A stretch of DNA of 64,000 nt, taken from Methylocystis sp. Its GTDB lineage: Bacteria; Pseudomonadota; Alphaproteobacteria; Rhizobiales; Beijerinckiaceae. The notes beneath the pieces were generated by a model. That model saw only the letters and a list, made by a program, of their open reading frames with translations. It was not told the DNA's origin and did no database searches. Location: contig NZ_JAKFWS010000083.1 of NCBI RefSeq assembly GCF_021731785.1, positions 1-64,000 on the forward strand. The letters run 5' to 3'. The translations under genes were made by a program, and so were the position numbers. Positions within the stretch are counted from its first letter, which is position 1; each line of letters starts with the position of its first letter. Of the stretch, positions 1 through 64,000 are shown piece by piece.

Positions 1-122
1 AGGAGCATCCGCGCGCGTTCGACCCGGCTCGCCGGTTCTGTCCGCGAACGCGCAAGCCTCATTAACTCCGCCAGGTCGCTCTCCGTAAACGCCAACTCGA
101 TCACTCGACGTGGAGCCGCCAT
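1..122 (-). mobile_element. IS630-family transposase, N-terminal part, truncated by window edge
   Basis: Reverse-strand reading from ATG at 122: MAAPRRVIELAFTESDLAELMRLARSRTEPASRVERARMLL, typical IS630-type transposase N-terminus. Confidence 0.75.
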
Positions 123-237
123 GATCAACCTATCTCGTTCAGCAAATCGCTGAACAAGTGTATAAACGCAGCAGTGCTCCGACGGAATCCACCGCATATG
201 AGCGGATTCAAGGAATCTGAGCACTAGGTCGAGGAGA

Positions 238-642
238 GTGACGATGCGCCGCTACACGATTGCGCTTGTTTTGAGCGCTGTGCTGCTTTCGCCGGCAACG
301 CGCGCCGACGAATTTACGACGACGGACATCGACCGCTGGCAGGGCGAATTTGATTCCGTCGCGAAGAAAGGCCGCGAGCTTTGGACCAGTGGAGCTGTAG
401 GCACGAACGGCGTGGCCTGCGCGCAGTGCCATCCCAACGCCGCAAACACCCATCCGGAGACTTATCCGAAATTCCAAAAGCAGCTTGGCAAGGTCGCGCA
501 GCTGTTCGAAATGGTGAACTGGTGCATCAGAAACCCGCTGCAGGGAGCCGCGCTTCCGGCCGACGATCCGAAGATGACGGCGTTCATCGCCTATATCCAT
601 AAGGAGCGCAAAGGGGTCGCGATCGACGCCGGCAGGCACTAG
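238..642 (+). CDS. c-type cytochrome, single CxxCH haem motif
   Basis: Signal peptide, CAQCH motif, NWCIRNPLQG...DDPKMTAFIAYI as in SoxA/TsdA-like cytochromes. Confidence 0.75.
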   Translation: MTMRRYTIALVLSAVLLSPATRADEFTTTDIDRWQGEFDSVAKKGRELWTSGAVGTNGVACAQCHPNAANTHPETYPKFQKQLGKVAQLFEMVNWCIRNPLQGAALPADDPKMTAFIAYIHKERKGVAIDAGRH

Positions 643-715
643 AGCGCGCCGCGAAAAAGTGGAATCCGGTTTTTCGCAGAAGAGCGCGCTCTGAACTTTT
701 GGAATCGATCACCGC
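641..715. repeat. Intergenic palindromic repeat (GCGAAAAA...TTTTTCGC plus AGAGCGCGCTCT)
   Basis: Inverted repeat GCGAAAAAgtggaatccggTTTTTCGC at 651-677 and palindrome AGAGCGCGCTCT at 681-692; resembles dispersed Rhizobiales intergenic repeats. Confidence 0.55.
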
Positions 716-795
716 GCCAATAGGGCGGCCGGCTGGAACCATCTCGCCGGCCGCACGTTTGCATAGGAATTATTTCGAGCGCTCGCGCCTTTAGC

Positions 796-1917
796 GTGGC
801 CGTCCAACAAGAGATTTTGAGGATGGTTCAGGAACTCATCGACCGCATTTACGAATGTTCATTTGCGCCGGACATGTGGCCGGATGTCCTCGACGAGCTT
901 TCACATCTGGCCGAAGCGCAGGGAGGCGTGCTGTTCGCGGCGCGCGAACGAGTCTCACGATGGACGGCGTCTCCAGCGATTTGCGAGCATGTCGAGAACT
1001 TCATGCGCGGCGACTGGTTGAGCAATTGCACGCGCGGCGGCAAGCTGTTCAGCCGGCGCCATCCGGGCTTTCTCACCGATGATGACGTCTATACGGCGGA
1101 GGAGCTCGAACGCGATCCCAACTACTCTGAATTCCTGCGGCCGCGCGGGCTCGGATTCAGCGCCGCGACGGCGATCTCGCTGCCGACCGGCGACACCGGC
1201 ATCATCTGCCTCGAGCGCGCGCATAATCGCGGACCGGTCGAGCCCTCGATCATCCGCCAGCTCGACGAACTGCGCCCGCATCTGGCGCGCGCCGCGTTCC
1301 TCGCCACGCGGCTACAGCTCGAGCGCGCGCGAGTCGCCGGCGAAACCTTCGCGCTCATCGGCCTTCCTGCGCTCGTGCTAGACGACGACGGGCGCGTCAT
1401 TTCGGCCAACGACCCGAGCGGCGGACTGAGCAATTATGTCCGCTGGCGCGCGCATGACCGCGTGTCGCTCATCGACGCCGCCGCCGACGGTCTCCTGCGT
1501 CAAGCGATGAATGCGCTCGATCACGACCGCGTCGGCGCGCCGAGATCCTTCGCGGCCCGCTCAGGCGACGGCGCAAGTCCGATGATCGCCAATCTTGTGC
1601 CGATCCGCGGCGCAGCGCGGGACATTTTCGTGCGCTGCGCGGCGGTTCTGGTGATGACGCCGGTCGGCTCGCCCCAAGCCCCGGCGACCGAGCTGGTTCA
1701 GTCGCTCTACGATCTCACGCCCGCCGAGGCGCGCGTCGCCCGCGGCCTTGTCGCCGGCAAGAACCTCGAAGACATCGCGGCCGAGCAGTCCGTGTCGCGC
1801 AACACTGTGCGCACCCATCTGCGCGGCGTGATGGAAAAAACCGGCTGCAACCGGCAGGCGGAAGTGGTCGCGCTTCTTAGCGGACTGGCCGCGCTCGGCG
1901 GGCCAAAGGACGAATAA
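796..1917 (+). CDS. LuxR-family transcriptional regulator (C-terminal HTH)
   Basis: C-terminal LTPAEARVARGLVAGKNLEDIAAEQSVSRNTVRTHLRGVMEKTGCNRQAEVVALL. Confidence 0.85.
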   Translation: MAVQQEILRMVQELIDRIYECSFAPDMWPDVLDELSHLAEAQGGVLFAARERVSRWTASPAICEHVENFMRGDWLSNCTRGGKLFSRRHPGFLTDDDVYTAEELERDPNYSEFLRPRGLGFSAATAISLPTGDTGIICLERAHNRGPVEPSIIRQLDELRPHLARAAFLATRLQLERARVAGETFALIGLPALVLDDDGRVISANDPSGGLSNYVRWRAHDRVSLIDAAADGLLRQAMNALDHDRVGAPRSFAARSGDGASPMIANLVPIRGAARDIFVRCAAVLVMTPVGSPQAPATELVQSLYDLTPAEARVARGLVAGKNLEDIAAEQSVSRNTVRTHLRGVMEKTGCNRQAEVVALLSGLAALGGPKDE

Positions 1918-2354
1918 GCGTATACAATTGATTTAAATTAATTTTAGACCGGTCTCATCCATTTGGATGATGCCGGCCCGTTTTCTTTGTCTTAACGTTT
2001 TCCTTGAACGTCGGGGGGGCGGACGAAATTTCCGCGGACGCTTCAAAAACTCGGGGTTCCATACTACGCGCTCAATTTTCAACCCGCCATTTGAGTAATT
2101 CTACGAACAGCCCTTTCTGACTCAAATTTGGTGGGCCCTTGCGAGGCCCTTCTTCGCGCCTCTAAAAAAAGTACCCGTCATCATCAATTCGAATGACGCG
2201 CAGGAACGAATTTTATCGTAACTTTTTAATGAACGTTGAGAGGCTCAAGCCCTTGGACGAGGGAGCCCGCTCTCATTGTTCTCTTATCTGGCGCTCACTT
2301 TTAAGCTGTTTTGCATTCCAGACGTTTCCTCCTTCACTTTTCTCCCATGGCTTA

Positions 2355-2381
2355 GGGGCCGTTGCGCGGCCCCTTTTTTTT
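2355..2381 (+). terminator. Rho-independent terminator
   Basis: GGGGCC-gttgcgc-GGCCCC followed by T8. Confidence 0.7.
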
Positions 2382-2388
2382 GCCCGTC

Positions 2389-3945
<1,557 letters not shown>

Positions 3946-4121
3946 TCAGGGGTTGGCGGGTGCTCATAGCATTATTCAGGCCGAAGGCAAATGACAGGCG
4001 CCACGGGCGGATTGGAGGGCCAAGAGCGGATCATCGTCGGCGCGATTCTGATAAGCCTTGTTTATGCGCTCCATGGCGCCCTAAAAAGCGCCCGACGTCC
4101 TCCTCGCGCCCGATTTCGCCA

Positions 4122-4922
4122 ATGCTCTTCCTGCGCTCGCTCGTTTTTCAGATTCTGTTTTTCCTGAACATGTTCGGGCTGATGATCATTTGGCTGCCGG
4201 CGATGCCGATGCGGCGCCAGATCAATCAGGAGCTCGGGCGCACTTGGGGGCGCGCCAATCTCTGGCTGCTCGACAAAATCTGCGGACTGAAGATCGATTG
4301 GCGGGGACTCGAAAACATCCCGAAAGGAGCGGTGATCGTCGCTTGCAAGCACCAGTCGATCTGGGAAACCTTCGTCCTGCCGATCAAATTTCCCGACTTC
4401 AGCTACATCTTGAAGCACGAGCTGATCTGGCTGCCTTTTTTCGGTTGGTATCTGCTGGCCGCCGAGCAGATCGCCATCGATCGCGCCAAAGGCGGCAAGC
4501 TCATGCCGCAGCTGATCGCCAAATCGAAGAAAATCTTCACACAGGGACGTCAGCTCTTCATTTTCCCTGAAGGCACCCGCCGTCCGGCCGGAGCGCCGCC
4601 GCAATACAGATTCGGCGTCGCCCAGCTTTACGCCGCGACCGACACGCCGGTGTTGCCGGTTGCGGTGAATTCGGGGCTCTTTTGGCCGCGCCGGTCGTTC
4701 ATCGTCCGGCCGGGAACGGTGGTGATCGAATTCCTGCCGCTGATCGCGCCAGGAATGGTGGCGCGCGATTTTTTCAATCGGCTGACGGGGGAGATCGAGG
4801 AAACGTCCAATCGGCTGATCGATGAGGCGGTGGCGAAGGACCCGTCGCTCGCGGCGATCGTTGAAAAGGGTCGCGCGAAAGAGGCGACCGCGCGAATGGT
4901 GAAGGAGGCGCCGGAAAGTTGA
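4122..4922 (+). CDS. 1-acyl-sn-glycerol-3-phosphate acyltransferase (PlsC-like)
   Basis: KHQSIWETFVLP (HX4D-like block) and FPEGTRRPAG; ATG at 4122 in frame with the ORF track. Confidence 0.85.
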   Translation: MLFLRSLVFQILFFLNMFGLMIIWLPAMPMRRQINQELGRTWGRANLWLLDKICGLKIDWRGLENIPKGAVIVACKHQSIWETFVLPIKFPDFSYILKHELIWLPFFGWYLLAAEQIAIDRAKGGKLMPQLIAKSKKIFTQGRQLFIFPEGTRRPAGAPPQYRFGVAQLYAATDTPVLPVAVNSGLFWPRRSFIVRPGTVVIEFLPLIAPGMVARDFFNRLTGEIEETSNRLIDEAVAKDPSLAAIVEKGRAKEATARMVKEAPES

Positions 4923-5003
4923 CCGGCCCTTCCGCTTCGTCAAGCCGGCGCGCCACCGTCTTCGCGCGGTGATGATTTTCGCCGCGAAAGCGATTGAGCA
5001 AAA

Positions 5004-6247
5004 ATGAGCCGCCGAAATGAAATTCTCAAACATGCCGACAAAGACGCCAGAGGCATCGAGCTCGGCCCCTATTTCTCGCCCCTCGCCTCGAAGCGCGACG
5101 GCTATAATTGCCTCTATCTCGATGTTTTCGACACGGAGACTATTAGGCGTCGCGCCGCCGCCGATCCTTTTCTTTCGGCCGAGCAGGCCGCTCAGGTCGA
5201 ATCCTCGATCTCGTCGGCGACGCCATGCGCATCGACGAAATATGCCGCGACGCGGGGGAGACCGAGCCTTTCGACTACATCATCTCCGCGAATAATTTCG
5301 AGCATCTTCCCAATCCGATAAAATTTCTGCAGGCCTGCGGGCGCGTCCTCAACTCGGGCGGCTTTCTCTCCATCGTTGTTCCCGACAAAAGCGGATGCCT
5401 TGATTTCTACCGGCCGCGGACGAGCCTGACCGCCTGGATCGAAGCGTTTTTCGAGGAAAGGGAGCGTCCGACCTGCGCTCAGATCTTCGAGCAGGTCAGC
5501 ATGATCGCGAGAGGCGCCGGCGAGGAGGCGTCCGCCGCCTCGTTCAGCTTTGTCGCCGAACGGAATTTGCGCGAGGCTTTCGAAGACTGGGCGCGACAGC
5601 GAGTGGAAAACGACGAAACCTATTTCGACGTTCATTGCTCCGCCTTCACGCCAAACAGCTTCAGACTGCTCCTGACCGACGCCTATTTCCTCGGCCTGTC
5701 GCCCTTCATCGTCGAAGAAGTGATCGACGATAAAGTGCAAGGCGGATCTTACGCGCATTTGCGCCTCGACTCATACAAGACCTTCTCCGAGCCGGAGACC
5801 GCCGCGCATTACGCGCGCCGCCAGGACATTCTTCAAAAGGTCATCGAGGACGAGGCGAGCGTCATCGAGAACGAGCGCAGCTGTCAGATTTTCGAGAGCA
5901 TGTCGCAGCGTTACGGACGCGCCCGACTCGACCGCGCCTTTGCGATGGCGAGAGCCTTCGAATTATTGCTGCGCAGGCGCGACGTGAAGCTCGTCAAGCC
6001 CTATCTCGCCCTGAAGACTTCCGTCCTGTTCGATCCTGCCTTCTATGCCGAGCGCGTTTGGTTCGCGGGCGACGCCGCCATGCATTATCTCCTGCATGGG
6101 GCGAATGAGGGCCTCGATCCGGGACCCTTTTTCTCGACGAACGGATATTTGCGACAAAACCCGGACGTGGCGCAAAGCGGGATGAATCCGCTCGCCCATT
6201 ACGAACTCTTCGGTCGCAAGGAAGGCCGCAAGCCCGCGCTGCGGTAG
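5004..6247 (+). pseudogene. Class I SAM-dependent methyltransferase with C-terminal repeat region, apparently frameshifted near 5195
   Basis: N-terminus in the frame of 5004 (RGIELGPYFSPLASKRDGYNCLYLDVFD) continues in another frame (RILDLVGDAMRIDEICRD...FDYIISANNFEHLPNPIKFL). Confidence 0.6.
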
Positions 6248-6273
6248 TTCCCCGCCGAGAACACGCCCTGCGC

Positions 6274-6843
6274 TTATCCCCCCGCCGTCCCTGTCAGCGC
6301 TTGCGGCGCCGCGCTCAGCGGGTATTCCGCCTCGACGATATAGGGACCGCCGCCGACTGAATCGCGCGACGAATAGAGCACGAAGCGCTCGGCGGTGAAG
6401 CGCAGCGGCGGGAAATAGCCGCGCGTCCCGAGATAGGCGGCGACGGCGCCGGCGCTGGCGCCGCGCAGCCGCGCCAGCGTCACATGCGGGATGAATTTGC
6501 GCGGCTCCGGCGGCGCGCCGATCCGGCGCAGCAGGCGCTCCTGTTCGGCCTGCATCTCGATCAGCGCCGGCTCCGGTCTTGCGCGCGCGACGATGGCGCG
6601 CGGCTTGTCGCCGCCAAAGGACGTCAATTGGTCGAAAGTTACCGTGACTTCCGGTCGACGGATGAACGAAAGCGCATTCGCCGCGTCGCGCGCGAAAGCG
6701 TCATCCACATCGCCGATGAAGCGCAAGGTGACATGATAATTCTCAACGTCGATCCAGCGGGCGCCGGGGATTCCGCCGCGCAGCCGCGCAATGCTTTCCG
6801 CGATTGGTCGGGGAATCTCCAAGGCCGTGAACAGTCTGGGCAT
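6274..6843 (-). CDS. thpR: RNA 2',3'-cyclic phosphodiesterase
   Basis: 2H phosphoesterase motifs HVTLRFIGDV and HVTLARLRG. Confidence 0.9.
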   Translation of the reverse strand: MPRLFTALEIPRPIAESIARLRGGIPGARWIDVENYHVTLRFIGDVDDAFARDAANALSFIRRPEVTVTFDQLTSFGGDKPRAIVARARPEPALIEMQAEQERLLRRIGAPPEPRKFIPHVTLARLRGASAGAVAAYLGTRGYFPPLRFTAERFVLYSSRDSVGGGPYIVEAEYPLSAAPQALTGTAGG

Positions 6844-6873
6844 GACATCCTCCCCAAACGGAATCGCGCCGTC

Positions 6874-7584
6874 TCATTGTGCGCGCGAACTCTTGCTCGC
6901 CCCCATCGAGATGAGCGTTTTTTCGACATAGGGCGCAAGCTTTTTCACGATTTTCGCCACGCCGGCGCCGTTTGGATGAACGCCGTCGGAAATGAGCAGT
7001 GCGGGCGAACCCCAGACGCCTTCCAAGATGAAGGGCACGAGCGGCACCTGATGTTTGGCGGCAAGCTCCGGAAACATCGAATCGAAATCCCGCTTGTAAG
7101 CTTGCCCGTGATTGGCGCTCGACGCCATCGCCGTCAGGATCGGACGAACGCCTTTCTGCTGTAGCACGGTAAGAATTTGATCAAGATTGGCCCGCGCCGT
7201 CTTGGGGTCGTGCCCGTTGAGCATGTCGTTTGCGCCCAGTTCGACGATGGCGATGTCGAACGGGCCGGCGCCCAGCGTATAGTCGAGGCGCGCCAACCCC
7301 GTCGTCGTGGTGTCGCCGGAAACGCCTCCTTGCACGACTTCGACGTCGAACCCATCGTCGCTCAAGCGCCTCTTGAGCTGCGCCGGAAGCGAATCCTCGG
7401 CGGCGATGCCGGCGCCAGCCGTCAGACTGTCGCCGAACGCCAGAATCCGGACCGGCTGGGCCTGCGCCGGCGCAACCGCGAGCGTGAAGAGCGTCAGAAC
7501 GGCGAGAGCCGCGGCTTGGAGAGGACGGCGGAAAGCGCCATAAGGCGAGTGGACCAAGGGCGTCGAATGCGGCGCATCAATCAA
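6874..7584 (-). CDS. Arylesterase / GDSL lysophospholipase (TesA-like)
   Basis: ILAFGDSLTAGAGIAAEDSLPAQL, ELGANDML, DGVHPN; divergent to ABC ATPase as in tesA-ybbA-ybbP loci. Confidence 0.88.
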   Translation of the reverse strand: MIDAPHSTPLVHSPYGAFRRPLQAAALAVLTLFTLAVAPAQAQPVRILAFGDSLTAGAGIAAEDSLPAQLKRRLSDDGFDVEVVQGGVSGDTTTTGLARLDYTLGAGPFDIAIVELGANDMLNGHDPKTARANLDQILTVLQQKGVRPILTAMASSANHGQAYKRDFDSMFPELAAKHQVPLVPFILEGVWGSPALLISDGVHPNGAGVAKIVKKLAPYVEKTLISMGASKSSRAQ

Positions 7585-7595
7585 GGTTTTGCTCC

Positions 7596-8285
7596 GTGCG
7601 GCGACAAATTATCGAGGTTGAGGGCGTCGATCTCACTTTAGGCGAAGGCGCCGCCCGCGTGCATGTGCTCAAGAATGTCAGCCTGAGCGTGGCGCAGGGC
7701 GAGACGGTCGCTCTTTTGGGACCCTCCGGCTCCGGCAAATCGACGTTGCTCATGACCCTCGCCGGACTGGAGCGACCCGACGCCGGAAGCGTCAGGATCG
7801 ACGGGCGCGATCTGGGCGCGCTTTCGGAGGACGCGCTGGCACGTTTCCGCGGAGCAAACATAGGAATCGTTTTCCAGTCTTTCCAGTTGATCCCGACCAT
7901 GACGGCGCTGGAGAACGTCGCCGTTCCGTTGGAATTAGCCGGCAAATCCGACGCTTTCCAGCGCGCCGAGGCCGAGCTTGCGGCGGTCGGACTCGCTGAG
8001 CGCCTGTCCCACTATCCGGCGCAGCTTTCGGGCGGCGAGCAGCAGCGCGTGGCGCTCGCTCGGGCGCTGGCTCCCGACCCGCTTATACTTGCGGCGGACG
8101 AGCCTACCGGCAATCTCGATTCCGAAACCGGCGCCGCGGTGATCGACCTGATTTTTGCGCAGCAACGGCGCCGCGGCGCGACGCTGGTGCTCGTCACCCA
8201 TGATCCCGCGCTCGCCGACCGTTGCAACCGTCGCGTGCTGCTGCGTTCGGGCCGCGTCGAGGCGAACGAGCGGGCTGCATCATGA
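7596..8285 (+). CDS. ABC transporter ATP-binding protein (YbbA-like)
   Basis: Walker A GPSGSGKST, signature LSGGEQQRVALARAL. Confidence 0.92.
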   Translation: MRRQIIEVEGVDLTLGEGAARVHVLKNVSLSVAQGETVALLGPSGSGKSTLLMTLAGLERPDAGSVRIDGRDLGALSEDALARFRGANIGIVFQSFQLIPTMTALENVAVPLELAGKSDAFQRAEAELAAVGLAERLSHYPAQLSGGEQQRVALARALAPDPLILAADEPTGNLDSETGAAVIDLIFAQQRRRGATLVLVTHDPALADRCNRRVLLRSGRVEANERAAS

Positions 8286-10837
8286 GCGCGCTACGCTTCA
8301 GCGCCCTGCCCTTCGCCCTGCGCTTCGCGCTGCGCGACCTGCTCGGCGATCCGCGCGGCTTTGGCGTCTTCATCGCCTGCATCGTCATCGGCGTCGCCGC
8401 AATTTCCGGCGTGTCGGGCCTGTCGCGGTCGCTGGCGCAGGGGCTCGCGCGCGAGGGCCGAACGATTTTGGGCGGCGACGCCTCGTTCAGCCTCGTTTCC
8501 CGGGCGTTTTCGCCAGAGCAGCGCGCGTTTTTCGAGGCGCGGGGACGGCTGTCCGAAGTCTCGCTGATGCGGGCGATGGCGAGGCGCGACGACGGCGAAG
8601 CGGCGCTGGTGGAAATCAAGGCCGTCGATCCGCAGACTTATCCCGCCTTCGGCGCAGTCGCGCTCGAACCCGAGATGCCTTTGGCCGAAGCGTTGGCGGA
8701 GCGGGATGGGCTGCCCGGCGTCGCCGTCGATCCCACGCTGCTCGCGCGCCTCGACGCCAAGCTCGGCGAGACGGTGACGATCGGCGTTTCGCGCTTTTTG
8801 CTGCGGACGATGCTGCGCAGCGAACCCGACAAGCTCGCCGGCGGGGTCGGCTTCGGTCCGCGCGTGATGATGAGCCGCGCGGCGCTCTCGGGCGCGCAAT
8901 TGGCCTCGCCGGGCGCGATCGTCAGAAATGTCATCCGGGTCACTCTCAATGGCGCAGGCGATGCGGACGCGAAAGCTTTCGCCGCCGACGCCGCGGCCGC
9001 CTTTCCGCAAGCCGGATGGGAAGCGCGCACCCGCGACGCCGTCTCGCCGCAGTTCTCGCGCAATCTCGACCGCTTCGCGCAATTGCTGACGCTCGTCGCG
9101 CTCACCGCCCTTGTCGCCGGCGGCGCGGGCGTGGCGAACGCCGTGCAGGGCTTCGTCGAACGCAAGCGGGCGCAATTCGCGATTCTCAAGGCGCTCGGCG
9201 CGGAAGGGTCGCGCGTGTTTAAGATCGCCCTCGCCCAGGTTCTGGTGGCGGCGGCCTTCGCCATTTTGATCGGGCTCGCCATCGGCGCGCTCATTCCCTG
9301 GGCCGGGGCGCAGGCGCTGCGCGAACTCGCCGATCTGCCGGTATCCGCCGCGCTCGACGCACAGGGGGCGTTCTTTGGCGCGCTCTACGGATTGCTCGTT
9401 GTGTTGATCTTCGCGCTCGTCCCGCTGGGCCGCGCGCATGCAACGCCTGTCGCGGCGCTGCTGCGCGACGATTCCAGGGGCGCGACTCTCACGCGCTATC
9501 GCCTGGGCGCGGCGGCGGCGGCGATCGCGCTTGCCGCTTTGGTCATGACCGCATCCTTCGACGTGAAGCTCGGCGCGGCCTATGTCGCCGCCGCCGTTGC
9601 GGCCTTCGCCGCGCTGCGCGGCGCCGCATGGCTCGCCATGCGACTGGCGCGCGCGCTCCCCCGTGCGCGAGATGCGCGGCTGCGGTTCGCGCTGGCCAAC
9701 ATCTGGAGGCCGAAAAGCCTGACGCCGGCGCTGATGATCTCCATCGGCCTGACGCAAACGCTGCTCATTGCGCTCGCGCTCGTCGAAGGCGCCATTCACA
9801 ACGAGCTGGCGCGCGCTGACGCCGGAGAAATTCCCAACTTCTTCTTCATCGACATTCCGAAGGCGCAGACCCAGGCCTTCGCCGATTTCGTTTTGGCCAA
9901 AGCGCCCGGCGCGCGCGTCGAACATGTGCCGATGATGCGCGGGCGCATCGTCGCCGTGAAAGATAAGCCCGTCGACAAGATCGCCGTCGCCGACGACGCC
10001 AAATGGGCGCTCGAAGGCGACCGCGGCGTGACGTTTTCCGCGACTGTTCCGGCGAACTCTACGCTGGCGGAAGGGGAATGGTGGCCGGCTGATTACGCCG
10101 GGCCGCCGCTCGTCTCGCTGGAGCAGAGAATCGCCGAGGGTTTGGGATTGACCATCGGCGACGCGATCCGGGTCAATGTGCTCGGCCGAGAGATTACCGC
10201 GAAGATCGCCAGTCTGCGCAAAGTCGACTGGCGCAGCTACGCCATCAATTTCGTCATGGTGTTTTCACCCAATGTCTTCGACGGCGCGCCATACACCGAA
10301 CTCTTCACCGTCGCTTACGGCGCGCCGACGGTCGAGGCGCGCGACGCCAGCGACGCCCGCCTCACGCGCGAAGCGGCCAAACGCTTTCCGAGCGTCGTTT
10401 CGGTGCGCGTCAAGGATGCGCTCGCGGCGATCGACAAGATCGCCGGGCAGTTGGCGCTGGCGGCGCGCGCCGCGGCGGGACTCGCCATCGTCACGGCGAT
10501 CCTGGCGCTGGCGAGCGCGCTTGCAAGCGGCCAACGCGCGAGGGTCCACGACGCAGTTGTGCTGAAAACCCTCGGCGCAACCCGGCTCTGGCTCGCCACA
10601 GCCTATGCGCTGGAATTCGGGCTGGTGGGTCTCGCCGCCTCGCTGATCGCGCTCGCCGCCGGCGCAGGCGCCGCCTACGCCATGACGACGATCGTGATGA
10701 AGATCGATTTCGCCTTCCTGCCCGGAACCGTGGCGGCGACGACGCTGGCGGCGCTCGGCGTCACGATCGGCCTTGGCCTCGCCGGGACTTGGCGCGTACT
10801 GTCGCGAAGGCCGGGGCCGGAATTGCGCGAGTTGTGA
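8282..10837 (+). CDS. ABC transporter permease (YbbP/FtsX family)
   Basis: Large multi-TM protein MSALRFSALPFALRFALRDLLGDPRGFGVFIACIVIGVAAISG, start overlaps upstream stop. Confidence 0.88.
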   Translation: MSALRFSALPFALRFALRDLLGDPRGFGVFIACIVIGVAAISGVSGLSRSLAQGLAREGRTILGGDASFSLVSRAFSPEQRAFFEARGRLSEVSLMRAMARRDDGEAALVEIKAVDPQTYPAFGAVALEPEMPLAEALAERDGLPGVAVDPTLLARLDAKLGETVTIGVSRFLLRTMLRSEPDKLAGGVGFGPRVMMSRAALSGAQLASPGAIVRNVIRVTLNGAGDADAKAFAADAAAAFPQAGWEARTRDAVSPQFSRNLDRFAQLLTLVALTALVAGGAGVANAVQGFVERKRAQFAILKALGAEGSRVFKIALAQVLVAAAFAILIGLAIGALIPWAGAQALRELADLPVSAALDAQGAFFGALYGLLVVLIFALVPLGRAHATPVAALLRDDSRGATLTRYRLGAAAAAIALAALVMTASFDVKLGAAYVAAAVAAFAALRGAAWLAMRLARALPRARDARLRFALANIWRPKSLTPALMISIGLTQTLLIALALVEGAIHNELARADAGEIPNFFFIDIPKAQTQAFADFVLAKAPGARVEHVPMMRGRIVAVKDKPVDKIAVADDAKWALEGDRGVTFSATVPANSTLAEGEWWPADYAGPPLVSLEQRIAEGLGLTIGDAIRVNVLGREITAKIASLRKVDWRSYAINFVMVFSPNVFDGAPYTELFTVAYGAPTVEARDASDARLTREAAKRFPSVVSVRVKDALAAIDKIAGQLALAARAAAGLAIVTAILALASALASGQRARVHDAVVLKTLGATRLWLATAYALEFGLVGLAASLIALAAGAGAAYAMTTIVMKIDFAFLPGTVAATTLAALGVTIGLGLAGTWRVLSRRPGPELREL

Positions 10838-10897
10838 TGGCGATGCGCAATGAACGCATATCATCGCGGCAATATGAGCGCTTAATCGAAGTCCGCG

Positions 10898-11068
10898 TCA
10901 GGCGTCTACGAGACGGAATTTGAATTCGAGGACCGCCGCGCAGCTCAATGTTTCATCCGGCCCTTTGCGCGTCACGCTGATCCCGGCGTCCTGCATGGCG
11001 ATGATCTCATCGACCTTAAAGGCGCGGCGGGGGTAGCCTTCGGCGGCTTTGGTCAAGGCGGACGGCAT
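10898..11068 (-). pseudogene. Truncated Uma2-family endonuclease N-terminus
   Basis: 56-codon frame MPSALTKAAEGYPRRAFKVDEIIAMQDAGI... matches the Uma2 N-terminal pattern but lacks the nuclease core. Confidence 0.5.
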
Positions 11069-11086
11069 GGTCGGCTCCTTTAGGCG

Positions 11087-12244
11087 ATGATATCCAGTCG
11101 GCTCCTGGCGGAGAACGCAGCGTCCCCCAAGGCTTGCCCTCCCGGCCCGTCCGGCCTAAAAGCAAGCGCGCGCCGACGTCTCCGCATGTCTGGCGCTTCT
11201 TGGCTTGCCGCGCGCCTTTCCGCGCCCAGCCATGTCAACCCGAAAGCCCGATCGCCCGTGCCCGAAAAGAGCGTTCTCTCCTGGCCGAATTTCGCCGTGT
11301 CGATTCTCGGCGGCGTCGCCGCGGCCGTGATCTTCGCCGTGGTGGCGCGGGGCGGCCTCGGCGGAATCCTTCTGGCGCATCTTGCGCCTTTGACGATCAT
11401 GATCGTCGCCTTCGCTTTCGGTCTCATCCATGGTGCGACGTCGGCGATCCTCGCCTCGGTGATCCTGTCCCTGTGGCTCAATCCGGTGATCGGAATGGCC
11501 TATGCGCTGTTGATCGCGGCGCCGGCCTGGAGCGCCGTTTATGCGGCGTCGGGAGCGCCGCGCGGCGGCCGGGACAGGCTGACGAGCAATCTGCCGGGCT
11601 GGGCGGCGCTCGCGCCGGCGGCCTTTCTGGCGACGGCGATCATCTTCTGGCTGATTGTCGCAAGCGTCATCTTCGGCTCGCTTGACGAGGCGCTCAACCC
11701 GATCCGGGCGCGCGCCTTCATCTTGCTCGACCTCATGGTCAAGGAACGCGACCTTGGCGATAAGATCGATCCGACGACGCTTTCCGCTTCGGTGGCGCGC
11801 GCCGTTCCAGCGTTTCTCGCCGGCTACGGCCTCTTGATCCACGTCGTCAATTTGTGGCTCGCCGCACGGATCGCTCAAGCCTCCAAGCTGCTCGGCCGCC
11901 CCTGGCCGGACATCGCCAAGGAATTCCGCGTTCCAAAGGCGATTGGCGGCCTCTTCCTGAGCGGGATCGCGCTAACCTTCTTCGATGGGCCCGCCGGACC
12001 GATCGGGATGGTGCTGGCGACGACCACGGGATTGCTTCTCGCGTTCCAGGGACTCGCCGTCGCGCATATTTTCCTGCGCGGTTCGCGCTCGAGCGCCCTT
12101 GTCCTGGCGATTATCTATTTCACCCTCGGATTCCTGGGCTGGCCGATCCTGTTTTTCGCCGCGCTGGGATTAGCCGACCTCATCTTCAACTATCGGGCCC
12201 GGATGAACGACGCCGGCCCGGCCGCCATGCAAAAACCGGATTGA
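11087..12244 (+). CDS. DUF2232-like membrane protein (true start probably downstream)
   Basis: Multi-TM protein immediately upstream of rplI-dnaB, a common alphaproteobacterial arrangement. Confidence 0.7.
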
Positions 12245-12296
12245 CTTTCACCCGGTTTTTCTCGACATAGCCCGCAATCCCGGAGATATAGGACAG

Positions 12297-12860
12297 ATGG
12301 ACGTCATTCTGCTTGAACGCGTGGCCAAGCTTGGCCAGATGGGCGACACCGTGCGCGTGCGCGACGGCTATGCCCGCAATTTCTTGCTGGCGCGCGGCAA
12401 GGCGCTGCGGGCGACGGAAAACAACAAGAAGCATTTCGAGACGCAGCGGGCCCAGATCGAGGCGCGCAATCTCGAAGCCAAGAAGGAAGCCGCCGCCGTC
12501 GCCGAGAAACTGAACGGCCAGAGCTTCACGATCATTCGCCAGGCGGGCGAGAGCGGCCAGCTCTATGGTTCGGTTTCAGCGCGCGATATCGCCGAAGCGG
12601 CCACCGCCGGCGGGTTCTCGGTTAACCGCGATCAGATCGTCCTGGTGCACCCGATCAAGACATTGGGTCTTCATCAGATGCCCGTGCATCTGCACCCGGA
12701 AGTCGACGTGAGCGTCACCATCAACGTCGCCCGTTCGGAAGAAGAGGCCGAGCGTCAGTCGCGCGGCGAGAGCGTCACGCTCAAGGAAGAGACGTCGATG
12801 GACGATCTCGGCCTTGAAGTTGGCGCGGCTCTGGCCGAAGCCGGCGACGTCGAGATGTAA
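12297..12860 (+). CDS. rplI: 50S ribosomal protein L9
   Basis: [36 protein letters not shown]. Confidence 0.97.
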
Positions 12861-12885
12861 GCTTTCGCAAATTGAAACTGTCAAT

Positions 12886-12911
12886 CGGCGGCCCTTTCGG
12901 CCGCCGTTTTT
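12886..12911 (+). terminator. Rho-independent terminator after rplI
   Basis: CGGCGGCC-ctttc-GGCCGCCG-TTTTT. Confidence 0.75.
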
Positions 12912-13138
12912 CTTTCGGCCAGCCTCACCTCCGATTCTCGCGTCAGCGCAAGCGCGATGCTTCGCACAGTCGAAGATTATTTTTCTCGTGTGGATATGAC
13001 TCGTAACGCCGCGCTTTGGAGAGACGCGCGCAAATGGATGTGGCGACGCCAGCACGTTAATGTATTGTTAACTTCCCCCCGACGAGTCGCGCGTCGCGTT
13101 CGCGACCAAGGGCTGTCTCGCAAAGTCAACAAAGACCG

Positions 13139-14644
13139 ATGCCACCAATCGAACAATTGGCGGGCCGGCGTGCGATTCAGATCGCGCAGCCGGATGCGCC
13201 CGCCTATCGCGCGCCGCCACACAATATCGAAGCCGAACAGGCGCTGCTCGGCGCCATTCTCGTCAACAATGACGCTTTCGACAGAGTCTCGGACTTTTTA
13301 AAGCCCGAGCATTTCTCGGAGGAACTGCACCGCCGCATCTATGAAGTCGCAGCGCAACTCATTCGCGCCGGCAAGCTCGCGACTGTCGTCACGCTCAAGA
13401 CGTTCCTCCCCGAGATCGAACTGCCGGCAGGCGTGACGATCCAGGCCTATTTGGCGCGACTCGCCGCAGAGGCGACGACGATCATCAACGCCGAAGACTA
13501 TGGCCGCACCGTGCATGACCTTGCGGTTCGCCGCGAGCTCATCGTCATCGGCCAGGACATCGTCAATACTGCCTATGATTCGCCGATCGATTCGCCGCCG
13601 CGCGCGCAGATCGAGGAGGCCGAGCGCCAACTCTATTCGATCGCCGAGACCGGCCGCTACGACGGCGGCTTTCAGCGCTTCGCCGACGCGCTCACCACCG
13701 CGCTCGATATGGCGAGCAGCGCCTATATGCGCGACGGCCATCTGTCGGGCGTCGCCACCGGCCTTCTCGATCTCGACGACAAGATGGGCGGCCTGCAGAA
13801 ATCCGATCTTATCATCGTCGCCGGGCGTCCCGGCATGGGCAAGACGGCGCTCGCCACCAACGTCGCCTTCAATGTCGCGAGCGCCTATCAATTCGAAACC
13901 GAACCCGACGGAACGCACAAGACCGTCAATGGCGGGATCGTCGGGTTCTTCTCTTTGGAAATGTCGGCCGAACAGCTGGCGACCCGCGTCATCGCCGAAC
14001 AGTCCGGCGTCGCGAGCTATAAAATCCGGCGCGGCGACATCAACGAGGACGACTTTCGCCGCATCGCCGACGCCGCACGGCACATGCAGAGCATTCCCTT
14101 CTACATCGACCAGAGCGGCGGCATCTCGATCGCGCAGCTCACGGCGCGGGCGCGGCGTCTGAAGCGACAGAAAGGACTCGATCTCTTGGTCGTCGACTAC
14201 ATTCAACTGCTTTCTGGCTCGCGCTCACGCAACGACAATCGCGTGCAAGAGCTCACCGAAATCACCACCGGCCTCAAGGCGCTCGCCAAAGAATTGAACG
14301 TGCCGATCATCGCGCTGTCGCAACTCTCCCGTCAGGTCGAGAACCGCGACGACAAGCGTCCGCAGCTGTCTGATCTGCGCGAGTCGGGCTCGATCGAGCA
14401 GGACGCCGACGTCGTCATCTTCGTGTTTCGAGAAGAATATTACCTGCGCAACCGCGAACCGCGCGAAGGCACCGAAGAACATATCCAATGGATGGCTGAG
14501 ATGGAGCGCGCGCATGGCCGCGCCGAAGCGATCATCGGCAAGCAGCGTCACGGGCCGACAGGCACCGTGCAACTCGCCTTCGAGGCGGAAGTGACGCGCT
14601 TTTCGAATCTCGCGGACGAAGACAAGCTGCCGGCGCAAAGGTAA
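13139..14644 (+). CDS. dnaB: Replicative DNA helicase
   Basis: IIVAGRPGMGKTALATNVAFN, DLLVVDYIQLL, RESGSIEQDADVV. Confidence 0.97.
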   Translation: MPPIEQLAGRRAIQIAQPDAPAYRAPPHNIEAEQALLGAILVNNDAFDRVSDFLKPEHFSEELHRRIYEVAAQLIRAGKLATVVTLKTFLPEIELPAGVTIQAYLARLAAEATTIINAEDYGRTVHDLAVRRELIVIGQDIVNTAYDSPIDSPPRAQIEEAERQLYSIAETGRYDGGFQRFADALTTALDMASSAYMRDGHLSGVATGLLDLDDKMGGLQKSDLIIVAGRPGMGKTALATNVAFNVASAYQFETEPDGTHKTVNGGIVGFFSLEMSAEQLATRVIAEQSGVASYKIRRGDINEDDFRRIADAARHMQSIPFYIDQSGGISIAQLTARARRLKRQKGLDLLVVDYIQLLSGSRSRNDNRVQELTEITTGLKALAKELNVPIIALSQLSRQVENRDDKRPQLSDLRESGSIEQDADVVIFVFREEYYLRNREPREGTEEHIQWMAEMERAHGRAEAIIGKQRHGPTGTVQLAFEAEVTRFSNLADEDKLPAQR

Positions 14645-14709
14645 AGAAAGGCCTCGCCGCCAGCGGCGAGACCTTCGCTTCGTACTAAAGGCTTTTTTTG
14701 AGCGGGCGG

Positions 14710-15153
14710 TTACTTCTCGGCGCTGCCGAGCGTCCACAGGCCCTTGTTCTTGTCGAAACGGAAGCCCGTCGCGTTCTTCAATTCGTCTTTGGTGGCGTTC
14801 ATCGTCAGCCACCATTTGTTATTGCGCTCAGCGGCCTTGATATTGTCGAAGGCGACTGCGACATCCTTTTCGCCAATGCCAAGGAAGCCGCCGACCGAAA
14901 CGATCGCCGCAGTGATCTTGCCACTGCGATCCAGCACGAGATCCTTGATTTCGCCGATCTTATTCTCCTGCGGATCGTAAACATTCTGCTCGTGAATGTT
15001 CGAGACGAGCAGCGCGTTCTGCGGAAGCGTGGTCAGGAAGTCCGGCCGACCCATCGCAGCGCCGCCCGTCGTGCGATTCATCGTCTGTTCGGCCAAAGCA
15101 GCGCCTGAAAGCGCCGCTGCGATGGCGCCGGCAAGAACGTAAGACTTGAGCAT
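14710..15153 (-). CDS. PRC-barrel domain protein, secreted (paralog 1)
   Basis: Signal peptide, NVYDPQENKIGEIKDLVLDRSGKITAAIVSVGGFLGIGEKDVAV. Confidence 0.8.
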   Translation of the reverse strand: MLKSYVLAGAIAAALSGAALAEQTMNRTTGGAAMGRPDFLTTLPQNALLVSNIHEQNVYDPQENKIGEIKDLVLDRSGKITAAIVSVGGFLGIGEKDVAVAFDNIKAAERNNKWWLTMNATKDELKNATGFRFDKNKGLWTLGSAEK

Positions 15154-15304
15154 GATGGTCTCCGTGCATGTGTTATCGCGTCACAGCGAACAAATGTTCC
15201 TGTGCGCTTAGAACAAGCATCGAAGATCGATGTTCCAAGCTTCGCCGCAGATATCCAGCGCGCCCTGAGCGCTGCCGCAGGCGTTTGAAACAAGATTCAA
15301 CCGA

Positions 15305-15724
15305 TCAGATCGGATCCCAAAGGCCGGTGGCTTTGTCGAACTTATACGCGAGGGCTTTCTTCAGCAGTTCCTTCGTCGTATTGAGCGTCAGCCAGGTCTT
15401 GTTGTTCTTCTGGGTGATGGTGATCGCGGAGACCGGAATCGCAATATGCTTAACGCCCAGCCCCAGGAATCCGCCGACGTTCAGCATCACCGCATTGATC
15501 GAGCCGTCAGCCGAAAACAGCATGTCGGCGATCGTGCCGAGCTTCTTTTCGTTGGGATCGTAAACCGGCTGCTTGTACCACGCGGAGACCACCGAACCAT
15601 AGACCGGTAGCCGTTCGAGCGGCACGATGACCATGGTTTCGGTTTGGGCTTGTTGCGCGCCGGCCGGCAGCGCCGCGCAGGCGACAAGGGCCAGCGAGGC
15701 TGCGAAGACCACATGTTTCAGCAT
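15305..15724 (-). CDS. PRC-barrel domain protein, secreted (paralog 2)
   Basis: QPVYDPNEKKLGTIADMLFSADGSINAVMLNVGGFLGLGVKHIAIP. Confidence 0.8.
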   Translation of the reverse strand: MLKHVVFAASLALVACAALPAGAQQAQTETMVIVPLERLPVYGSVVSAWYKQPVYDPNEKKLGTIADMLFSADGSINAVMLNVGGFLGLGVKHIAIPVSAITITQKNNKTWLTLNTTKELLKKALAYKFDKATGLWDPI

Positions 15725-15799
15725 GAAAAAATCCTCTTTGACAAAGCGCCTGACGCAACGCGGAAAACGACCTCAGCGAACCCTTCGCCGCGGCGTTTG

Positions 15800-16216
15800 C
15801 TACATCTGCTTCCAGGCATGTTCCTTCGCGTCATATTTGTAGCCGGTGGCCTTCTTCACGACGTCCTTCGTCGTATTGATGGTCAACCAGCTTTTGTTGT
15901 TCTTCTCGGTGATGGTGATCGATTCCGCCGGAATGGCGACATGCTTGGCGCCAATGCCGAGAAAGCCGCCGACATCGAGCATGACGGCATTGATCTCGCC
16001 GCCGGAAAACAGCATGTCGGTAATCACGCCGACTTTCTTCTCATTGGTGTCGTAAACCGGCTTTTTGTACCAGGCGGAAACGAGCGAGCCATAGCGCGGC
16101 AACGCCTCCATGGGCACGACGATCTTGCTTCCCGGCGCGGCCGTCTCGGCGAAGACGGGCTGCGCCACCGCCATGGCCACGCCCAAAGAAAGCGCAACGA
16201 GCAACGTTTTGTTCAT
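15800..16216 (-). CDS. PRC-barrel domain protein, secreted (paralog 3)
   Basis: KPVYDTNEKKVGVITDMLFSGGEINAVMLDVGGFLGIGAKHVAIP. Confidence 0.8.
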   Translation of the reverse strand: MNKTLLVALSLGVAMAVAQPVFAETAAPGSKIVVPMEALPRYGSLVSAWYKKPVYDTNEKKVGVITDMLFSGGEINAVMLDVGGFLGIGAKHVAIPAESITITEKNNKSWLTINTTKDVVKKATGYKYDAKEHAWKQM

Positions 16217-16264
16217 CCGACCATTCCCCCAAGATCGCTGACAGGACCCTGCATCATAGCTGAT

Positions 16265-17323
16265 TCACCGCGGCAGCACGCCCCAATAATCAAGATCAAG
16301 CAGCACCGACGGGTCGGGCTTGCCGTCGGCGCCCTGGAGCGGAAAGTCGGCGCAGGGTCTGTCCTTGGCGGCGACAAGCCGCAGGCGCAGCGAGCCAATA
16401 TCTTTCCGCCCGGGAATCTCCGCTTTATCCAGCACTTCCGACCACGCGAAAACAGTTCCTCCGGCAAACAGCGGATTGACATGGCGCCCGCCGTTCACCG
16501 CCGAGATATGAAAGACATTCTCCAGCCCGTTGAAGGATAGAGCCCGGGCGAGCGATATGACATGGCCGCCGTAGATGATGCGTTTCCCGAACCGGCCTTG
16601 TGCTTCATAATATTGATTGAAATGAACTTTCGAGTTGTTCTGATAAAGCCGCGTCGCGAGCTGGTGCTCCGCCTCCTCGACCGTCATGCCGTCGATATGG
16701 TCGATCTTCTCGCCCTTTTCGTAATCGCCCCAGAAATGGGGCGAGCCGGCAAGCGCCGTGTCATAAGCGGCGGCGTTAATCAGCGGCGCCGCCTTGCCGA
16801 GCTGTGACGGATCGACGGACTTGGGCAGATCAGGAACGACATCCGGCCCAACGGCGGCGTCCTTGTCGCGCTTCTTCACCATGACCCATCGCGCATAGCT
16901 CAGCACGGTCTCGCCGCGCTGATTCGCGCCTGTCGTGCGCACATAGACGACGCCCGTTTCCTTGTTGGAGTTTTCCTTAAGGCCGATGACCTCTGAGGTC
17001 GCCGACAGCGTGTCGCCAGGATAGACCGGAACAAGAAATTTGAAATCGGCGTAGCCGAGATTGGCGATGGCGTTGAGCGAGACGTCCGGCACCGTCTTGC
17101 CGAGCACGAGATGAAATACCAAGAGATCGTCGATCGGCGCGCGCTCATAGCCGATCGCCTGCGCAAAGGCCGTCGACGACTGGACGGCGAAACGCGGCAG
17201 ATAAAGCGCCGTATAGAGCGCAACCTCGCCGACCGTGACCGTGCGCGGCGCGGCGTGGCGAATGATCTGGCCGATCTTGAAGTCCTCAAAGAAATTGCCG
17301 ACGTTGATCTTCGACTTGCTCAT
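16265..17323 (-). CDS. MaoC-family dehydratase, probable mesaconyl-CoA hydratase (ethylmalonyl-CoA pathway)
   Basis: About 350-aa double MaoC/hotdog protein beginning MSKSKINVGNFFEDFKIGQIIRHAAPRTVTVGEVALYTALY. Confidence 0.75.
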   Translation of the reverse strand: MSKSKINVGNFFEDFKIGQIIRHAAPRTVTVGEVALYTALYLPRFAVQSSTAFAQAIGYERAPIDDLLVFHLVLGKTVPDVSLNAIANLGYADFKFLVPVYPGDTLSATSEVIGLKENSNKETGVVYVRTTGANQRGETVLSYARWVMVKKRDKDAAVGPDVVPDLPKSVDPSQLGKAAPLINAAAYDTALAGSPHFWGDYEKGEKIDHIDGMTVEEAEHQLATRLYQNNSKVHFNQYYEAQGRFGKRIIYGGHVISLARALSFNGLENVFHISAVNGGRHVNPLFAGGTVFAWSEVLDKAEIPGRKDIGSLRLRLVAAKDRPCADFPLQGADGKPDPSVLLDLDYWGVLPR

Positions 17324-17326
17324 GTC

Positions 17327-17671
17327 CTAACCGTCCGTTGGCGCCAGCTTCGCCAGCGCGTCGAGATAAAGCGCGGGCGCTCCCGCAACGAAGATTGTTT
17401 TGACGCGGCTTGTCGCGCCGGCGCGGATCGAGACCGCGCTCTTGGGAACGCGCAGCACAGAGGCGATCAGCGCGATCAGCGCCTCATTCGCCCGGCCGTT
17501 CTCCGGCGCGACGCGCACCCGCGCCTTCAGCACGCTGCGACCATCGGCGAGCGCCTCGACGCCTTCGACCGCGTCGCGTCCGCCCTTAGGCGTCAGCCGC
17601 ACGTAAAGCGCGACGCCTCCCGACTCCGCCGCCCATGGGGAAGATGCTTTCTCCGCGCCTCCCTCACCCAA
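17327..17671 (-). CDS. DUF167 / YggU-family protein
   Basis: LYVRLTPKGGRDAVEG...LKARVRVAPENGRANEALIALIA. Confidence 0.85.
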   Translation of the reverse strand: MGEGGAEKASSPWAAESGGVALYVRLTPKGGRDAVEGVEALADGRSVLKARVRVAPENGRANEALIALIASVLRVPKSAVSIRAGATSRVKTIFVAGAPALYLDALAKLAPTDG

Positions 17672-17958
17672 ATGCGGCGCCGGCGCTGCTGGCGATGGCG
17701 TCGCGCAGGAACTGCATCAGCAGCAGCAGAATGAGCGGCGAAATGTCGAGGCCGCCGACGCTCGGCAGCACCGAGCGGATCGGTCCGAGCAGCGGTTCGG
17801 TCATGGCGTTCAGCCATTTCCAGATCGAATAGGCGGCGTTCGAGCGCATATTGATGACATCGAAAGCCGTCAGCCAGGACACGATCACCGTGGCGAGCAG
17901 AATCCACCAGTAAATATCGATGATCGTGAGAAGAAGTTTGACCATTGCGTAGGACATG
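17664..17958 (-). CDS. YggT-family membrane protein
   Basis: MSYAMVKLLLTIIDIYWWILLATVIVSWL...NAMTEPLLGPIRSVLPSVGGLDISPLI; start at 17958. Confidence 0.88.
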
Positions 17959-18076
17959 AGGCGAGTTCCAGCGGATGAAGCTGCCGACTGTCTAGCCTCC
18001 CCGCCGCGCCGCGGCAATCCTTGGCCGGGCCGCTCCCGTCGGTCCTGCATGGATCCACCGCCGGCGTGGCACGCCG

Positions 18077-21000
18077 TCAGAGCCCGGGCAGCAGCCGGTA
18101 ATCGAGCAGCGCCGTCCATCCGAGGCCGCCGATCGGCAAAAGCAGCGCGCGAATGGGCGGCTGTTGCGAAAGCGGCACGAACGAGCCTTCCCGCAGTCCA
18201 TCGACGAGTTTGAGCAGCGTTTCCAGCTGCGCGGCCTTCCTATCCGAACCCTCCAGCGCTTTGACCGCGACAAGCCTTTTCGTCAGACGTGTCTTTGCAG
18301 TCTCGCGGGCCTTTTCGGCATTGAAGCAAAGCGCCATAGCGCAGCCAAAGATAATAATGAAGCCTACGATTTGTGTTGCCAGAATTGGCACGCTCGACGC
18401 AAACTCCGCAAAAGCAGTGCTGCGGGACATGATCATCAAAGCAAAAATAGCAAAGGGAAAATAGATCAGTTTACTAATACAGTTTGTGCGGCTCGCTATG
18501 AAATTGAGGTCAATCCACTCGTCGATTAGTGGATCTTGAAGCTCGAGCTTTTTCTCGAAGGCGAGATGCGTTTCGGGCGGCCAGAGGGTCTTGTGCTTTC
18601 GTAAGGCGCTTACAAAGCGCAGGCAAAGCAATGTGGAATCCACGACCAAGAAAATCAGGATGAGCATTAGAAATACGACGGGAACCGTCACGTCGGAGTA
18701 CACTTTCCTCAGTTCGCCGCGCCAGGGCACGTTGGGCGTGCCGAAGATAAACGTCAGAAACGTAAATAGCATCAGCATCAAAACCACGTATACGGCTATG
18801 CGATACGTGCTTGGCCAAAGCGCACTTTTCTTCACATACGCATTCCAGATTTGCCTGATGTGAACTCTCCCGTTCTTGTCTTCCGTTTCGGGCAGATGAT
18901 AGCAAAGCATCCCCCATGTAATCGGAAACGATCCCCCCTGGGTACGAACGGACTTTTCGTCAGTCTTCCCAGTGGGATTTTCGCCGAAGAATCTGGCTTG
19001 AACCTGCGCAAGATTGTTCCGAAGCTCCCTTCGAGCATCGAAGATCAGGCAAAATGCGAGTATGGCGGCAATGACGCGCAGCGCGATCGACGGCCAGACG
19101 GATATGCCCTGAGTCCAAGCTATAGGCTCGCCCAATCCATGTTCCGTGGCCGCCTCAGCAAAGAAATCCCATCTCGCAATAACTCCGGCGCCAAGCACCA
19201 GTATCGCCGCGAGGCCAATGCAAGACGCACGAAGAAATGGAAATATCATTCTATTCCAATAGAAGGCCGAAACTACTGCAGTCAAAAGAGCAAGTATCCC
19301 AACAAGCCCGGCTGTGCTTTTTGGTGAAAGCTTAGTATATAGCGCGGGTATGGTTGGATGGATTTCATCGCTTGCCCGCTGCGCCTCTCCGCTCACTTCT
19401 ATTTTTGTGGGTAATGCGATCACTCCTCCGCGCCGATCAATCTCAAACATTCGTGGGTACGAAATCCCATCCCTGATTTTTTTGCGTAAGCCTCTGTTCT
19501 CTTTCGCATCTTCTTCTTGCGCCGCCAAACGGGCTGCGAGAAAAGCGGCTGTCTGGTACGTGGATCGAAATGGCGGGATGTCTTGCTGGAGCTCTTCTGA
19601 CAGCGTGGGTCCGTAGCTTGACGCGATGATCAGATTGCGGGTCCATTGGAGGTCCTCCTGACCAGCGAGCGCAGCGTCATAGTCGGTCGTGAAAAAAACC
19701 GCCTCGGGAAACAGCGGTCTAAGCGCGCGCAGGACGAGTAGCTTGTCGAATACATCATTGCCCAACACCCCAATCGCCGCTATGCCTTCCTCGCCTTGGG
19801 CTCGGAGATCATTATCCTTCTCTTTGAGGCTCGCCGCCAACCTGCGCAGATAATCGAATTGGTCCTGCCCAAAAGGACGCTCAAGCGCTTTAGTGTCCTC
19901 TCGAGCCTTCAAACTCTCGTTCGCGCCGTTCTTGTCCGCGTTTTCGAATTTTGACTTCCCGCCCGTGCTGGTTGGGGGCAGCATGCCATCGAGGCCCCGA
20001 TGATAGGTTCTCGTGTAAATCCACGCTGGCGGCCCATTCCTTGCAAATTCTTCCAGACACTTCTGAGTATCCTTGCCGAACACACGCGGACATTGGAACT
20101 CTCGAGCGAGAGCTTGTATCATGGCGCGTCCATATAGCGTGTCACGATCTGATATCAATACGATCTGCTGTTCCTTGCGTGCATTGAGAAATCCAGCCGA
20201 GCCGGGGTTTACGCCTCTTTGATTCAATTCGGCCGTTATAGCCCGCGCTAAGGAATCGTCCTGCCCATTGGTACGGAAGACCCGCTCAGGAATGTTCTTG
20301 ATCCCGAGCTGTTCGTCGCTCACTGTCGCGCCAAATACGTAGAACTGAGCGTCATCAGATCTTCCATCTTTCTCTGAAGGGTAAGTTAGGGGCGACAATG
20401 ACGCAGTCCTTGTTCTGCTTCGAACGGGGGTCGGCGCCTTTAGCGCTTCTGGCTTACGCACTTTCGCGATGGCGATCTGCCGAAGAATGCCGGAAGAGTA
20501 TGGGCCCAAGACTTGGTAACTCATCGCGGCGCATTGGGTGGCGCTTGCTGATGCGCAAAGCATCGTCTTAAGAGCCAATATCCTTTGCAACGGGTCACTC
20601 GTATCGGACAGCACGTCCTCATCGATCCATAAAAGAAGTATCCGCCTCGATTTTTGTGTCTCGTGATCAAACCATTCATAGGGAATGGCGACCGGAAAGC
20701 CGTTCATCTCATGGTCGCGAGGTCGGAAGTAGCCCATATGCTGCTCGCTACGCGGCTCATAGCCTTCGAGATGCAGCCCGCTGAGCACGGCATACCGGAG
20801 TCGACGACGCGTTTCGCTGTCCTCGAAATAGGAGGCGCCTGGCGCAGTTACGGCGATGATGCGCGTGCCGCCGACTTCGGCGCGCAATTTGCCGCCTTCA
20901 TCGACGAACGGCGGACGACAATGTAGCGGAATCGTCAGAACTTTCCTTGTCCAGGCGTCCTCGCATTCCTTCCTCTCTTCAGGGTCTACTTTCTTGATTT

Positions 21001-21214
21001 GGCGCGCGATGGTATCAAAGGGATCCTGCCAGAGCCGCGCCTCCACGTCCTCTGAGTGAAATTTCTCTTCTATCCGGGATTCCATTGGTGGCGGGCGTAA
21101 TACGGTAAACGGCGCCTGCTGCGCATAAAAGTATGCGCCTGTAGCGAAAAGAGCGACGACGATTGCGCTGTTCGAGCCAATGCCTCCAGAGGCTTTTTTC
21201 TCATCGTCAGACAT
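18077..21214 (-). CDS. Very large (1045 aa) predicted multi-TM protein of unknown function
   Basis: Single open frame; N-terminal TM, soluble middle with receptor-like strands (QQIVLISDRDTLYGRAM, AIGVLGNDVFDKLLVLRALRPLFPEAVFFTTDYDAAL), several C-terminal TM segments. Confidence 0.8.
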   Translation of the reverse strand: MSDDEKKASGGIGSNSAIVVALFATGAYFYAQQAPFTVLRPPPMESRIEEKFHSEDVEARLWQDPFDTIARQIKKVDPEERKECEDAWTRKVLTIPLHCRPPFVDEGGKLRAEVGGTRIIAVTAPGASYFEDSETRRRLRYAVLSGLHLEGYEPRSEQHMGYFRPRDHEMNGFPVAIPYEWFDHETQKSRRILLLWIDEDVLSDTSDPLQRILALKTMLCASASATQCAAMSYQVLGPYSSGILRQIAIAKVRKPEALKAPTPVRSRTRTASLSPLTYPSEKDGRSDDAQFYVFGATVSDEQLGIKNIPERVFRTNGQDDSLARAITAELNQRGVNPGSAGFLNARKEQQIVLISDRDTLYGRAMIQALAREFQCPRVFGKDTQKCLEEFARNGPPAWIYTRTYHRGLDGMLPPTSTGGKSKFENADKNGANESLKAREDTKALERPFGQDQFDYLRRLAASLKEKDNDLRAQGEEGIAAIGVLGNDVFDKLLVLRALRPLFPEAVFFTTDYDAALAGQEDLQWTRNLIIASSYGPTLSEELQQDIPPFRSTYQTAAFLAARLAAQEEDAKENRGLRKKIRDGISYPRMFEIDRRGGVIALPTKIEVSGEAQRASDEIHPTIPALYTKLSPKSTAGLVGILALLTAVVSAFYWNRMIFPFLRASCIGLAAILVLGAGVIARWDFFAEAATEHGLGEPIAWTQGISVWPSIALRVIAAILAFCLIFDARRELRNNLAQVQARFFGENPTGKTDEKSVRTQGGSFPITWGMLCYHLPETEDKNGRVHIRQIWNAYVKKSALWPSTYRIAVYVVLMLMLFTFLTFIFGTPNVPWRGELRKVYSDVTVPVVFLMLILIFLVVDSTLLCLRFVSALRKHKTLWPPETHLAFEKKLELQDPLIDEWIDLNFIASRTNCISKLIYFPFAIFALMIMSRSTAFAEFASSVPILATQIVGFIIIFGCAMALCFNAEKARETAKTRLTKRLVAVKALEGSDRKAAQLETLLKLVDGLREGSFVPLSQQPPIRALLLPIGGLGWTALLDYRLLPGL

Positions 21215-21558
21215 AGCCGTACTCCAAAATCACTTTTGCGCCTTCGCAGCGCCAACATCAGAAAGAGGGTGCCACGCCGCGCAGCGACTGGCATTCGATA
21301 GGCCAAACGCCCCTATTAAAATTCGCAAGCATCTCGGCGCTTGCGTAAACCATAATGCTCAAGCAACGAGTTTGGCTTTTTTTTATCAGCCAATACCTAT
21401 TACCAATACCTAGCGTTGGCTTCGCATTAACGACGACCCGCGCCCAACGTATTATTATGCGGCAAGAATTTCCCATGGCAAGCGTAGGCTGCAGTTCGGC
21501 CGCGAGGCCAAATGCAATTGACAGGAAATCGCCCCCCGTGTACCCCACGCGCCGGAGC

Positions 21559-21634
21559 GGGGCTGTAGCTCAGATGGGAGAGCGCTGCAATCGCACTGCA
21601 GAGGTCGGGGGTTCGAATCCCCCCAGCTCCACCA
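21559..21634 (+). tRNA. tRNA-Ala(CGC)
   Basis: 76-nt cloverleaf GGGGCTG...CTGCA-ATCGCAC-TGCAG...GGTTCGAATCC...CAGCTCCACCA. Confidence 0.93.
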
Positions 21635-21773
21635 TATCCCCGGCGAATGATCGAAGCCGCATTCCGCGAAGCGGGCGGGCCTGCCATGCGCGCGTCGGAT
21701 ACTCAATTGCTATCGATTGTTTCGTGTGGATGCTGCGCCATATCCGGTAGGAGAATCTCCCCGGAGCGCGCCG

Positions 21774-22208
21774 ATGTATCGCAAAATTCTTCTACCGATC
21801 GATATCACCGAACGCGCTATGACCGACAGCACGATCGCCGTCGCACAGGGATTGGCGAAGGCGTTCGACAGCGACATGCGCCTCGTCAACGTGCAATCGC
21901 TCCTGCCGATCTCCTTTCTCGACTACGTGCCCGAGAATTTTGACCTTCAGGTGCGTCAAGGCCTCGAGAAGGAAATAGCGGCGGTCGCCGCCAGGATCGA
22001 CTGCGCGCCGGAGCGCGTGTCCACAACGCTTCTGTTCGGTCCGGTCTATCAAAAGGTCTTGGCCGAAGCCGAGGAATGGGGCGCCGATCTCATCGTGTTG
22101 TGCTCGCATCGGCCCGGGATGGATCGTTTTCTCATCGGCTCCAACGCCACGACGATCGTCAATCACGCAAATTGTTCGGTGCTGGTGGTGCGCGGCGCGT
22201 CGCCGTAA
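21774..22208 (+). CDS. Universal stress protein family
   Basis: MYRKILLPIDIT...GADLIVLCSHRPGMDRFLIGSNATTIVNHANCSVLVVR. Confidence 0.9.
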   Translation: MYRKILLPIDITERAMTDSTIAVAQGLAKAFDSDMRLVNVQSLLPISFLDYVPENFDLQVRQGLEKEIAAVAARIDCAPERVSTTLLFGPVYQKVLAEAEEWGADLIVLCSHRPGMDRFLIGSNATTIVNHANCSVLVVRGASP

Positions 22209-22399
22209 CGACGTCGGCGCGCGCATCTGCCGGCGCTGGTTCAACAATCGCCTGCGGAAACGCCGACAGGCCCCGCGCGATGATGAAGCTAAAATGGCGC
22301 CGCAATGACGACGCCTTCACGAAACTCTCATCACGCTCTCACGTGACTTTGCTAACGACCCGTCGATGCGGCGATCACGTGTTTTCGCGGGAGGATGCC

Positions 22400-22600
22400 A
22401 TGTCGAAAGAGGCCATGCACAGCGCCGACGGTTCGGCGACGGAAAAGGCTGAGAGCCACACCGGCAAGATCGTCGGCGGCGTCATCGCAGCGGCGATCGG
22501 CGGCGTGATCGGCGCGCTGCTGATGGGCGGCTATGCGGTGTTTCCGGCGGCGGTCGTCGTCGGTCTGCTTGGGGTCGCGCTGGGATCGGTTTTCGACTGA
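22400..22600 (+). CDS. Small glycine-zipper membrane protein
   Basis: MSKEAMHSADGSATEKAESHTGKIVGGVIAAAIGGVIGALLMGGYAVFPAAVVVGLLGVALGSVFD. Confidence 0.65.
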   Translation: MSKEAMHSADGSATEKAESHTGKIVGGVIAAAIGGVIGALLMGGYAVFPAAVVVGLLGVALGSVFD

Positions 22601-22682
22601 GCGGGAGTTCGCGCCGGGCGCCGCGTTTATAAAGGGGTCCGGCCCGGAGCGTGCGTTTTTGAGTTTCGCGCGTGAAAAACTT

Positions 22683-22722
22683 GGCGGCTTGCGTCTTCCT
22701 TGAAGGCGAAGCCGCCTTTTTC
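22683..22722 (+). terminator. Rho-independent terminator
   Basis: GGCGGCTT...AAGCCGCC followed by TTTTTC. Confidence 0.65.
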
Positions 22723-22947
22723 ATGTGGAAAGTTCGCGGCGTCCGTTCTATCGCCGAGCGGCTAACCTTAAATCGAACTGGTTCTGGCGCTCTCGGCCAC
22801 GGCTTGGCTAAATCGAAGCGTGGGAATATGAGAATTGCTTACGAGGATTGTGGCCTTGGGCGGAACCGTTTCGTTCTGTTTTCGTTACTCCTGAAGAGCC
22901 AGAGCCTCGCGCTGATAAGGCCAAATTTTGTAACTGGGAGGTAGAAA

Positions 22948-23430
22948 ATGAATAAAATACTTGGACTCGCCGCAGCCGCCGCCGTTCTGTTCGGGGGAGC
23001 AGCGGTCGCCGATCCGGTGACCAGCCCCGCCAATGTCCGGTCCGGCCCCAGCCCGAAATGGCGCGTCATCGCCACCTTGCCCGCCGGCACCGATGTGACG
23101 GTGATCGATTGCGGAGGCGGCTGGAAGCGTGATTGGTGCGAGATTCAGGCCGGCCCGGTGCACGGCTTCGTCGCCGCGGGCGTGCTCGGGACGCAGGGAA
23201 ATAATGTCCTCGTCGCGCCGGTCGTTACGAATAATGTCGTTGCGATCTACAAGGGCCCCGGCGTCAACTACAAGATCCTCGGCAGCATCCCCGAGAATCA
23301 GACGGTCAATATGGGCGGATGCGTCGCCGGCACGGGCGGCGTCACCTGGTGCAAGGTCACGTTCGGCGGCAAATCTGGCTACGCCATCCAGTCCGAGCTA
23401 CAGCGCCAGAACTCGCTTTTCCCGATGTGA
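22948..23430 (+). CDS. Secreted SH3-domain protein
   Basis: Signal peptide and two SH3-like units (ANVRSGPSPKWRVIATLPAGTDVTVIDCGGGW; IYKGPGVNYKILGSIPENQTVNMGGC). Confidence 0.8.
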   Translation: MNKILGLAAAAAVLFGGAAVADPVTSPANVRSGPSPKWRVIATLPAGTDVTVIDCGGGWKRDWCEIQAGPVHGFVAAGVLGTQGNNVLVAPVVTNNVVAIYKGPGVNYKILGSIPENQTVNMGGCVAGTGGVTWCKVTFGGKSGYAIQSELQRQNSLFPM

Positions 23431-24430
23431 TTGCGCGGCGCGGCTATGGCCCCTCCGCCTTCGCCGCGCCGCTCTTTCGGAGCCTCCTTCGACGCCCTAT
23501 GATGACTTTTGGCCATCGGCCGCATTTGAGGGCGCCGTCATTCGAGTCGAGACCTCCCGACCCGCTACAGCGCGCGTTTCGCCGCTGACGCGGCGCGCGC
23601 TCGCGCCTAATCCCGGTCCATTCACCCATACGGGAACGTGCAGTTATGTCGTCGGAGCCGGCGATGTGGCGATCATCGATCCCGGGCCTGACGACCCGCG
23701 TCATATCGAAGCGCTGCTTACCGCGATTGCCGGCGAAAGACTGCGCTATGTGCTCGTCACCCATACGCATCGCGACCACTCGCCGGCTGCGCGAGCCTTG
23801 CGGCAGGCCACGGGCGCGACGATCGCCGGATGCGCTCCCTACACGCCTCGTGAGCCGCCAGGCGCCGGCGGCCCCAATCTCGACGCGGCCCACGATCTGA
23901 CCTACGCGCCGGACATTGTGCTGACAGACGGCGACGAACTTGTAATCGGCGGCGGTTCGCTCGTCGCCGTGGCGACCCCGGGTCACACCGCGAACCATCT
24001 GTGCTTCGCGCTCGCCGAGGAGCGGGCGCTCTTCACCGGCGACCATGTCATGGCCTGGGCGACGACCGTGATCGCGCCGCCCGACGGTTCAATGAGCAAC
24101 TATTTGGCCTCGATTGAGCGGCTGCTTGCGCGACCTGACCGCATCTACTGGCCGGCGCACGGCGGTCCGGTGTGCGATCCTCCTCGTTTTCTGCGCGCCC
24201 TGGTTCATCATCGGCGCGGACGCGAAACCGCGATCTTACGGCGTCTCGAAACGGGAGACGAGACGATTGCCGAGATCGTCGCGCACATCTACGCCGGCGT
24301 CGACGAACGCCTCCATCCGGCTGCGGCGATGACCGCGCTCGCGCATCTTGAAGATCTGATCGCGCGCGGTCTTGTCGATTGCGCGGGACGGCCTGTCCTA
24401 CAGGCGCGCTTCTGGCGCCGCGAGGGTTAA
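23129..24430 (+). CDS. MBL-fold metallo-hydrolase (true start unresolved, probably near 23500-23560)
   Basis: THTHRDHSPAARAL, TPGHTANHLCFAL, TGDHVM. Confidence 0.8.
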   Translation: MIGARFRPARCTASSPRACSGRREIMSSSRRSLRIMSLRSTRAPASTTRSSAASPRIRRSIWADASPARAASPGARSRSAANLATPSSPSYSARTRFSRCDCAARLWPLRLRRAALSEPPSTPYDDFWPSAAFEGAVIRVETSRPATARVSPLTRRALAPNPGPFTHTGTCSYVVGAGDVAIIDPGPDDPRHIEALLTAIAGERLRYVLVTHTHRDHSPAARALRQATGATIAGCAPYTPREPPGAGGPNLDAAHDLTYAPDIVLTDGDELVIGGGSLVAVATPGHTANHLCFALAEERALFTGDHVMAWATTVIAPPDGSMSNYLASIERLLARPDRIYWPAHGGPVCDPPRFLRALVHHRRGRETAILRRLETGDETIAEIVAHIYAGVDERLHPAAAMTALAHLEDLIARGLVDCAGRPVLQARFWRREG

Positions 24431-24765
24431 GGCGCCTTCGTAGCCGGCAGAAATATCACAACGTCGTTCTTATGCGCGCGCCCAAGCCGCTTGCGGGCTT
24501 CTTCATCCAGAATGTCGGCGTCGACGGTCTGGCCCTTGATAAGCGCCAGACGGCTTTCCCAAAGCATGCGTTGAAGCTTGAGAATATTGCGCTCCAGGCG
24601 CAGCTGTTCGAGCTTCTGCTCATATTCCTCGCCGGTCTTCAGCCCGCGCTGGCCGTGAACGCCGTGCCAGACGAAATATGCCGCCGTGACGCCGGCCACA
24701 GAGTAGAGGCTGAGCGGAAGCACAAGCGCGCGAACGAGAACTCGAAGGCGATGCATGACCGCCAC
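24427..24765 (-). CDS. Septum formation initiator (FtsB/DivIC-like)
   Basis: Single TM followed by coiled coil GLKTGEEYEQKLEQLRLERNILKLQRMLWESR. Confidence 0.75.
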   Translation of the reverse strand: MAVMHRLRVLVRALVLPLSLYSVAGVTAAYFVWHGVHGQRGLKTGEEYEQKLEQLRLERNILKLQRMLWESRLALIKGQTVDADILDEEARKRLGRAHKNDVVIFLPATKAP

Positions 24766-24791
24766 CCTAGCTCTGACGCGTTTATGCGCCG

Positions 24792-25472
24792 TTAAGGCTC
24801 GTTCGATTTGGCGGTTGCGGCCGGAAATCGGCTTCCTGCCCGCGTGATCCGGTCAATTTCGCCGCGCACGAGCCGCTCCACGAGCGACGGAAGATTCTCG
24901 TTGAGCCATTGCTCGACCATCGGCCGCAGCATTTCTTGAGCGCATCGGTCGAGAATGTCGCTTTCGCGGAACGCCACGCCAGCGGCAAGCGCCTGAAACT
25001 GCGACGCGACTTTCGCAGCCGATTCGGCCGACAGCAGCGGACGTTCTTGGCTGGGGGTCGAATCGGCGATCTTTGTGCCGGGATTTGCCTCTTCGGTCAC
25101 CCTTTCGCCTTCTGACGTTTCTCCGGCTTGCGACGAAGGGTCCGCTAACGCCCGCCCCGCACCGTCGGCGACATACAACAGCCGAACCGCCCCCGCGTCC
25201 TCCATCTCGCCATTAAACGCGTCGGCAGGCGACAGTGGTGGCTCGTCCTGGCGGCGCTCGAGCACCGGCGTCGGATAGGCGCTGTGCGCCGTGGGTCCTT
25301 CGTCGATGTCGGCGCGCCCGCGGCGGCGAACGTCGCGACGCATGCCCGGCATATTGTCGTCGTCGGCGATGATGCGACGGATGGAAGCGAGAATTTCCTC
25401 CATTGACGGCTCGTTCGCACGCGCTTCGTCCTGAATCGGGCGCGAAGGAGCGGATGCGTTGGCTGCGCTCAT
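24792..25472 (-). CDS. DUF2497 / PopZ-family protein
   Basis: EPSMEEILASIRRIIADDD and C-terminal LDRCAQEMLRPMVEQWLNENLPSLVERLVRGEIDRI. Confidence 0.85.
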   Translation of the reverse strand: MSAANASAPSRPIQDEARANEPSMEEILASIRRIIADDDNMPGMRRDVRRRGRADIDEGPTAHSAYPTPVLERRQDEPPLSPADAFNGEMEDAGAVRLLYVADGAGRALADPSSQAGETSEGERVTEEANPGTKIADSTPSQERPLLSAESAAKVASQFQALAAGVAFRESDILDRCAQEMLRPMVEQWLNENLPSLVERLVRGEIDRITRAGSRFPAATAKSNEP

Positions 25473-25609
25473 GGAATTCTGTCGCTTTGCGCGGAAAGTC
25501 CGCGCATGAGGGTGGCCGGATCTCCGATTGCGCCAAGACGGCGAATCAACTCGGTCCGACTGAATTCGACACTTTTCGCGTTATGATGTCACCCGCATTC
25601 GCGAAATTC

Positions 25610-27079
25610 TTATTGGCCGTCGGGCGTGTCGACACCGAACCACTTCTCCTGCACCTGATCGAGATGAACGCTCGGATCATAGAGCGCAACGGCGAGGTCG
25701 AGCTCTTGCGCCGACAGGCGGCCGATCGAACCCAGCGCAGCGTAGGAAGCGACAACGCGATCCCGCTGGGAGGTGAGGAGATTGACTCTGGCGTTAAGGA
25801 GCGACTGCTGGGCATTCAATACGTCGAGGGTCGTGCGCTGGCCGACCTTGGCTTCTTCGCGCACGCCGGCGAGCGCCGTCTCCGCGGCCTTGACCGCCGC
25901 CTGGCCAGAAGCGATCGAAGCCTTCGCGGTTTCGAGGAGTCCGTAGCTCGAAACGACGCTGGCGCGCACGCTGTCGCGCTGCACGTCCGCATTGAGCCTT
26001 GCCTGCCCAAGTTGCTCTTTCGCCTGTCGGATCGAGGCGTATTCTGAGCCGCCCTGATAGAGCGGCACATTCAGTTGTCCGATCGCGGAAGCGGTGAACT
26101 GCTTGGAGCCCGGCAGTCCCAAAAATGAATCGTACTGATTCGAAACCTGGGTGTTGACCGAGAGATTAGGCATCAAGGCGGCTTCCGCGACCTTGACCGC
26201 AAGCGCCGCGGCGTCGACCTGATGCAGCGCCGCCGTCACGCCGGGATGCTCCACGATTGCGATGGCGATCGCCGCCTCAAGCGACTTTGGCAGCAAAGGC
26301 TCGAGGCTGCGCCCAGGCTCCAGACGTTTCGGCTCGACGCCGATGATCTGGCGATAATTCGCCATGCTGTTTTTCAGCTGCGCCTGCGAGGCGTAAAATT
26401 CCGAACGGGCCAAAGAGACCGAGGCTTCCGCCTGGGCTACGTCGGTTCGCGTCACCTCGCCAACCTGGAAACGGTCGCGGGTCTGCTTGAGCTGCTCGTC
26501 CAGCACCGCAATGTTGTTCTTGCGCAAGGATACGACCGCCGTGTCGCGCAGCACGTTCATATAGGCGGTCGCGCCGTTCTGAAGGGTCGCCTGTTCGGTC
26601 AGCCGCATCGTCGATCGCGCCGCGAACACGCCCGATTCTGCCTGCCGCACGGAATTTTCGGTCTTGAAGCCGTCGAACAACGTCTGCGACAGGTTGAGCG
26701 TCGCGCCGCGCGGATAGCCCACATATGTATCTTGGAAATCGCCGCTGGCGCCCGATGCGGCGCCGGCCTGTTGGCTGGAGCTGCCGCCAAACGGAATCTT
26801 GATTGCGGCGTATTGCGCGCCGGCCTGAGCCGTGATGCTCGCCTTCGGCCGGAGGCCCGCCTTGGCTTTCGGCGCGTCCTCGTCGCGCACCCGCACATTG
26901 GCGCGGCTCTGGTTGAGGTCGGGATTGACGTAATAGGCGCGAGCCAGAGCCGAGAGCAGACTTTCGGCTGCAGCCTGATCGGTCGCGACCGAGACGAATG
27001 CAAACGCCAGGACGGCGACCGCGCAGTACGGGAAGCAGGCTGATCGCCGCCCTCCGAGACCACCTCCGTCAGTCGCCAT
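25610..27079 (-). CDS. TolC-family outer membrane efflux protein
   Basis: LLSALARAYYVNPDLNQSRANVRVRDEDAPKAKAGLRP; TLDVLNAQQSLLNARVNL. Confidence 0.92.
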   Translation of the reverse strand: MATDGGGLGGRRSACFPYCAVAVLAFAFVSVATDQAAAESLLSALARAYYVNPDLNQSRANVRVRDEDAPKAKAGLRPKASITAQAGAQYAAIKIPFGGSSSQQAGAASGASGDFQDTYVGYPRGATLNLSQTLFDGFKTENSVRQAESGVFAARSTMRLTEQATLQNGATAYMNVLRDTAVVSLRKNNIAVLDEQLKQTRDRFQVGEVTRTDVAQAEASVSLARSEFYASQAQLKNSMANYRQIIGVEPKRLEPGRSLEPLLPKSLEAAIAIAIVEHPGVTAALHQVDAAALAVKVAEAALMPNLSVNTQVSNQYDSFLGLPGSKQFTASAIGQLNVPLYQGGSEYASIRQAKEQLGQARLNADVQRDSVRASVVSSYGLLETAKASIASGQAAVKAAETALAGVREEAKVGQRTTLDVLNAQQSLLNARVNLLTSQRDRVVASYAALGSIGRLSAQELDLAVALYDPSVHLDQVQEKWFGVDTPDGQ

Positions 27080-27175
27080 TGTTCTTCAACCTATCCTCGC
27101 GCGCCCGTTTTGCGGCCGGTGAGTTGCAACGATGAACGCCGAACGCAACGCTGGACGATGTGAATTTGGCCGGCG

Positions 27176-27895
27176 CTATAGACTGAATCCAGGGGCCTGA
27201 CCGAATCCTTCGAGAACCGGCGCGCTGGCCGAGAAAAGCGGCCGTTCTCCCGCGGCGCGACCGGCTTGGCGCTCGAAACGCACGACTTGCTGGCCGCCGC
27301 GCGGCTCCGGCGTGACGATCGCCAGCAATCGGCCGTCGGGCGTCAGCTGCTCAAACAAGCCGTCGAGGCCTGCCTCCGCATGTCCCTGGACGATGATCAC
27401 GTCGTAAGGCGCAGCGCTGCGGCAGCCCATTTCCAGCGGCCCCAACTCCAACTGCACGTTTTCGCAGCCCAGCGCGTCGAGCCCTGCTTGGGCGCGCGCA
27501 AATAGATCAGGATCGCACTCGAGCGCGACGACCTTCTCCGCAAGTCCGGAGAGCAACGCGGCGGAATAGCCGGCGCCGCCAATGTCGAGCGCCTTGTCGG
27601 TCTCTTTGATGCCGGCGGCCTGAAGCATTCGCGCCAGCACGAGCGGCGGCAGCAGACTGCGCCGGCGCCCGCCGGCCGACTTCACGGCGACCGCGAGATC
27701 CGAATAGGCGAGCGGCGCGAGCGAATCGGAAAGGAAAAGTTCTCGCGGAACGCTAAGGAAGCGCTCGAGCAAGGGAACATCCGTAACGTCGAAAGGACGG
27801 AGCTGGCGCTCAACCATCGTATGCCGAAGCGTCGCCGTCGCCTTGCCAGTTTTCGCCACTCGCGCCACCACGTCCAACATTCGATTTCCGGCCAC
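27176..27895 (-). CDS. pcm: Protein-L-isoaspartate O-methyltransferase family
   Basis: MVERQLRPFDVTDVPLLERFLSVPRELFL...ALDIGGAGYSAALLS. Confidence 0.85.
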   Translation of the reverse strand: MAGNRMLDVVARVAKTGKATATLRHTMVERQLRPFDVTDVPLLERFLSVPRELFLSDSLAPLAYSDLAVAVKSAGGRRRSLLPPLVLARMLQAAGIKETDKALDIGGAGYSAALLSGLAEKVVALECDPDLFARAQAGLDALGCENVQLELGPLEMGCRSAAPYDVIIVQGHAEAGLDGLFEQLTPDGRLLAIVTPEPRGGQQVVRFERQAGRAAGERPLFSASAPVLEGFGQAPGFSL

Positions 27896-27990
27896 GCGCC
27901 GGCCCCTCGAGGGAGATGCTGCAGCGCAGGAAACGCCGTCGCAGCTTTATAGGCGCCGTCTTGCGGCAAGTCCATGGCTACTCCATGGCC

Positions 27991-28449
27991 TCACAGCTCC
28001 GCGCCGACGAGCAGACGGACGCTGTCGTCGCCCGCCCCCAATCGGCGCATTTGTTCGAGCGACGTCTTGTCGAGAACATCGGCGATCGCTTCTCGCGCGC
28101 GCAGCATGACGAGACGAACCGCGCATCGCGTCTCGTCGGCGCAATCGTCGCATCGACGATAAACGGTCTTGCTCGCGCATTGAATCGGCGCCAGCGGCCC
28201 ATCGAGCGTGCGCACGATATTGCCGACGCCGATATCCTCTGGCGGGCGCGCCAACATATAGCCGCCGCCCTTGCCCTTTTTCGAATGCACGAAGCCCGCG
28301 TTCCGCAGTTCGCCCAAAATTGCGTCGAGAAACTTTTTTGGAATTTGGTTCGCGGCGGCGATCTCAGCAACCAGAGCGGTCTCCCCCGGCCGCACCCCGG
28401 CGAGGTGAACCATGGCCTTGAGGCCATATTTGGCTTTTTTCGTCAGCAT
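27991..28449 (-). CDS. Rrf2-family transcriptional regulator
   Basis: MLTKKAKYGLKAMVHLAGVRPGETALVAEIAAANQIPKKFLDAILGELRNAGFVHSKKGKGGGYMLARPPEDI. Confidence 0.92.
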   Translation of the reverse strand: MLTKKAKYGLKAMVHLAGVRPGETALVAEIAAANQIPKKFLDAILGELRNAGFVHSKKGKGGGYMLARPPEDIGVGNIVRTLDGPLAPIQCASKTVYRRCDDCADETRCAVRLVMLRAREAIADVLDKTSLEQMRRLGAGDDSVRLLVGAEL

Positions 28450-28619
28450 TCCCTTGGACCTTAGGGTCAGCGCCGATCGCGCGATTCCCTCTTCGTCGCC
28501 ATATTAGTGCAACTCTGCAGGTTTTTATAATTGATCGCGGGACAGCCCATAGCCTCGAATTGACAAAGTTGACTATCTTTATAGAGTAAAATTTAGGTCA
28601 CCTGTCGGGTAAAGGAAGA

Positions 28620-29423
28620 ATGGCGGAAATTTTCGACGCTTTGAGCGCAATTAATCCGCTCTATTCCGTTTCTGGCTTCGCTGTTGGCGCGCTTGTTGGG
28701 TTCACCGGCGTCGGCGGCGGCTCGCTGATGACGCCGATTCTGATGCTGGGCTTCGGCATCGCCCCCACGACCGCCGTCGGCACCGACCTGCTCTATGCCG
28801 CCATCACCAAGACAAACGGCACGCTCGTTCACGCCCTGCATGGCACGGTCGATTGGCGCATCACCCGCCGGCTGGCCTATGGCAGCGTGCCGGCGACCAT
28901 TGCGAGCCTGATCCTTCTCTCCTGGCTCGGCAAGTCGAGCGGCCACGCGGCCAATGGTCTGATCACCTCGGCCCTGGGATTCGCCCTCATTCTCACCGCC
29001 TTCTCCATCCTTTTTCGTCGCTGGCTTCTCGATCATATCGCGAAACACACCAACAACATGAGCGACAATCGCCTGCTCGGCCTGACCGTGACTCTCGGCG
29101 TCTTTCTCGGGGTGCTGGTTTCGATTTCCTCGGTCGGCGCCGGCGCGATCGGCATGACCGTGCTGCTGGCGCTCTATTCGCATACGCCGACCGCGCGTCT
29201 CGTCGGCTCCGACATCGCCCATGCCGTGCCGCTGACGCTGATCGCCGGCTTCGGGCACTGGCTGATGGGCGGCGTCGATTGGGTGCTGCTGCTCTCGCTG
29301 CTGATCGGCTCAATTCCTGGCATCGCCATTGGCGCGCATTTCGCCGCGCGCGTGCCAGATCGCTATTTGCGCCCGGCGCTGGCGAGCGTCATGGCGCTCG
29401 TCGGAATCAAACTCTCGATTTAG
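28620..29423 (+). CDS. TauE/SafE-family sulfite exporter-like permease
   Basis: [49 protein letters not shown]. Confidence 0.9.
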
Positions 29424-29448
29424 TCCCGACTTCGCTCAGGAGTGCGAC

Positions 29449-30432
29449 ATGTTGCAGACCGCGCCAAAGTTCACCCCGCCGTCGAAACCCGGCCGAGGCC
29501 GAATCTACGATTCGATCACCCAGACGATCGGCGATACGCCGCTGGTTCGGCTCGACCGGCTGGCGCGAGAGCGCGGCGTGGAGGCCAATCTCCTCGCCAA
29601 GCTCGAATTCTTCAATCCGATCGCGAGCGTGAAAGATCGTATCGGCGTCAGCATGATCGAGTCGCTCGAGAACAGCGGCCGGATCACGCCAGGCAAATCG
29701 GTGCTGATCGAACCGACCTCGGGCAACACCGGCATCGCCCTTGCCTTCGTCGCGGCGGCGCGCGGCTATCGACTCATTCTCGTCATGCCCGAGTCGATGT
29801 CGCTGGAGCGGCGCAAGATGCTGGCGCTGCTCGGCGCCGAACTGGTGCTCACCCCGGCCTCGCAGGGCATGAAGGGCGCGCTGTCCAAAGCCAACGAACT
29901 CGCCGCCGAGAACCCCGACGCCGTCATCCCGCAGCAGTTCGAGAACCCCGCCAATCCCGAGATTCACCGCGCGACGACGGCGGAGGAAATCTGGAACGAC
30001 ACCAACGGCGAAGTCGACTATTTCGTTTCCGGCGTCGGCACCGGCGGCACGATCACCGGCGTCGGCCAGGCGCTCAAGGCGCGCCGGCCCGGCGTGCGCA
30101 TCGTGGCGGTGGAGCCGGAAGATTCGGCGGTGCTTTCCGGCCGCCCGCCGGGTCCGCACAAGATACAGGGCATCGGCGCGGGCTTCGTGCCGCCGATTCT
30201 CGATCGAAGCGTCATCGACGAGATCGTCACCATCGGCAATCAGACGGCGTTCGAAACGGCGCGCCTGCTTGCGCGAATCGAAGGCATTCCGGTCGGCATC
30301 TCTTCGGGCGCGGCGGTCGCCGCCGCGCTGGAAATCGCGAACCGCCCCGAGGCCGCCGGCAAGAATATCGTCGTGATAATCCCCTCCTTCGCCGAACGCT
30401 ATCTTTCGACGGCGCTCTTCGAGGGGCTGTAA
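29449..30432 (+). CDS. cysK: Cysteine synthase A
   Basis: [45 protein letters not shown]. Confidence 0.95.
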
Positions 30433-30462
30433 GGCGCTGGCGCGCGAGCGCTTGCGTATTCT

Positions 30463-30885
30463 TCAGCCTTTCGACGATCCGCCTCTCTTGCGCTTTTGCG
30501 GCTGCTTTGGCGCAGGGCTCGGCTGTGGCGCGGGCGTCGGCGCCGTCGGCGCCGCCTGCGCGATCTTGCGGCGCTGAAGCATCTGTCGCGAATAGCCGCC
30601 GACGACATAGCCGACCGCGACGATCACGATATAGACGATCACCAAAAAACCGCCCCGCATATTCGCCGACGCCGCCTTCTCCAGAATGCCGACAACTTCG
30701 CTTTGATCGATGAATTTGTCGGCGATGACGCCACAGATGATGCCGACGATCGGCACGAGCCAGGACGGCAATCGGAAATAGCCAAGCGCCATCGCGATGA
30801 GGAAAGCGACAAGCCCGAAAACGTGCAAGAATTGGATGAGGATCGACTGTATGACGAGTCCTACAAAACGGACGAGTCTGACCAT
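30463..30885 (-). CDS. Hypothetical membrane protein
   Basis: ORF with predicted TM segments; ordered between cysK and pyrB. Confidence 0.6.
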   Translation of the reverse strand: MVRLVRFVGLVIQSILIQFLHVFGLVAFLIAMALGYFRLPSWLVPIVGIICGVIADKFIDQSEVVGILEKAASANMRGGFLVIVYIVIVAVGYVVGGYSRQMLQRRKIAQAAPTAPTPAPQPSPAPKQPQKRKRGGSSKG

Positions 30886-30919
30886 TTCACTCCCCTGGCG
30901 TCATTGATTTTTGGCAAGC

Positions 30920-31870
30920 TTACACATTCGGCAAATGCTGCGCGAGCGCTTCGAGCACCGCCATCCGCACCGCAACGCCCATTTCGACCTGTTCGCGAAT
31001 GAGCGAGCGCGCGCTGTCCGCTACGGCAGAGTCGATCTCGACGCCGCGGTTCATCGGCCCGGGATGCATCACCACCGCATCCGGCGCGGCGCAAGCAAGC
31101 TTCTCCTCATCGAGTCCGAAGAAATGGAAATATTCGCGAGCGCTCGGCGTCAGCGCGCCGGCCATGCGTTCGCGCTGAAGCCGCAGCATCATGACAATGT
31201 CGGCGCTCTCGAGCCCGCGCCGCATGTCGTGAAACACCTCGACGCCGAGCCGCGAGAGACTGTCCGGCGCCAGCGTCGAGGGCCCGATCACCCGCACGCG
31301 GGCGCCGAGCGCGCCGAGAAGCAGAATGTTCGACCGGGCGACGCGGGAGTGCAGAATGTCGCCGCAGATCGCCACTGTCAGCCCTTCGATGCGGCCCTTG
31401 TTGCGCCTGATCGTCAGCGCGTCGAGCAGCGCCTGGGTCGGGTGTTCATGCGCGCCGTCGCCGGCGTTCACCACCGAGCAGTCTACCTTCCGCGCCAGAA
31501 GCAGCGCCGCCCCGGCATGAGCATGGCGGACCACGATGATGTCCGGCCGCATCGCGTTGAGCGTCACTGCCGTGTCGATCAGCGTCTCGCCCTTTGATTC
31601 CGAGGAGCGCGCGACCGACATGTTCATCACGTCGGCGCCCAGACGCTTTCCCGCGATCTCGAAGGACGCCTGCGTGCGGGTCGAGGGCTCATAAAACAGA
31701 TTTATGAGCGTGCGCCCGCGCAAATTCGAACGCTTCTTGTCAACGCGCCGGGACACTTCGATCGCCTCCTCGGCCATGTCGAGAAGAACCTCAATGTCGG
31801 GACGGGCCAGACCCTCGATCCCGAGAAGGTGCCGGTGCGGAAAAGAAGCCTGCGTCGCCCCTGTTTGCAT
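30920..31870 (-). CDS. pyrB: Aspartate carbamoyltransferase catalytic subunit
   Basis: [45 protein letters not shown]. Confidence 0.95.
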
Positions 31871-32074
31871 GCGCCGTCTATAGCAGCTTTGCCCAGCGCC
31901 GGAAGCGCCTGTCGCCGCCGCGCTGCAGTTGTCGATCGCGGCTCGCGTCCTTGACATATGCTCGGCCCGAGCACATTTCTTGCGCGACGAAGGTTGCGTG
32001 AATTTAAGCCGCAGCTTAGTCTGCAAAGCTTGAACGCTCCGAGCGGGGATCCGTCTCGGAGATTTTATCGGGTC

Positions 32075-32101
32075 TACTTATACTCATTTTGAGTATAAGT
32101 A
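32075..32101. promoter_or_regulatory. Perfect palindromic operator upstream of nadA (NadQ-type candidate)
   Basis: TACTTATACTC-ATTTT-GAGTATAAGTA, 11-bp perfect arms, ending 15 bp before the nadA start. Confidence 0.75.
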
Positions 32102-32116
32102 GGAGGCGTTGAAACC

Positions 32117-33217
32117 ATGACCCACCTGACTGCCGATAGGCGCGGCGTTTCGAGCGCTGCGCGCGAGCCTCCGGCGAACGCGCTCGGCGTTGGCCCTGGC
32201 GGCCGGTTTCCGGCCCTGCCCCGCCCCGTTCTGGAATGGACTCCGGAGGTGCAGGCCGCAACCGCGCATCTTTACGAACGCGTGGCGAGGGTCATCCCGC
32301 CCGTCGAGTGGCCGTTCCACGCCCCCTATGTGAAGGCGATCAACGATCTCAAGCATGTGCGCAACGCCACCATACTCGCGCACAACTACATGACGCCGGA
32401 AATCTACCATTGCGTCGCCGATCATATCGGCGACAGCCTGCAGCTCGCCAAGCTCGCCGCGAAATCCGACGCCGACATCATCGTTCAGGGCGGCGTGCAT
32501 TTCATGGCCGAAACGTCGAAGCTGCTCAATGCTGACAAGCTGGTGCTCATGCCCGACCTTAAAGCGGGCTGCTCCCTTGCAGAGTCGATCGCCGGCGCCG
32601 ACGTGCGCGCCTTGCGCAAGCGATATCCCGGCGTTCCCGTCGTCGCCTATGTGAACACCTCGGCCGACGTGAAGGAGGAAGTGGACATCTGCTGCACCTC
32701 GTCGAACGCGGTCAAAGTCGTCGAGAGCCTCGGCGCCGATCGCGTGATCATGGTCCCGGACCGCTACTTGGCGCAGAACGTCGCCGCGCAGACGAAGGTG
32801 AAGATCATCGCCTGGCATGGCGCCTGCGAGGTGCATGAGCGCTTCACCGCCGAAGAGATCGAAAATTATCGCGCCGATCATCCCGGCGTGCAGGTGCTGG
32901 CGCATCCCGAATGTCCCCGCGAAGTGGTTGAGGTCGCCGATTTCGCCGGCTCGACAGCCGCAATGATCGATTTTGTGCGCAGCAAGAAGCCGGCCCGCGT
33001 GCTGCTCGTCACCGAATGCTCAATGGCCGACAATGTCGCGGCCGAAACGCCGGACGTCGAATTCGTGCGGCCCTGCAACTTCTGCCCGCATATGAAGCGG
33101 ATCACTCTGCCGAAAATCCTCGACAGCCTGCTTTACCTCCGGGAAGAAGTAACGGTCGATCCCGCAGTGGCCGAGCGCGCGCGCCGCAGCGTGCAACGGA
33201 TGATCGATCTGGGCTAA
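32117..33217 (+). CDS. nadA: Quinolinate synthase
   Basis: [62 protein letters not shown]. Confidence 0.96.
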
Positions 33218-33256
33218 GCTGGGGGCCGTTTTGGCCTCACCTCAACAGGGCGGACC

Positions 33257-33877
33257 ATGCCGGCGCTCGATGCGACGATTGCGGCCATCGACGCCGCCAA
33301 TGCCGACGACCCCCGCCTGATTGAGGGCCGCGTCTTCGAGCTGGTCTACGCCGAGCGCATGAGCGCACGGCTCGCCGCGCTCTATCCCGACGCCTCGGAT
33401 CTCCTCATTATTGCAACACGCGCGCAGCACCTGCGCCGCTGGGAGATCGACCGCGCGACATATGAGGAAGGGCGTCGCGGCTATAACGACTGGCGGCGCG
33501 CCTGCCGCATCCACCACGCTAAACTGGTCGAGGAGATCATGCGCGCGCATGGCTATGACGCGCCGGCGATCGCGCATGTCGGCGCGCTGATCCGCAAGGA
33601 ACAGCTCAAGAAGGACCCCGAGTCGCAAGCGCTCGAAAATATCGCCGCGATCGTCTTTCTCGAGCATTACTTCGACGACTTTCTCGAAAAGCATCGAGAT
33701 TACGCCGACGACAAGCTCGTCGACATTCTCGGCAAGACCTTGTGCAAAATGTCGCCCAAGGGCCATGCGGCGGCAGTGGCCCTGCCCTTGGCCCCGCGCG
33801 CTCGCGAGCTTGTCGAAGCCGCGATCGCCCGCGAAGCCGCGGCTCTCGCGCGGCTCGCGGCGGTCGCCGTCGACTAG
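33257..33877 (+). CDS. DUF4202-family protein
   Basis: ADDPRLIEGRVFELVYAERMSARLAALYPDASDLLIIATRAQHLRRWEI...YNDWRRACRIHHAKLVEEIM. Confidence 0.85.
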   Translation: MPALDATIAAIDAANADDPRLIEGRVFELVYAERMSARLAALYPDASDLLIIATRAQHLRRWEIDRATYEEGRRGYNDWRRACRIHHAKLVEEIMRAHGYDAPAIAHVGALIRKEQLKKDPESQALENIAAIVFLEHYFDDFLEKHRDYADDKLVDILGKTLCKMSPKGHAAAVALPLAPRARELVEAAIAREAAALARLAAVAVD

Positions 33878-33884
33878 ACGGTCG

Positions 33885-35429
33885 ATGCGCGAAAATCAGC
33901 CTTCCATCATTATCGTCGGCGGCGGGCTCGCGGGCGTGTTCTGCGCGCTCAAACTGGCGCCGACGCCGGTGACGATCTTCGCGCCGACGCCGATAGGATA
34001 CAGCGGCGCTTCCTTTTGGGCGCAGGGCGGCATCGCCGCCGCCGTCGAACAGGGCGACACGCCCGAAAAACACGCCGACGACACGGTGGCGGCGGGCGGC
34101 GGCATCGTCGAGCGCGACATCGCGCTCGGCATGGCGCAAGAAGCGCGCGCCCGCATCGAAGACCTCGCGGCGATGGGAACGCCGTTCGATCGGTCCGCAC
34201 TCGGCGACTTCATGCCGTCGCAGGAGGCGGCGCATTCAGCCCGGCGCATCGTTCGCGTCAAAGGCGACGTCGCCGGACGGGCGATCATGGAGATTCTGGC
34301 GAAGGAAGTCGCCAGAACGCCGTCGATTCACATCGTCGAGGGCTATTCGGCGCAGGAGATTGTGCTGCGCGCCGGCCGCGCGGTCGGCGTCCGCGCCCGC
34401 GACAATGCCGGCGTGATCCGCGAAACGCCCTGCACGGCGCTCATTCTCGCGACCGGCGGGATTGGCCATCTTTACAGGGTCACGACCAATCCTTTGGAGG
34501 CGCGGGGAATCGGCCTCGCCATGGCGGCGCGCGCCGGCGCGCTGATCGCCGACGCGGAATTCGTTCAGTTTCACCCGACGGCGATCGACATCGACGCCGA
34601 TCCCGCGCCGCTCGCGACCGAAGCGCTCCGAGGCGAAGGCGCGACGATTGTGGACCGCAGCGGCCGACGCTTTATGCTCGACATCGATCCAAGCGGCGAA
34701 CTCGCGCCCCGCGACATCGTCGCACGAGGCGTGTTCGCCAGCATCGAGGCCGGAAATGGCGCTTTCCTTGACGCCCGTTCGGCGGTCGGCGCCGAATTCG
34801 CGACGCGCTTTCCCACGGTTTACGGAAGCTGCATGAGGGCGGGAATCGATCCCTCGCGCGAACTGATCCCGATCGCGCCCGCGGCGCATTACCATATGGG
34901 GGGCGTCTGCACCGACGCGCGCGGACGCACCAGCCTCGATGGCCTTTGGGCCGTCGGCGAAGTGGCATCGACCGGCGTTCACGGCGCGAATCGGCTCGCG
35001 TCGAACTCTCTCCTCGAAGCGATCGTGTTCGGCGCCCGCGTGGCGGCGGATGTGCGCGCGACACCGCTCTCGCCCGTCGACTGGCGACCGCAGGCGGATC
35101 GGATGGAGCCGCCCGCGCGCGATCGCGACTTTGCGGTGATCGAGGAGCTGCGCGACCTGATGTCCGCCAATGTCGGCGTCATCCGCAATGGCGCGGGACT
35201 GGCCGTCGCGTTACGATCGATCCGCCGCATGATGTCGCGCACGAATGACATCGAGGCGCATAACATGTTGACGACAAGCCTTTTCATCGCGGCGGCGGCG
35301 CTGGCGCGCCGAGAGAGCAGGGGCGCGCATTTCCGCTCGGACTATCCCCAACCCGACGCTGCGTTCGCGCGACGCTCGCTGATGACGCTCGAGGCCATCC
35401 TGCGCATCGCCGACGAGGCCGACTCATGA
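33885..35429 (+). CDS. nadB: L-aspartate oxidase
   Basis: [87 protein letters not shown]. Confidence 0.95.
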
Positions 35430-36277
35430 GTTACGAATTGCCGCCGCTGCTGGTCGAGGAGGCGGTCCGCGCCGCGCTCGCCGAAGATCTGGGGCGCGCC
35501 GGAGACGTTACGACGCAGGCGATCATCCCGGCGAGCGCGCAGGCGCGCGCGGCCATCATCGCGCGCGACTCCGGCGTCGTCGCTGGGCTTGCGGCGGCGC
35601 GCGCCGCCTTCGCGCTGACGGATCGGGCAATCTTGTTCGAGGCGCGTTCGACCGACGGCGCCCGCGTCGAGCCGGGAACGCCGATCGCGCTCGTGTCCGG
35701 CCCCGCTCGCACGATACTGTCCGCTGAGCGCGTCGCGCTCAACTTTCTTGGCCGTCTTTCGGGCGTCGCCACCCTCACCGCCCGCTATGTCAGCGCGGTC
35801 GCCGGCACGTCCGCGCGGATTTGCGATACGCGCAAAACCACGCCCTTGCTGCGCGCCTTTGAGAAATACGCCGTGCGCTGCGGCGGCGGCGTCAATCACC
35901 GCTTCGGCCTCGACGACGCCGTGCTCATCAAGGACAATCACCTCGCCGTCGCCGGCGGCGTCATTCCGGCGCTCCGGGCGGCGAAGGCGAATGTCGGCCA
36001 TCTGGTGAAGGTGGAAATCGAGGTCGATACGCTCGACCAACTGCGGGAAGTTCTCGACGAAGGGGCGGACGCCGTGCTGCTCGACAATATGACGCCCGAC
36101 GATCTGGGCCGCGCCGTCACGCTGGTCGGCGGTCGGATGATCTGCGAAGCCTCGGGCGGCGTTACGCTCTCGAGCGTCGCCGAAATCGCAAAAACCGGGG
36201 TCGACTTGATCTCCGTCGGCGCCCTGACGCACTCCGCCCCGGCGTTTGATGTGGGCTTAGATATCGAAATAATTTGA
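35426..36277 (+). CDS. nadC: Nicotinate-nucleotide diphosphorylase (carboxylating)
   Basis: [41 protein letters not shown]. Confidence 0.96.
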
Positions 36278-36383
36278 TTATTTTGAGCATTCCGGCTTTC
36301 GCGGCGCACAGCCGCCGCGCGCTTTCGTGGCGGCGCGCGCGCTGCTATAACCCCCTTCCCAAGCTCGAAAACCCTTAGGAGCC

Positions 36384-37163
36384 ATGCCTTCCTTCGTTCG
36401 CAAGCTGATCAGCCGAGCACGGCGAAGGCTTTGGAGCTCCCCGATCTCGTCAATGCCGGGCCCGCTGCGGGCCGAGGCGACGCGCGACAAAACCATTGCG
36501 GCCGAAATCGGCGCCTATGAGCGGGACTTCGGCTTCGCTCACAGCGCAGGATCGATGCCGCTGCGCACCTTGCTACGCATCGAGCGGCTGCTGAATGGAT
36601 CGTCGATCGTGTCGGCCGAAACCGGCTGCGGCAAGTCGACAATATTTCTGTCGCGCATCGCCGATCGACACAAGGTCTTCTGCTATGACGATCGCGGGCA
36701 GAAAAACTCCAGCGTCGACTATTTCCTGAATTGTCCGGCGACGCGTCAAGATCACCTTGACCTTGTCTTTGGTCCGACTCAGTCCACGCTGCCGCGCTAC
36801 ACGGACCATCTTCCCTACGATCTCGTCCTGATCGACGGGCCGCACGGCTTTCCGTTCCCCGATCTCGAATATTACTACTTCTATCCGCACCTGAAGACCG
36901 ACAGTTTGCTCGTCGTCGATGACATCCATATTCCGACCATCAGCCGGCTCGCGGACTTCCTGAGCGAGGACCGCATGTTCGAGAAGGTGGAGTTCGTTGG
37001 CTCAACCGCCATATTTCGTCGCACCGACGCGCCGGTCTTCGATCCGCTGGGCGATGGCTGGTGGCTTCAGGACTTCAACCGCCGGCGGGCGTCTTTCCTG
37101 AAGGATATCTATCTCAAGGACGGCAAGAAACGGACGCCGATTTCCTTCGAGGGGATCTACTGA
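36384..37163 (+). CDS. Hypothetical protein, possible SAM-dependent methyltransferase-like fold
   Basis: ETGCGKSTIFLSRIADRHKVFCYD...YDLVLIDGPHGFPFPDLEYYYFYPHLKTDSLLVVDDIH. Confidence 0.6.
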   Translation: MPSFVRKLISRARRRLWSSPISSMPGPLRAEATRDKTIAAEIGAYERDFGFAHSAGSMPLRTLLRIERLLNGSSIVSAETGCGKSTIFLSRIADRHKVFCYDDRGQKNSSVDYFLNCPATRQDHLDLVFGPTQSTLPRYTDHLPYDLVLIDGPHGFPFPDLEYYYFYPHLKTDSLLVVDDIHIPTISRLADFLSEDRMFEKVEFVGSTAIFRRTDAPVFDPLGDGWWLQDFNRRRASFLKDIYLKDGKKRTPISFEGIY

Positions 37164-38044
37164 GCCGCGGCCGCCTGCGGCGCGGACGGCCTTCGGTCCG
37201 CTTGCGACAATCGGGCCAGCCGGAGGCCGCGCCGCTCCAGCATTTCCGGCAGCTTCGACGACAGAAGGAACGCGAGTTCCTGCTCGCGGGTGATCGTCAC
37301 CGTATCGAGCTTGCGCAGGTCTTCGTCCACATGGCCTGGATGGCACATGATGAGGTGTCTGCGGCCAGGCGCTCGAAGATAGCTTTGAAAGATTCTCGCG
37401 TAGTCAAAGCTCGGGTGGAAATCCGAAAATCCCGCGAAGCCGTCGTTGACGCTGAACCCGCGCCTGCGGACTTCCCGGCGAAAGCCGCTGGCCAACGACA
37501 GAGCGGAGAGCGCTTTGCGGGCGTTGGCGCCGCGCGCAAGAATTCGATGCACGCCGTCCCCCGCGTCGCGAACCCAGACCCGGCCGCCAAGCCTTCGCGC
37601 CGCCATCGCGTCAAGCAGCGCCGTTCGAATGCCCGGAAGAACGTGAATATGCTGGTGGCCATCGACATGGTCCGGCGGGCGATCCGTTACGGCTTCGAAC
37701 CTGTCGAACTGCCGATCGATTTCCACGCGGATTTCATCCATTGGCAACCGTCCGCCATAGGCCATCCGGACAACCTGGGAGAGCGGCGGGAACTCGCCAT
37801 TGGGCGCGAATTTCGGCATCGAAGAGAGCGGCCGCCCCAAGGTGAGATTGAAATGCAGGCCAATGTCGGCGTCTCGTCCGCGCCGAACCAGCTCCAAGCC
37901 CATTGCCGGCCAGCGAGGACCGTTCACCAGCGCCGAAACCGCGGTAATCCTTCCTGCGTCGAGCGCCTCCAAAATGCCGGCGCTCACCCCATAAGACAGG
38001 CCATAATCGTCCGCGCACAGCGCAACAATCTGCTCCTTAGCCAT
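37157..38044 (-). CDS. ChbG/HpnK-family deacetylase
   Basis: MAKEQIVALCADDYGLSYGVSAGILEALDAGRITAVSALVNG; DHVDGHQHIHVLPGI. Confidence 0.9.
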   Translation of the reverse strand: MAKEQIVALCADDYGLSYGVSAGILEALDAGRITAVSALVNGPRWPAMGLELVRRGRDADIGLHFNLTLGRPLSSMPKFAPNGEFPPLSQVVRMAYGGRLPMDEIRVEIDRQFDRFEAVTDRPPDHVDGHQHIHVLPGIRTALLDAMAARRLGGRVWVRDAGDGVHRILARGANARKALSALSLASGFRREVRRRGFSVNDGFAGFSDFHPSFDYARIFQSYLRAPGRRHLIMCHPGHVDEDLRKLDTVTITREQELAFLLSSKLPEMLERRGLRLARLSQADRRPSAPQAAAAQ

Positions 38045-38111
38045 CGGCCCGCCTCTCCGAATCCGGCAATCATCCCTATGCCGCTCCAATAAATATTGGT
38101 TTAACCCACCC

Positions 38112-39077
38112 ATGAACAGCCCAGACGTCTCGCTTGTCATCCCTCTTTTTAACGAAGCACAAAATCTTCGGCCGCTGGCGGCCCGAATAGAGGCCGCCCT
38201 CGACGCCTGCGACGTCTCCTACGAGGCTGTTTTTGTCGATGACGGGTCGGCCGACGAGAGCCTGGACATTTTGCGCGACCTTTGCGCCGAGGAGCCACGC
38301 TTTTACGCCCTGTCGCTTTCGCGCAATTTCGGCAAGGAGGTTGCGATCGCCGCCGGGCTCGATCACGCCAGCGGACGCGCTGTCGTGATCATGGACGCCG
38401 ACTTGCAGCACCCGCCGGAAGTCATCGCGCAATTCATCGAAAAATGGCGAGAAGGCTACAAGAACGTCTATGGCCAGCGCGTCGATCGTGCGACAGATCC
38501 AAAACTGCGCGTCGCCCTTACCGGCGTCTTCTATCGCCTGCTGGAGAAATTTGGCGACGTGCGGCTGCCGCCCGGCGCAGGCGACTTCCGTCTCCTTGAC
38601 CGGCAGGCGGTCGACGCGCTGCTGACGATGCGCGAGCGCGCGCGCTTCAATAAGGGCCTTTTTGCCTGGATCGGCTTCAAATCGATCGGCGTGCCTTTCG
38701 ACGTCGACCAACGCGCGGGCGGGATGTCGAAATTCAACTTCGCTCGTCTGGTGCGTTTCGCGCTCGACGGGATGATGTCCTTCTCGTCAATTCCGCTCAA
38801 GGTGTGGACCTATGTCGGACTCTTGATTTCGGCCTTCGCCCTCGCCCTGGCGGGCTACTATTGGGTCCGCACGATGCTCTTTGGCGTTGATACGCCGGGC
38901 TTTCCCACGCTCGTGGTCTCGATCGCGTTCTTTTCCGGCATTCAGCTGATTTCGCTCGGCGTGCTCGGCGAGTATGTCGCGCGCATCTTTAATGAGGTAA
39001 AGGGAAGGCCGCTCTATCTCGTCGCCGAGAGGTTGGGCGCGAGGGAAACCCAGCCAAAGGCGGGCGACCGGTCGTAA
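38112..39077 (+). CDS. Glycosyltransferase family 2 (DPM1/GtrB-like)
   Basis: DVSLVIPLFNEAQNLRPLAARIEAAL...VVIMDADLQHPPEVI plus C-terminal TM pair. Confidence 0.93.
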   Translation: MNSPDVSLVIPLFNEAQNLRPLAARIEAALDACDVSYEAVFVDDGSADESLDILRDLCAEEPRFYALSLSRNFGKEVAIAAGLDHASGRAVVIMDADLQHPPEVIAQFIEKWREGYKNVYGQRVDRATDPKLRVALTGVFYRLLEKFGDVRLPPGAGDFRLLDRQAVDALLTMRERARFNKGLFAWIGFKSIGVPFDVDQRAGGMSKFNFARLVRFALDGMMSFSSIPLKVWTYVGLLISAFALALAGYYWVRTMLFGVDTPGFPTLVVSIAFFSGIQLISLGVLGEYVARIFNEVKGRPLYLVAERLGARETQPKAGDRS

Positions 39078-39190
39078 AGTCCGCAGATAACGTGATTGGT
39101 CTAAAAAGTTTAGGATACGCTCGACGCAAAGGCGGGATTCGGCTTTTCGCTGCGCGTTCTATCCGCACATCGTTGAGAAAGCGCAAATTC

Positions 39191-39607
39191 ATGAGTTCCG
39201 ACGCCAGCCCTTCGCTATTTCGCGGCAGAAACCTCATCATCGCGGCGACGCTCATCGCGCTGTTCGCGGCCTTCGGCGTTCGCATATGGCGCTTTGCGAC
39301 CGCCAGCGGCGTGCCGAGCCTGCTTGAAGGACTGCCCGAGTCAAAAACCGAGGCCGACCAGCAAATCTTCCAGTCGCGGCTCGTCAAACGCTTCCATGCT
39401 GGATCGACCGAGATCGACGATATCATCGACGAATTGCGCGATGAAGGATTTACGGTCGACGCCGACAAGGACATCGCGACATATGAACGTGGCGCGAGCA
39501 TTTCCGACAAGTGCCGCCGCAGCGCCAATATTCACTGGTCACGCGGCGAAGGCGACGAACTCGCGACGATAACCGGCGGCTATTCCTTGCACTGTCCCGA
39601 GCACTGA
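39191..39607 (+). CDS. Hypothetical membrane-anchored protein
   Basis: MSSDASPSLFRGRNLIIAATLIALFAAFGVRIWRF, in frame with ORF 39092. Confidence 0.6.
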   Translation: MSSDASPSLFRGRNLIIAATLIALFAAFGVRIWRFATASGVPSLLEGLPESKTEADQQIFQSRLVKRFHAGSTEIDDIIDELRDEGFTVDADKDIATYERGASISDKCRRSANIHWSRGEGDELATITGGYSLHCPEH

Positions 39608-39648
39608 GGAGAGCGCAGGCTTAACGGAATCCTGTTAGGACGATTGCG

Positions 39649-41178
39649 ATGATTCGCAATCTGCTCTCGGTCGGCGGCTTTACCCTGCTCTCGCGCGTGA
39701 CGGGATTCCTGTCGCTCGCCATGCAGTCGGCGATCATGGGCGCCGGCGCCGTCTCCGACGCGTTTTTTATCGCGCAGCGATTGCCCAATAGTTTTCGAGC
39801 GATTTTCGGCGAAGGCGCCTTCAATGCCGCCTTCGTTCCGTCCTATTCGATGGCGATCGAGCGGGAGGGCGACGCGGCGGCCGAGGAGTTCGCCGGCGAA
39901 GTCTACACGCTGCTTCTCGCTTCGCAGATCATATTGCTCGCCATCGTCTGGACGCTCACGCCGCAATTCGTCTCGCTGCTCGCGCCAGGCCTCGACGACC
40001 GTCCGGAAAAATTCGCGCTGGCCGTCAATCTGACCCGCATCACTTTTCCCTATCTGCTGTTCATCACGCTCTTCGTTCTGCACCAGGGCGCGCTGAACGC
40101 GCACGGCCGTTTCGCGCTTCCGGCCTTCGCCCCCAATCTGATGAATTTCTCGGTGATGGCCGCGCTCGCCGTCGCCTTTCTTTTTCCGAACGCCGGCTAT
40201 GCGGCGAGTTGGGGCGTCACCGTCTCCGGCGCGCTGGAACTCGGATTGCTGATGTGGCAGGCGCGGCGCATCGGCGTTCTGCAGCGCTTACGAAAGCCGC
40301 ATTGGCCGCGCGTACGCGACTTCTTCATCCGCCTCGGGCCGGCGATCATCGGCTCGGCAAGTCCTCAGATCGCCGTTCTCGCCGATACGATTCTCTCTTC
40401 GATGCTTCCAGACGGCGGCGTTTCCTCGATCTCCTATGCGGAGCGGCTCTATCAGCTTCCCGTCGGCGTGATCGGCATCGCCGCCGGCACTGTGCTCTTG
40501 CCGGAAATGAGCCGACGCCTCGCGTCGGGCGACGAGGCGGGCGCCCATCACGCGCAGAGCCGAACCATGGCGCTCACCGTCGCGCTCGCGGCGCCGTTCT
40601 TCATCGCCTTCGACACCATCCCGGAATTGATCGTCGCAGGCCTTTTCCAGCGCGGCAAGTTTTCAGCCGCCGATGCTTACGCCGCTGGCGACGTGCTCGC
40701 TGCCTATGGCGCCGGTCTGATGGCGCTTGTGCTGATCGCCTCGGCCCGCGCGAGTTTCCAGGCGCGCGGCGATACGAGGACGCCGATGCTCATCGCGCTC
40801 GCGGCGCTGGCCGCCAATGTCGCCTTGAAAGTCGTACTGTTCCAGCCCCTTGGCGCCGTCGGACTCGCGACGGCGACGTCGGTCGGATTGTGGATCAACC
40901 TCGCCGCCCTCGTCGGGATCGCGCTGGCGCAGGACTCAATGCGTTTCGACGCCATTTTCGTAAAGACGCTCGGCGCGACATTCGTCGCCTGCTTCTTTCT
41001 GACCGCGGTCGCGATTTTCGGCCGATCGCCTGCGTTGGCGATCGGCGGACATTTTGGCGCGCTCGCCAATCTCGTCGCGCTTGCAGCGCTCGGCGTTGCC
41101 GGCGCGCTCGTCTATGCCGGCGCGCTCGTTGGGGCGCTACGCGCGCTCGGCGTGACGATCAGAAGCCTCAGACGTTAA
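39649..41178 (+). CDS. murJ: Lipid II flippase MurJ/MviN
   Basis: MIRNLLSVGGFTLLSRVTGFLSLAMQSAIMGAGAVSDAFFIAQRLPNSFRAIFGEGAFNAAFVP. Confidence 0.95.
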   Translation: MIRNLLSVGGFTLLSRVTGFLSLAMQSAIMGAGAVSDAFFIAQRLPNSFRAIFGEGAFNAAFVPSYSMAIEREGDAAAEEFAGEVYTLLLASQIILLAIVWTLTPQFVSLLAPGLDDRPEKFALAVNLTRITFPYLLFITLFVLHQGALNAHGRFALPAFAPNLMNFSVMAALAVAFLFPNAGYAASWGVTVSGALELGLLMWQARRIGVLQRLRKPHWPRVRDFFIRLGPAIIGSASPQIAVLADTILSSMLPDGGVSSISYAERLYQLPVGVIGIAAGTVLLPEMSRRLASGDEAGAHHAQSRTMALTVALAAPFFIAFDTIPELIVAGLFQRGKFSAADAYAAGDVLAAYGAGLMALVLIASARASFQARGDTRTPMLIALAALAANVALKVVLFQPLGAVGLATATSVGLWINLAALVGIALAQDSMRFDAIFVKTLGATFVACFFLTAVAIFGRSPALAIGGHFGALANLVALAALGVAGALVYAGALVGALRALGVTIRSLRR

Positions 41179-41555
41179 ACGAACTGAGCGAGGCCGGGGA
41201 CTGAATCGATGATCTCCCGGAGCTTTTCCGGGCCGAGCTCGGCTTCAGCGTAAGCGAAAATCTCATGACCGAGCTTGGGGATTTGGCTCATTTCAACGCC
41301 GGCGCCATTGAGCTTGGCGCCAAGTCCCATCAGCCCGCCCATGCCGCCCATCAATCCTGCGAGACCACCCCCGCCGCCGGCGGATTGAGCAGATTCGATC
41401 GCCTCGCGCGCGCCGGGAAGCTTGTGGAGTAATTCGGCGACGGCGCCGTCGGGCGACTCCTTTTCAAGGAAGCCCAGAACGAGGCCGATAGCGGTCCGCG
41501 CCACTTCGGCCTCAACGCCAAGGGCCGCCGAAACGCGCGCTGCCAATTCATCCAT
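41175..41555 (-). CDS. DUF2267-like small protein (paralog A)
   Basis: VARTAIGLVLGFLEKESPDGAVAELLHKLPGAREAIES. Confidence 0.6.
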   Translation of the reverse strand: MDELAARVSAALGVEAEVARTAIGLVLGFLEKESPDGAVAELLHKLPGAREAIESAQSAGGGGGLAGLMGGMGGLMGLGAKLNGAGVEMSQIPKLGHEIFAYAEAELGPEKLREIIDSVPGLAQFV

Positions 41556-41701
41556 ATCCGGCCTCTCTCGCTTCGATGTTTGAAAAACGCGAGGACTGTC
41601 GCCGCGACGGGGACGAAAATCAAGCGCCGCTACGCGCGCGCTTCCCGCGCGGCAGCCAGACAGGGAAAGGCTGGCGCGCGATTGGCGCGCCAGCTGGAGC
41701 C

Positions 41702-42133
41702 CTACGCCGACTGGCGCAAATCTGTCGGCGAGTCGGTGCGCTCGCGCAGGGCCGGCAGGATGCTCTTGATCTTCTCGGCACCCTCGGTGCCGATGACATT
41801 CTCGGCACGCTTCAGGACCTGGCGCACCAAAGCGTCAGTTTGAGCTTCGCTGACCCCCAGTTTTTCGAGCTGTCCGGCAAGAATATTTAAGTCAGCGCGG
41901 CCGTGGCCAATGAAGCTTGACATGCCTTCGATGACCTGAGTGACGCCGCCGTCGCCGACAAACTGCGACGCGTCGATGACCTCCTGGGCGCGGGGCATCT
42001 TGGCGATCATAACCTCCATATTGCCGGTCGTATCCTTGTCCCGCAGGAAACCAAGCACCAGGCCGAGCGCAGCCTTGGCGATCGTCGGATCGAGCTTCGT
42101 ATCGGCGATGACATTCGTGGTGAGTTCTTCCAT
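41702..42133 (-). CDS. DUF2267-like small protein (paralog B)
   Basis: IAKAALGLVLGFLRDKDTTGNMEVMIAKMPRAQEVIDAS aligns with paralog A; start taken at MEELTTN. Confidence 0.6.
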   Translation of the reverse strand: MEELTTNVIADTKLDPTIAKAALGLVLGFLRDKDTTGNMEVMIAKMPRAQEVIDASQFVGDGGVTQVIEGMSSFIGHGRADLNILAGQLEKLGVSEAQTDALVRQVLKRAENVIGTEGAEKIKSILPALRERTDSPTDLRQSA

Positions 42134-42217
42134 TGGACGTCCTCCCCGCAAGCATTGCGGTTGCGGGGAAAGATGTCGCGGCGACGCTCGGCTTCAAGCG
42201 TGGCCATGCGAGCGCCA

Positions 42218-43450
42218 CTATGCGGCGTCGAGGCCGTAGAGCGAGTGCAGCGTGCGGACGGCGAGTTCGGTGTAAGCCTCGTCGATCAGCACGGAAAATT
42301 TAATCTCCGACGTGGTGATTGCGCGGATATTGACGCCCTTTTCGGAGAGGGCGCGGAACGCCTGGGCGGCGACGCCGGCATGGCTGCGCATGCCAATGCC
42401 GATCGCCGATATCTTGGCGACGTCCTTTTCGCCCGTCATATGCGCGAAACCGACCGCGTCCTTGACCTTTTCGATGATCGCGAAGGCGCGTTCATAGTCA
42501 GCCGTTCCCACCGTGAACGTCATGTCGGTCATGCCCTCTTCGGAGACGACCTGCACGATCATGTCGACGTTGATCCCCGCCTCGGCCAGCGGCATAAAAA
42601 CCGCGGCCGCGACGCCCGGCTTGTCGGCGACGCGCCGAAGCGTGATTTGCGCCTCGTCGCGCGAGAAGGCGATGCCTGTGACGACCTGGGCTTCCACAAT
42701 GTCCTCCTCGTTGCAGATCAGCGTGCCCTGCCCCGGATTCTCTGGATCGTCGAAGGACGAGCGCACATAGGTCGGCACGCCATGCACCATGGCGACTTCG
42801 ACCGAGCGCACTTGCAGAACCTTCGCGCCAAGCGACGCCATCTCCAGCATTTCTTCAAAGGCGACCTTGTCCATGCGGCGCGCCTTCGGCACGACGCGGG
42901 GATCGGTCGTGTAGACGCCGTCGACGTCGGTGTAGATGTCGCAGCGATCCGCTCTGATCGCTGCGGCAAGCGCAACGGCGCTTGTATCCGAGCCGCCGCG
43001 CCCGAGCGTCGTGATCCGTCCGCTTTCGCGGTGCACGCCTTGAAAGCCGGCGACGACGGCGACTTCTCCACGGGTGAAACCATCGACGATACCCGAGCCG
43101 TCAATCGACTCGATGCGCGCCGCTCCATGCGTGGCGTTGGTGCAGATCGGCGCCTGCCAGCCGAGCCAGGAGCGCGCGGGCACGCCCGCCTTCTGCAACG
43201 CCATCGCGAGAAGCCCGGCCGTGACCTGTTCTCCTGACGCGACGACGGCGTCATATTCGCGCTGGTCGTAAAGCGGCGCCGCCTCCTTGCACCAAGTCAC
43301 AAGTTCATTGGTCTTGCCGGCCATCGCCGAAACGACGACCGCGACCTCGCGCCCGGCGTCGACCTCGCGTTTGACGTGGCGCGCGACATTGTGGATGCGT
43401 TCGACAGTGGCGACCGATGTGCCGCCGAATTTCATGACCAGGCGCGACAT
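42218..43450 (-). CDS. lysC: Aspartate kinase
   Basis: MSRLVMKFGGTSVATVERIHNVA; FTRGEVAVVAGFQGV; two ACT domains. Confidence 0.95.
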   Translation of the reverse strand: MSRLVMKFGGTSVATVERIHNVARHVKREVDAGREVAVVVSAMAGKTNELVTWCKEAAPLYDQREYDAVVASGEQVTAGLLAMALQKAGVPARSWLGWQAPICTNATHGAARIESIDGSGIVDGFTRGEVAVVAGFQGVHRESGRITTLGRGGSDTSAVALAAAIRADRCDIYTDVDGVYTTDPRVVPKARRMDKVAFEEMLEMASLGAKVLQVRSVEVAMVHGVPTYVRSSFDDPENPGQGTLICNEEDIVEAQVVTGIAFSRDEAQITLRRVADKPGVAAAVFMPLAEAGINVDMIVQVVSEEGMTDMTFTVGTADYERAFAIIEKVKDAVGFAHMTGEKDVAKISAIGIGMRSHAGVAAQAFRALSEKGVNIRAITTSEIKFSVLIDEAYTELAVRTLHSLYGLDAA

Positions 43451-43503
43451 GAAGACCGGGAAATGGGCGGGACGCTCGCGTCCCACAGGAAGCGGCGCTA
43501 TAT

Positions 43504-44355
43504 GTGTCCGCGCCGGCGGGCCTGTCAACGCCAGCCCGCCGCCAAGGGAATTATCAATATCTCCGCATCTTCGCGAGGCTCCACTTGCCCCAACAGTCAT
43601 CGCCCCACTCCGCCAGCGTCGATCCCGAAGATGTCGCGCGGTTCAACCGGTTGGCCGAGCTTTGGTGGGACAAGACCGGCAAAATGGGGATTCTCCACGA
43701 GATCAACCCCGTTCGGGTCGCCTACATCCGCGATCATGTGCGCCGTTTCATCCGCCATGACGCCGGCGCGCTGAATGCGCCGGGCGACCGGCCGCTCGAA
43801 GGCGTGCGCATCGCCGATATCGGCTGCGGCGGCGGCATTTTGAGCGAGTCGCTGGCGCAGCTCGGCGCCGATGTGACCGGCGTCGATCCGGCGCCCAACA
43901 ACATCGCCATCGCAAAACGGCACGCCGAAAAGTCCGGACTGAACATCGATTACCGCAATATCACCGCCGAAGACCTCGCCGAAGCCGGCGCGCAATTCGA
44001 CGCAGTGGCGGCGCTCGAAGTCATCGAGCACGTCGAGGGACCGCGGGAGTTCATCGCCACGCTCGGGCGGCTGCTGAAGCCAGGCGGCCTGCTCTTCCTA
44101 GCGACGATCGACCGGACGTTGAAGAGCTATCTACTCGCCATCGTCGCCGCGGAATATGTAATCGGCTGGGTGCCGAAAGGCACCCACAACCACGACAAAT
44201 TCATCCGCCCGGACGAGCTGTCGTCATGGCTGCGCCAGGGCGGCATGCGGGAAATCGACCGCGCCGGGATGAGCTTCCAGCCGCTGACCAGACGGTGGCG
44301 AAAGAGTCATGACACAGACGTCAATTACTTGATGACGGCCCGGAAAGAGGGCTAG
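43504..44355 (+). CDS. ubiG: Bifunctional 2-polyprenyl-6-hydroxyphenol methylase / 3-demethylubiquinol 3-O-methyltransferase (start uncertain)
   Basis: LAELWWDKTGKMGILHEINPVRVAYI; IADIGCGGGILSESLAQLGADVTGVD. Confidence 0.94.
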   Translation: MSAPAGLSTPARRQGNYQYLRIFARLHLPQQSSPHSASVDPEDVARFNRLAELWWDKTGKMGILHEINPVRVAYIRDHVRRFIRHDAGALNAPGDRPLEGVRIADIGCGGGILSESLAQLGADVTGVDPAPNNIAIAKRHAEKSGLNIDYRNITAEDLAEAGAQFDAVAALEVIEHVEGPREFIATLGRLLKPGGLLFLATIDRTLKSYLLAIVAAEYVIGWVPKGTHNHDKFIRPDELSSWLRQGGMREIDRAGMSFQPLTRRWRKSHDTDVNYLMTARKEG

Positions 44356-44432
44356 GCTCGGACGCGCTGAACGGGTGAGAACGGCGCTGAAGCCCTTGTT
44401 CGCGCCCGCCGCCGCCGTTAGAATCTTTGCCT

Positions 44433-45101
44433 ATGGATAGAACATCTCGCACGCGCTCCCGACTTCTCCTCACTCTCGCCGCCGCCGGACTGGCCATCGC
44501 CTTCGCGTTCGACGCAGCGGAAGGAAAGCCCAAGCCAGCGGAAGAAGCTCCGGCTCAGGACGCCGGATCGAAAACCGCCAACAAGCGCAAACCGGCGAAG
44601 AACGAAAAGATCGAAAAGCCGGAAAAGCCGGAAAAGACCACCGCCGAAAAAGGCTCCGAGAAGCCCGAGCAGCTTGGCAGCTACGGAGAATGGGGCGCCT
44701 ATGCCGCCCAGAGCGGACGCAATAGGACCTGCTATGCGCTCGCGCAGCCGAAAGAGCGGACGCCAAAAGCGAAGCTCAAAGACGCTTCCGCCTACATTTT
44801 TATCTCGACGCGGCCGGCGGAAAATATCCACAACGAGGTCGCGATCAATTTGGGCTATGCGACGAAGGACGGCTCAGCCGCAGTGGCTGACATCGACGGC
44901 GACAGCTACGAGCTGATCACCAAGGGAACGAACGCCTGGGTGAAGGATCAGTCGCGGGAGCGGGAATTCGTCGGCGCGCTGCGCGGCGGCTCCAAACTCG
45001 TCGTGAAGGCCTCTTCGTTAAAAGGCACAAGCACCACCGACAGCTATTCGCTCAGGGGATTGTCGGAAGCGCTCTCCCGCGCCGTGCAGGAATGCAAATA
45101 G
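44433..45101 (+). CDS. Invasion-associated locus B (IalB) family protein
   Basis: GEWGAYAAQSGRNRTCYALAQPKER...FIFISTRPAENIHNEVAINLGYA-like core. Confidence 0.8.
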   Translation: MDRTSRTRSRLLLTLAAAGLAIAFAFDAAEGKPKPAEEAPAQDAGSKTANKRKPAKNEKIEKPEKPEKTTAEKGSEKPEQLGSYGEWGAYAAQSGRNRTCYALAQPKERTPKAKLKDASAYIFISTRPAENIHNEVAINLGYATKDGSAAVADIDGDSYELITKGTNAWVKDQSREREFVGALRGGSKLVVKASSLKGTSTTDSYSLRGLSEALSRAVQECK

Positions 45102-45650
45102 CTATCGCGGGCCGCCGCCCGCTGTCAGAGCGTCTCTGACCGACGCCGCTATGGCCCGGATCTCAGGCGCGACGCTGAGATATTTCGTCGCCAGTCGATC
45201 GACATCGCCGATTTCGACATCCTGCGGCGTGACGCCCGGCCATTCGGTGCTGGCGCCGAAAAACCAGCGTCCGCTCCCCAGAAGCCGCGCCGTATGAAAA
45301 GTGTCGCCGGGAATGAGCAGCTGCACGCGCTGACCCGCGCGCAGATCAGGCCCCACCACCACGCGCTCGACCGAGCCGTCGCCATGGAGCAGAAATAGCT
45401 CCAGCGGATCGCCGAGATAATAATGGTAAAGCTGGTCATTGCGGATGCGGTGCAGCCGAACCGGCGCATGCGGCGTCACCAGAAAATAAAGCGCCGAACC
45501 CACTGGCCCGCTGCGCGCGAAGGGCGGCGGCAAAGCGTTGGCGCCGAATGACAACTTGCTCGTGTAGGTGATGCGGACAAAGCCGCACGTCGCGTTCGCC
45601 TCGAGCTCCAGCAGATCGATGATGTCTTCATAGCTCAAAGCGTCGGACAT
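45102..45650 (-). CDS. Cupin, DUF985 family
   Basis: SALYFLVTPHAPVRLHRIRNDQLYHYYLGDPLELFLLHGDG...VQLLIPGDTFHTARLLG. Confidence 0.88.
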   Translation of the reverse strand: MSDALSYEDIIDLLELEANATCGFVRITYTSKLSFGANALPPPFARSGPVGSALYFLVTPHAPVRLHRIRNDQLYHYYLGDPLELFLLHGDGSVERVVVGPDLRAGQRVQLLIPGDTFHTARLLGSGRWFFGASTEWPGVTPQDVEIGDVDRLATKYLSVAPEIRAIAASVRDALTAGGGPR

Positions 45651-45878
45651 GGCGCGGGCTCCTGGGTCCAGAAAGTATAAATCTCATGATACCAAGTATT
45701 TGACCAAGATAAATACTCTCTGTGGTCCTTGTTCTTCGTGACCGCCTCCACAAACTGCGCGTTAGCCACGGCAGTCCCCCTGTAGCTGTCCTGGCGGACG
45801 GCGGCGGCTTTTACCGCTGCATCACCCGTCGCCGTCCCTATCCTTCCGGCAAAGGCCGGACAACAATGGGAGAGGCAA

Positions 45879-46043
45879 ATGCCAGTTAACGTTCATGACG
45901 GCGAAGTCGGCAAAATCCTGATCTATCTGGTTGGGCTCACGGCTTTTGTCGTCGTCGGCCTGACCTGGGCGCCGCACTGGATTTCGCCCGACACCGCAAA
46001 CTTCACCGGAGACACCGGCAGCACGGCGCGCATGATCCAATGA
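45879..46043 (+). CDS. Small single-TM protein, 54 aa
   Basis: MPVNVHDGEVGKILIYLVGLTAFVVVGLTWAPHWISPDTANFTGDTGSTARMIQ with upstream GGGAGA. Confidence 0.5.
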   Translation: MPVNVHDGEVGKILIYLVGLTAFVVVGLTWAPHWISPDTANFTGDTGSTARMIQ

Positions 46044-46179
46044 CGCGGCGACGCTCCGGAAGAGCCCGCCCCTTCCGGAGCGTCGCGGTCAAGCTCCATC
46101 GCCCAGTTGCAAAGCAAATTCGTTTCCGGCATAACGGCGCCGCGACGGTTCTTCGACACGCTTTGCCGGCGCAACGGAT

Positions 46180-46254
46180 GCGGGTGTAGCTCAGGGGTAG
46201 AGCACAACCTTGCCAAGGTTGGGGTCGAGGGTTCGAATCCCTTCGCCCGCTCCA
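46180..46254 (+). tRNA. tRNA-Gly(GCC), attachment gene of the element
   Basis: GCGGGTG...ACCTTGCCAAGGT...GGTTCGAATCC...CGCCCGCTCCA. Confidence 0.95.
46206..46254 (+). repeat. attL (49-bp direct repeat within tRNA-Gly)
   Basis: AACCTTGCCAAGGTTGGGGTCGAGGGTTCGAATCCCTTCGCCCGCTCCA. Confidence 0.93.
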
Positions 46255-46319
46255 AAAATCAGCAAAAAAATCAAAGAATTAAAGCTCGCCCTTAGGGGCG
46301 TTTTCTTTTTGGTGCGCAG

Positions 46320-46340
46320 CGGGGAAGCATGGGGGAAGCA
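46320..46340 (+). repeat. 21-bp repeat, candidate integrase arm-type site (left)
   Basis: CGGGGAAGCATGGGGGAAGCA identical to 62587-62607. Confidence 0.65.
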
Positions 46341-46373
46341 AACGCGCCCTGCTCTACCGCCGCCCTACACACG

Positions 46374-46401
46374 AAAAAGCCCGGCCATTTCTGACCGGGC
46401 T
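46374..46401 (-). terminator. Rho-independent terminator on minus strand, downstream of csp gene
   Basis: AGCCCGG...CCGGGCT with A-tract at 46374-46377 (T-tract on minus strand). Confidence 0.65.
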
Positions 46402-46512
46402 GCTAAGTGAGGGCGGCGTCGACCCATAGGGCCGACGGCCTGCGGCTCAATTAGGCGTCCATGCCCCGAATACAAGCCGATCGCTCATGAAAAATCCCGG
46501 TCGTCGCCGGCC

Positions 46513-46725
46513 CTAATCCGCAATTTTCAAGTTGTCTGCTGACGATTTGCCGCTGCGCCGATCGACGACGATTTCGTAATTTAGCTTCTGACCTTCATTG
46601 AGGGCATGCATCCCTGCGCGCTCGACTGCGCTGATATGAACGAATACGTCCGGTTCGCCTGATTCCGGCTGAATAAAGCCGAAGCCTTTTTGGGCGTTAA
46701 ACCACTTCACGGTTCCGGTTGGCAT
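46513..46725 (-). CDS. Cold-shock protein (CspA family)
   Basis: [38 protein letters not shown]. Confidence 0.95.
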
Positions 46726-47025
46726 GACATGTCCTTTCAAGAACAAGCTATCGGGTCCCCGCGGGTTTGCGAGAGCGCGAAAATCGAAGTTCTGGATAGG
46801 AAGTCAGATGCCGACGCGGCCAAATTCGCGAAAGCAAGATCGTTCGGCCGAATTTCGATAGAGTCCATATAGCGCCAAACCTGGGTGAAGCCAAAAGCGT
46901 CGCAACTTGAGAAGCGAGAGGCCGTCTGGACGAATTGCCGGGCAACATCTGTGACTGTTGCTTGAGACTGTCGGGCATCAAGAGAAGCAAAAACGCCAAC
47001 ATCCGCGGTCGGGGCCGCGCCCAGC

Positions 47026-47262
47026 CTATCTCTTCCTCAGCCGCACGCCCGGCCCGCCGCCGTTCTCTTCGATGAACTCGACACCGGCCGCTTCGAGCGC
47101 CGATCGGATGGCGGCTATCGTCCGTGCTTGAGCGGCAAGCGGTCCAGGCTTCGTTTCGAGTCGCTGGATTGATGGGAGTGAAACCGTAGACGCCTCGGCC
47201 AATTCCCGTTGTTCCCAGCGCAGCAGCGCCCGCGCCGCTCTTACCTGTTCGCTCGTCATCAT
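47026..47262 (-). CDS. XRE-family HTH regulator
   Basis: QVRAARALLRWEQRELAEASTVSLPSIQRLE...AIRSALEAAGVEFIEENGGGPGVRL. Confidence 0.88.
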   Translation of the reverse strand: MMTSEQVRAARALLRWEQRELAEASTVSLPSIQRLETKPGPLAAQARTIAAIRSALEAAGVEFIEENGGGPGVRLRKR

Positions 47263-47267
47263 TAATG

Positions 47268-47330
47268 GTTCACCAATTGTTTAATAGCTCAGACATTGAC
47301 AACAGACTGACCATCATTTAATTGGTGAAC
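47268..47330. promoter_or_regulatory. Paired operator half-repeats between the XRE gene and the rightward operon
   Basis: GTTCACCAATT (47268-47278) and inverted copy AATTGGTGAAC (47320-47330). Confidence 0.6.
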
Positions 47331-47412
47331 TATCCCAAGCCGCTCGCGAGAGCAACGCCGAAACCACCCGTTTCGGCGAACGCCCTCGGCTTATCCAAAG
47401 GAGGAAGATTGC

Positions 47413-47799
47413 ATGAAAACCCAAACCACCCGCCGCGCCGTGATGGCCGGCCTCGCCGCTGCGCCCGTCGCCGGGCTTCCCGCCATTGCTGGCGCCGCGC
47501 CTATTTCAGAAGCGCTCGCAGGGGCAATCGAGCGCCACAAGGCGGCCCATCTTGCTTACAGGTCGAAACCGTCGCCCGACTACAAGACGGTCGATGCGCT
47601 CTACTTCGCATTGGTGGCGGCTTGGGATGAACTGTCGCTGGCGCCTTGCGCATCCGACGCCGAGCTGCTTGTGAAGCTGAAATATCTCTTCCGGTTCGAG
47701 TGTGACTTTCTCGGCTGTCGGCCGGAACTGAGCGACGAATTCGGGAATGTCCTGCGCGCGCTGGACCTGCATCTGAACGGGGCGGAGTCGCTGTCATGA
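47413..47799 (+). CDS. Hypothetical protein with Tat-like N-terminus
   Basis: MKTQTTRRAVMAGLAAAPVAGLPAIAGA; stop overlaps next ATG (ATGA). Confidence 0.65.
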   Translation: MKTQTTRRAVMAGLAAAPVAGLPAIAGAAPISEALAGAIERHKAAHLAYRSKPSPDYKTVDALYFALVAAWDELSLAPCASDAELLVKLKYLFRFECDFLGCRPELSDEFGNVLRALDLHLNGAESLS

Positions 47800-48319
47800 G
47801 CACAGCCAATGACAACGCCGCCGCCCCTCTCTTCATCGAACTGCGCCCCGGCATGCGCAAGGCGCTCGCCGACGCCGTGGATGCATTCTTGAACCTGTTG
47901 GACCAGATCGACGCCGACGCCGATCTTGAGGACGCCGACGCGCCGGAAGACGACGCGCCCTGCGAAGATGTGGGCGACGACGAGCCGAGTCTGGGAGCGC
48001 CCGGAGCATCCAGCTTTCCCCCTCAAACGCTATGGGCGCTCGGCGCCGCCGACGACGACCGGGAAGTAGAGGACGAACACGACGAACCAGCGGCGACGAC
48101 GAGCCGGCGCTCGGCGCGACGATGGCCGTCAATCAGCAGCACGCCTGGCGGGCGAATGCGGACGCCTGGGGCTCATGTGACGAAGCTGAGCCTTCGCTCG
48201 GCTGGACAGGCCACGGCCACGGCCATCCCGAGATGGCGCTGCGCGGCTACGACAACGATCGCGAGCACGATGACGAGCGCGAGGAAGATCACGACTTCGA
48301 GGAGGATTACGGCCGATGA
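47796..48319 (+). pseudogene. Acidic DDRE/DEPSLG-repeat protein, apparently frameshifted near 48100
   Basis: Acidic repeat motif runs in one frame to about 48100 then in another to 48319; both outer boundaries use ATGA overlaps with neighbours. Confidence 0.55.
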
Positions 48320-48525
48320 CCGACGCGACCAACGGTAAAATTCTGGAGGAGAACCTCAGAGAGGCGGAGTATCTTTCGCGCGCGCTGTGGATGCTGATGG
48401 TTGGACTGACTGGAAACTACCCGCATCAGGTCGGAGAAAGAGATCTATCGGCGATTTACCAGCTTGCGGAAGAAGTCCGAGAGCGAACCGAAGCAGCGAA
48501 CCATCAATGGCATGAGGAGGAGTAG
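48316..48525 (+). CDS. Hypothetical protein
   Basis: ATGA overlap with the upstream frame; in operon with 47413-48319. Confidence 0.6.
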   Translation: MTDATNGKILEENLREAEYLSRALWMLMVGLTGNYPHQVGERDLSAIYQLAEEVRERTEAANHQWHEEE

Positions 48526-48530
48526 CAGTC

Positions 48531-48677
48531 ATGACTGACCTCTCCCAGGCCACCATTCCGCAATTGTGGATCCGCATACAGCGCATTCGCTTGGCACGAT
48601 GGGCCATGCGTGCTTGCCGGGCCTTCGCCGACCTTGCCGAATGGCTCATGCCCGAGGATTTGCGCACGCGGCTCTGA
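48531..48677 (+). CDS. Hypothetical small protein (48 aa)
   Basis: MTDLSQATIPQLWIRIQRIRLARWAMRACRAFADLAEWLMPEDLRTRL, preceded by GAGGAGGAG. Confidence 0.55.
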   Translation: MTDLSQATIPQLWIRIQRIRLARWAMRACRAFADLAEWLMPEDLRTRL

Positions 48678-48812
48678 GCCCTACATCTTGCCAAGCGCCG
48701 GCTTCGATCTCCTCTTTGCCGGCGCAGAGACGCCCCGACCGTGGATGTAACGGCGGGGCGTTTTGCGTTGCGAATCAGCCACTATGCCGGCCCCCACGTC
48801 GAGGCGGTGACG

Positions 48813-49058
48813 ATGACAAACGGTGCTGAAATAGCGTTAGCCGAGCATTCCGAAAATTCAATCACAGTGGAAATAGAGCGTCCAATTGAGCCACAAATCG
48901 GTATTCCGTTCGTTGCGCTACGCGAGGGGCAATGCAAATTCCCACTGGGACACAATAATGATCCGCCGACGCGGTTTTACGGCGACTCCACGCCGATCGG
49001 CTCTCCCTATTGCTTCGCACATAGACAGCTCGCTTATCGGCCAGTCCCGCGCCGATAA
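48813..49058 (+). CDS. GcrA C-terminal (sigma-interacting) domain-like protein without HTH domain
   Basis: QCKFPLGHNNDPPTRFYGDSTPIGSPYCFAHRQLAYRP resembles the GcrA motif CKWPIGDP..FTFCG...GPYCTEHARVAYQP; ORF may start at GTG 48741. Confidence 0.7.
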   Translation: MTNGAEIALAEHSENSITVEIERPIEPQIGIPFVALREGQCKFPLGHNNDPPTRFYGDSTPIGSPYCFAHRQLAYRPVPRR

Positions 49059-49319
49059 GTCTAGCGCGGCTGGTTCGCGCTTGCTCCCGACGCGCCGCGC
49101 GCCTTCGGATCAGCCTGTCGCCCGCCAATAGGCGACGATCCTTTCTACCGCAAAACTCCAGCCCGGCAGGCGACGACCGGGCTATTTCATGCGCCGCAAG
49201 CGCACAGCGGCAAAATTTGCTCAGCCCTGAACCTTGATCAACAATTTATCGGCCCAGTGTCTAAGAGCGCGGTCCCGTGGGCGCGACGGCTGTGCGCTCC
49301 AAAGGGAAAGCGTGCGCCT

Positions 49320-49906
49320 TCAGGCGTCGCGGAGCGTGGTCTTGCTCGGTCCTCGCTTGCCGAAGGCGTAAGCATACCAACTCGCGCCCAAAGCTATCAC
49401 GACGAGGGTGGCGACGGCGATGGCAGTCCAAGCGCGTTGAAACTCCTCGCCGACCGAGAAGACGAAACGAGCGTTGTATTCCTTGCGGCCGTCCTCGCTC
49501 CGCGCCCGCACCAAAGCGACATAGTCTCCTTTTTCCCTAAAGTCATGTTCGAGCTGGATAACTCCAGTCTGGAAGCGCGCTGGCGGAAGATAGGCCTCGG
49601 CTAGCGCAGCGCTTTCCTGCTCCGTCGAATCCATCTCCTTAACGATGCGCATCTCCACCATCATGTCCCTCAATTCGTCCTGCATGGTGTCGACGACGAT
49701 GATCGTCGGACCCGTTTCGGGAACGTCCTCGCAGAACTGGCTTCTCGACTTTGTCGGCTGATAGAAGCTGAAGGTTATGACGTTCGGGCCCATCTGGGCC
49801 GTGCATTGCTGAACTTTCTGGATAGCCTTGGCGGAATCCCTGCGCACTGCCTGCGCGTCCGCGCGCCCGATCAAGCCGATCGCCGCGACGAAAATGAATA
49901 GGAGTC
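49320..49906 (-). CDS. Hypothetical secreted protein with C-terminal TM anchor
   Basis: MRLLFIFVAAIGLIGRADAQ signal peptide; WTAIAVATLVVIALGASWYAYAF TM near C-terminus; start taken within ORF 49320..50198. Confidence 0.6.
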
Positions 49907-50267
49907 TCATCATGAGCATGTCTCCGCACGCGTGCAGCACATTGGCGAATTCGCCACTCCCGACCTTGAGCAGATCGTGCCGCCGTGGGGGCAGGAACGG
50001 ATGATACGCGCCAAAAAAAGACCGCGACCGTGAAGCCGGCAAGGGACTTACAGGAGCTGCTCTGCTGCACGCCGAGCGACGCCGGTCAGTTAGTCCTGAA
50101 GCGAGCCGAGGCAAGCGTGGCAGGCGAAGCGTCGCAAGGACGCCTATGAGGCGCTGCACCCGGAGACGAAGCACGGCAATCCCTCCGTAAGTCGCCAAGT
50201 TGGCGACACACGGGAGCGGAGTGAGACCGACCGCTTCACCGCCGACACTGCCGCAAAGACCGGACAG

Positions 50268-50747
50268 TCAGAGCGGGCCGCATTGCGCGTCGGTGCGCTT
50301 GGCGCTGCCCGCGACTCGGCGAGCGTGTGCCTGCTGTGAATAAAACTGATTTGCGAAGCGCAGGAAGCGCCGCCTTTTTTCGTTGTCAGCAAAAACGAAG
50401 TCGACACGTTCGGTCGAGGTCAAATAAAGCCGAACCATGCGATTATCGATTGCATCGATCCGAGAGAGGCTCCTTCCCGGGATTTTTCTGCGCCACAGAA
50501 CGGGAAAACCGACATGCGGAAAGATGCGACGTGGGATGGAAAAACCATTTTCGTCGGCCCACAGCCCCAACGCTTCCGCCAGAAAGCCTTGCAGTACCAA
50601 GAGAGCCATGAGCCCGAGCGACAGGCGCATTTCCGGCGCCAGATTGAATTCTTCACAATTAGTTTTGTCGCAATAAATTAAGCCCAGAACAAAGGCTGCG
50701 CCGAACACGAACCACGAGACGCAACTTCTCCAAGACCGAATGACCAT
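50268..50747 (-). CDS. Hypothetical membrane protein with two TM segments and PH-like tail
   Basis: Two N-terminal hydrophobic segments and IDAIDNRMVRLYLTSTERVDFVFADNEKRRRFLRFANQF. Confidence 0.55.
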   Translation of the reverse strand: MVIRSWRSCVSWFVFGAAFVLGLIYCDKTNCEEFNLAPEMRLSLGLMALLVLQGFLAEALGLWADENGFSIPRRIFPHVGFPVLWRRKIPGRSLSRIDAIDNRMVRLYLTSTERVDFVFADNEKRRRFLRFANQFYSQQAHARRVAGSAKRTDAQCGPL

Positions 50748-50931
50748 CGCAGCTCCCCCAAGCTGTAGCTGAACTTATTCCAATGAACCTAAAATTGCCT
50801 TAAGTTTGAGCATCTGGCAACAGCCTGTGGCAGTAACTTTGTATAATCATGTGATTTTTTGGATGGCTTCACGGCCGCCATGGAGGCCGCTGGCGTCGAG
50901 TTCACGAATGGCGACGAGCCGGGCGGTGAAG

Positions 50932-50964
50932 TTGAAAAAAGGCCCGCGGCTGTGAGCCGCGGGC
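50932..50964 (-). terminator. Rho-independent terminator on minus strand at end of the long leftward operon
   Basis: Perfect stem GCCCGCGGCT-GTG-AGCCGCGGGC flanked by AAAAAA (U-tract on minus strand). Confidence 0.75.
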
Positions 50965-51304
50965 GAGGTCGCTGACAAGTGCCGCTCTATGTGAGGCGAC
51001 GCCGGTCAACTAGGGCTGGAGCGCGCCAAGGCAAGCGTGACGGCGCGCGGCTCGCCAATTGGCGAAGCGAATAGACGCCTGGGCGGCTCGCCAATAGGAC
51101 GCGCCGAGCGTTCGCTGATGTGGTGGATTGGAGATTGGTGGGCGTTCGGGGAGACGAAATACGGCGCGCGAAAATCTATCGTCGATGCTGATGATTGGAC
51201 TGGCCCGGCATTCCAAACATGCCGCAATGCAGCAAGCGTTTGCCGTAGTTTTGAAACGTCCCGCCGGCGGGACGCTCTCTCATTTAGTCATCATGCTGAG
51301 GTTG

Positions 51305-51553
51305 CTAAGCGCTCCCCACCTGTGCCGCCTCGACTTCGGCGATGCGCTTTTCGAGCCTCTGCGCCAGCGCGTCGGCGACTGCGTTGAGGTCCTTGCCGGC
51401 AAATTCCTCTTCGCCTGAAAGCCCGTCGATCAGTTCTTGACGAAACCATGCAACAGCCGCGGCGAGCAACGCCGTCGTATCGATCACGCGCCGAATTGAC
51501 GCTTCGACGCCATCGAGGCCGAGCAAATCGGCGACGGGATCACTTTCCGCCAT
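51305..51553 (-). CDS. Small hypothetical phage protein
   Basis: 82-aa ORF directly downstream of tape measure, same strand. Confidence 0.6.
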   Translation of the reverse strand: MAESDPVADLLGLDGVEASIRRVIDTTALLAAAVAWFRQELIDGLSGEEEFAGKDLNAVADALAQRLEKRIAEVEAAQVGSA

Positions 51554-51554
51554 G

Positions 51555-53642
51555 TCAACGCCTATTGTTCCGGTCGGCGAGGATCGATGGAAGGTCGCGA
51601 TTATTGGCCGCGAGGCGCTTCTCGATATGCAGCATAATCTGACCGTCGCTCATGACGCGCGGCGTCACTTCAACGGGAGCATTGTTGTGGATCGTGATGC
51701 GCGGCGCGCCGCCGCCGCTCATCGCCACCGGAATTGAGCGGCCATCGGGAAGCGGGACGAAAGCTTCCGGAGTGCGCCCTTCGCCGAACATGGCGAGCTG
51801 TGGCGAGTCCGCGATACCGCCTCCGGCATAGCGGCGCAGAGGCAACGGGCCTGCGCTCGTCATGATCCCGCCATCGGCGAAGTGGAACGGCTTCCCGGAA
51901 AAAAGCGCTCCGCCGCTGAAATAGCCCGCGCCTTTAGACGCGCCTCCGAAGAAGCCACCGAGCGCGCTGGCGCCGCCCGTAATGAGACCGCCAAGCAAGC
52001 CGCTCGTCCCGCCCTTGCCAGTTGAGCCGAACAGCGCATCGGTCAGGCTGCGCGACGCGATATCGATGGTTTTGCTCTTAATCTGATCGAGGACCGATGC
52101 GAAGGCATGTCCCGCAGTCTCGCCCCGGCGCAGATCATTGGCAAACGACGAAAATGCGCTCCGCGCCACATCGCTGGTTTCTTTTAGACGCTCGGCGATA
52201 CTGTCGATCTGCGTCAACTCGTCGTCACCGGGCTTTTTTTTCGCCGCGCGTGAAACCCGGCGCCGGGACGCGGCTTTGGCCGCCTCGGCGCGCTGTTCGA
52301 AACGCGCCCTCGATGCGCCAGCCGCTTCCGGCTGGGCGATCCCCGACTCGCTTAACGGAATGAGCCGGCCCTTGAAGGGCGTCTCGCCGGTCACAAGCTC
52401 GCGCACCGTATCGAACGGATGCAGAAAGCCGCGCATGACGGCTTGCAGATTTTGCGACTCGGACACCGCCTGCGCAATCGAGCCGACGATTTCATACCAG
52501 CCGAGCTTTAGCGACGCGACCGGGTCGCCCAAATCCTGAAACGCCTTCAAGAGCTTGTCGCTGGCGATCTGCGCCGCCATGTCGATTTGCAATTGCGTTT
52601 CATGCGCGGCGCGTGCCGCCTGGTCGAGATGGTCGCCAGTGCGGCCAGTCGCCTCCGCGAGCCCGCGCATGGACGCCGCGCCGCTTTCGATGGCGTCGAA
52701 CAGCCGCCGGCCGGCGTCTTCGCCAAACAACGATTGCGCCAGATTAATCCCCTCGGCGCGCGGCAAATCCTGAATCTTGCGCTCAACGATATCGATGAAT
52801 TCGCCGGCGGTCCTGGCCCGGTCGGCGACCTTGAGGAAGCCAGCGTCGATCTTCTCCAACGCGCTTTTGACCGCACCTTCATTGCGCGCGAACTGCTCGA
52901 ATTGCTGCGAGGCGTTGGCGAAGGCGCCGACCGCGCTCTTTTCGTCGAGGCCAGCGCCTGCGCCGACTATCTTCGCGCCCTGAATTTGCTCGGCGGACAG
53001 ACCGGATAATTTTGCCGTTTCGCCGATCTTGGCGAGAGCGCTTTCCGCTTTCAGCGCAGCGACTTCGATACCCGCGACGGCGGCCGTGAGTTGGACGGCA
53101 ATTCCGATCGGCGAAGTGAGAGCGCGCACCGCGCCAGCACCGAATGAGCGCAGCGCGCCGGCTGCGCCGGCCCCGCTTGACCCAAAAATATCGGCGATTT
53201 GGCTGCCTTGCTGGAATAGGACCGTCAACGGCGACTGGCCGCCGGCGAGCGATACGCCAACGTCCTGAAATTGGCGGGAGAGATTGATCCATTCGTGCCG
53301 CGCCAAGCCCGCCGCCCGAGCGTTGTCATTGACCGCGCCGGTTAGGCGCCGGTGGCGGTCGGTCGCAAGATCAAGCACCCGCTGCGCGTCCTGTTGGGTG
53401 CGCACGCCAGTTGCGACAGCGGCGTTGGCCTTGACATAGGTCGACGCCACTTGCGCTGCAGAACGCGCCTGGCCGTCGAGGCTCTTTTCCAGCCGATCGA
53501 AGTCGCGCGCGGCGTTCTTGGCCTCGCGGGAGAGGCCCTGCATCGCAGCGTCGCCAGTCTCGCCGATCTTTTTCAGCGCGGCGATGATCTTGTCGTCGCC
53601 TTCCGCGCCGAGGCGCAGTGTGACGCTAGCTTTCGCGGCCAT
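51555..53642 (-). CDS. Phage tail length tape-measure protein
   Basis: 695 aa; ASVTLRLGAEGDDKIIAALKKIGETGDAAMQGL, LSRQFQDVGVSLAGGQSPLTVLFQQGSQIADIFG, Gly-rich C-terminus. Confidence 0.88.
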   Translation of the reverse strand: MAAKASVTLRLGAEGDDKIIAALKKIGETGDAAMQGLSREAKNAARDFDRLEKSLDGQARSAAQVASTYVKANAAVATGVRTQQDAQRVLDLATDRHRRLTGAVNDNARAAGLARHEWINLSRQFQDVGVSLAGGQSPLTVLFQQGSQIADIFGSSGAGAAGALRSFGAGAVRALTSPIGIAVQLTAAVAGIEVAALKAESALAKIGETAKLSGLSAEQIQGAKIVGAGAGLDEKSAVGAFANASQQFEQFARNEGAVKSALEKIDAGFLKVADRARTAGEFIDIVERKIQDLPRAEGINLAQSLFGEDAGRRLFDAIESGAASMRGLAEATGRTGDHLDQAARAAHETQLQIDMAAQIASDKLLKAFQDLGDPVASLKLGWYEIVGSIAQAVSESQNLQAVMRGFLHPFDTVRELVTGETPFKGRLIPLSESGIAQPEAAGASRARFEQRAEAAKAASRRRVSRAAKKKPGDDELTQIDSIAERLKETSDVARSAFSSFANDLRRGETAGHAFASVLDQIKSKTIDIASRSLTDALFGSTGKGGTSGLLGGLITGGASALGGFFGGASKGAGYFSGGALFSGKPFHFADGGIMTSAGPLPLRRYAGGGIADSPQLAMFGEGRTPEAFVPLPDGRSIPVAMSGGGAPRITIHNNAPVEVTPRVMSDGQIMLHIEKRLAANNRDLPSILADRNNRR

Positions 53643-53781
53643 TGGTCAGTCCTTCCCGTTCAATACGGTGATGCAAACGACAAATTGTCGTTTGCAGACA
53701 GTCGGCGATGCGCCCACGTCGCTGGCGAACGGCAGCGCGAAGCCGCCGCCCGCCTTGTCGTAGGAGACGCGTCAACGGTAA

Positions 53782-54174
53782 TCACGCGGCCGACGAAGCA
53801 TCCGGTCGACGCAGGATGCGCAGCGTGCCGGAAGCCTCGAACCTCTTGAATGCGAGATACGTTTCCTTTGAGCGAAACTCAGAACGTATCGCCGCAGAGC
53901 GATCATACTCAGCCGCCCAATCATCTTCCGTAGACGCGGCTCGCTCAGACACAACTGGCGGCGCCACGCGTTCCTTGCCCTCGGCGACGCGCCTGCAATG
54001 GCGAGCGCGCTCATAACTTTCGCTGAACGCCCACTGTGCTTCAGACGGCCAGCGGTCGAAGCCTTGCGGATGGCCCTCGCCGAGCAGTCCGGCGCGCGCG
54101 CCGGCTCTCTTTGCTTGCTCTTCAGAGCCGGCAAGCCGCTCGGCGGCGGTGATTGCGTTTTCATCGATCGTCAT
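53782..54174 (-). CDS. Hypothetical phage protein upstream of tape measure
   Basis: MTIDENAITAAERLAGSEEQAKRAGARAGLLGEGHPQGFDRWPSEAQWAFSESYERARHC; start at 54174. Confidence 0.55.
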   Translation of the reverse strand: MTIDENAITAAERLAGSEEQAKRAGARAGLLGEGHPQGFDRWPSEAQWAFSESYERARHCRRVAEGKERVAPPVVSERAASTEDDWAAEYDRSAAIRSEFRSKETYLAFKRFEASGTLRILRRPDASSAA

Positions 54175-54274
54175 TTCGATTGCCTCCAGTGTTGGAAATA
54201 GGCGCGCGACCCGCTCGCCAAAGTAGGTCGCGCGCCGTCCCTCGGCGGCAAGGTTAACACCGCCGACGGAATCG

Positions 54275-55066
54275 TCATTCCGCCGCCTGCAACAGTTCGG
54301 CGTCTCCTGTGCGCAGCGCCGCCGCTTTCTCGCGAAGCGGTCCGACGATGAGCAGATCGGCGGCGATTGGCGCAGTAAAAACTTTTGGTTCGCCTTGCCC
54401 GCCGAAGGGCGCGAGTCGTCCACCGTCCCAGCTGTAAAGGCTCATGGCCTTCTCAAAATGGGTGTGCTGCTGCTGGAGCGTGTTCGCACGAACTGCTCTA
54501 AGCAGTTCGAACAATCGCGGCTCGTTGTTGTAAATGCCGCTCGCCACGATGGCGCGCGCCACGTCTTCCGGCCTCGCCGGCTGCGGCATAAGGTGACCGT
54601 CGGAATATTTTTCTGTGAAGGTTTCCGCCGGGATCACTTTGACAAGCTCGTCGAAGGCCGCCGCGAGCGCGTTCATCGGCCCTTCCAACGCTTTCGCCTT
54701 TTCCTCAATCGCGGCGGCAGCGCGCTCATGTTCAGTGGCCAGGCGTTCGCGCTCTGATTTGTTGCGCGCGCGTTCAAGCCGGTCTTGCAGTTGAAGTTCG
54801 GCGATCTCGAGCCGCTCGAGGCGAATTTGAGCGAGGTTTGCGGCGGCGTCGAGTTGCGCAATTTCGGCGTCGCTCGCATCGGACAACAGCATCGCGGCGC
54901 GCTTCGGCGCATGCTCTTCGACGACCGCCTCAACGTCCTTGCGCTCGGCGCGCAGCTTCACCAAGGACGCCTGCATTTCCTCGATCTGGCTTGCCACCGT
55001 CTTCTTCGTGGTTTTCAGAAAATCAAGAACTGACATCAGCCCCTCGTTGCTCTGCGAATTGCTCAT
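54275..55066 (-). CDS. Hypothetical coiled-coil phage protein
   Basis: Long helical region EEMQASLVKLRAERKDVEAVVEEHAPKRAAMLL...RLERLEIAELQLQDRLERARN. Confidence 0.6.
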   Translation of the reverse strand: MSNSQSNEGLMSVLDFLKTTKKTVASQIEEMQASLVKLRAERKDVEAVVEEHAPKRAAMLLSDASDAEIAQLDAAANLAQIRLERLEIAELQLQDRLERARNKSERERLATEHERAAAAIEEKAKALEGPMNALAAAFDELVKVIPAETFTEKYSDGHLMPQPARPEDVARAIVASGIYNNEPRLFELLRAVRANTLQQQHTHFEKAMSLYSWDGGRLAPFGGQGEPKVFTAPIAADLLIVGPLREKAAALRTGDAELLQAAE

Positions 55067-55454
55067 CGTGAGATTCGCATTGCGGCGTGTGCAATGTCAT
55101 ACGCTCGCGATTGCACACCGCTCCAATGTTGTGGATTTGTCTCCAGCCGAGCGGCTTGCCCTGGCGCGAGCGAAGAATGCGGTGCAATGCGCGACGTTGC
55201 GGCGCCTTGCTGTCGGGCAATTCGTCAAGGCAGCATTCGCGCAGCCAGCCATTTGCGGCATATGCCTGAAGGTGCGCTGCGAGCATTGTCGCGCGCGCAC
55301 GATCAGAGCCGGAATAAAGGCCGAGCGCCTCGACAATCGCGTCCTCGCGCTCTTGCGCTTGGAGGCGGCGCGCCTCAGCCAATGCGGCTTCGTAACGCGC
55401 GCGAAACTCGGCGGCTTTTGCGAAAAGAGCGTCGGCGGTATCGGCCGGCGTCAT
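55023..55454 (-). CDS. Hypothetical protein
   Basis: ORF overlapping neighbours in operon orientation. Confidence 0.5.
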   Translation of the reverse strand: MTPADTADALFAKAAEFRARYEAALAEARRLQAQEREDAIVEALGLYSGSDRARATMLAAHLQAYAANGWLRECCLDELPDSKAPQRRALHRILRSRQGKPLGWRQIHNIGAVCNRERMTLHTPQCESHDEQFAEQRGADVSS

Positions 55455-55460
55455 TGCGGA

Positions 55461-56144
55461 TTATTTCGAGATGCTGTTGGCTTTGCGGGCGCCGCCCTTC
55501 TTATCGCGCGCCGCCTCAGCCTCTTCGCTCCCTTCGATGCCTTCACATTCCCGAGCCAACGCCGACTTGCGCTTTTTCGCGTAGGCGTCCCATTTTTTTG
55601 GCTCATACCGCTCGCCAGCGTCTTCGGCCACGCGTTTCCAGTCGACGCGCATACCCTTCTCGCGCGGCCAAATGGGGGGATCGTCGTCGCCCTCAAACGG
55701 CCCGACGCCGTTCCGGCGCATGAGGTCGCCCGCAATTTCAACGAACATCGTGGGCATGATCTGTTCGACCGTCCTCGCCGCCTCGATGGTGGCCCCAGCG
55801 TCACGGGCAGCCATTGCGGCAATCGCGCCGATATCGCGAACAAAACTCAGGGTCGCGAAGAGCACGCCCCGGTCGAATGGATTCTCACAATCACGAGCCG
55901 GTCGCAGCCAGCCCGGGCACTCCGGCTGCGCCGTCTCGCCCTTGAGCAAGCGAGCCGCGCGCACGGTTCCCTTGTCGGTTTCACGGTCGGACGGAATGAT
56001 AGCCCCAGAAATCCATTTGAGCGCTCGTTCGCGGTCAAGTTTTCCATCTGAACGCGTCGGCATGCCTTTGGTGCAGTATTGGTTGACCCTGACACGGGAA
56101 ATTCCGAGTTCGCGCGCCAATTCAGCTTTCGAGATTGTCGCCAT
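55461..56144 (-). CDS. HTH protein resembling phage terminase small subunit (Nu1-like)
   Basis: ISKAELARELGISRVRVNQYCTKGMPTRSDGKLDRERALKWI. Confidence 0.6.
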   Translation of the reverse strand: MATISKAELARELGISRVRVNQYCTKGMPTRSDGKLDRERALKWISGAIIPSDRETDKGTVRAARLLKGETAQPECPGWLRPARDCENPFDRGVLFATLSFVRDIGAIAAMAARDAGATIEAARTVEQIMPTMFVEIAGDLMRRNGVGPFEGDDDPPIWPREKGMRVDWKRVAEDAGERYEPKKWDAYAKKRKSALARECEGIEGSEEAEAARDKKGGARKANSISK

Positions 56145-56149
56145 CTATT

Positions 56150-56659
56150 TCACACTCCTGTTAAGTGAATTTTGGGGTTTACACCTAGTTTTCCCCCGAG
56201 GCCCCGCTTTACCCGTATTAGTTGCATCGCCGGGAGGACCCGCGGGGTATGGCTCGCCCTCTCTGCTTCGATCGATGCAACGAGGCGGGCGACGCGCGCG
56301 CCGGGCCAAAGGGCGCTGCATAGGCGCGCCGTCTGCAGCTCGTCTTCGCAGAGATGGACAACGAGCGTCGGCTTTTGCCGGGACAACTCCGCGATGAAAT
56401 CTCGTCGCAAGTCGTCGATTGGGTAGCCGGGGCCAGCGCGCCCCCAGGACGTGCGGCCGAACGCAAGAGCAATGCGACGTATGTCGTCTATGTATTCATA
56501 TACGAAGGCCACCGCCTCATCGTGAGCGACGCCGTCGAGGACCGCCATCTCTCCGAGCAGGTGCTCACGAAAACCGTTGATATGTGACGCGCGTTCCGCC
56601 TCATCCATAACAGCGAACGAAAAGGCCACCGCAACTCGCGAGGGAGCAAACTCAATCAT
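56150..56659 (-). CDS. Hypothetical protein
   Basis: MIEFAPSRVAVAFSFAVMDEAERASHINGFREHLLGEMAVLDG; upstream repeat region excluded. Confidence 0.5.
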   Translation of the reverse strand: MIEFAPSRVAVAFSFAVMDEAERASHINGFREHLLGEMAVLDGVAHDEAVAFVYEYIDDIRRIALAFGRTSWGRAGPGYPIDDLRRDFIAELSRQKPTLVVHLCEDELQTARLCSALWPGARVARLVASIEAERASHTPRVLPAMQLIRVKRGLGGKLGVNPKIHLTGV

Positions 56660-56680
56660 TCCTCTACCCCTGATGAAGCC

Positions 56681-56800
56681 GGACATGCGGGACATGCGGG
56701 ACATTTCGGGACATTGTCCCGGCTTGTCCTGTCCCGCAAAATAGCTGCAAAGCGGGACGGGACGGGACACAACCCTTTAGGGGTGTCCCGGCGTGTCCCG
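56681..56800. repeat. GGGAC/GTCCC iteron-like cluster, candidate replication origin
   Basis: About ten GGGAC or GTCCC cores in 120 bp, including the perfect palindrome GGGACATTGTCCC at 56708-56720. Confidence 0.65.
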
Positions 56801-56822
56801 TTTGCGGATGCGCCCGAATGAT

Positions 56823-58052
56823 TTAGGGAACCCATAGAACACGCTCCCCATTTTTAGACGCGGCGAAGAGTCTCTTGGCGGCGAGAGCCGCTGCGATCGA
56901 TCTGTTGAAGGATTTGCGCTGGCGCTCGGCAAGTTTTTCTTCGTCTTCGTCCGGCCCTGCCTGTTCAGCAATTCCGGCGTAGTAGCGCTCGCGGACAACG
57001 CCATCGGCGACGGCCTTGACGAACGGCCCGTCTGCGAAGGGACGGAACATCTCGCCGGCTTCGTCGATTGACGCCGCGATGGTGTCCATCAGGAGCCGCT
57101 GTGACGCCGGGACAGTCTTAATCTTGGTGACGCTCTCGGCCTTGGGCGCGTCGGTCCATGCGACGACGGCGGAGCGGACGGGCTGGCCTTCCGGGTCGTC
57201 GCCGATATAGACGTCCGTGAGCTTGAAGCCGTAGGTCTCGCCGCACTCCATATCGCGCTGCTTCGTTACCTTCAGCGCGCCGATTGTCACCTCGATTTCG
57301 GTATCTGTAGCGGCGCGTAACAACGAATGGCCGCGAGCCCCACGCGCCGCATCCTTGCCGGTGTGGTGGACATAGGTAAAATGGGTGCCGGTCTCAGCCC
57401 GGATACGATCAGCGGCGAGGACGATACGCCCCATGTCGACGGGCGAATTTTCATCGCCGCCAGCGAGAGCGCGCGAGAGCGTGTCGACAACAACCCAAAC
57501 GCATTTCTCGCCGGTCTCGGCTTCTGCGTCGCGAACAAGCGCAAGCAACTCTTTCAGGTTCGCGTCATTGCTGCGCAGATCGATAGGAAACCGCACAAGC
57601 GCAAACAGCGGCGTCGGGGCGTCTTCCCCGTGCTCGGCCTCGTATCGCTTTTTCAATGCGGCGAGGCGGCGCATGATGCGCTTGCCGCCTTCGGCTGCGA
57701 CATAGACGACTAGGCCGCGTTTTGTCGCCTTGCCATTCCAAGGCTCTCCGGTTGCGACGGCCATCGCCATATCGAGAGTAACGAATGTTTTGCCGCTGTT
57801 GCTCTCGCCGTAGATGACCGATAGCGCGCCTTCGTCGAGCGTGTCGGCGATAAGAGGATTGCTTGGCTCAGACAGCGCCACGGCGCATGCGTGGATAAAC
57901 CATTCGAGACGCATCTTGCGAGACGGCCGCGCCGGTTCTTCGACATGAATGCGCTCGTCGTGCGTTGACTGTTCGCGCTCCGCGCCGTTGGCGGAGTCGC
58001 CAGGGGTGAAGCGGGCGACGATGCGCCCGCCCTTGTGTGGCTCTGGCGTCAT
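56823..58052 (-). CDS. AAA-family ATPase / RepA-like replicative helicase
   Basis: LSVIYGESNSGKTFVTLDMAMAVATGEPWNGKATKRGLVVYVAAEG; CVWVVVDTLSRALAGGDENSPVDM. Confidence 0.88.
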   Translation of the reverse strand: MTPEPHKGGRIVARFTPGDSANGAEREQSTHDERIHVEEPARPSRKMRLEWFIHACAVALSEPSNPLIADTLDEGALSVIYGESNSGKTFVTLDMAMAVATGEPWNGKATKRGLVVYVAAEGGKRIMRRLAALKKRYEAEHGEDAPTPLFALVRFPIDLRSNDANLKELLALVRDAEAETGEKCVWVVVDTLSRALAGGDENSPVDMGRIVLAADRIRAETGTHFTYVHHTGKDAARGARGHSLLRAATDTEIEVTIGALKVTKQRDMECGETYGFKLTDVYIGDDPEGQPVRSAVVAWTDAPKAESVTKIKTVPASQRLLMDTIAASIDEAGEMFRPFADGPFVKAVADGVVRERYYAGIAEQAGPDEDEEKLAERQRKSFNRSIAAALAAKRLFAASKNGERVLWVP

Positions 58053-59014
58053 TGTCGTTTGTCCCGCAATAAGTCGTTGGCGTCTTTGAAGCCGTCAGGC
58101 GGCGTCCAAATCGCGACGTCATGCCCCGCGGCAGCCCAGCGCGGCCCGGCGTCTCGCCAGGCGGATTGCGACGCGCCTGCGTCATTCTCGCCGCTTATGG
58201 TGATGTGCCCCCAATGGAAGGGCGGCTCGAAAGTTCGGAACCGGCCCGCGCCGGCAAGCGCGACGCAGCCCTGAAATCCAAGCTTGCGCATGGCGAGCGC
58301 CGTCTCGACGCCTTCCGCGATCGTCGCCGTCGCTGAGTAGAAACTTTCCCAAATGCTGCTAACAAAGACGACGCTGTTGGCCATCGGGCCGAGTGTTTTG
58401 CGCTCAACCTTCTTTCCGTCGGCCGTAAGTCGGATGCGCTGCACGGCCAGGACGTGATGCGGGTCTTGCAGGAAGCATTGCTCCAGCGCGCCCATATCGT
58501 CCAAGTGGCTGCAAATCTTCATTACGAGATGGGGATCGCGCAGCGCGCAAATCAGCGCTGGCGCTTTCTCACGCCCGAAATGGCAAGCATGATGAAAGCG
58601 AATTGTGAGCGCGAGCGTATCGTCTATGACACCAGGCAAACCGCGCTCTCTGGCGAGATATTGCTCGGCGAGCGTCCCACGCGGGTCGCGCGATTCAAAG
58701 AATAAGTCACGCGCTCGCCGGCTATTGTCTTTGCTGGGCGCTTCGCGGATTTCTCGTTTTACAGAAGGCGTAATGCGGCGACGTTCTCGCGTTATGCCGA
58801 GCCGCGCGCGCACATGCTCTTTACATTCTCGCCAGTCGTCTCCTGAGAAGGAGTGGACGACGAGCCCGTCATCAGATTGGCGCGAGAGCGAGACGGCGAG
58901 GCTTCGATCATTGCGGCTATGTCCCGGTCCCGGCGCGAGAACGCGCCCGCCCGACACTTCGCCCCCAAGGGCGTGCGCGATCTGGCGGAGGTTCACGGCG
59001 CGCCACCTTTCCAC
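58049..59014 (-). CDS. Toprim-domain primase-like protein
   Basis: HALGGEVSGGRVLAPGPGHSRNDRSLAVSL; ATIAEGVETALAMRKLGFQGCVALAGAGRF. Confidence 0.85.
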   Translation of the reverse strand: MERWRAVNLRQIAHALGGEVSGGRVLAPGPGHSRNDRSLAVSLSRQSDDGLVVHSFSGDDWRECKEHVRARLGITRERRRITPSVKREIREAPSKDNSRRARDLFFESRDPRGTLAEQYLARERGLPGVIDDTLALTIRFHHACHFGREKAPALICALRDPHLVMKICSHLDDMGALEQCFLQDPHHVLAVQRIRLTADGKKVERKTLGPMANSVVFVSSIWESFYSATATIAEGVETALAMRKLGFQGCVALAGAGRFRTFEPPFHWGHITISGENDAGASQSAWRDAGPRWAAAGHDVAIWTPPDGFKDANDLLRDKRQ

Positions 59015-59472
59015 GTTTCCGCGCCGTAGCGCGCAAGTAAGGCAGCCTCCGCCCTACCGTGATCCTTCTTTCGTTCGAACAAATCGGAGCGGGCCGGCCA
59101 TAGACGCAGCGCCAATGCGCGGCTCGTTTCTTTGTCTGAATTCAGCGCGAAATGTTTCTTCCACTTCGGCGGCGTGACGAGAATCGACGGAATGCTCAGC
59201 GCGCCGACAACGCCAAGCAGCGCGCCATATGCAGCGCCGAATTTGAACGTCGACGCGACGCCTTGCTTTGGCATTGCCGCAACGCGTTCAATAACCGCGA
59301 GGCCGGGTTGCATTTGCCTGATTCGAGAGGCGAGCGTTGCAACGTCGATCGCGCCGTCGACGGTCGGCATATCTTCCGCGGCGACAAGGTGAGGAGCGTC
59401 GACGAAATAAAAAGCGACCGCGCCGGAGAGGCCGGGATCAACGCCAAGAATGCACGAGGGAGTTGCTGTCAT
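58993..59472 (-). CDS. RuvC-like resolvase / RNase H-fold nuclease
   Basis: CILGVDPGLSGAVAFYFVD, LAVIERVAAMPKQGVASTFKFGAAYGALLGVVGAL. Confidence 0.85.
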   Translation of the reverse strand: MTATPSCILGVDPGLSGAVAFYFVDAPHLVAAEDMPTVDGAIDVATLASRIRQMQPGLAVIERVAAMPKQGVASTFKFGAAYGALLGVVGALSIPSILVTPPKWKKHFALNSDKETSRALALRLWPARSDLFERKKDHGRAEAALLARYGAETWKGGAP

Positions 59473-59483
59473 TATGCTCCCCT

Positions 59484-59894
59484 TCAGAACGGAATTTGGT
59501 CGTCGAGATCGGCGTCGACACGCGGACGGTCGTCGCGCATTCGATCGGGCGCGGCCCAGCTTTCGCGGGGCTTCTCGGCCTTTGGCTTGCGCTCGCGCGG
59601 CGCCGGTTTCAGCGGAAGAACGCTTTCCGCGAACAGCGTGAAGCCGACGCGCGTTTCGCCATCCTTGTCGTATGGCTCCGCCTTGAAGACGCCCTGCGCC
59701 GACACGGCGTCGCCGTCGCCAAGACGCATCAGCTCCGCGCCGGTGCTCTCGCTGAATATGAGCAGCTTCCACCATTGCGTGACGTCGCCGTCCTTCACGC
59801 GAATGGTCGCGCTCCAAAACGGTTTGCCAGCCTTCGAGATCCGCTGCTCGGGCGCGCGAAAGAGTGTTCCGGTAATGAGGGCGTGCACGGTCAC
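59484..59894 (-). CDS. Single-stranded DNA-binding protein (OB fold)
   Basis: ALITGTLFRAPEQRISKAGKPFWSATIRVKDGDVTQWWKLLIFSES; acidic C-tail DDQIPF. Confidence 0.85.
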   Translation of the reverse strand: MTVHALITGTLFRAPEQRISKAGKPFWSATIRVKDGDVTQWWKLLIFSESTGAELMRLGDGDAVSAQGVFKAEPYDKDGETRVGFTLFAESVLPLKPAPRERKPKAEKPRESWAAPDRMRDDRPRVDADLDDQIPF

Positions 59895-60021
59895 GGCTGC
59901 GCCTCCTCGAATGCGATGGCGGCGAGCACAGCGCCCAAAATCCCGGCGGGACGGCCCGCGCCGTCTCGCGTCAGTGAGGCGATGGTTTTGCCCGTGCGGC
60001 GGTTGGGGAGCGTCTCGCGTT

Positions 60022-60231
60022 TCATCGCGCTGGCCTCCGCTCGAAGGCCAGATCGGCGAGAACGCGCGCCATTGCTGGCGGGAGCCGGAAGCGTCGCGCG
60101 ATCCAAGCGGCGCGCAACTGTTGAAATTCGATGGGCTGTGGGATAATCTCGAAACTGTCGACGCCCGCCAGGCTATGACAATTCCGAGTCCCGCCGATTC
60201 CCGTCGGCGGGCTCTCTCGTTTTGAGGCCAT
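60022..60231 (-). CDS. Hypothetical small protein
   Basis: ORF in operon orientation with tightly spaced neighbours. Confidence 0.4.
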   Translation of the reverse strand: MASKRESPPTGIGGTRNCHSLAGVDSFEIIPQPIEFQQLRAAWIARRFRLPPAMARVLADLAFERRPAR

Positions 60232-60237
60232 GGCGCG

Positions 60238-60465
60238 TCACGCTGCCCGCACGTCGGAAGTGGACTTCTGCGGCTCGCCGATCTTGCTCAGCGCCCACTC
60301 GTCAAGTTTGGCGGGCTCATAAAGCGCCGCGCCGAATCCCTTCCGGAACTCAGGGCCTCCACCTACGGAGGCCATCTTGGCGAGAGTCTTCTCGCTGCCG
60401 AAGCCGTATTTGTTCTTGAGATATTCGCCGGCGGCCTTGCGGCGAAGAAACGGCGCGGTGAGCAT
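60238..60465 (-). CDS. Small DNA-binding protein (AlpA/excisionase-like)
   Basis: LRRKAAGEYLKNKYGFGSEKTLAKMASVGGGPEFRKGFGAALYEPAKLDEWAL. Confidence 0.6.
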   Translation of the reverse strand: MLTAPFLRRKAAGEYLKNKYGFGSEKTLAKMASVGGGPEFRKGFGAALYEPAKLDEWALSKIGEPQKSTSDVRAA

Positions 60466-60559
60466 GTGCTATTCCCGATCAACCGGCCCCGTCAGGCGGG
60501 GAATAGCCATGCAAGTTACTCATATTTTCGCGCTTGTGACGTGGTGCACAGATCGAATT

Positions 60560-60961
60560 TTAATCGCGCTCTCGCGCACCACGTCGCCGAGATGATGCGC
60601 GCTTTCGCGGTTGCAAAGGATTTCCCTTAATCGAGATGGTGCCCGTGGCCACGTCGAAACTGTAATGTTTCTTAGCGGCGTTCCAGGCAGATTTTACAGC
60701 TTCGGCCGTAATCTTCGGTCGTGGACTCTCTGGATCGTATTCGTTCAGGACATAAAGCGCGAAGCGAACAAAAGGCCCATCCGACTCCTCGGTCTTGGGA
60801 TTGGTGGACACCGCAGGCTTTCGTTTGAAATGCCTTTCGTAAATAGGCGCGAGCGAGAAGCCGATTTTGGAATGTGTCGCCTCCAGGTATTGCGCCAGCT
60901 TGTGCGCACTGCCCTTGACTGAAGACGCTTCATTTCTTGCCCAGTGAGCGAGCAAGCGCAA
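60560..60961 (-). CDS. Hypothetical protein
   Basis: ORF in operon orientation. Confidence 0.45.
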   Translation of the reverse strand: MRLLAHWARNEASSVKGSAHKLAQYLEATHSKIGFSLAPIYERHFKRKPAVSTNPKTEESDGPFVRFALYVLNEYDPESPRPKITAEAVKSAWNAAKKHYSFDVATGTISIKGNPLQPRKRASSRRRGARERD

Positions 60962-60966
60962 TTGAG

Positions 60967-61269
60967 TTAAGAGCTTGTCCCTATCAACGATGCAGAAATC
61001 GTCAGGAAATTTCTATAGCGCAGCGACTCCGTTTCAAACGAAGCGAGTATTCCCTCCGCATGACGCGCCAGCGCATCGAATTCCCTTTTCGTGTTTTTTT
61101 CCTGCGTCGGATAATCGCGCGCCGTAACATCGTTGCTTCGCAAGCCCTCAGCAAATCGGTCTAAATCGCGCCTCAAGTCATGCAATTTCAGGCAGTCTGG
61201 AGCGTTCCTGTGACCGACAGCCTCGACGAGTTTTCGGACTCTTTCCAGATCGTCCTCTTGCTGCGTCAT
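60967..61269 (-). CDS. Hypothetical protein
   Basis: ORF overlapping the integrase stop by ATGA-like coupling. Confidence 0.5.
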   Translation of the reverse strand: MTQQEDDLERVRKLVEAVGHRNAPDCLKLHDLRRDLDRFAEGLRSNDVTARDYPTQEKNTKREFDALARHAEGILASFETESLRYRNFLTISASLIGTSS

Positions 61270-62597
61270 CTGCCCCGCCGCTCCCTGTTTGCGCTGGGCA
61301 ACTCGACGACGTCGCCATCACTGCCCGTCATCGCTACCGAAATTCTGGCCGCGACTTTGTCCGCGGCTTCGACGAGCGCGCTATCCGGTCTGCGGATGTA
61401 ATGACGCGCGGTCACGCCGCGGCGGGCATGCCCCAGCATTTCGCCGATTGTCGCGTCGCCATAGCCTTCGTCCGCAGCCACGCTGGCGAACGTCCGGCGC
61501 AGCACTTGCGCCCGCGCATCATGCAGCCCGGCTGCGTCGAAAAGGTCCGCAAGCGCCGATTTAAGATCGGCGTGGCCGGTCCCGTCGCGATTCGGAAAAA
61601 CGAAGTCGCCATGCAGGCGCGGCAGCGCTCCCAAGAGCCCGATCGCTGCCTTGCCGATCGGGCGCATAGATTTTCCGGTCTTCGTCGACTCCAGCCGCAC
61701 GCATTGCGTTGCGACGTCTATTTCCCGCCAGCGCAAACCGCAGGCCTCATTGGCGCGCAGCCCCGTCAGTGCAATGAGCCGCAGAGCGGCGACTGGCATA
61801 GGGTTGTTGGTTTCATGCTCGCGCAGCGCGGCGCCGAGCTTGGCAAGCTCAGGAGCCGATAAGACGCGCTCGCTCGTTTGATCGGCGATCATCTCGACGC
61901 CGCGGGCCGGATTGGCTCCCTTCACAAGCCCGCGCTTGGCCGCCCATGTCCAGATGCCGCCGAATAGACCGACAGCGCGCTTCGCCGCCGGTGCGCCGCC
62001 GGTGACGCGCGCAACTCCCCGAGCCTTTGTCTTGATCGTCGTCGAGGTTTTTCCAGCGGCCACGTCGTCATAGAACCGCTGCAAGATATCCGTGCGGCCG
62101 GCCAATTCGTTCGCGACGCGCTTGCCGAGCAACGGGACGATATGGCGCGCGATGCGTCCTTCGTCGACGGCGAGCGTCGAATCGGCTTTGACACGCTTCT
62201 TATTGGTGACGACGAGCCCTGCCCTCGCCGCCTCAAGATAAAGGTCGCACACTTCAGCGATGGTCAGCGCCTCGCGCGCGACTTGGCGCGCAGACGAAGG
62301 GTCGCCGCCGTCCGCCACTTCGCCCAATAGGCGGCGCGCCTTGGTCCGCGCTTCGTCAGGCGTGAGCGTGCCGAGCTTCGCGAAGGCGTGACGCCTAGTC
62401 TGGCCCTGCGCAGTTCTGTATTGGATGATAAAGGACGCCGAGCCCGACGACTTCATGCGCAGGCCAAAGCCCTTCAGGGCGCCGTCCCAAATGAAAAGGT
62501 CGCGACCATCAGGGGATGGTTTAAGAGCGTCGATCAGGCGCTTTGTGATATTCGCCACGGCGGGAATACCAGGGTTGCGGTCGCGCCGGGGAAGCAT
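61266..62597 (-). CDS. Tyrosine-type site-specific integrase (likely GTG start at 62558)
   Basis: ITKRLIDALKPSPDGRDLFIWDGALKGFGLRM; LTGLRANEACGLRWREID; MLGHARRGVTARHYI. Confidence 0.95.
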   Translation of the reverse strand: MLPRRDRNPGIPAVANITKRLIDALKPSPDGRDLFIWDGALKGFGLRMKSSGSASFIIQYRTAQGQTRRHAFAKLGTLTPDEARTKARRLLGEVADGGDPSSARQVAREALTIAEVCDLYLEAARAGLVVTNKKRVKADSTLAVDEGRIARHIVPLLGKRVANELAGRTDILQRFYDDVAAGKTSTTIKTKARGVARVTGGAPAAKRAVGLFGGIWTWAAKRGLVKGANPARGVEMIADQTSERVLSAPELAKLGAALREHETNNPMPVAALRLIALTGLRANEACGLRWREIDVATQCVRLESTKTGKSMRPIGKAAIGLLGALPRLHGDFVFPNRDGTGHADLKSALADLFDAAGLHDARAQVLRRTFASVAADEGYGDATIGEMLGHARRGVTARHYIRRPDSALVEAADKVAARISVAMTGSDGDVVELPSANRERRGR

Positions 62598-62607
62598 GGG
62601 GGAAGCA
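62587..62607 (+). repeat. 21-bp repeat, candidate integrase arm-type site (right)
   Basis: CGGGGAAGCATGGGGGAAGCA identical to 46320-46340. Confidence 0.65.
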
Positions 62608-62723
62608 GCCGGCGGAAAGTGTGAGAAACAGAGCGTGAACGCTGGTAAAAGAGAAAAACATCAAAGTCAAGGACTTGGTAATTTCGGGGAAGCCCGGGGA
62701 AGTGGGTGGAAAGTGCGCCAAAA

Positions 62724-62772
62724 AACCTTGCCAAGGTTGGGGTCGAGGGTTCGAATCCCTTCGCCCGCTCCA
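62724..62772 (+). repeat. attR (49-bp direct repeat, tRNA-Gly 3' fragment)
   Basis: Identical to 46206-46254. Confidence 0.93.
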
Positions 62773-62822
62773 GTTCAAAGGGCTCCGCGAATTCGATCCC
62801 CACGTGCGGAGACCGGGGTGAG

Positions 62823-63689
62823 ATGCTAACGACGCGCGCCCCGGCGAAAATCAATCTCACGCTTCATGTGCGCGGCCGCCGGCAGGACGGCTATCACGAC
62901 CTCGAAAGCCTTGTCGCTTTTTCCGGCGCCGGCGACAGCTTGTCGCTCACCCCGGGCGAGGCGCTGTCGCTCGACATTTCGGGCCCGACGTCCTCGGACG
63001 CCGGCGATGGCGACGACAATCTCGTGCTGCGCGCCGCGCGCCGGTTCGCCGAAGCGATCAAGGGCGGGCGGCTTGGACGGTTTCGACTTGAGAAGAGGCT
63101 GCCCGTGGCGGCCGGCGTCGGCGGCGGCTCTTCGGACGCGGCCGCGGCGCTGCGCCTTTTGGCCAAAGCGAATGATCTTGCGCTCGACGACCCGCGCATT
63201 CGCGAGGTCGCACGCTCTGTCGGGTCGGACGTGCCGGTCTGCCTTGAAGCGCGGGCGCGCATGATGCGCGGCGCCGGCGAAAGTCTCGGCGCGCCGATTC
63301 ATCTGCCGCCGCTGCCGGCGGCGCTGATCAATCCCGGCGTTCCCGTCGCGACGGCGCCGGTCTTCGCCGCGCTCGGACTGCAACCGGGCGCTTCACGTGG
63401 CGGCGCCGCACATGTGGAGATCAGCGCAGAGCCGAGCGCGGGCGAACTCCTCGCCGCGCTTGCAAAGTGCCGCAACGATCTCGAAGACGCCGCCTGCCTG
63501 CAAGCGCCGGCGATCGTCGACGCGCTCGCCATTTTGCGGGCGGCGCGCGGCTGCAGGCTCGCGCGCATGTCGGGCTCCGGCGCAACATGTTTCGCGCTGT
63601 TTGCGACGCGGCGCGACGCCGTCCGCGCCGCCCGAGTCATTCGCGCCCAGCATCCCGGATGGTGGGTCAAGACAGCCGTGCTGAGATGA
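62823..63689 (+). CDS. ispE: 4-diphosphocytidyl-2-C-methyl-D-erythritol kinase
   Basis: [52 protein letters not shown]. Confidence 0.95.
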
Positions 63690-64000
63690 CCCGCCGGCCG
63701 CCGCCGAAAGATCGCAGCGCCCATGAAAGGGGCCGCCGCGCCCCGATCCCGCCATCGGAGGCGCGCGGTACGTTCCGCCCCGCCTCGCCCGACCTCGTCG
63801 CGCTTTACGGCGCGCATCCGGTGCGCGCCGCGCTGACCGCGCGCAAGCGCAAGCTGCTGACGCTTTACGCGACCGAGACGGCCCTGCCGCGCATCAAGGA
63901 TCTCGCCGCCGCGGCGGGACTCGAGCCGCGCCTCGTCGACGCGCGCGATCTCGACCGCCGCCTCGGCGCCGAGGCGGTGCATCAAGGCTTGCTGCTCGAA
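63686..64000 (+). CDS. 23S rRNA 2'-O-ribose methyltransferase (RlmB/SpoU family), N-terminal part, truncated by window edge
   Basis: [28 protein letters not shown]...[12 protein letters not shown], typical RlmB substrate-binding domain. Confidence 0.8.

Follow-up and report, generated by a model that had tools for sequence, protein, structure and literature searches.

It is already known that a helicase can read its own origin through a C-terminal domain and that this origin can lie right behind the gene, as with SaPI Rep and Cch2 and, in the form of a stem-loop, with pRN1. SaPI Rep and Cch2 are AAA+ type helicases, and alpha of phage P4 is a single protein with an SF3-type motor. In SaPI Rep and SCCmec Cch2, the C-terminal domain recognizes short repeats directly downstream of the protein's own gene (PMC7581432). 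P4 alpha combines a Toprim-type primase, a helicase and a winged helix that binds origin repeats; pRN1 ORF904 carries a C-terminal winged helix and has its stem-loop origin immediately 3' of the gene; and the repeats of RSF1010 are read by a separate protein, RepC (PMC4234260).

The 64-kb stretch of DNA analyzed here (the window) encodes a helicase that shares two features with self-recognizing initiator helicases. It is fused to a C-terminal DNA-binding-type domain, a predicted winged helix, and repeats lie directly downstream of its own gene.

The integrated element and its repeat array

The helicase gene is part of an integrated element of 16.5 kb that is bounded by a perfect 49-bp direct repeat, the 3' end of a tRNA-Gly. 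From the right end, the element encodes an integrase, SSB-like and RuvC-like proteins, a primase and the helicase, all on the minus strand. The array comes next, and after it a terminase-small-like gene and, more distantly, a tape-measure gene. The features are:

46206..46254, plus strand: att repeat, left end, tRNA-Gly 3' end
55461..56144, minus strand: terminase-small-subunit-like protein (phrog_57)
56679..56800, both orientations: repeat array, probable replication origin, with 12 copies of CGGGACA/TGTCCCG, of which 8 are exact and 4 have one mismatch
56679..56736, no strand: array half 2, a palindromic cluster without pivot, centered on GGGACATTGTCCC at 56708-56720
56753..56800, minus strand (helicase strand): array half 1, with words at 56800-56794 and 56790-56784, pivot CCCCTAAAGGGTT, then inverted words at 56769-56763 with overlapping one-mismatch copies at 56764-56758 and 56759-56753
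56770..56783, no strand: pivot palindrome of CCCCTAAAGGG type, between convergent words
56823..58052, minus strand: AAA_25 helicase, RSF1010-RepA-like; RecA-fold core at about residues 53-310, C-terminal winged helix at 316-409
56826..57107, minus strand: C-terminal winged-helix domain, residues 316-409, whose predicted recognition helix (371-391) includes K380
58049..59014, minus strand: Toprim/DUF7146 primase, overlapping the helicase start
58993..59817, minus strand: RuvC-like Holliday junction resolvase (phrog_1770, match over residues 122-267; true start probably further in)
59484..59894, minus strand: SSB-like protein (phrog_44, weak match)
61266..62597, minus strand: tyrosine integrase of the element
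62724..62772, plus strand: right-end att repeat, identical in its 49 bp to the left copy and 16,518 bp away from it

Despite the terminase-small-like and tape-measure genes, no capsid, portal or large terminase gene was identified in the element (46206-62772). It may be either a reduced prophage or a satellite.

A preliminary description had noted roughly ten GGGAC or GTCCC cores, including an exact palindrome, in a noncoding gap just past the helicase stop. There are exactly 10 in 111 bp (56689-56799), on the plus strand at 56689, 56698, 56708, 56754, 56759 and 56764 and on the minus strand at 56716, 56731, 56785 and 56795, and the palindrome is the 13-mer GGGACATTGTCCC. The gap is noncoding provided that translation of the downstream gene begins at the ATG at 56659-56657, immediately preceded by a ribosome-binding-like AGAGG. 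A longer, GTG-started ORF (56150-56770) would overlap the repeats.

The cluster is local, since GGGAC occurs 83 times in the whole window compared with a shuffle mean of 104, fewer than expected. In the 1.2 kb past the helicase stop, CGGGAC is the best 6-mer, with 10 copies within 160 bp. The best 6-mer of 60 dinucleotide-preserving shuffles of this region reached a mean of 3.1 copies and a maximum of 4, which excludes chance as the source of the array. A second copy of the array DNA was sought in the same genome and none was found. The array consists of several short non-random repeats of one word, as do iteron-type origins. No AT-rich unwinding region was seen on reading the array, whose spacer (56737-56752) is only about 56% A+T, and we therefore claim only that it would work like an iteron-type origin.

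Arrays behind related helicases and the residue at position 380

Related loci (labeled L###) were gathered through helicase similarity only, never through their repeats. In 133 distinct loci scanned in 250-bp bins, the first bin past the helicase stop held at least five copies of one 6-mer in 65% of cases. The two neighboring bins reached 12% and 5%, and no other bin within 3 kb exceeded 2%. A wider scan, from -150 to +400, covered 165 distinct loci and detected an array in 130 of them, for the most part within 250 bp past the stop; about a fifth of the 165 had none by the criterion used. The word varies by locus and includes CGGGACA, CGTGACA, CGTAACA, CGTCACA, CGTTACA and CGGACA, among others. 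The layout recurs, with direct and inverted copies often placed about a CCC-CTAAAG-GGG pivot. The arrays consist of two inverted clusters. In one of them only a short gap separates the words (GGGACATTGTCCC in the window); in the other, a pivot of this type lies between them. The order of the clusters in L035 is opposite to that in the window. Of the 130 related arrays, 100 have a CCY..RGG pivot, compared with 88 among 255 control stretches.

The genome of the window encodes a second helicase on contig C76 that is 71% identical by search and is part of a separate phage-like element, which also has genes for an integrase, a large terminase, a portal and head proteins. Directly at its stop lies an array of CGTGACA rather than CGGGACA words, with the pivot CACCCCCTTTAGGGGGTG. 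Viral contig L032, whose helicase is 68% identical, carries CGGGAA words and the pivot ACCCCTAAAGGGT in the same place. Conservation thus lies in the array and in how it matches the helicase, and not in the letters, which differ in the closest relatives. A lack of conserved repeats in related elements, which the preliminary description would count as a refutation, would have misled for this reason.

Several loci show further variation. Behind its CGGGAA array, L032 has a second array (3700-3820) with GGTGACACC words in both orientations about a CTATAG pivot, which may be a relic or another origin. In a subgroup whose C-terminal end differs and bears a GRYAP motif (L073, L079, L082, L084, L088, L126 and L217), TTACGGA or TGCGGAAGT words lie downstream of the helicase, nearly all in direct orientation; these helicases apparently use another recognition domain. 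L027 and L253 come from one genome (G238) and have identical C-terminal ends and a common word, CGGACA, in contrast to the two words in the genome of the window; they probably represent a duplicated prophage. The layout extends to gammaproteobacteria, as a 17-kb circular Klebsiella record (L215, CP018459.1) with integrase, capsid and head-tail genes has a TGCGGCA array directly behind an AAA_25-type helicase. On a 35-kb plasmid of Methylobacterium currus (L257), the annotated replication genes, a Toprim primase and an AAA_25 helicase, are followed by a CGCAACA array. A ParA gene is also present, and the plasmid may live on this replication system alone.

The word follows one residue of the C-terminal domain (numbered on the window helicase). 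Among near relatives with CGTNAC words, N tracks this residue, A going with M, C with T, G with Q and T with V; L116, with degenerate words, is an exception. Over the whole set, the helicases carry a motif [R/K/Q]-x-A-F in which x is K380 in the window. K or R is paired with CGGGACA, Q with CGTGACA, M with CGTAACA, V with CGTTACA and T with CGTCACA, while RTAFHK helicases have CGTTCC and QK helicases CGGACA. The two helicases of the window's own genome accord with this, K with CGGGACA and Q with CGTGACA.

Column 380 ranks first in every test among about 300 helicase columns. In pairs at least 60% identical, drawn from 45 sequences, those with the same residue at 380 share the word in 93% of 61 cases, and those with different residues in none of 176. 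The phi of this column is 0.96 in such pairs, compared with 0.43 for the next-best column and a permutation maximum of 0.39 over all columns. For distant pairs (<45% identity), column 380 is still first of 307, with a phi of 0.32 versus a maximum of 0.23 in 30 permutations.

Since sequence pairs are not independent, the helicase core, minus the winged helix, was used to build a tree of 77 sequences. On this tree the word changes at least 44 times. Of 9 independent pairs, 8-9 show the link of Q to CGTGACA and practically no pair runs against it (p about 0.008). About 8 of 9 show the link of K or R to GGGAC, GGGAA or CGGAC words, and independent pairs are too scarce for the M, T or V link to be significant by itself. 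Word switches are concerted over all copies of an array. Occasional unswitched copies are CGTCAC in the CGTGAC arrays of L151, L153 and L161 and CGTGAC in the CGGGAC array of L166.

Loci retrieved once the rule had been noted formed a held-out set, from which L253 was omitted because it repeats L027. Phage 16-3 (RQRF, CGTGACA), a Xanthobacter plasmid (RKAF, CGGGACA) and L241 (KKAF, CGGGACA) fit the rule. L220, L221 and L225 have K or R after a non-R/K residue and the word CGGACA, like QK helicases; the rule was widened from Q to further non-R/K first residues only once these loci had been seen, and only the former three are strict predictions. L209 (RKAY, CGGACA) and L219 (QKAF, CGTACA) are misses. 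The rule is incomplete, as 52 of the 130 arrays have words beyond the coded set. Residues neighboring 380 also matter, since L012, L013 and L022 (RKQW/RKVW) have CGTGACA and L086 (RQAF) has CCCTTCAA. We conclude that the helicase itself very probably binds the array, because the word covaries with residue 380, near-deterministically in close relatives and repeatedly on independent branches.

The structure model of the helicase has a pLDDT of 84.7, and the best solved match of its RecA-fold core is RSF1010 RepA. By sequence and fold, this core, presumably hexameric, places the protein with the RSF1010 RepA family. The motor is a Pfam AAA_25 domain whose nearest structures are RSF1010 RepA and other RecA-fold proteins, not an AAA+/SF3-type motor, and the helicase is therefore not classed with SaPI Rep or P4 alpha. 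Modeled alone, the winged helix (316-409) reaches a pLDDT of 92.4, with most values above 90. K380 sits in the middle of helix 371-391, which by its position would be the recognition helix. A Foldseek search of the winged helix against the PDB returned only weak matches to generic winged helices, and it is thus left without a family assignment.

The array as a candidate origin and its alternatives

The array is very likely the replication origin of the 16.5-kb element, with the adjoining helicase as its own initiator. This reading is drawn from sequence comparison. It builds on the motor domain of the presumed binder and the neighboring primase and SSB-like genes, on the arrays found behind helicases on circular plasmid records, and on the precedent of SaPI Rep and Cch2, whose repeats, read by the proteins themselves, lie just past their own genes (PMC7581432). 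The array adjoins the gene of its presumed initiator, a binder named from covariation. An iteron-type origin beside the helicase, as the preliminary description proposed, fits nearly all of the evidence, and its predicted binder is the winged helix of the helicase. A GC skew check lent it no support, as the turning points of the cumulative skew in three circular relatives did not coincide with the array.

In the mechanism we propose, the recognition helix of the C-terminal winged helix would read CGGGACA with K380 as the main specificity residue, a physical contact suggested by the observed covariation. Several helicase copies would gather on both inverted clusters and may form two opposed hexamers there. 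The duplex would then open, perhaps at the pivot CCCC-TAAA-GGG or the 16-bp spacer, and gene content suggests that the adjacent Toprim primase, the SSB-like protein and a host polymerase would extend the bubble. The joint switching of word and residue 380 across phages and other elements would mean that each element fires only its own origin.

The terminase-small-like gene nearby (phrog_57, 55461-56144) is the reason to consider that the array is a packaging site (pac/cosB) bound by this small subunit, and in L101, L112 and L124 a terminase-large-like ORF, named from its sequence and not by family search, follows the array. We consider this very unlikely. Sites of this kind coincide with genome ends and are bound by terminase, whereas the annotated cohesive end of phage 16-3 is about 3.5 kb from its array and the word tracks a helicase residue. 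Moreover, the reading frame after the array in L008 and L009 is RuvC-like rather than a terminase, as read from sequence, and the Methylobacterium currus plasmid has its array after the helicase and no annotated terminase. An operator through which the helicase or another protein controls the downstream genes or its own operon is improbable too, although the array is intergenic and winged helices are frequent in repressors. It lies behind, not before, the gene of its presumed binder, and it stays with the helicase while the downstream gene differs among loci. Autoregulation at origins is known from iteron plasmids, and such a role may coexist with origin function.

Inverted word pairs about a CCC..GGG pivot could instead form an RNA or cruciform hairpin, acting as a terminator or stability element, in which the words would seem conserved through the complementarity of the arms; the origin of pRN1 is a stem-loop (PMC4234260). 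A stem requires only that each pair of arms match, yet all copies in an array, including direct ones, have one word. This word covaries with a protein residue, and reading revealed no consistent T-run after the pivot, which leaves a hairpin highly improbable. Short high-GC words also arise easily by chance or slippage. For this array, such a source is practically inconceivable given 10 copies where shuffles yield at most 4 and a position that recurs in 130 of 165 loci, and the concentration of array bins right past the helicase stop in 133 loci refutes it.

Comparison with known replication systems

Beyond the window, we lean toward a class of replicons that is widespread among phages and mobile elements. 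Their RepA-type helicase, of RecA fold, would carry an origin-reading winged helix, with the origin directly behind the gene; a near one-residue code would have been switched dozens of times, and co-resident origins would be orthogonal. If this holds, orthogonal origins would be the phage counterpart of plasmid incompatibility groups and a source of matched origin/initiator pairs. Origin positions and initiator specificity would follow from sequence alone for many unannotated phages and satellites, including the classical Rhizobium phage 16-3. The long-standing question of how replicons change origin specificity without dying would become testable by K/Q/M/T/V swaps with matched words. Origin reading by a fused winged helix would have arisen on RecA-fold as well as AAA+ helicases.

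As far as the open literature searched shows, three things are new: self-reading by phage helicases of RecA-fold RepA type, how widely it occurs, and the code that links residue to word. No account of the array or the code for such helicases was found in open-access literature, an absence that is weak evidence. The window helicase resembles SaPI Rep and Cch2 in its C-terminal DNA-binding-type domain and in the short repeats directly downstream of its own gene, and differs in its RecA-fold motor, which is closest to RSF1010 RepA. The passages on those proteins in PMC7581432 describe neither covariation of the word with a single residue nor a CCC..GGG pivot.

The system in the window also resembles P4 alpha, as it combines a Toprim-type primase, a helicase and a winged helix predicted to bind repeats, but here the primase and the helicase are separate genes. 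Many relatives of the helicase are longer (600-900 aa) and have N-terminal extensions. RSF1010 RepA (PDB 1g8y/1nlf) is the closest solved relative of the core; its chain is 279 residues long, and the profile match is confined to the helicase core. pRN1 ORF904 is archaeal, has an SF3 motor and lacks repeat words, unlike the window helicase, and shares with it a C-terminal winged helix and a candidate origin immediately 3' of the gene.
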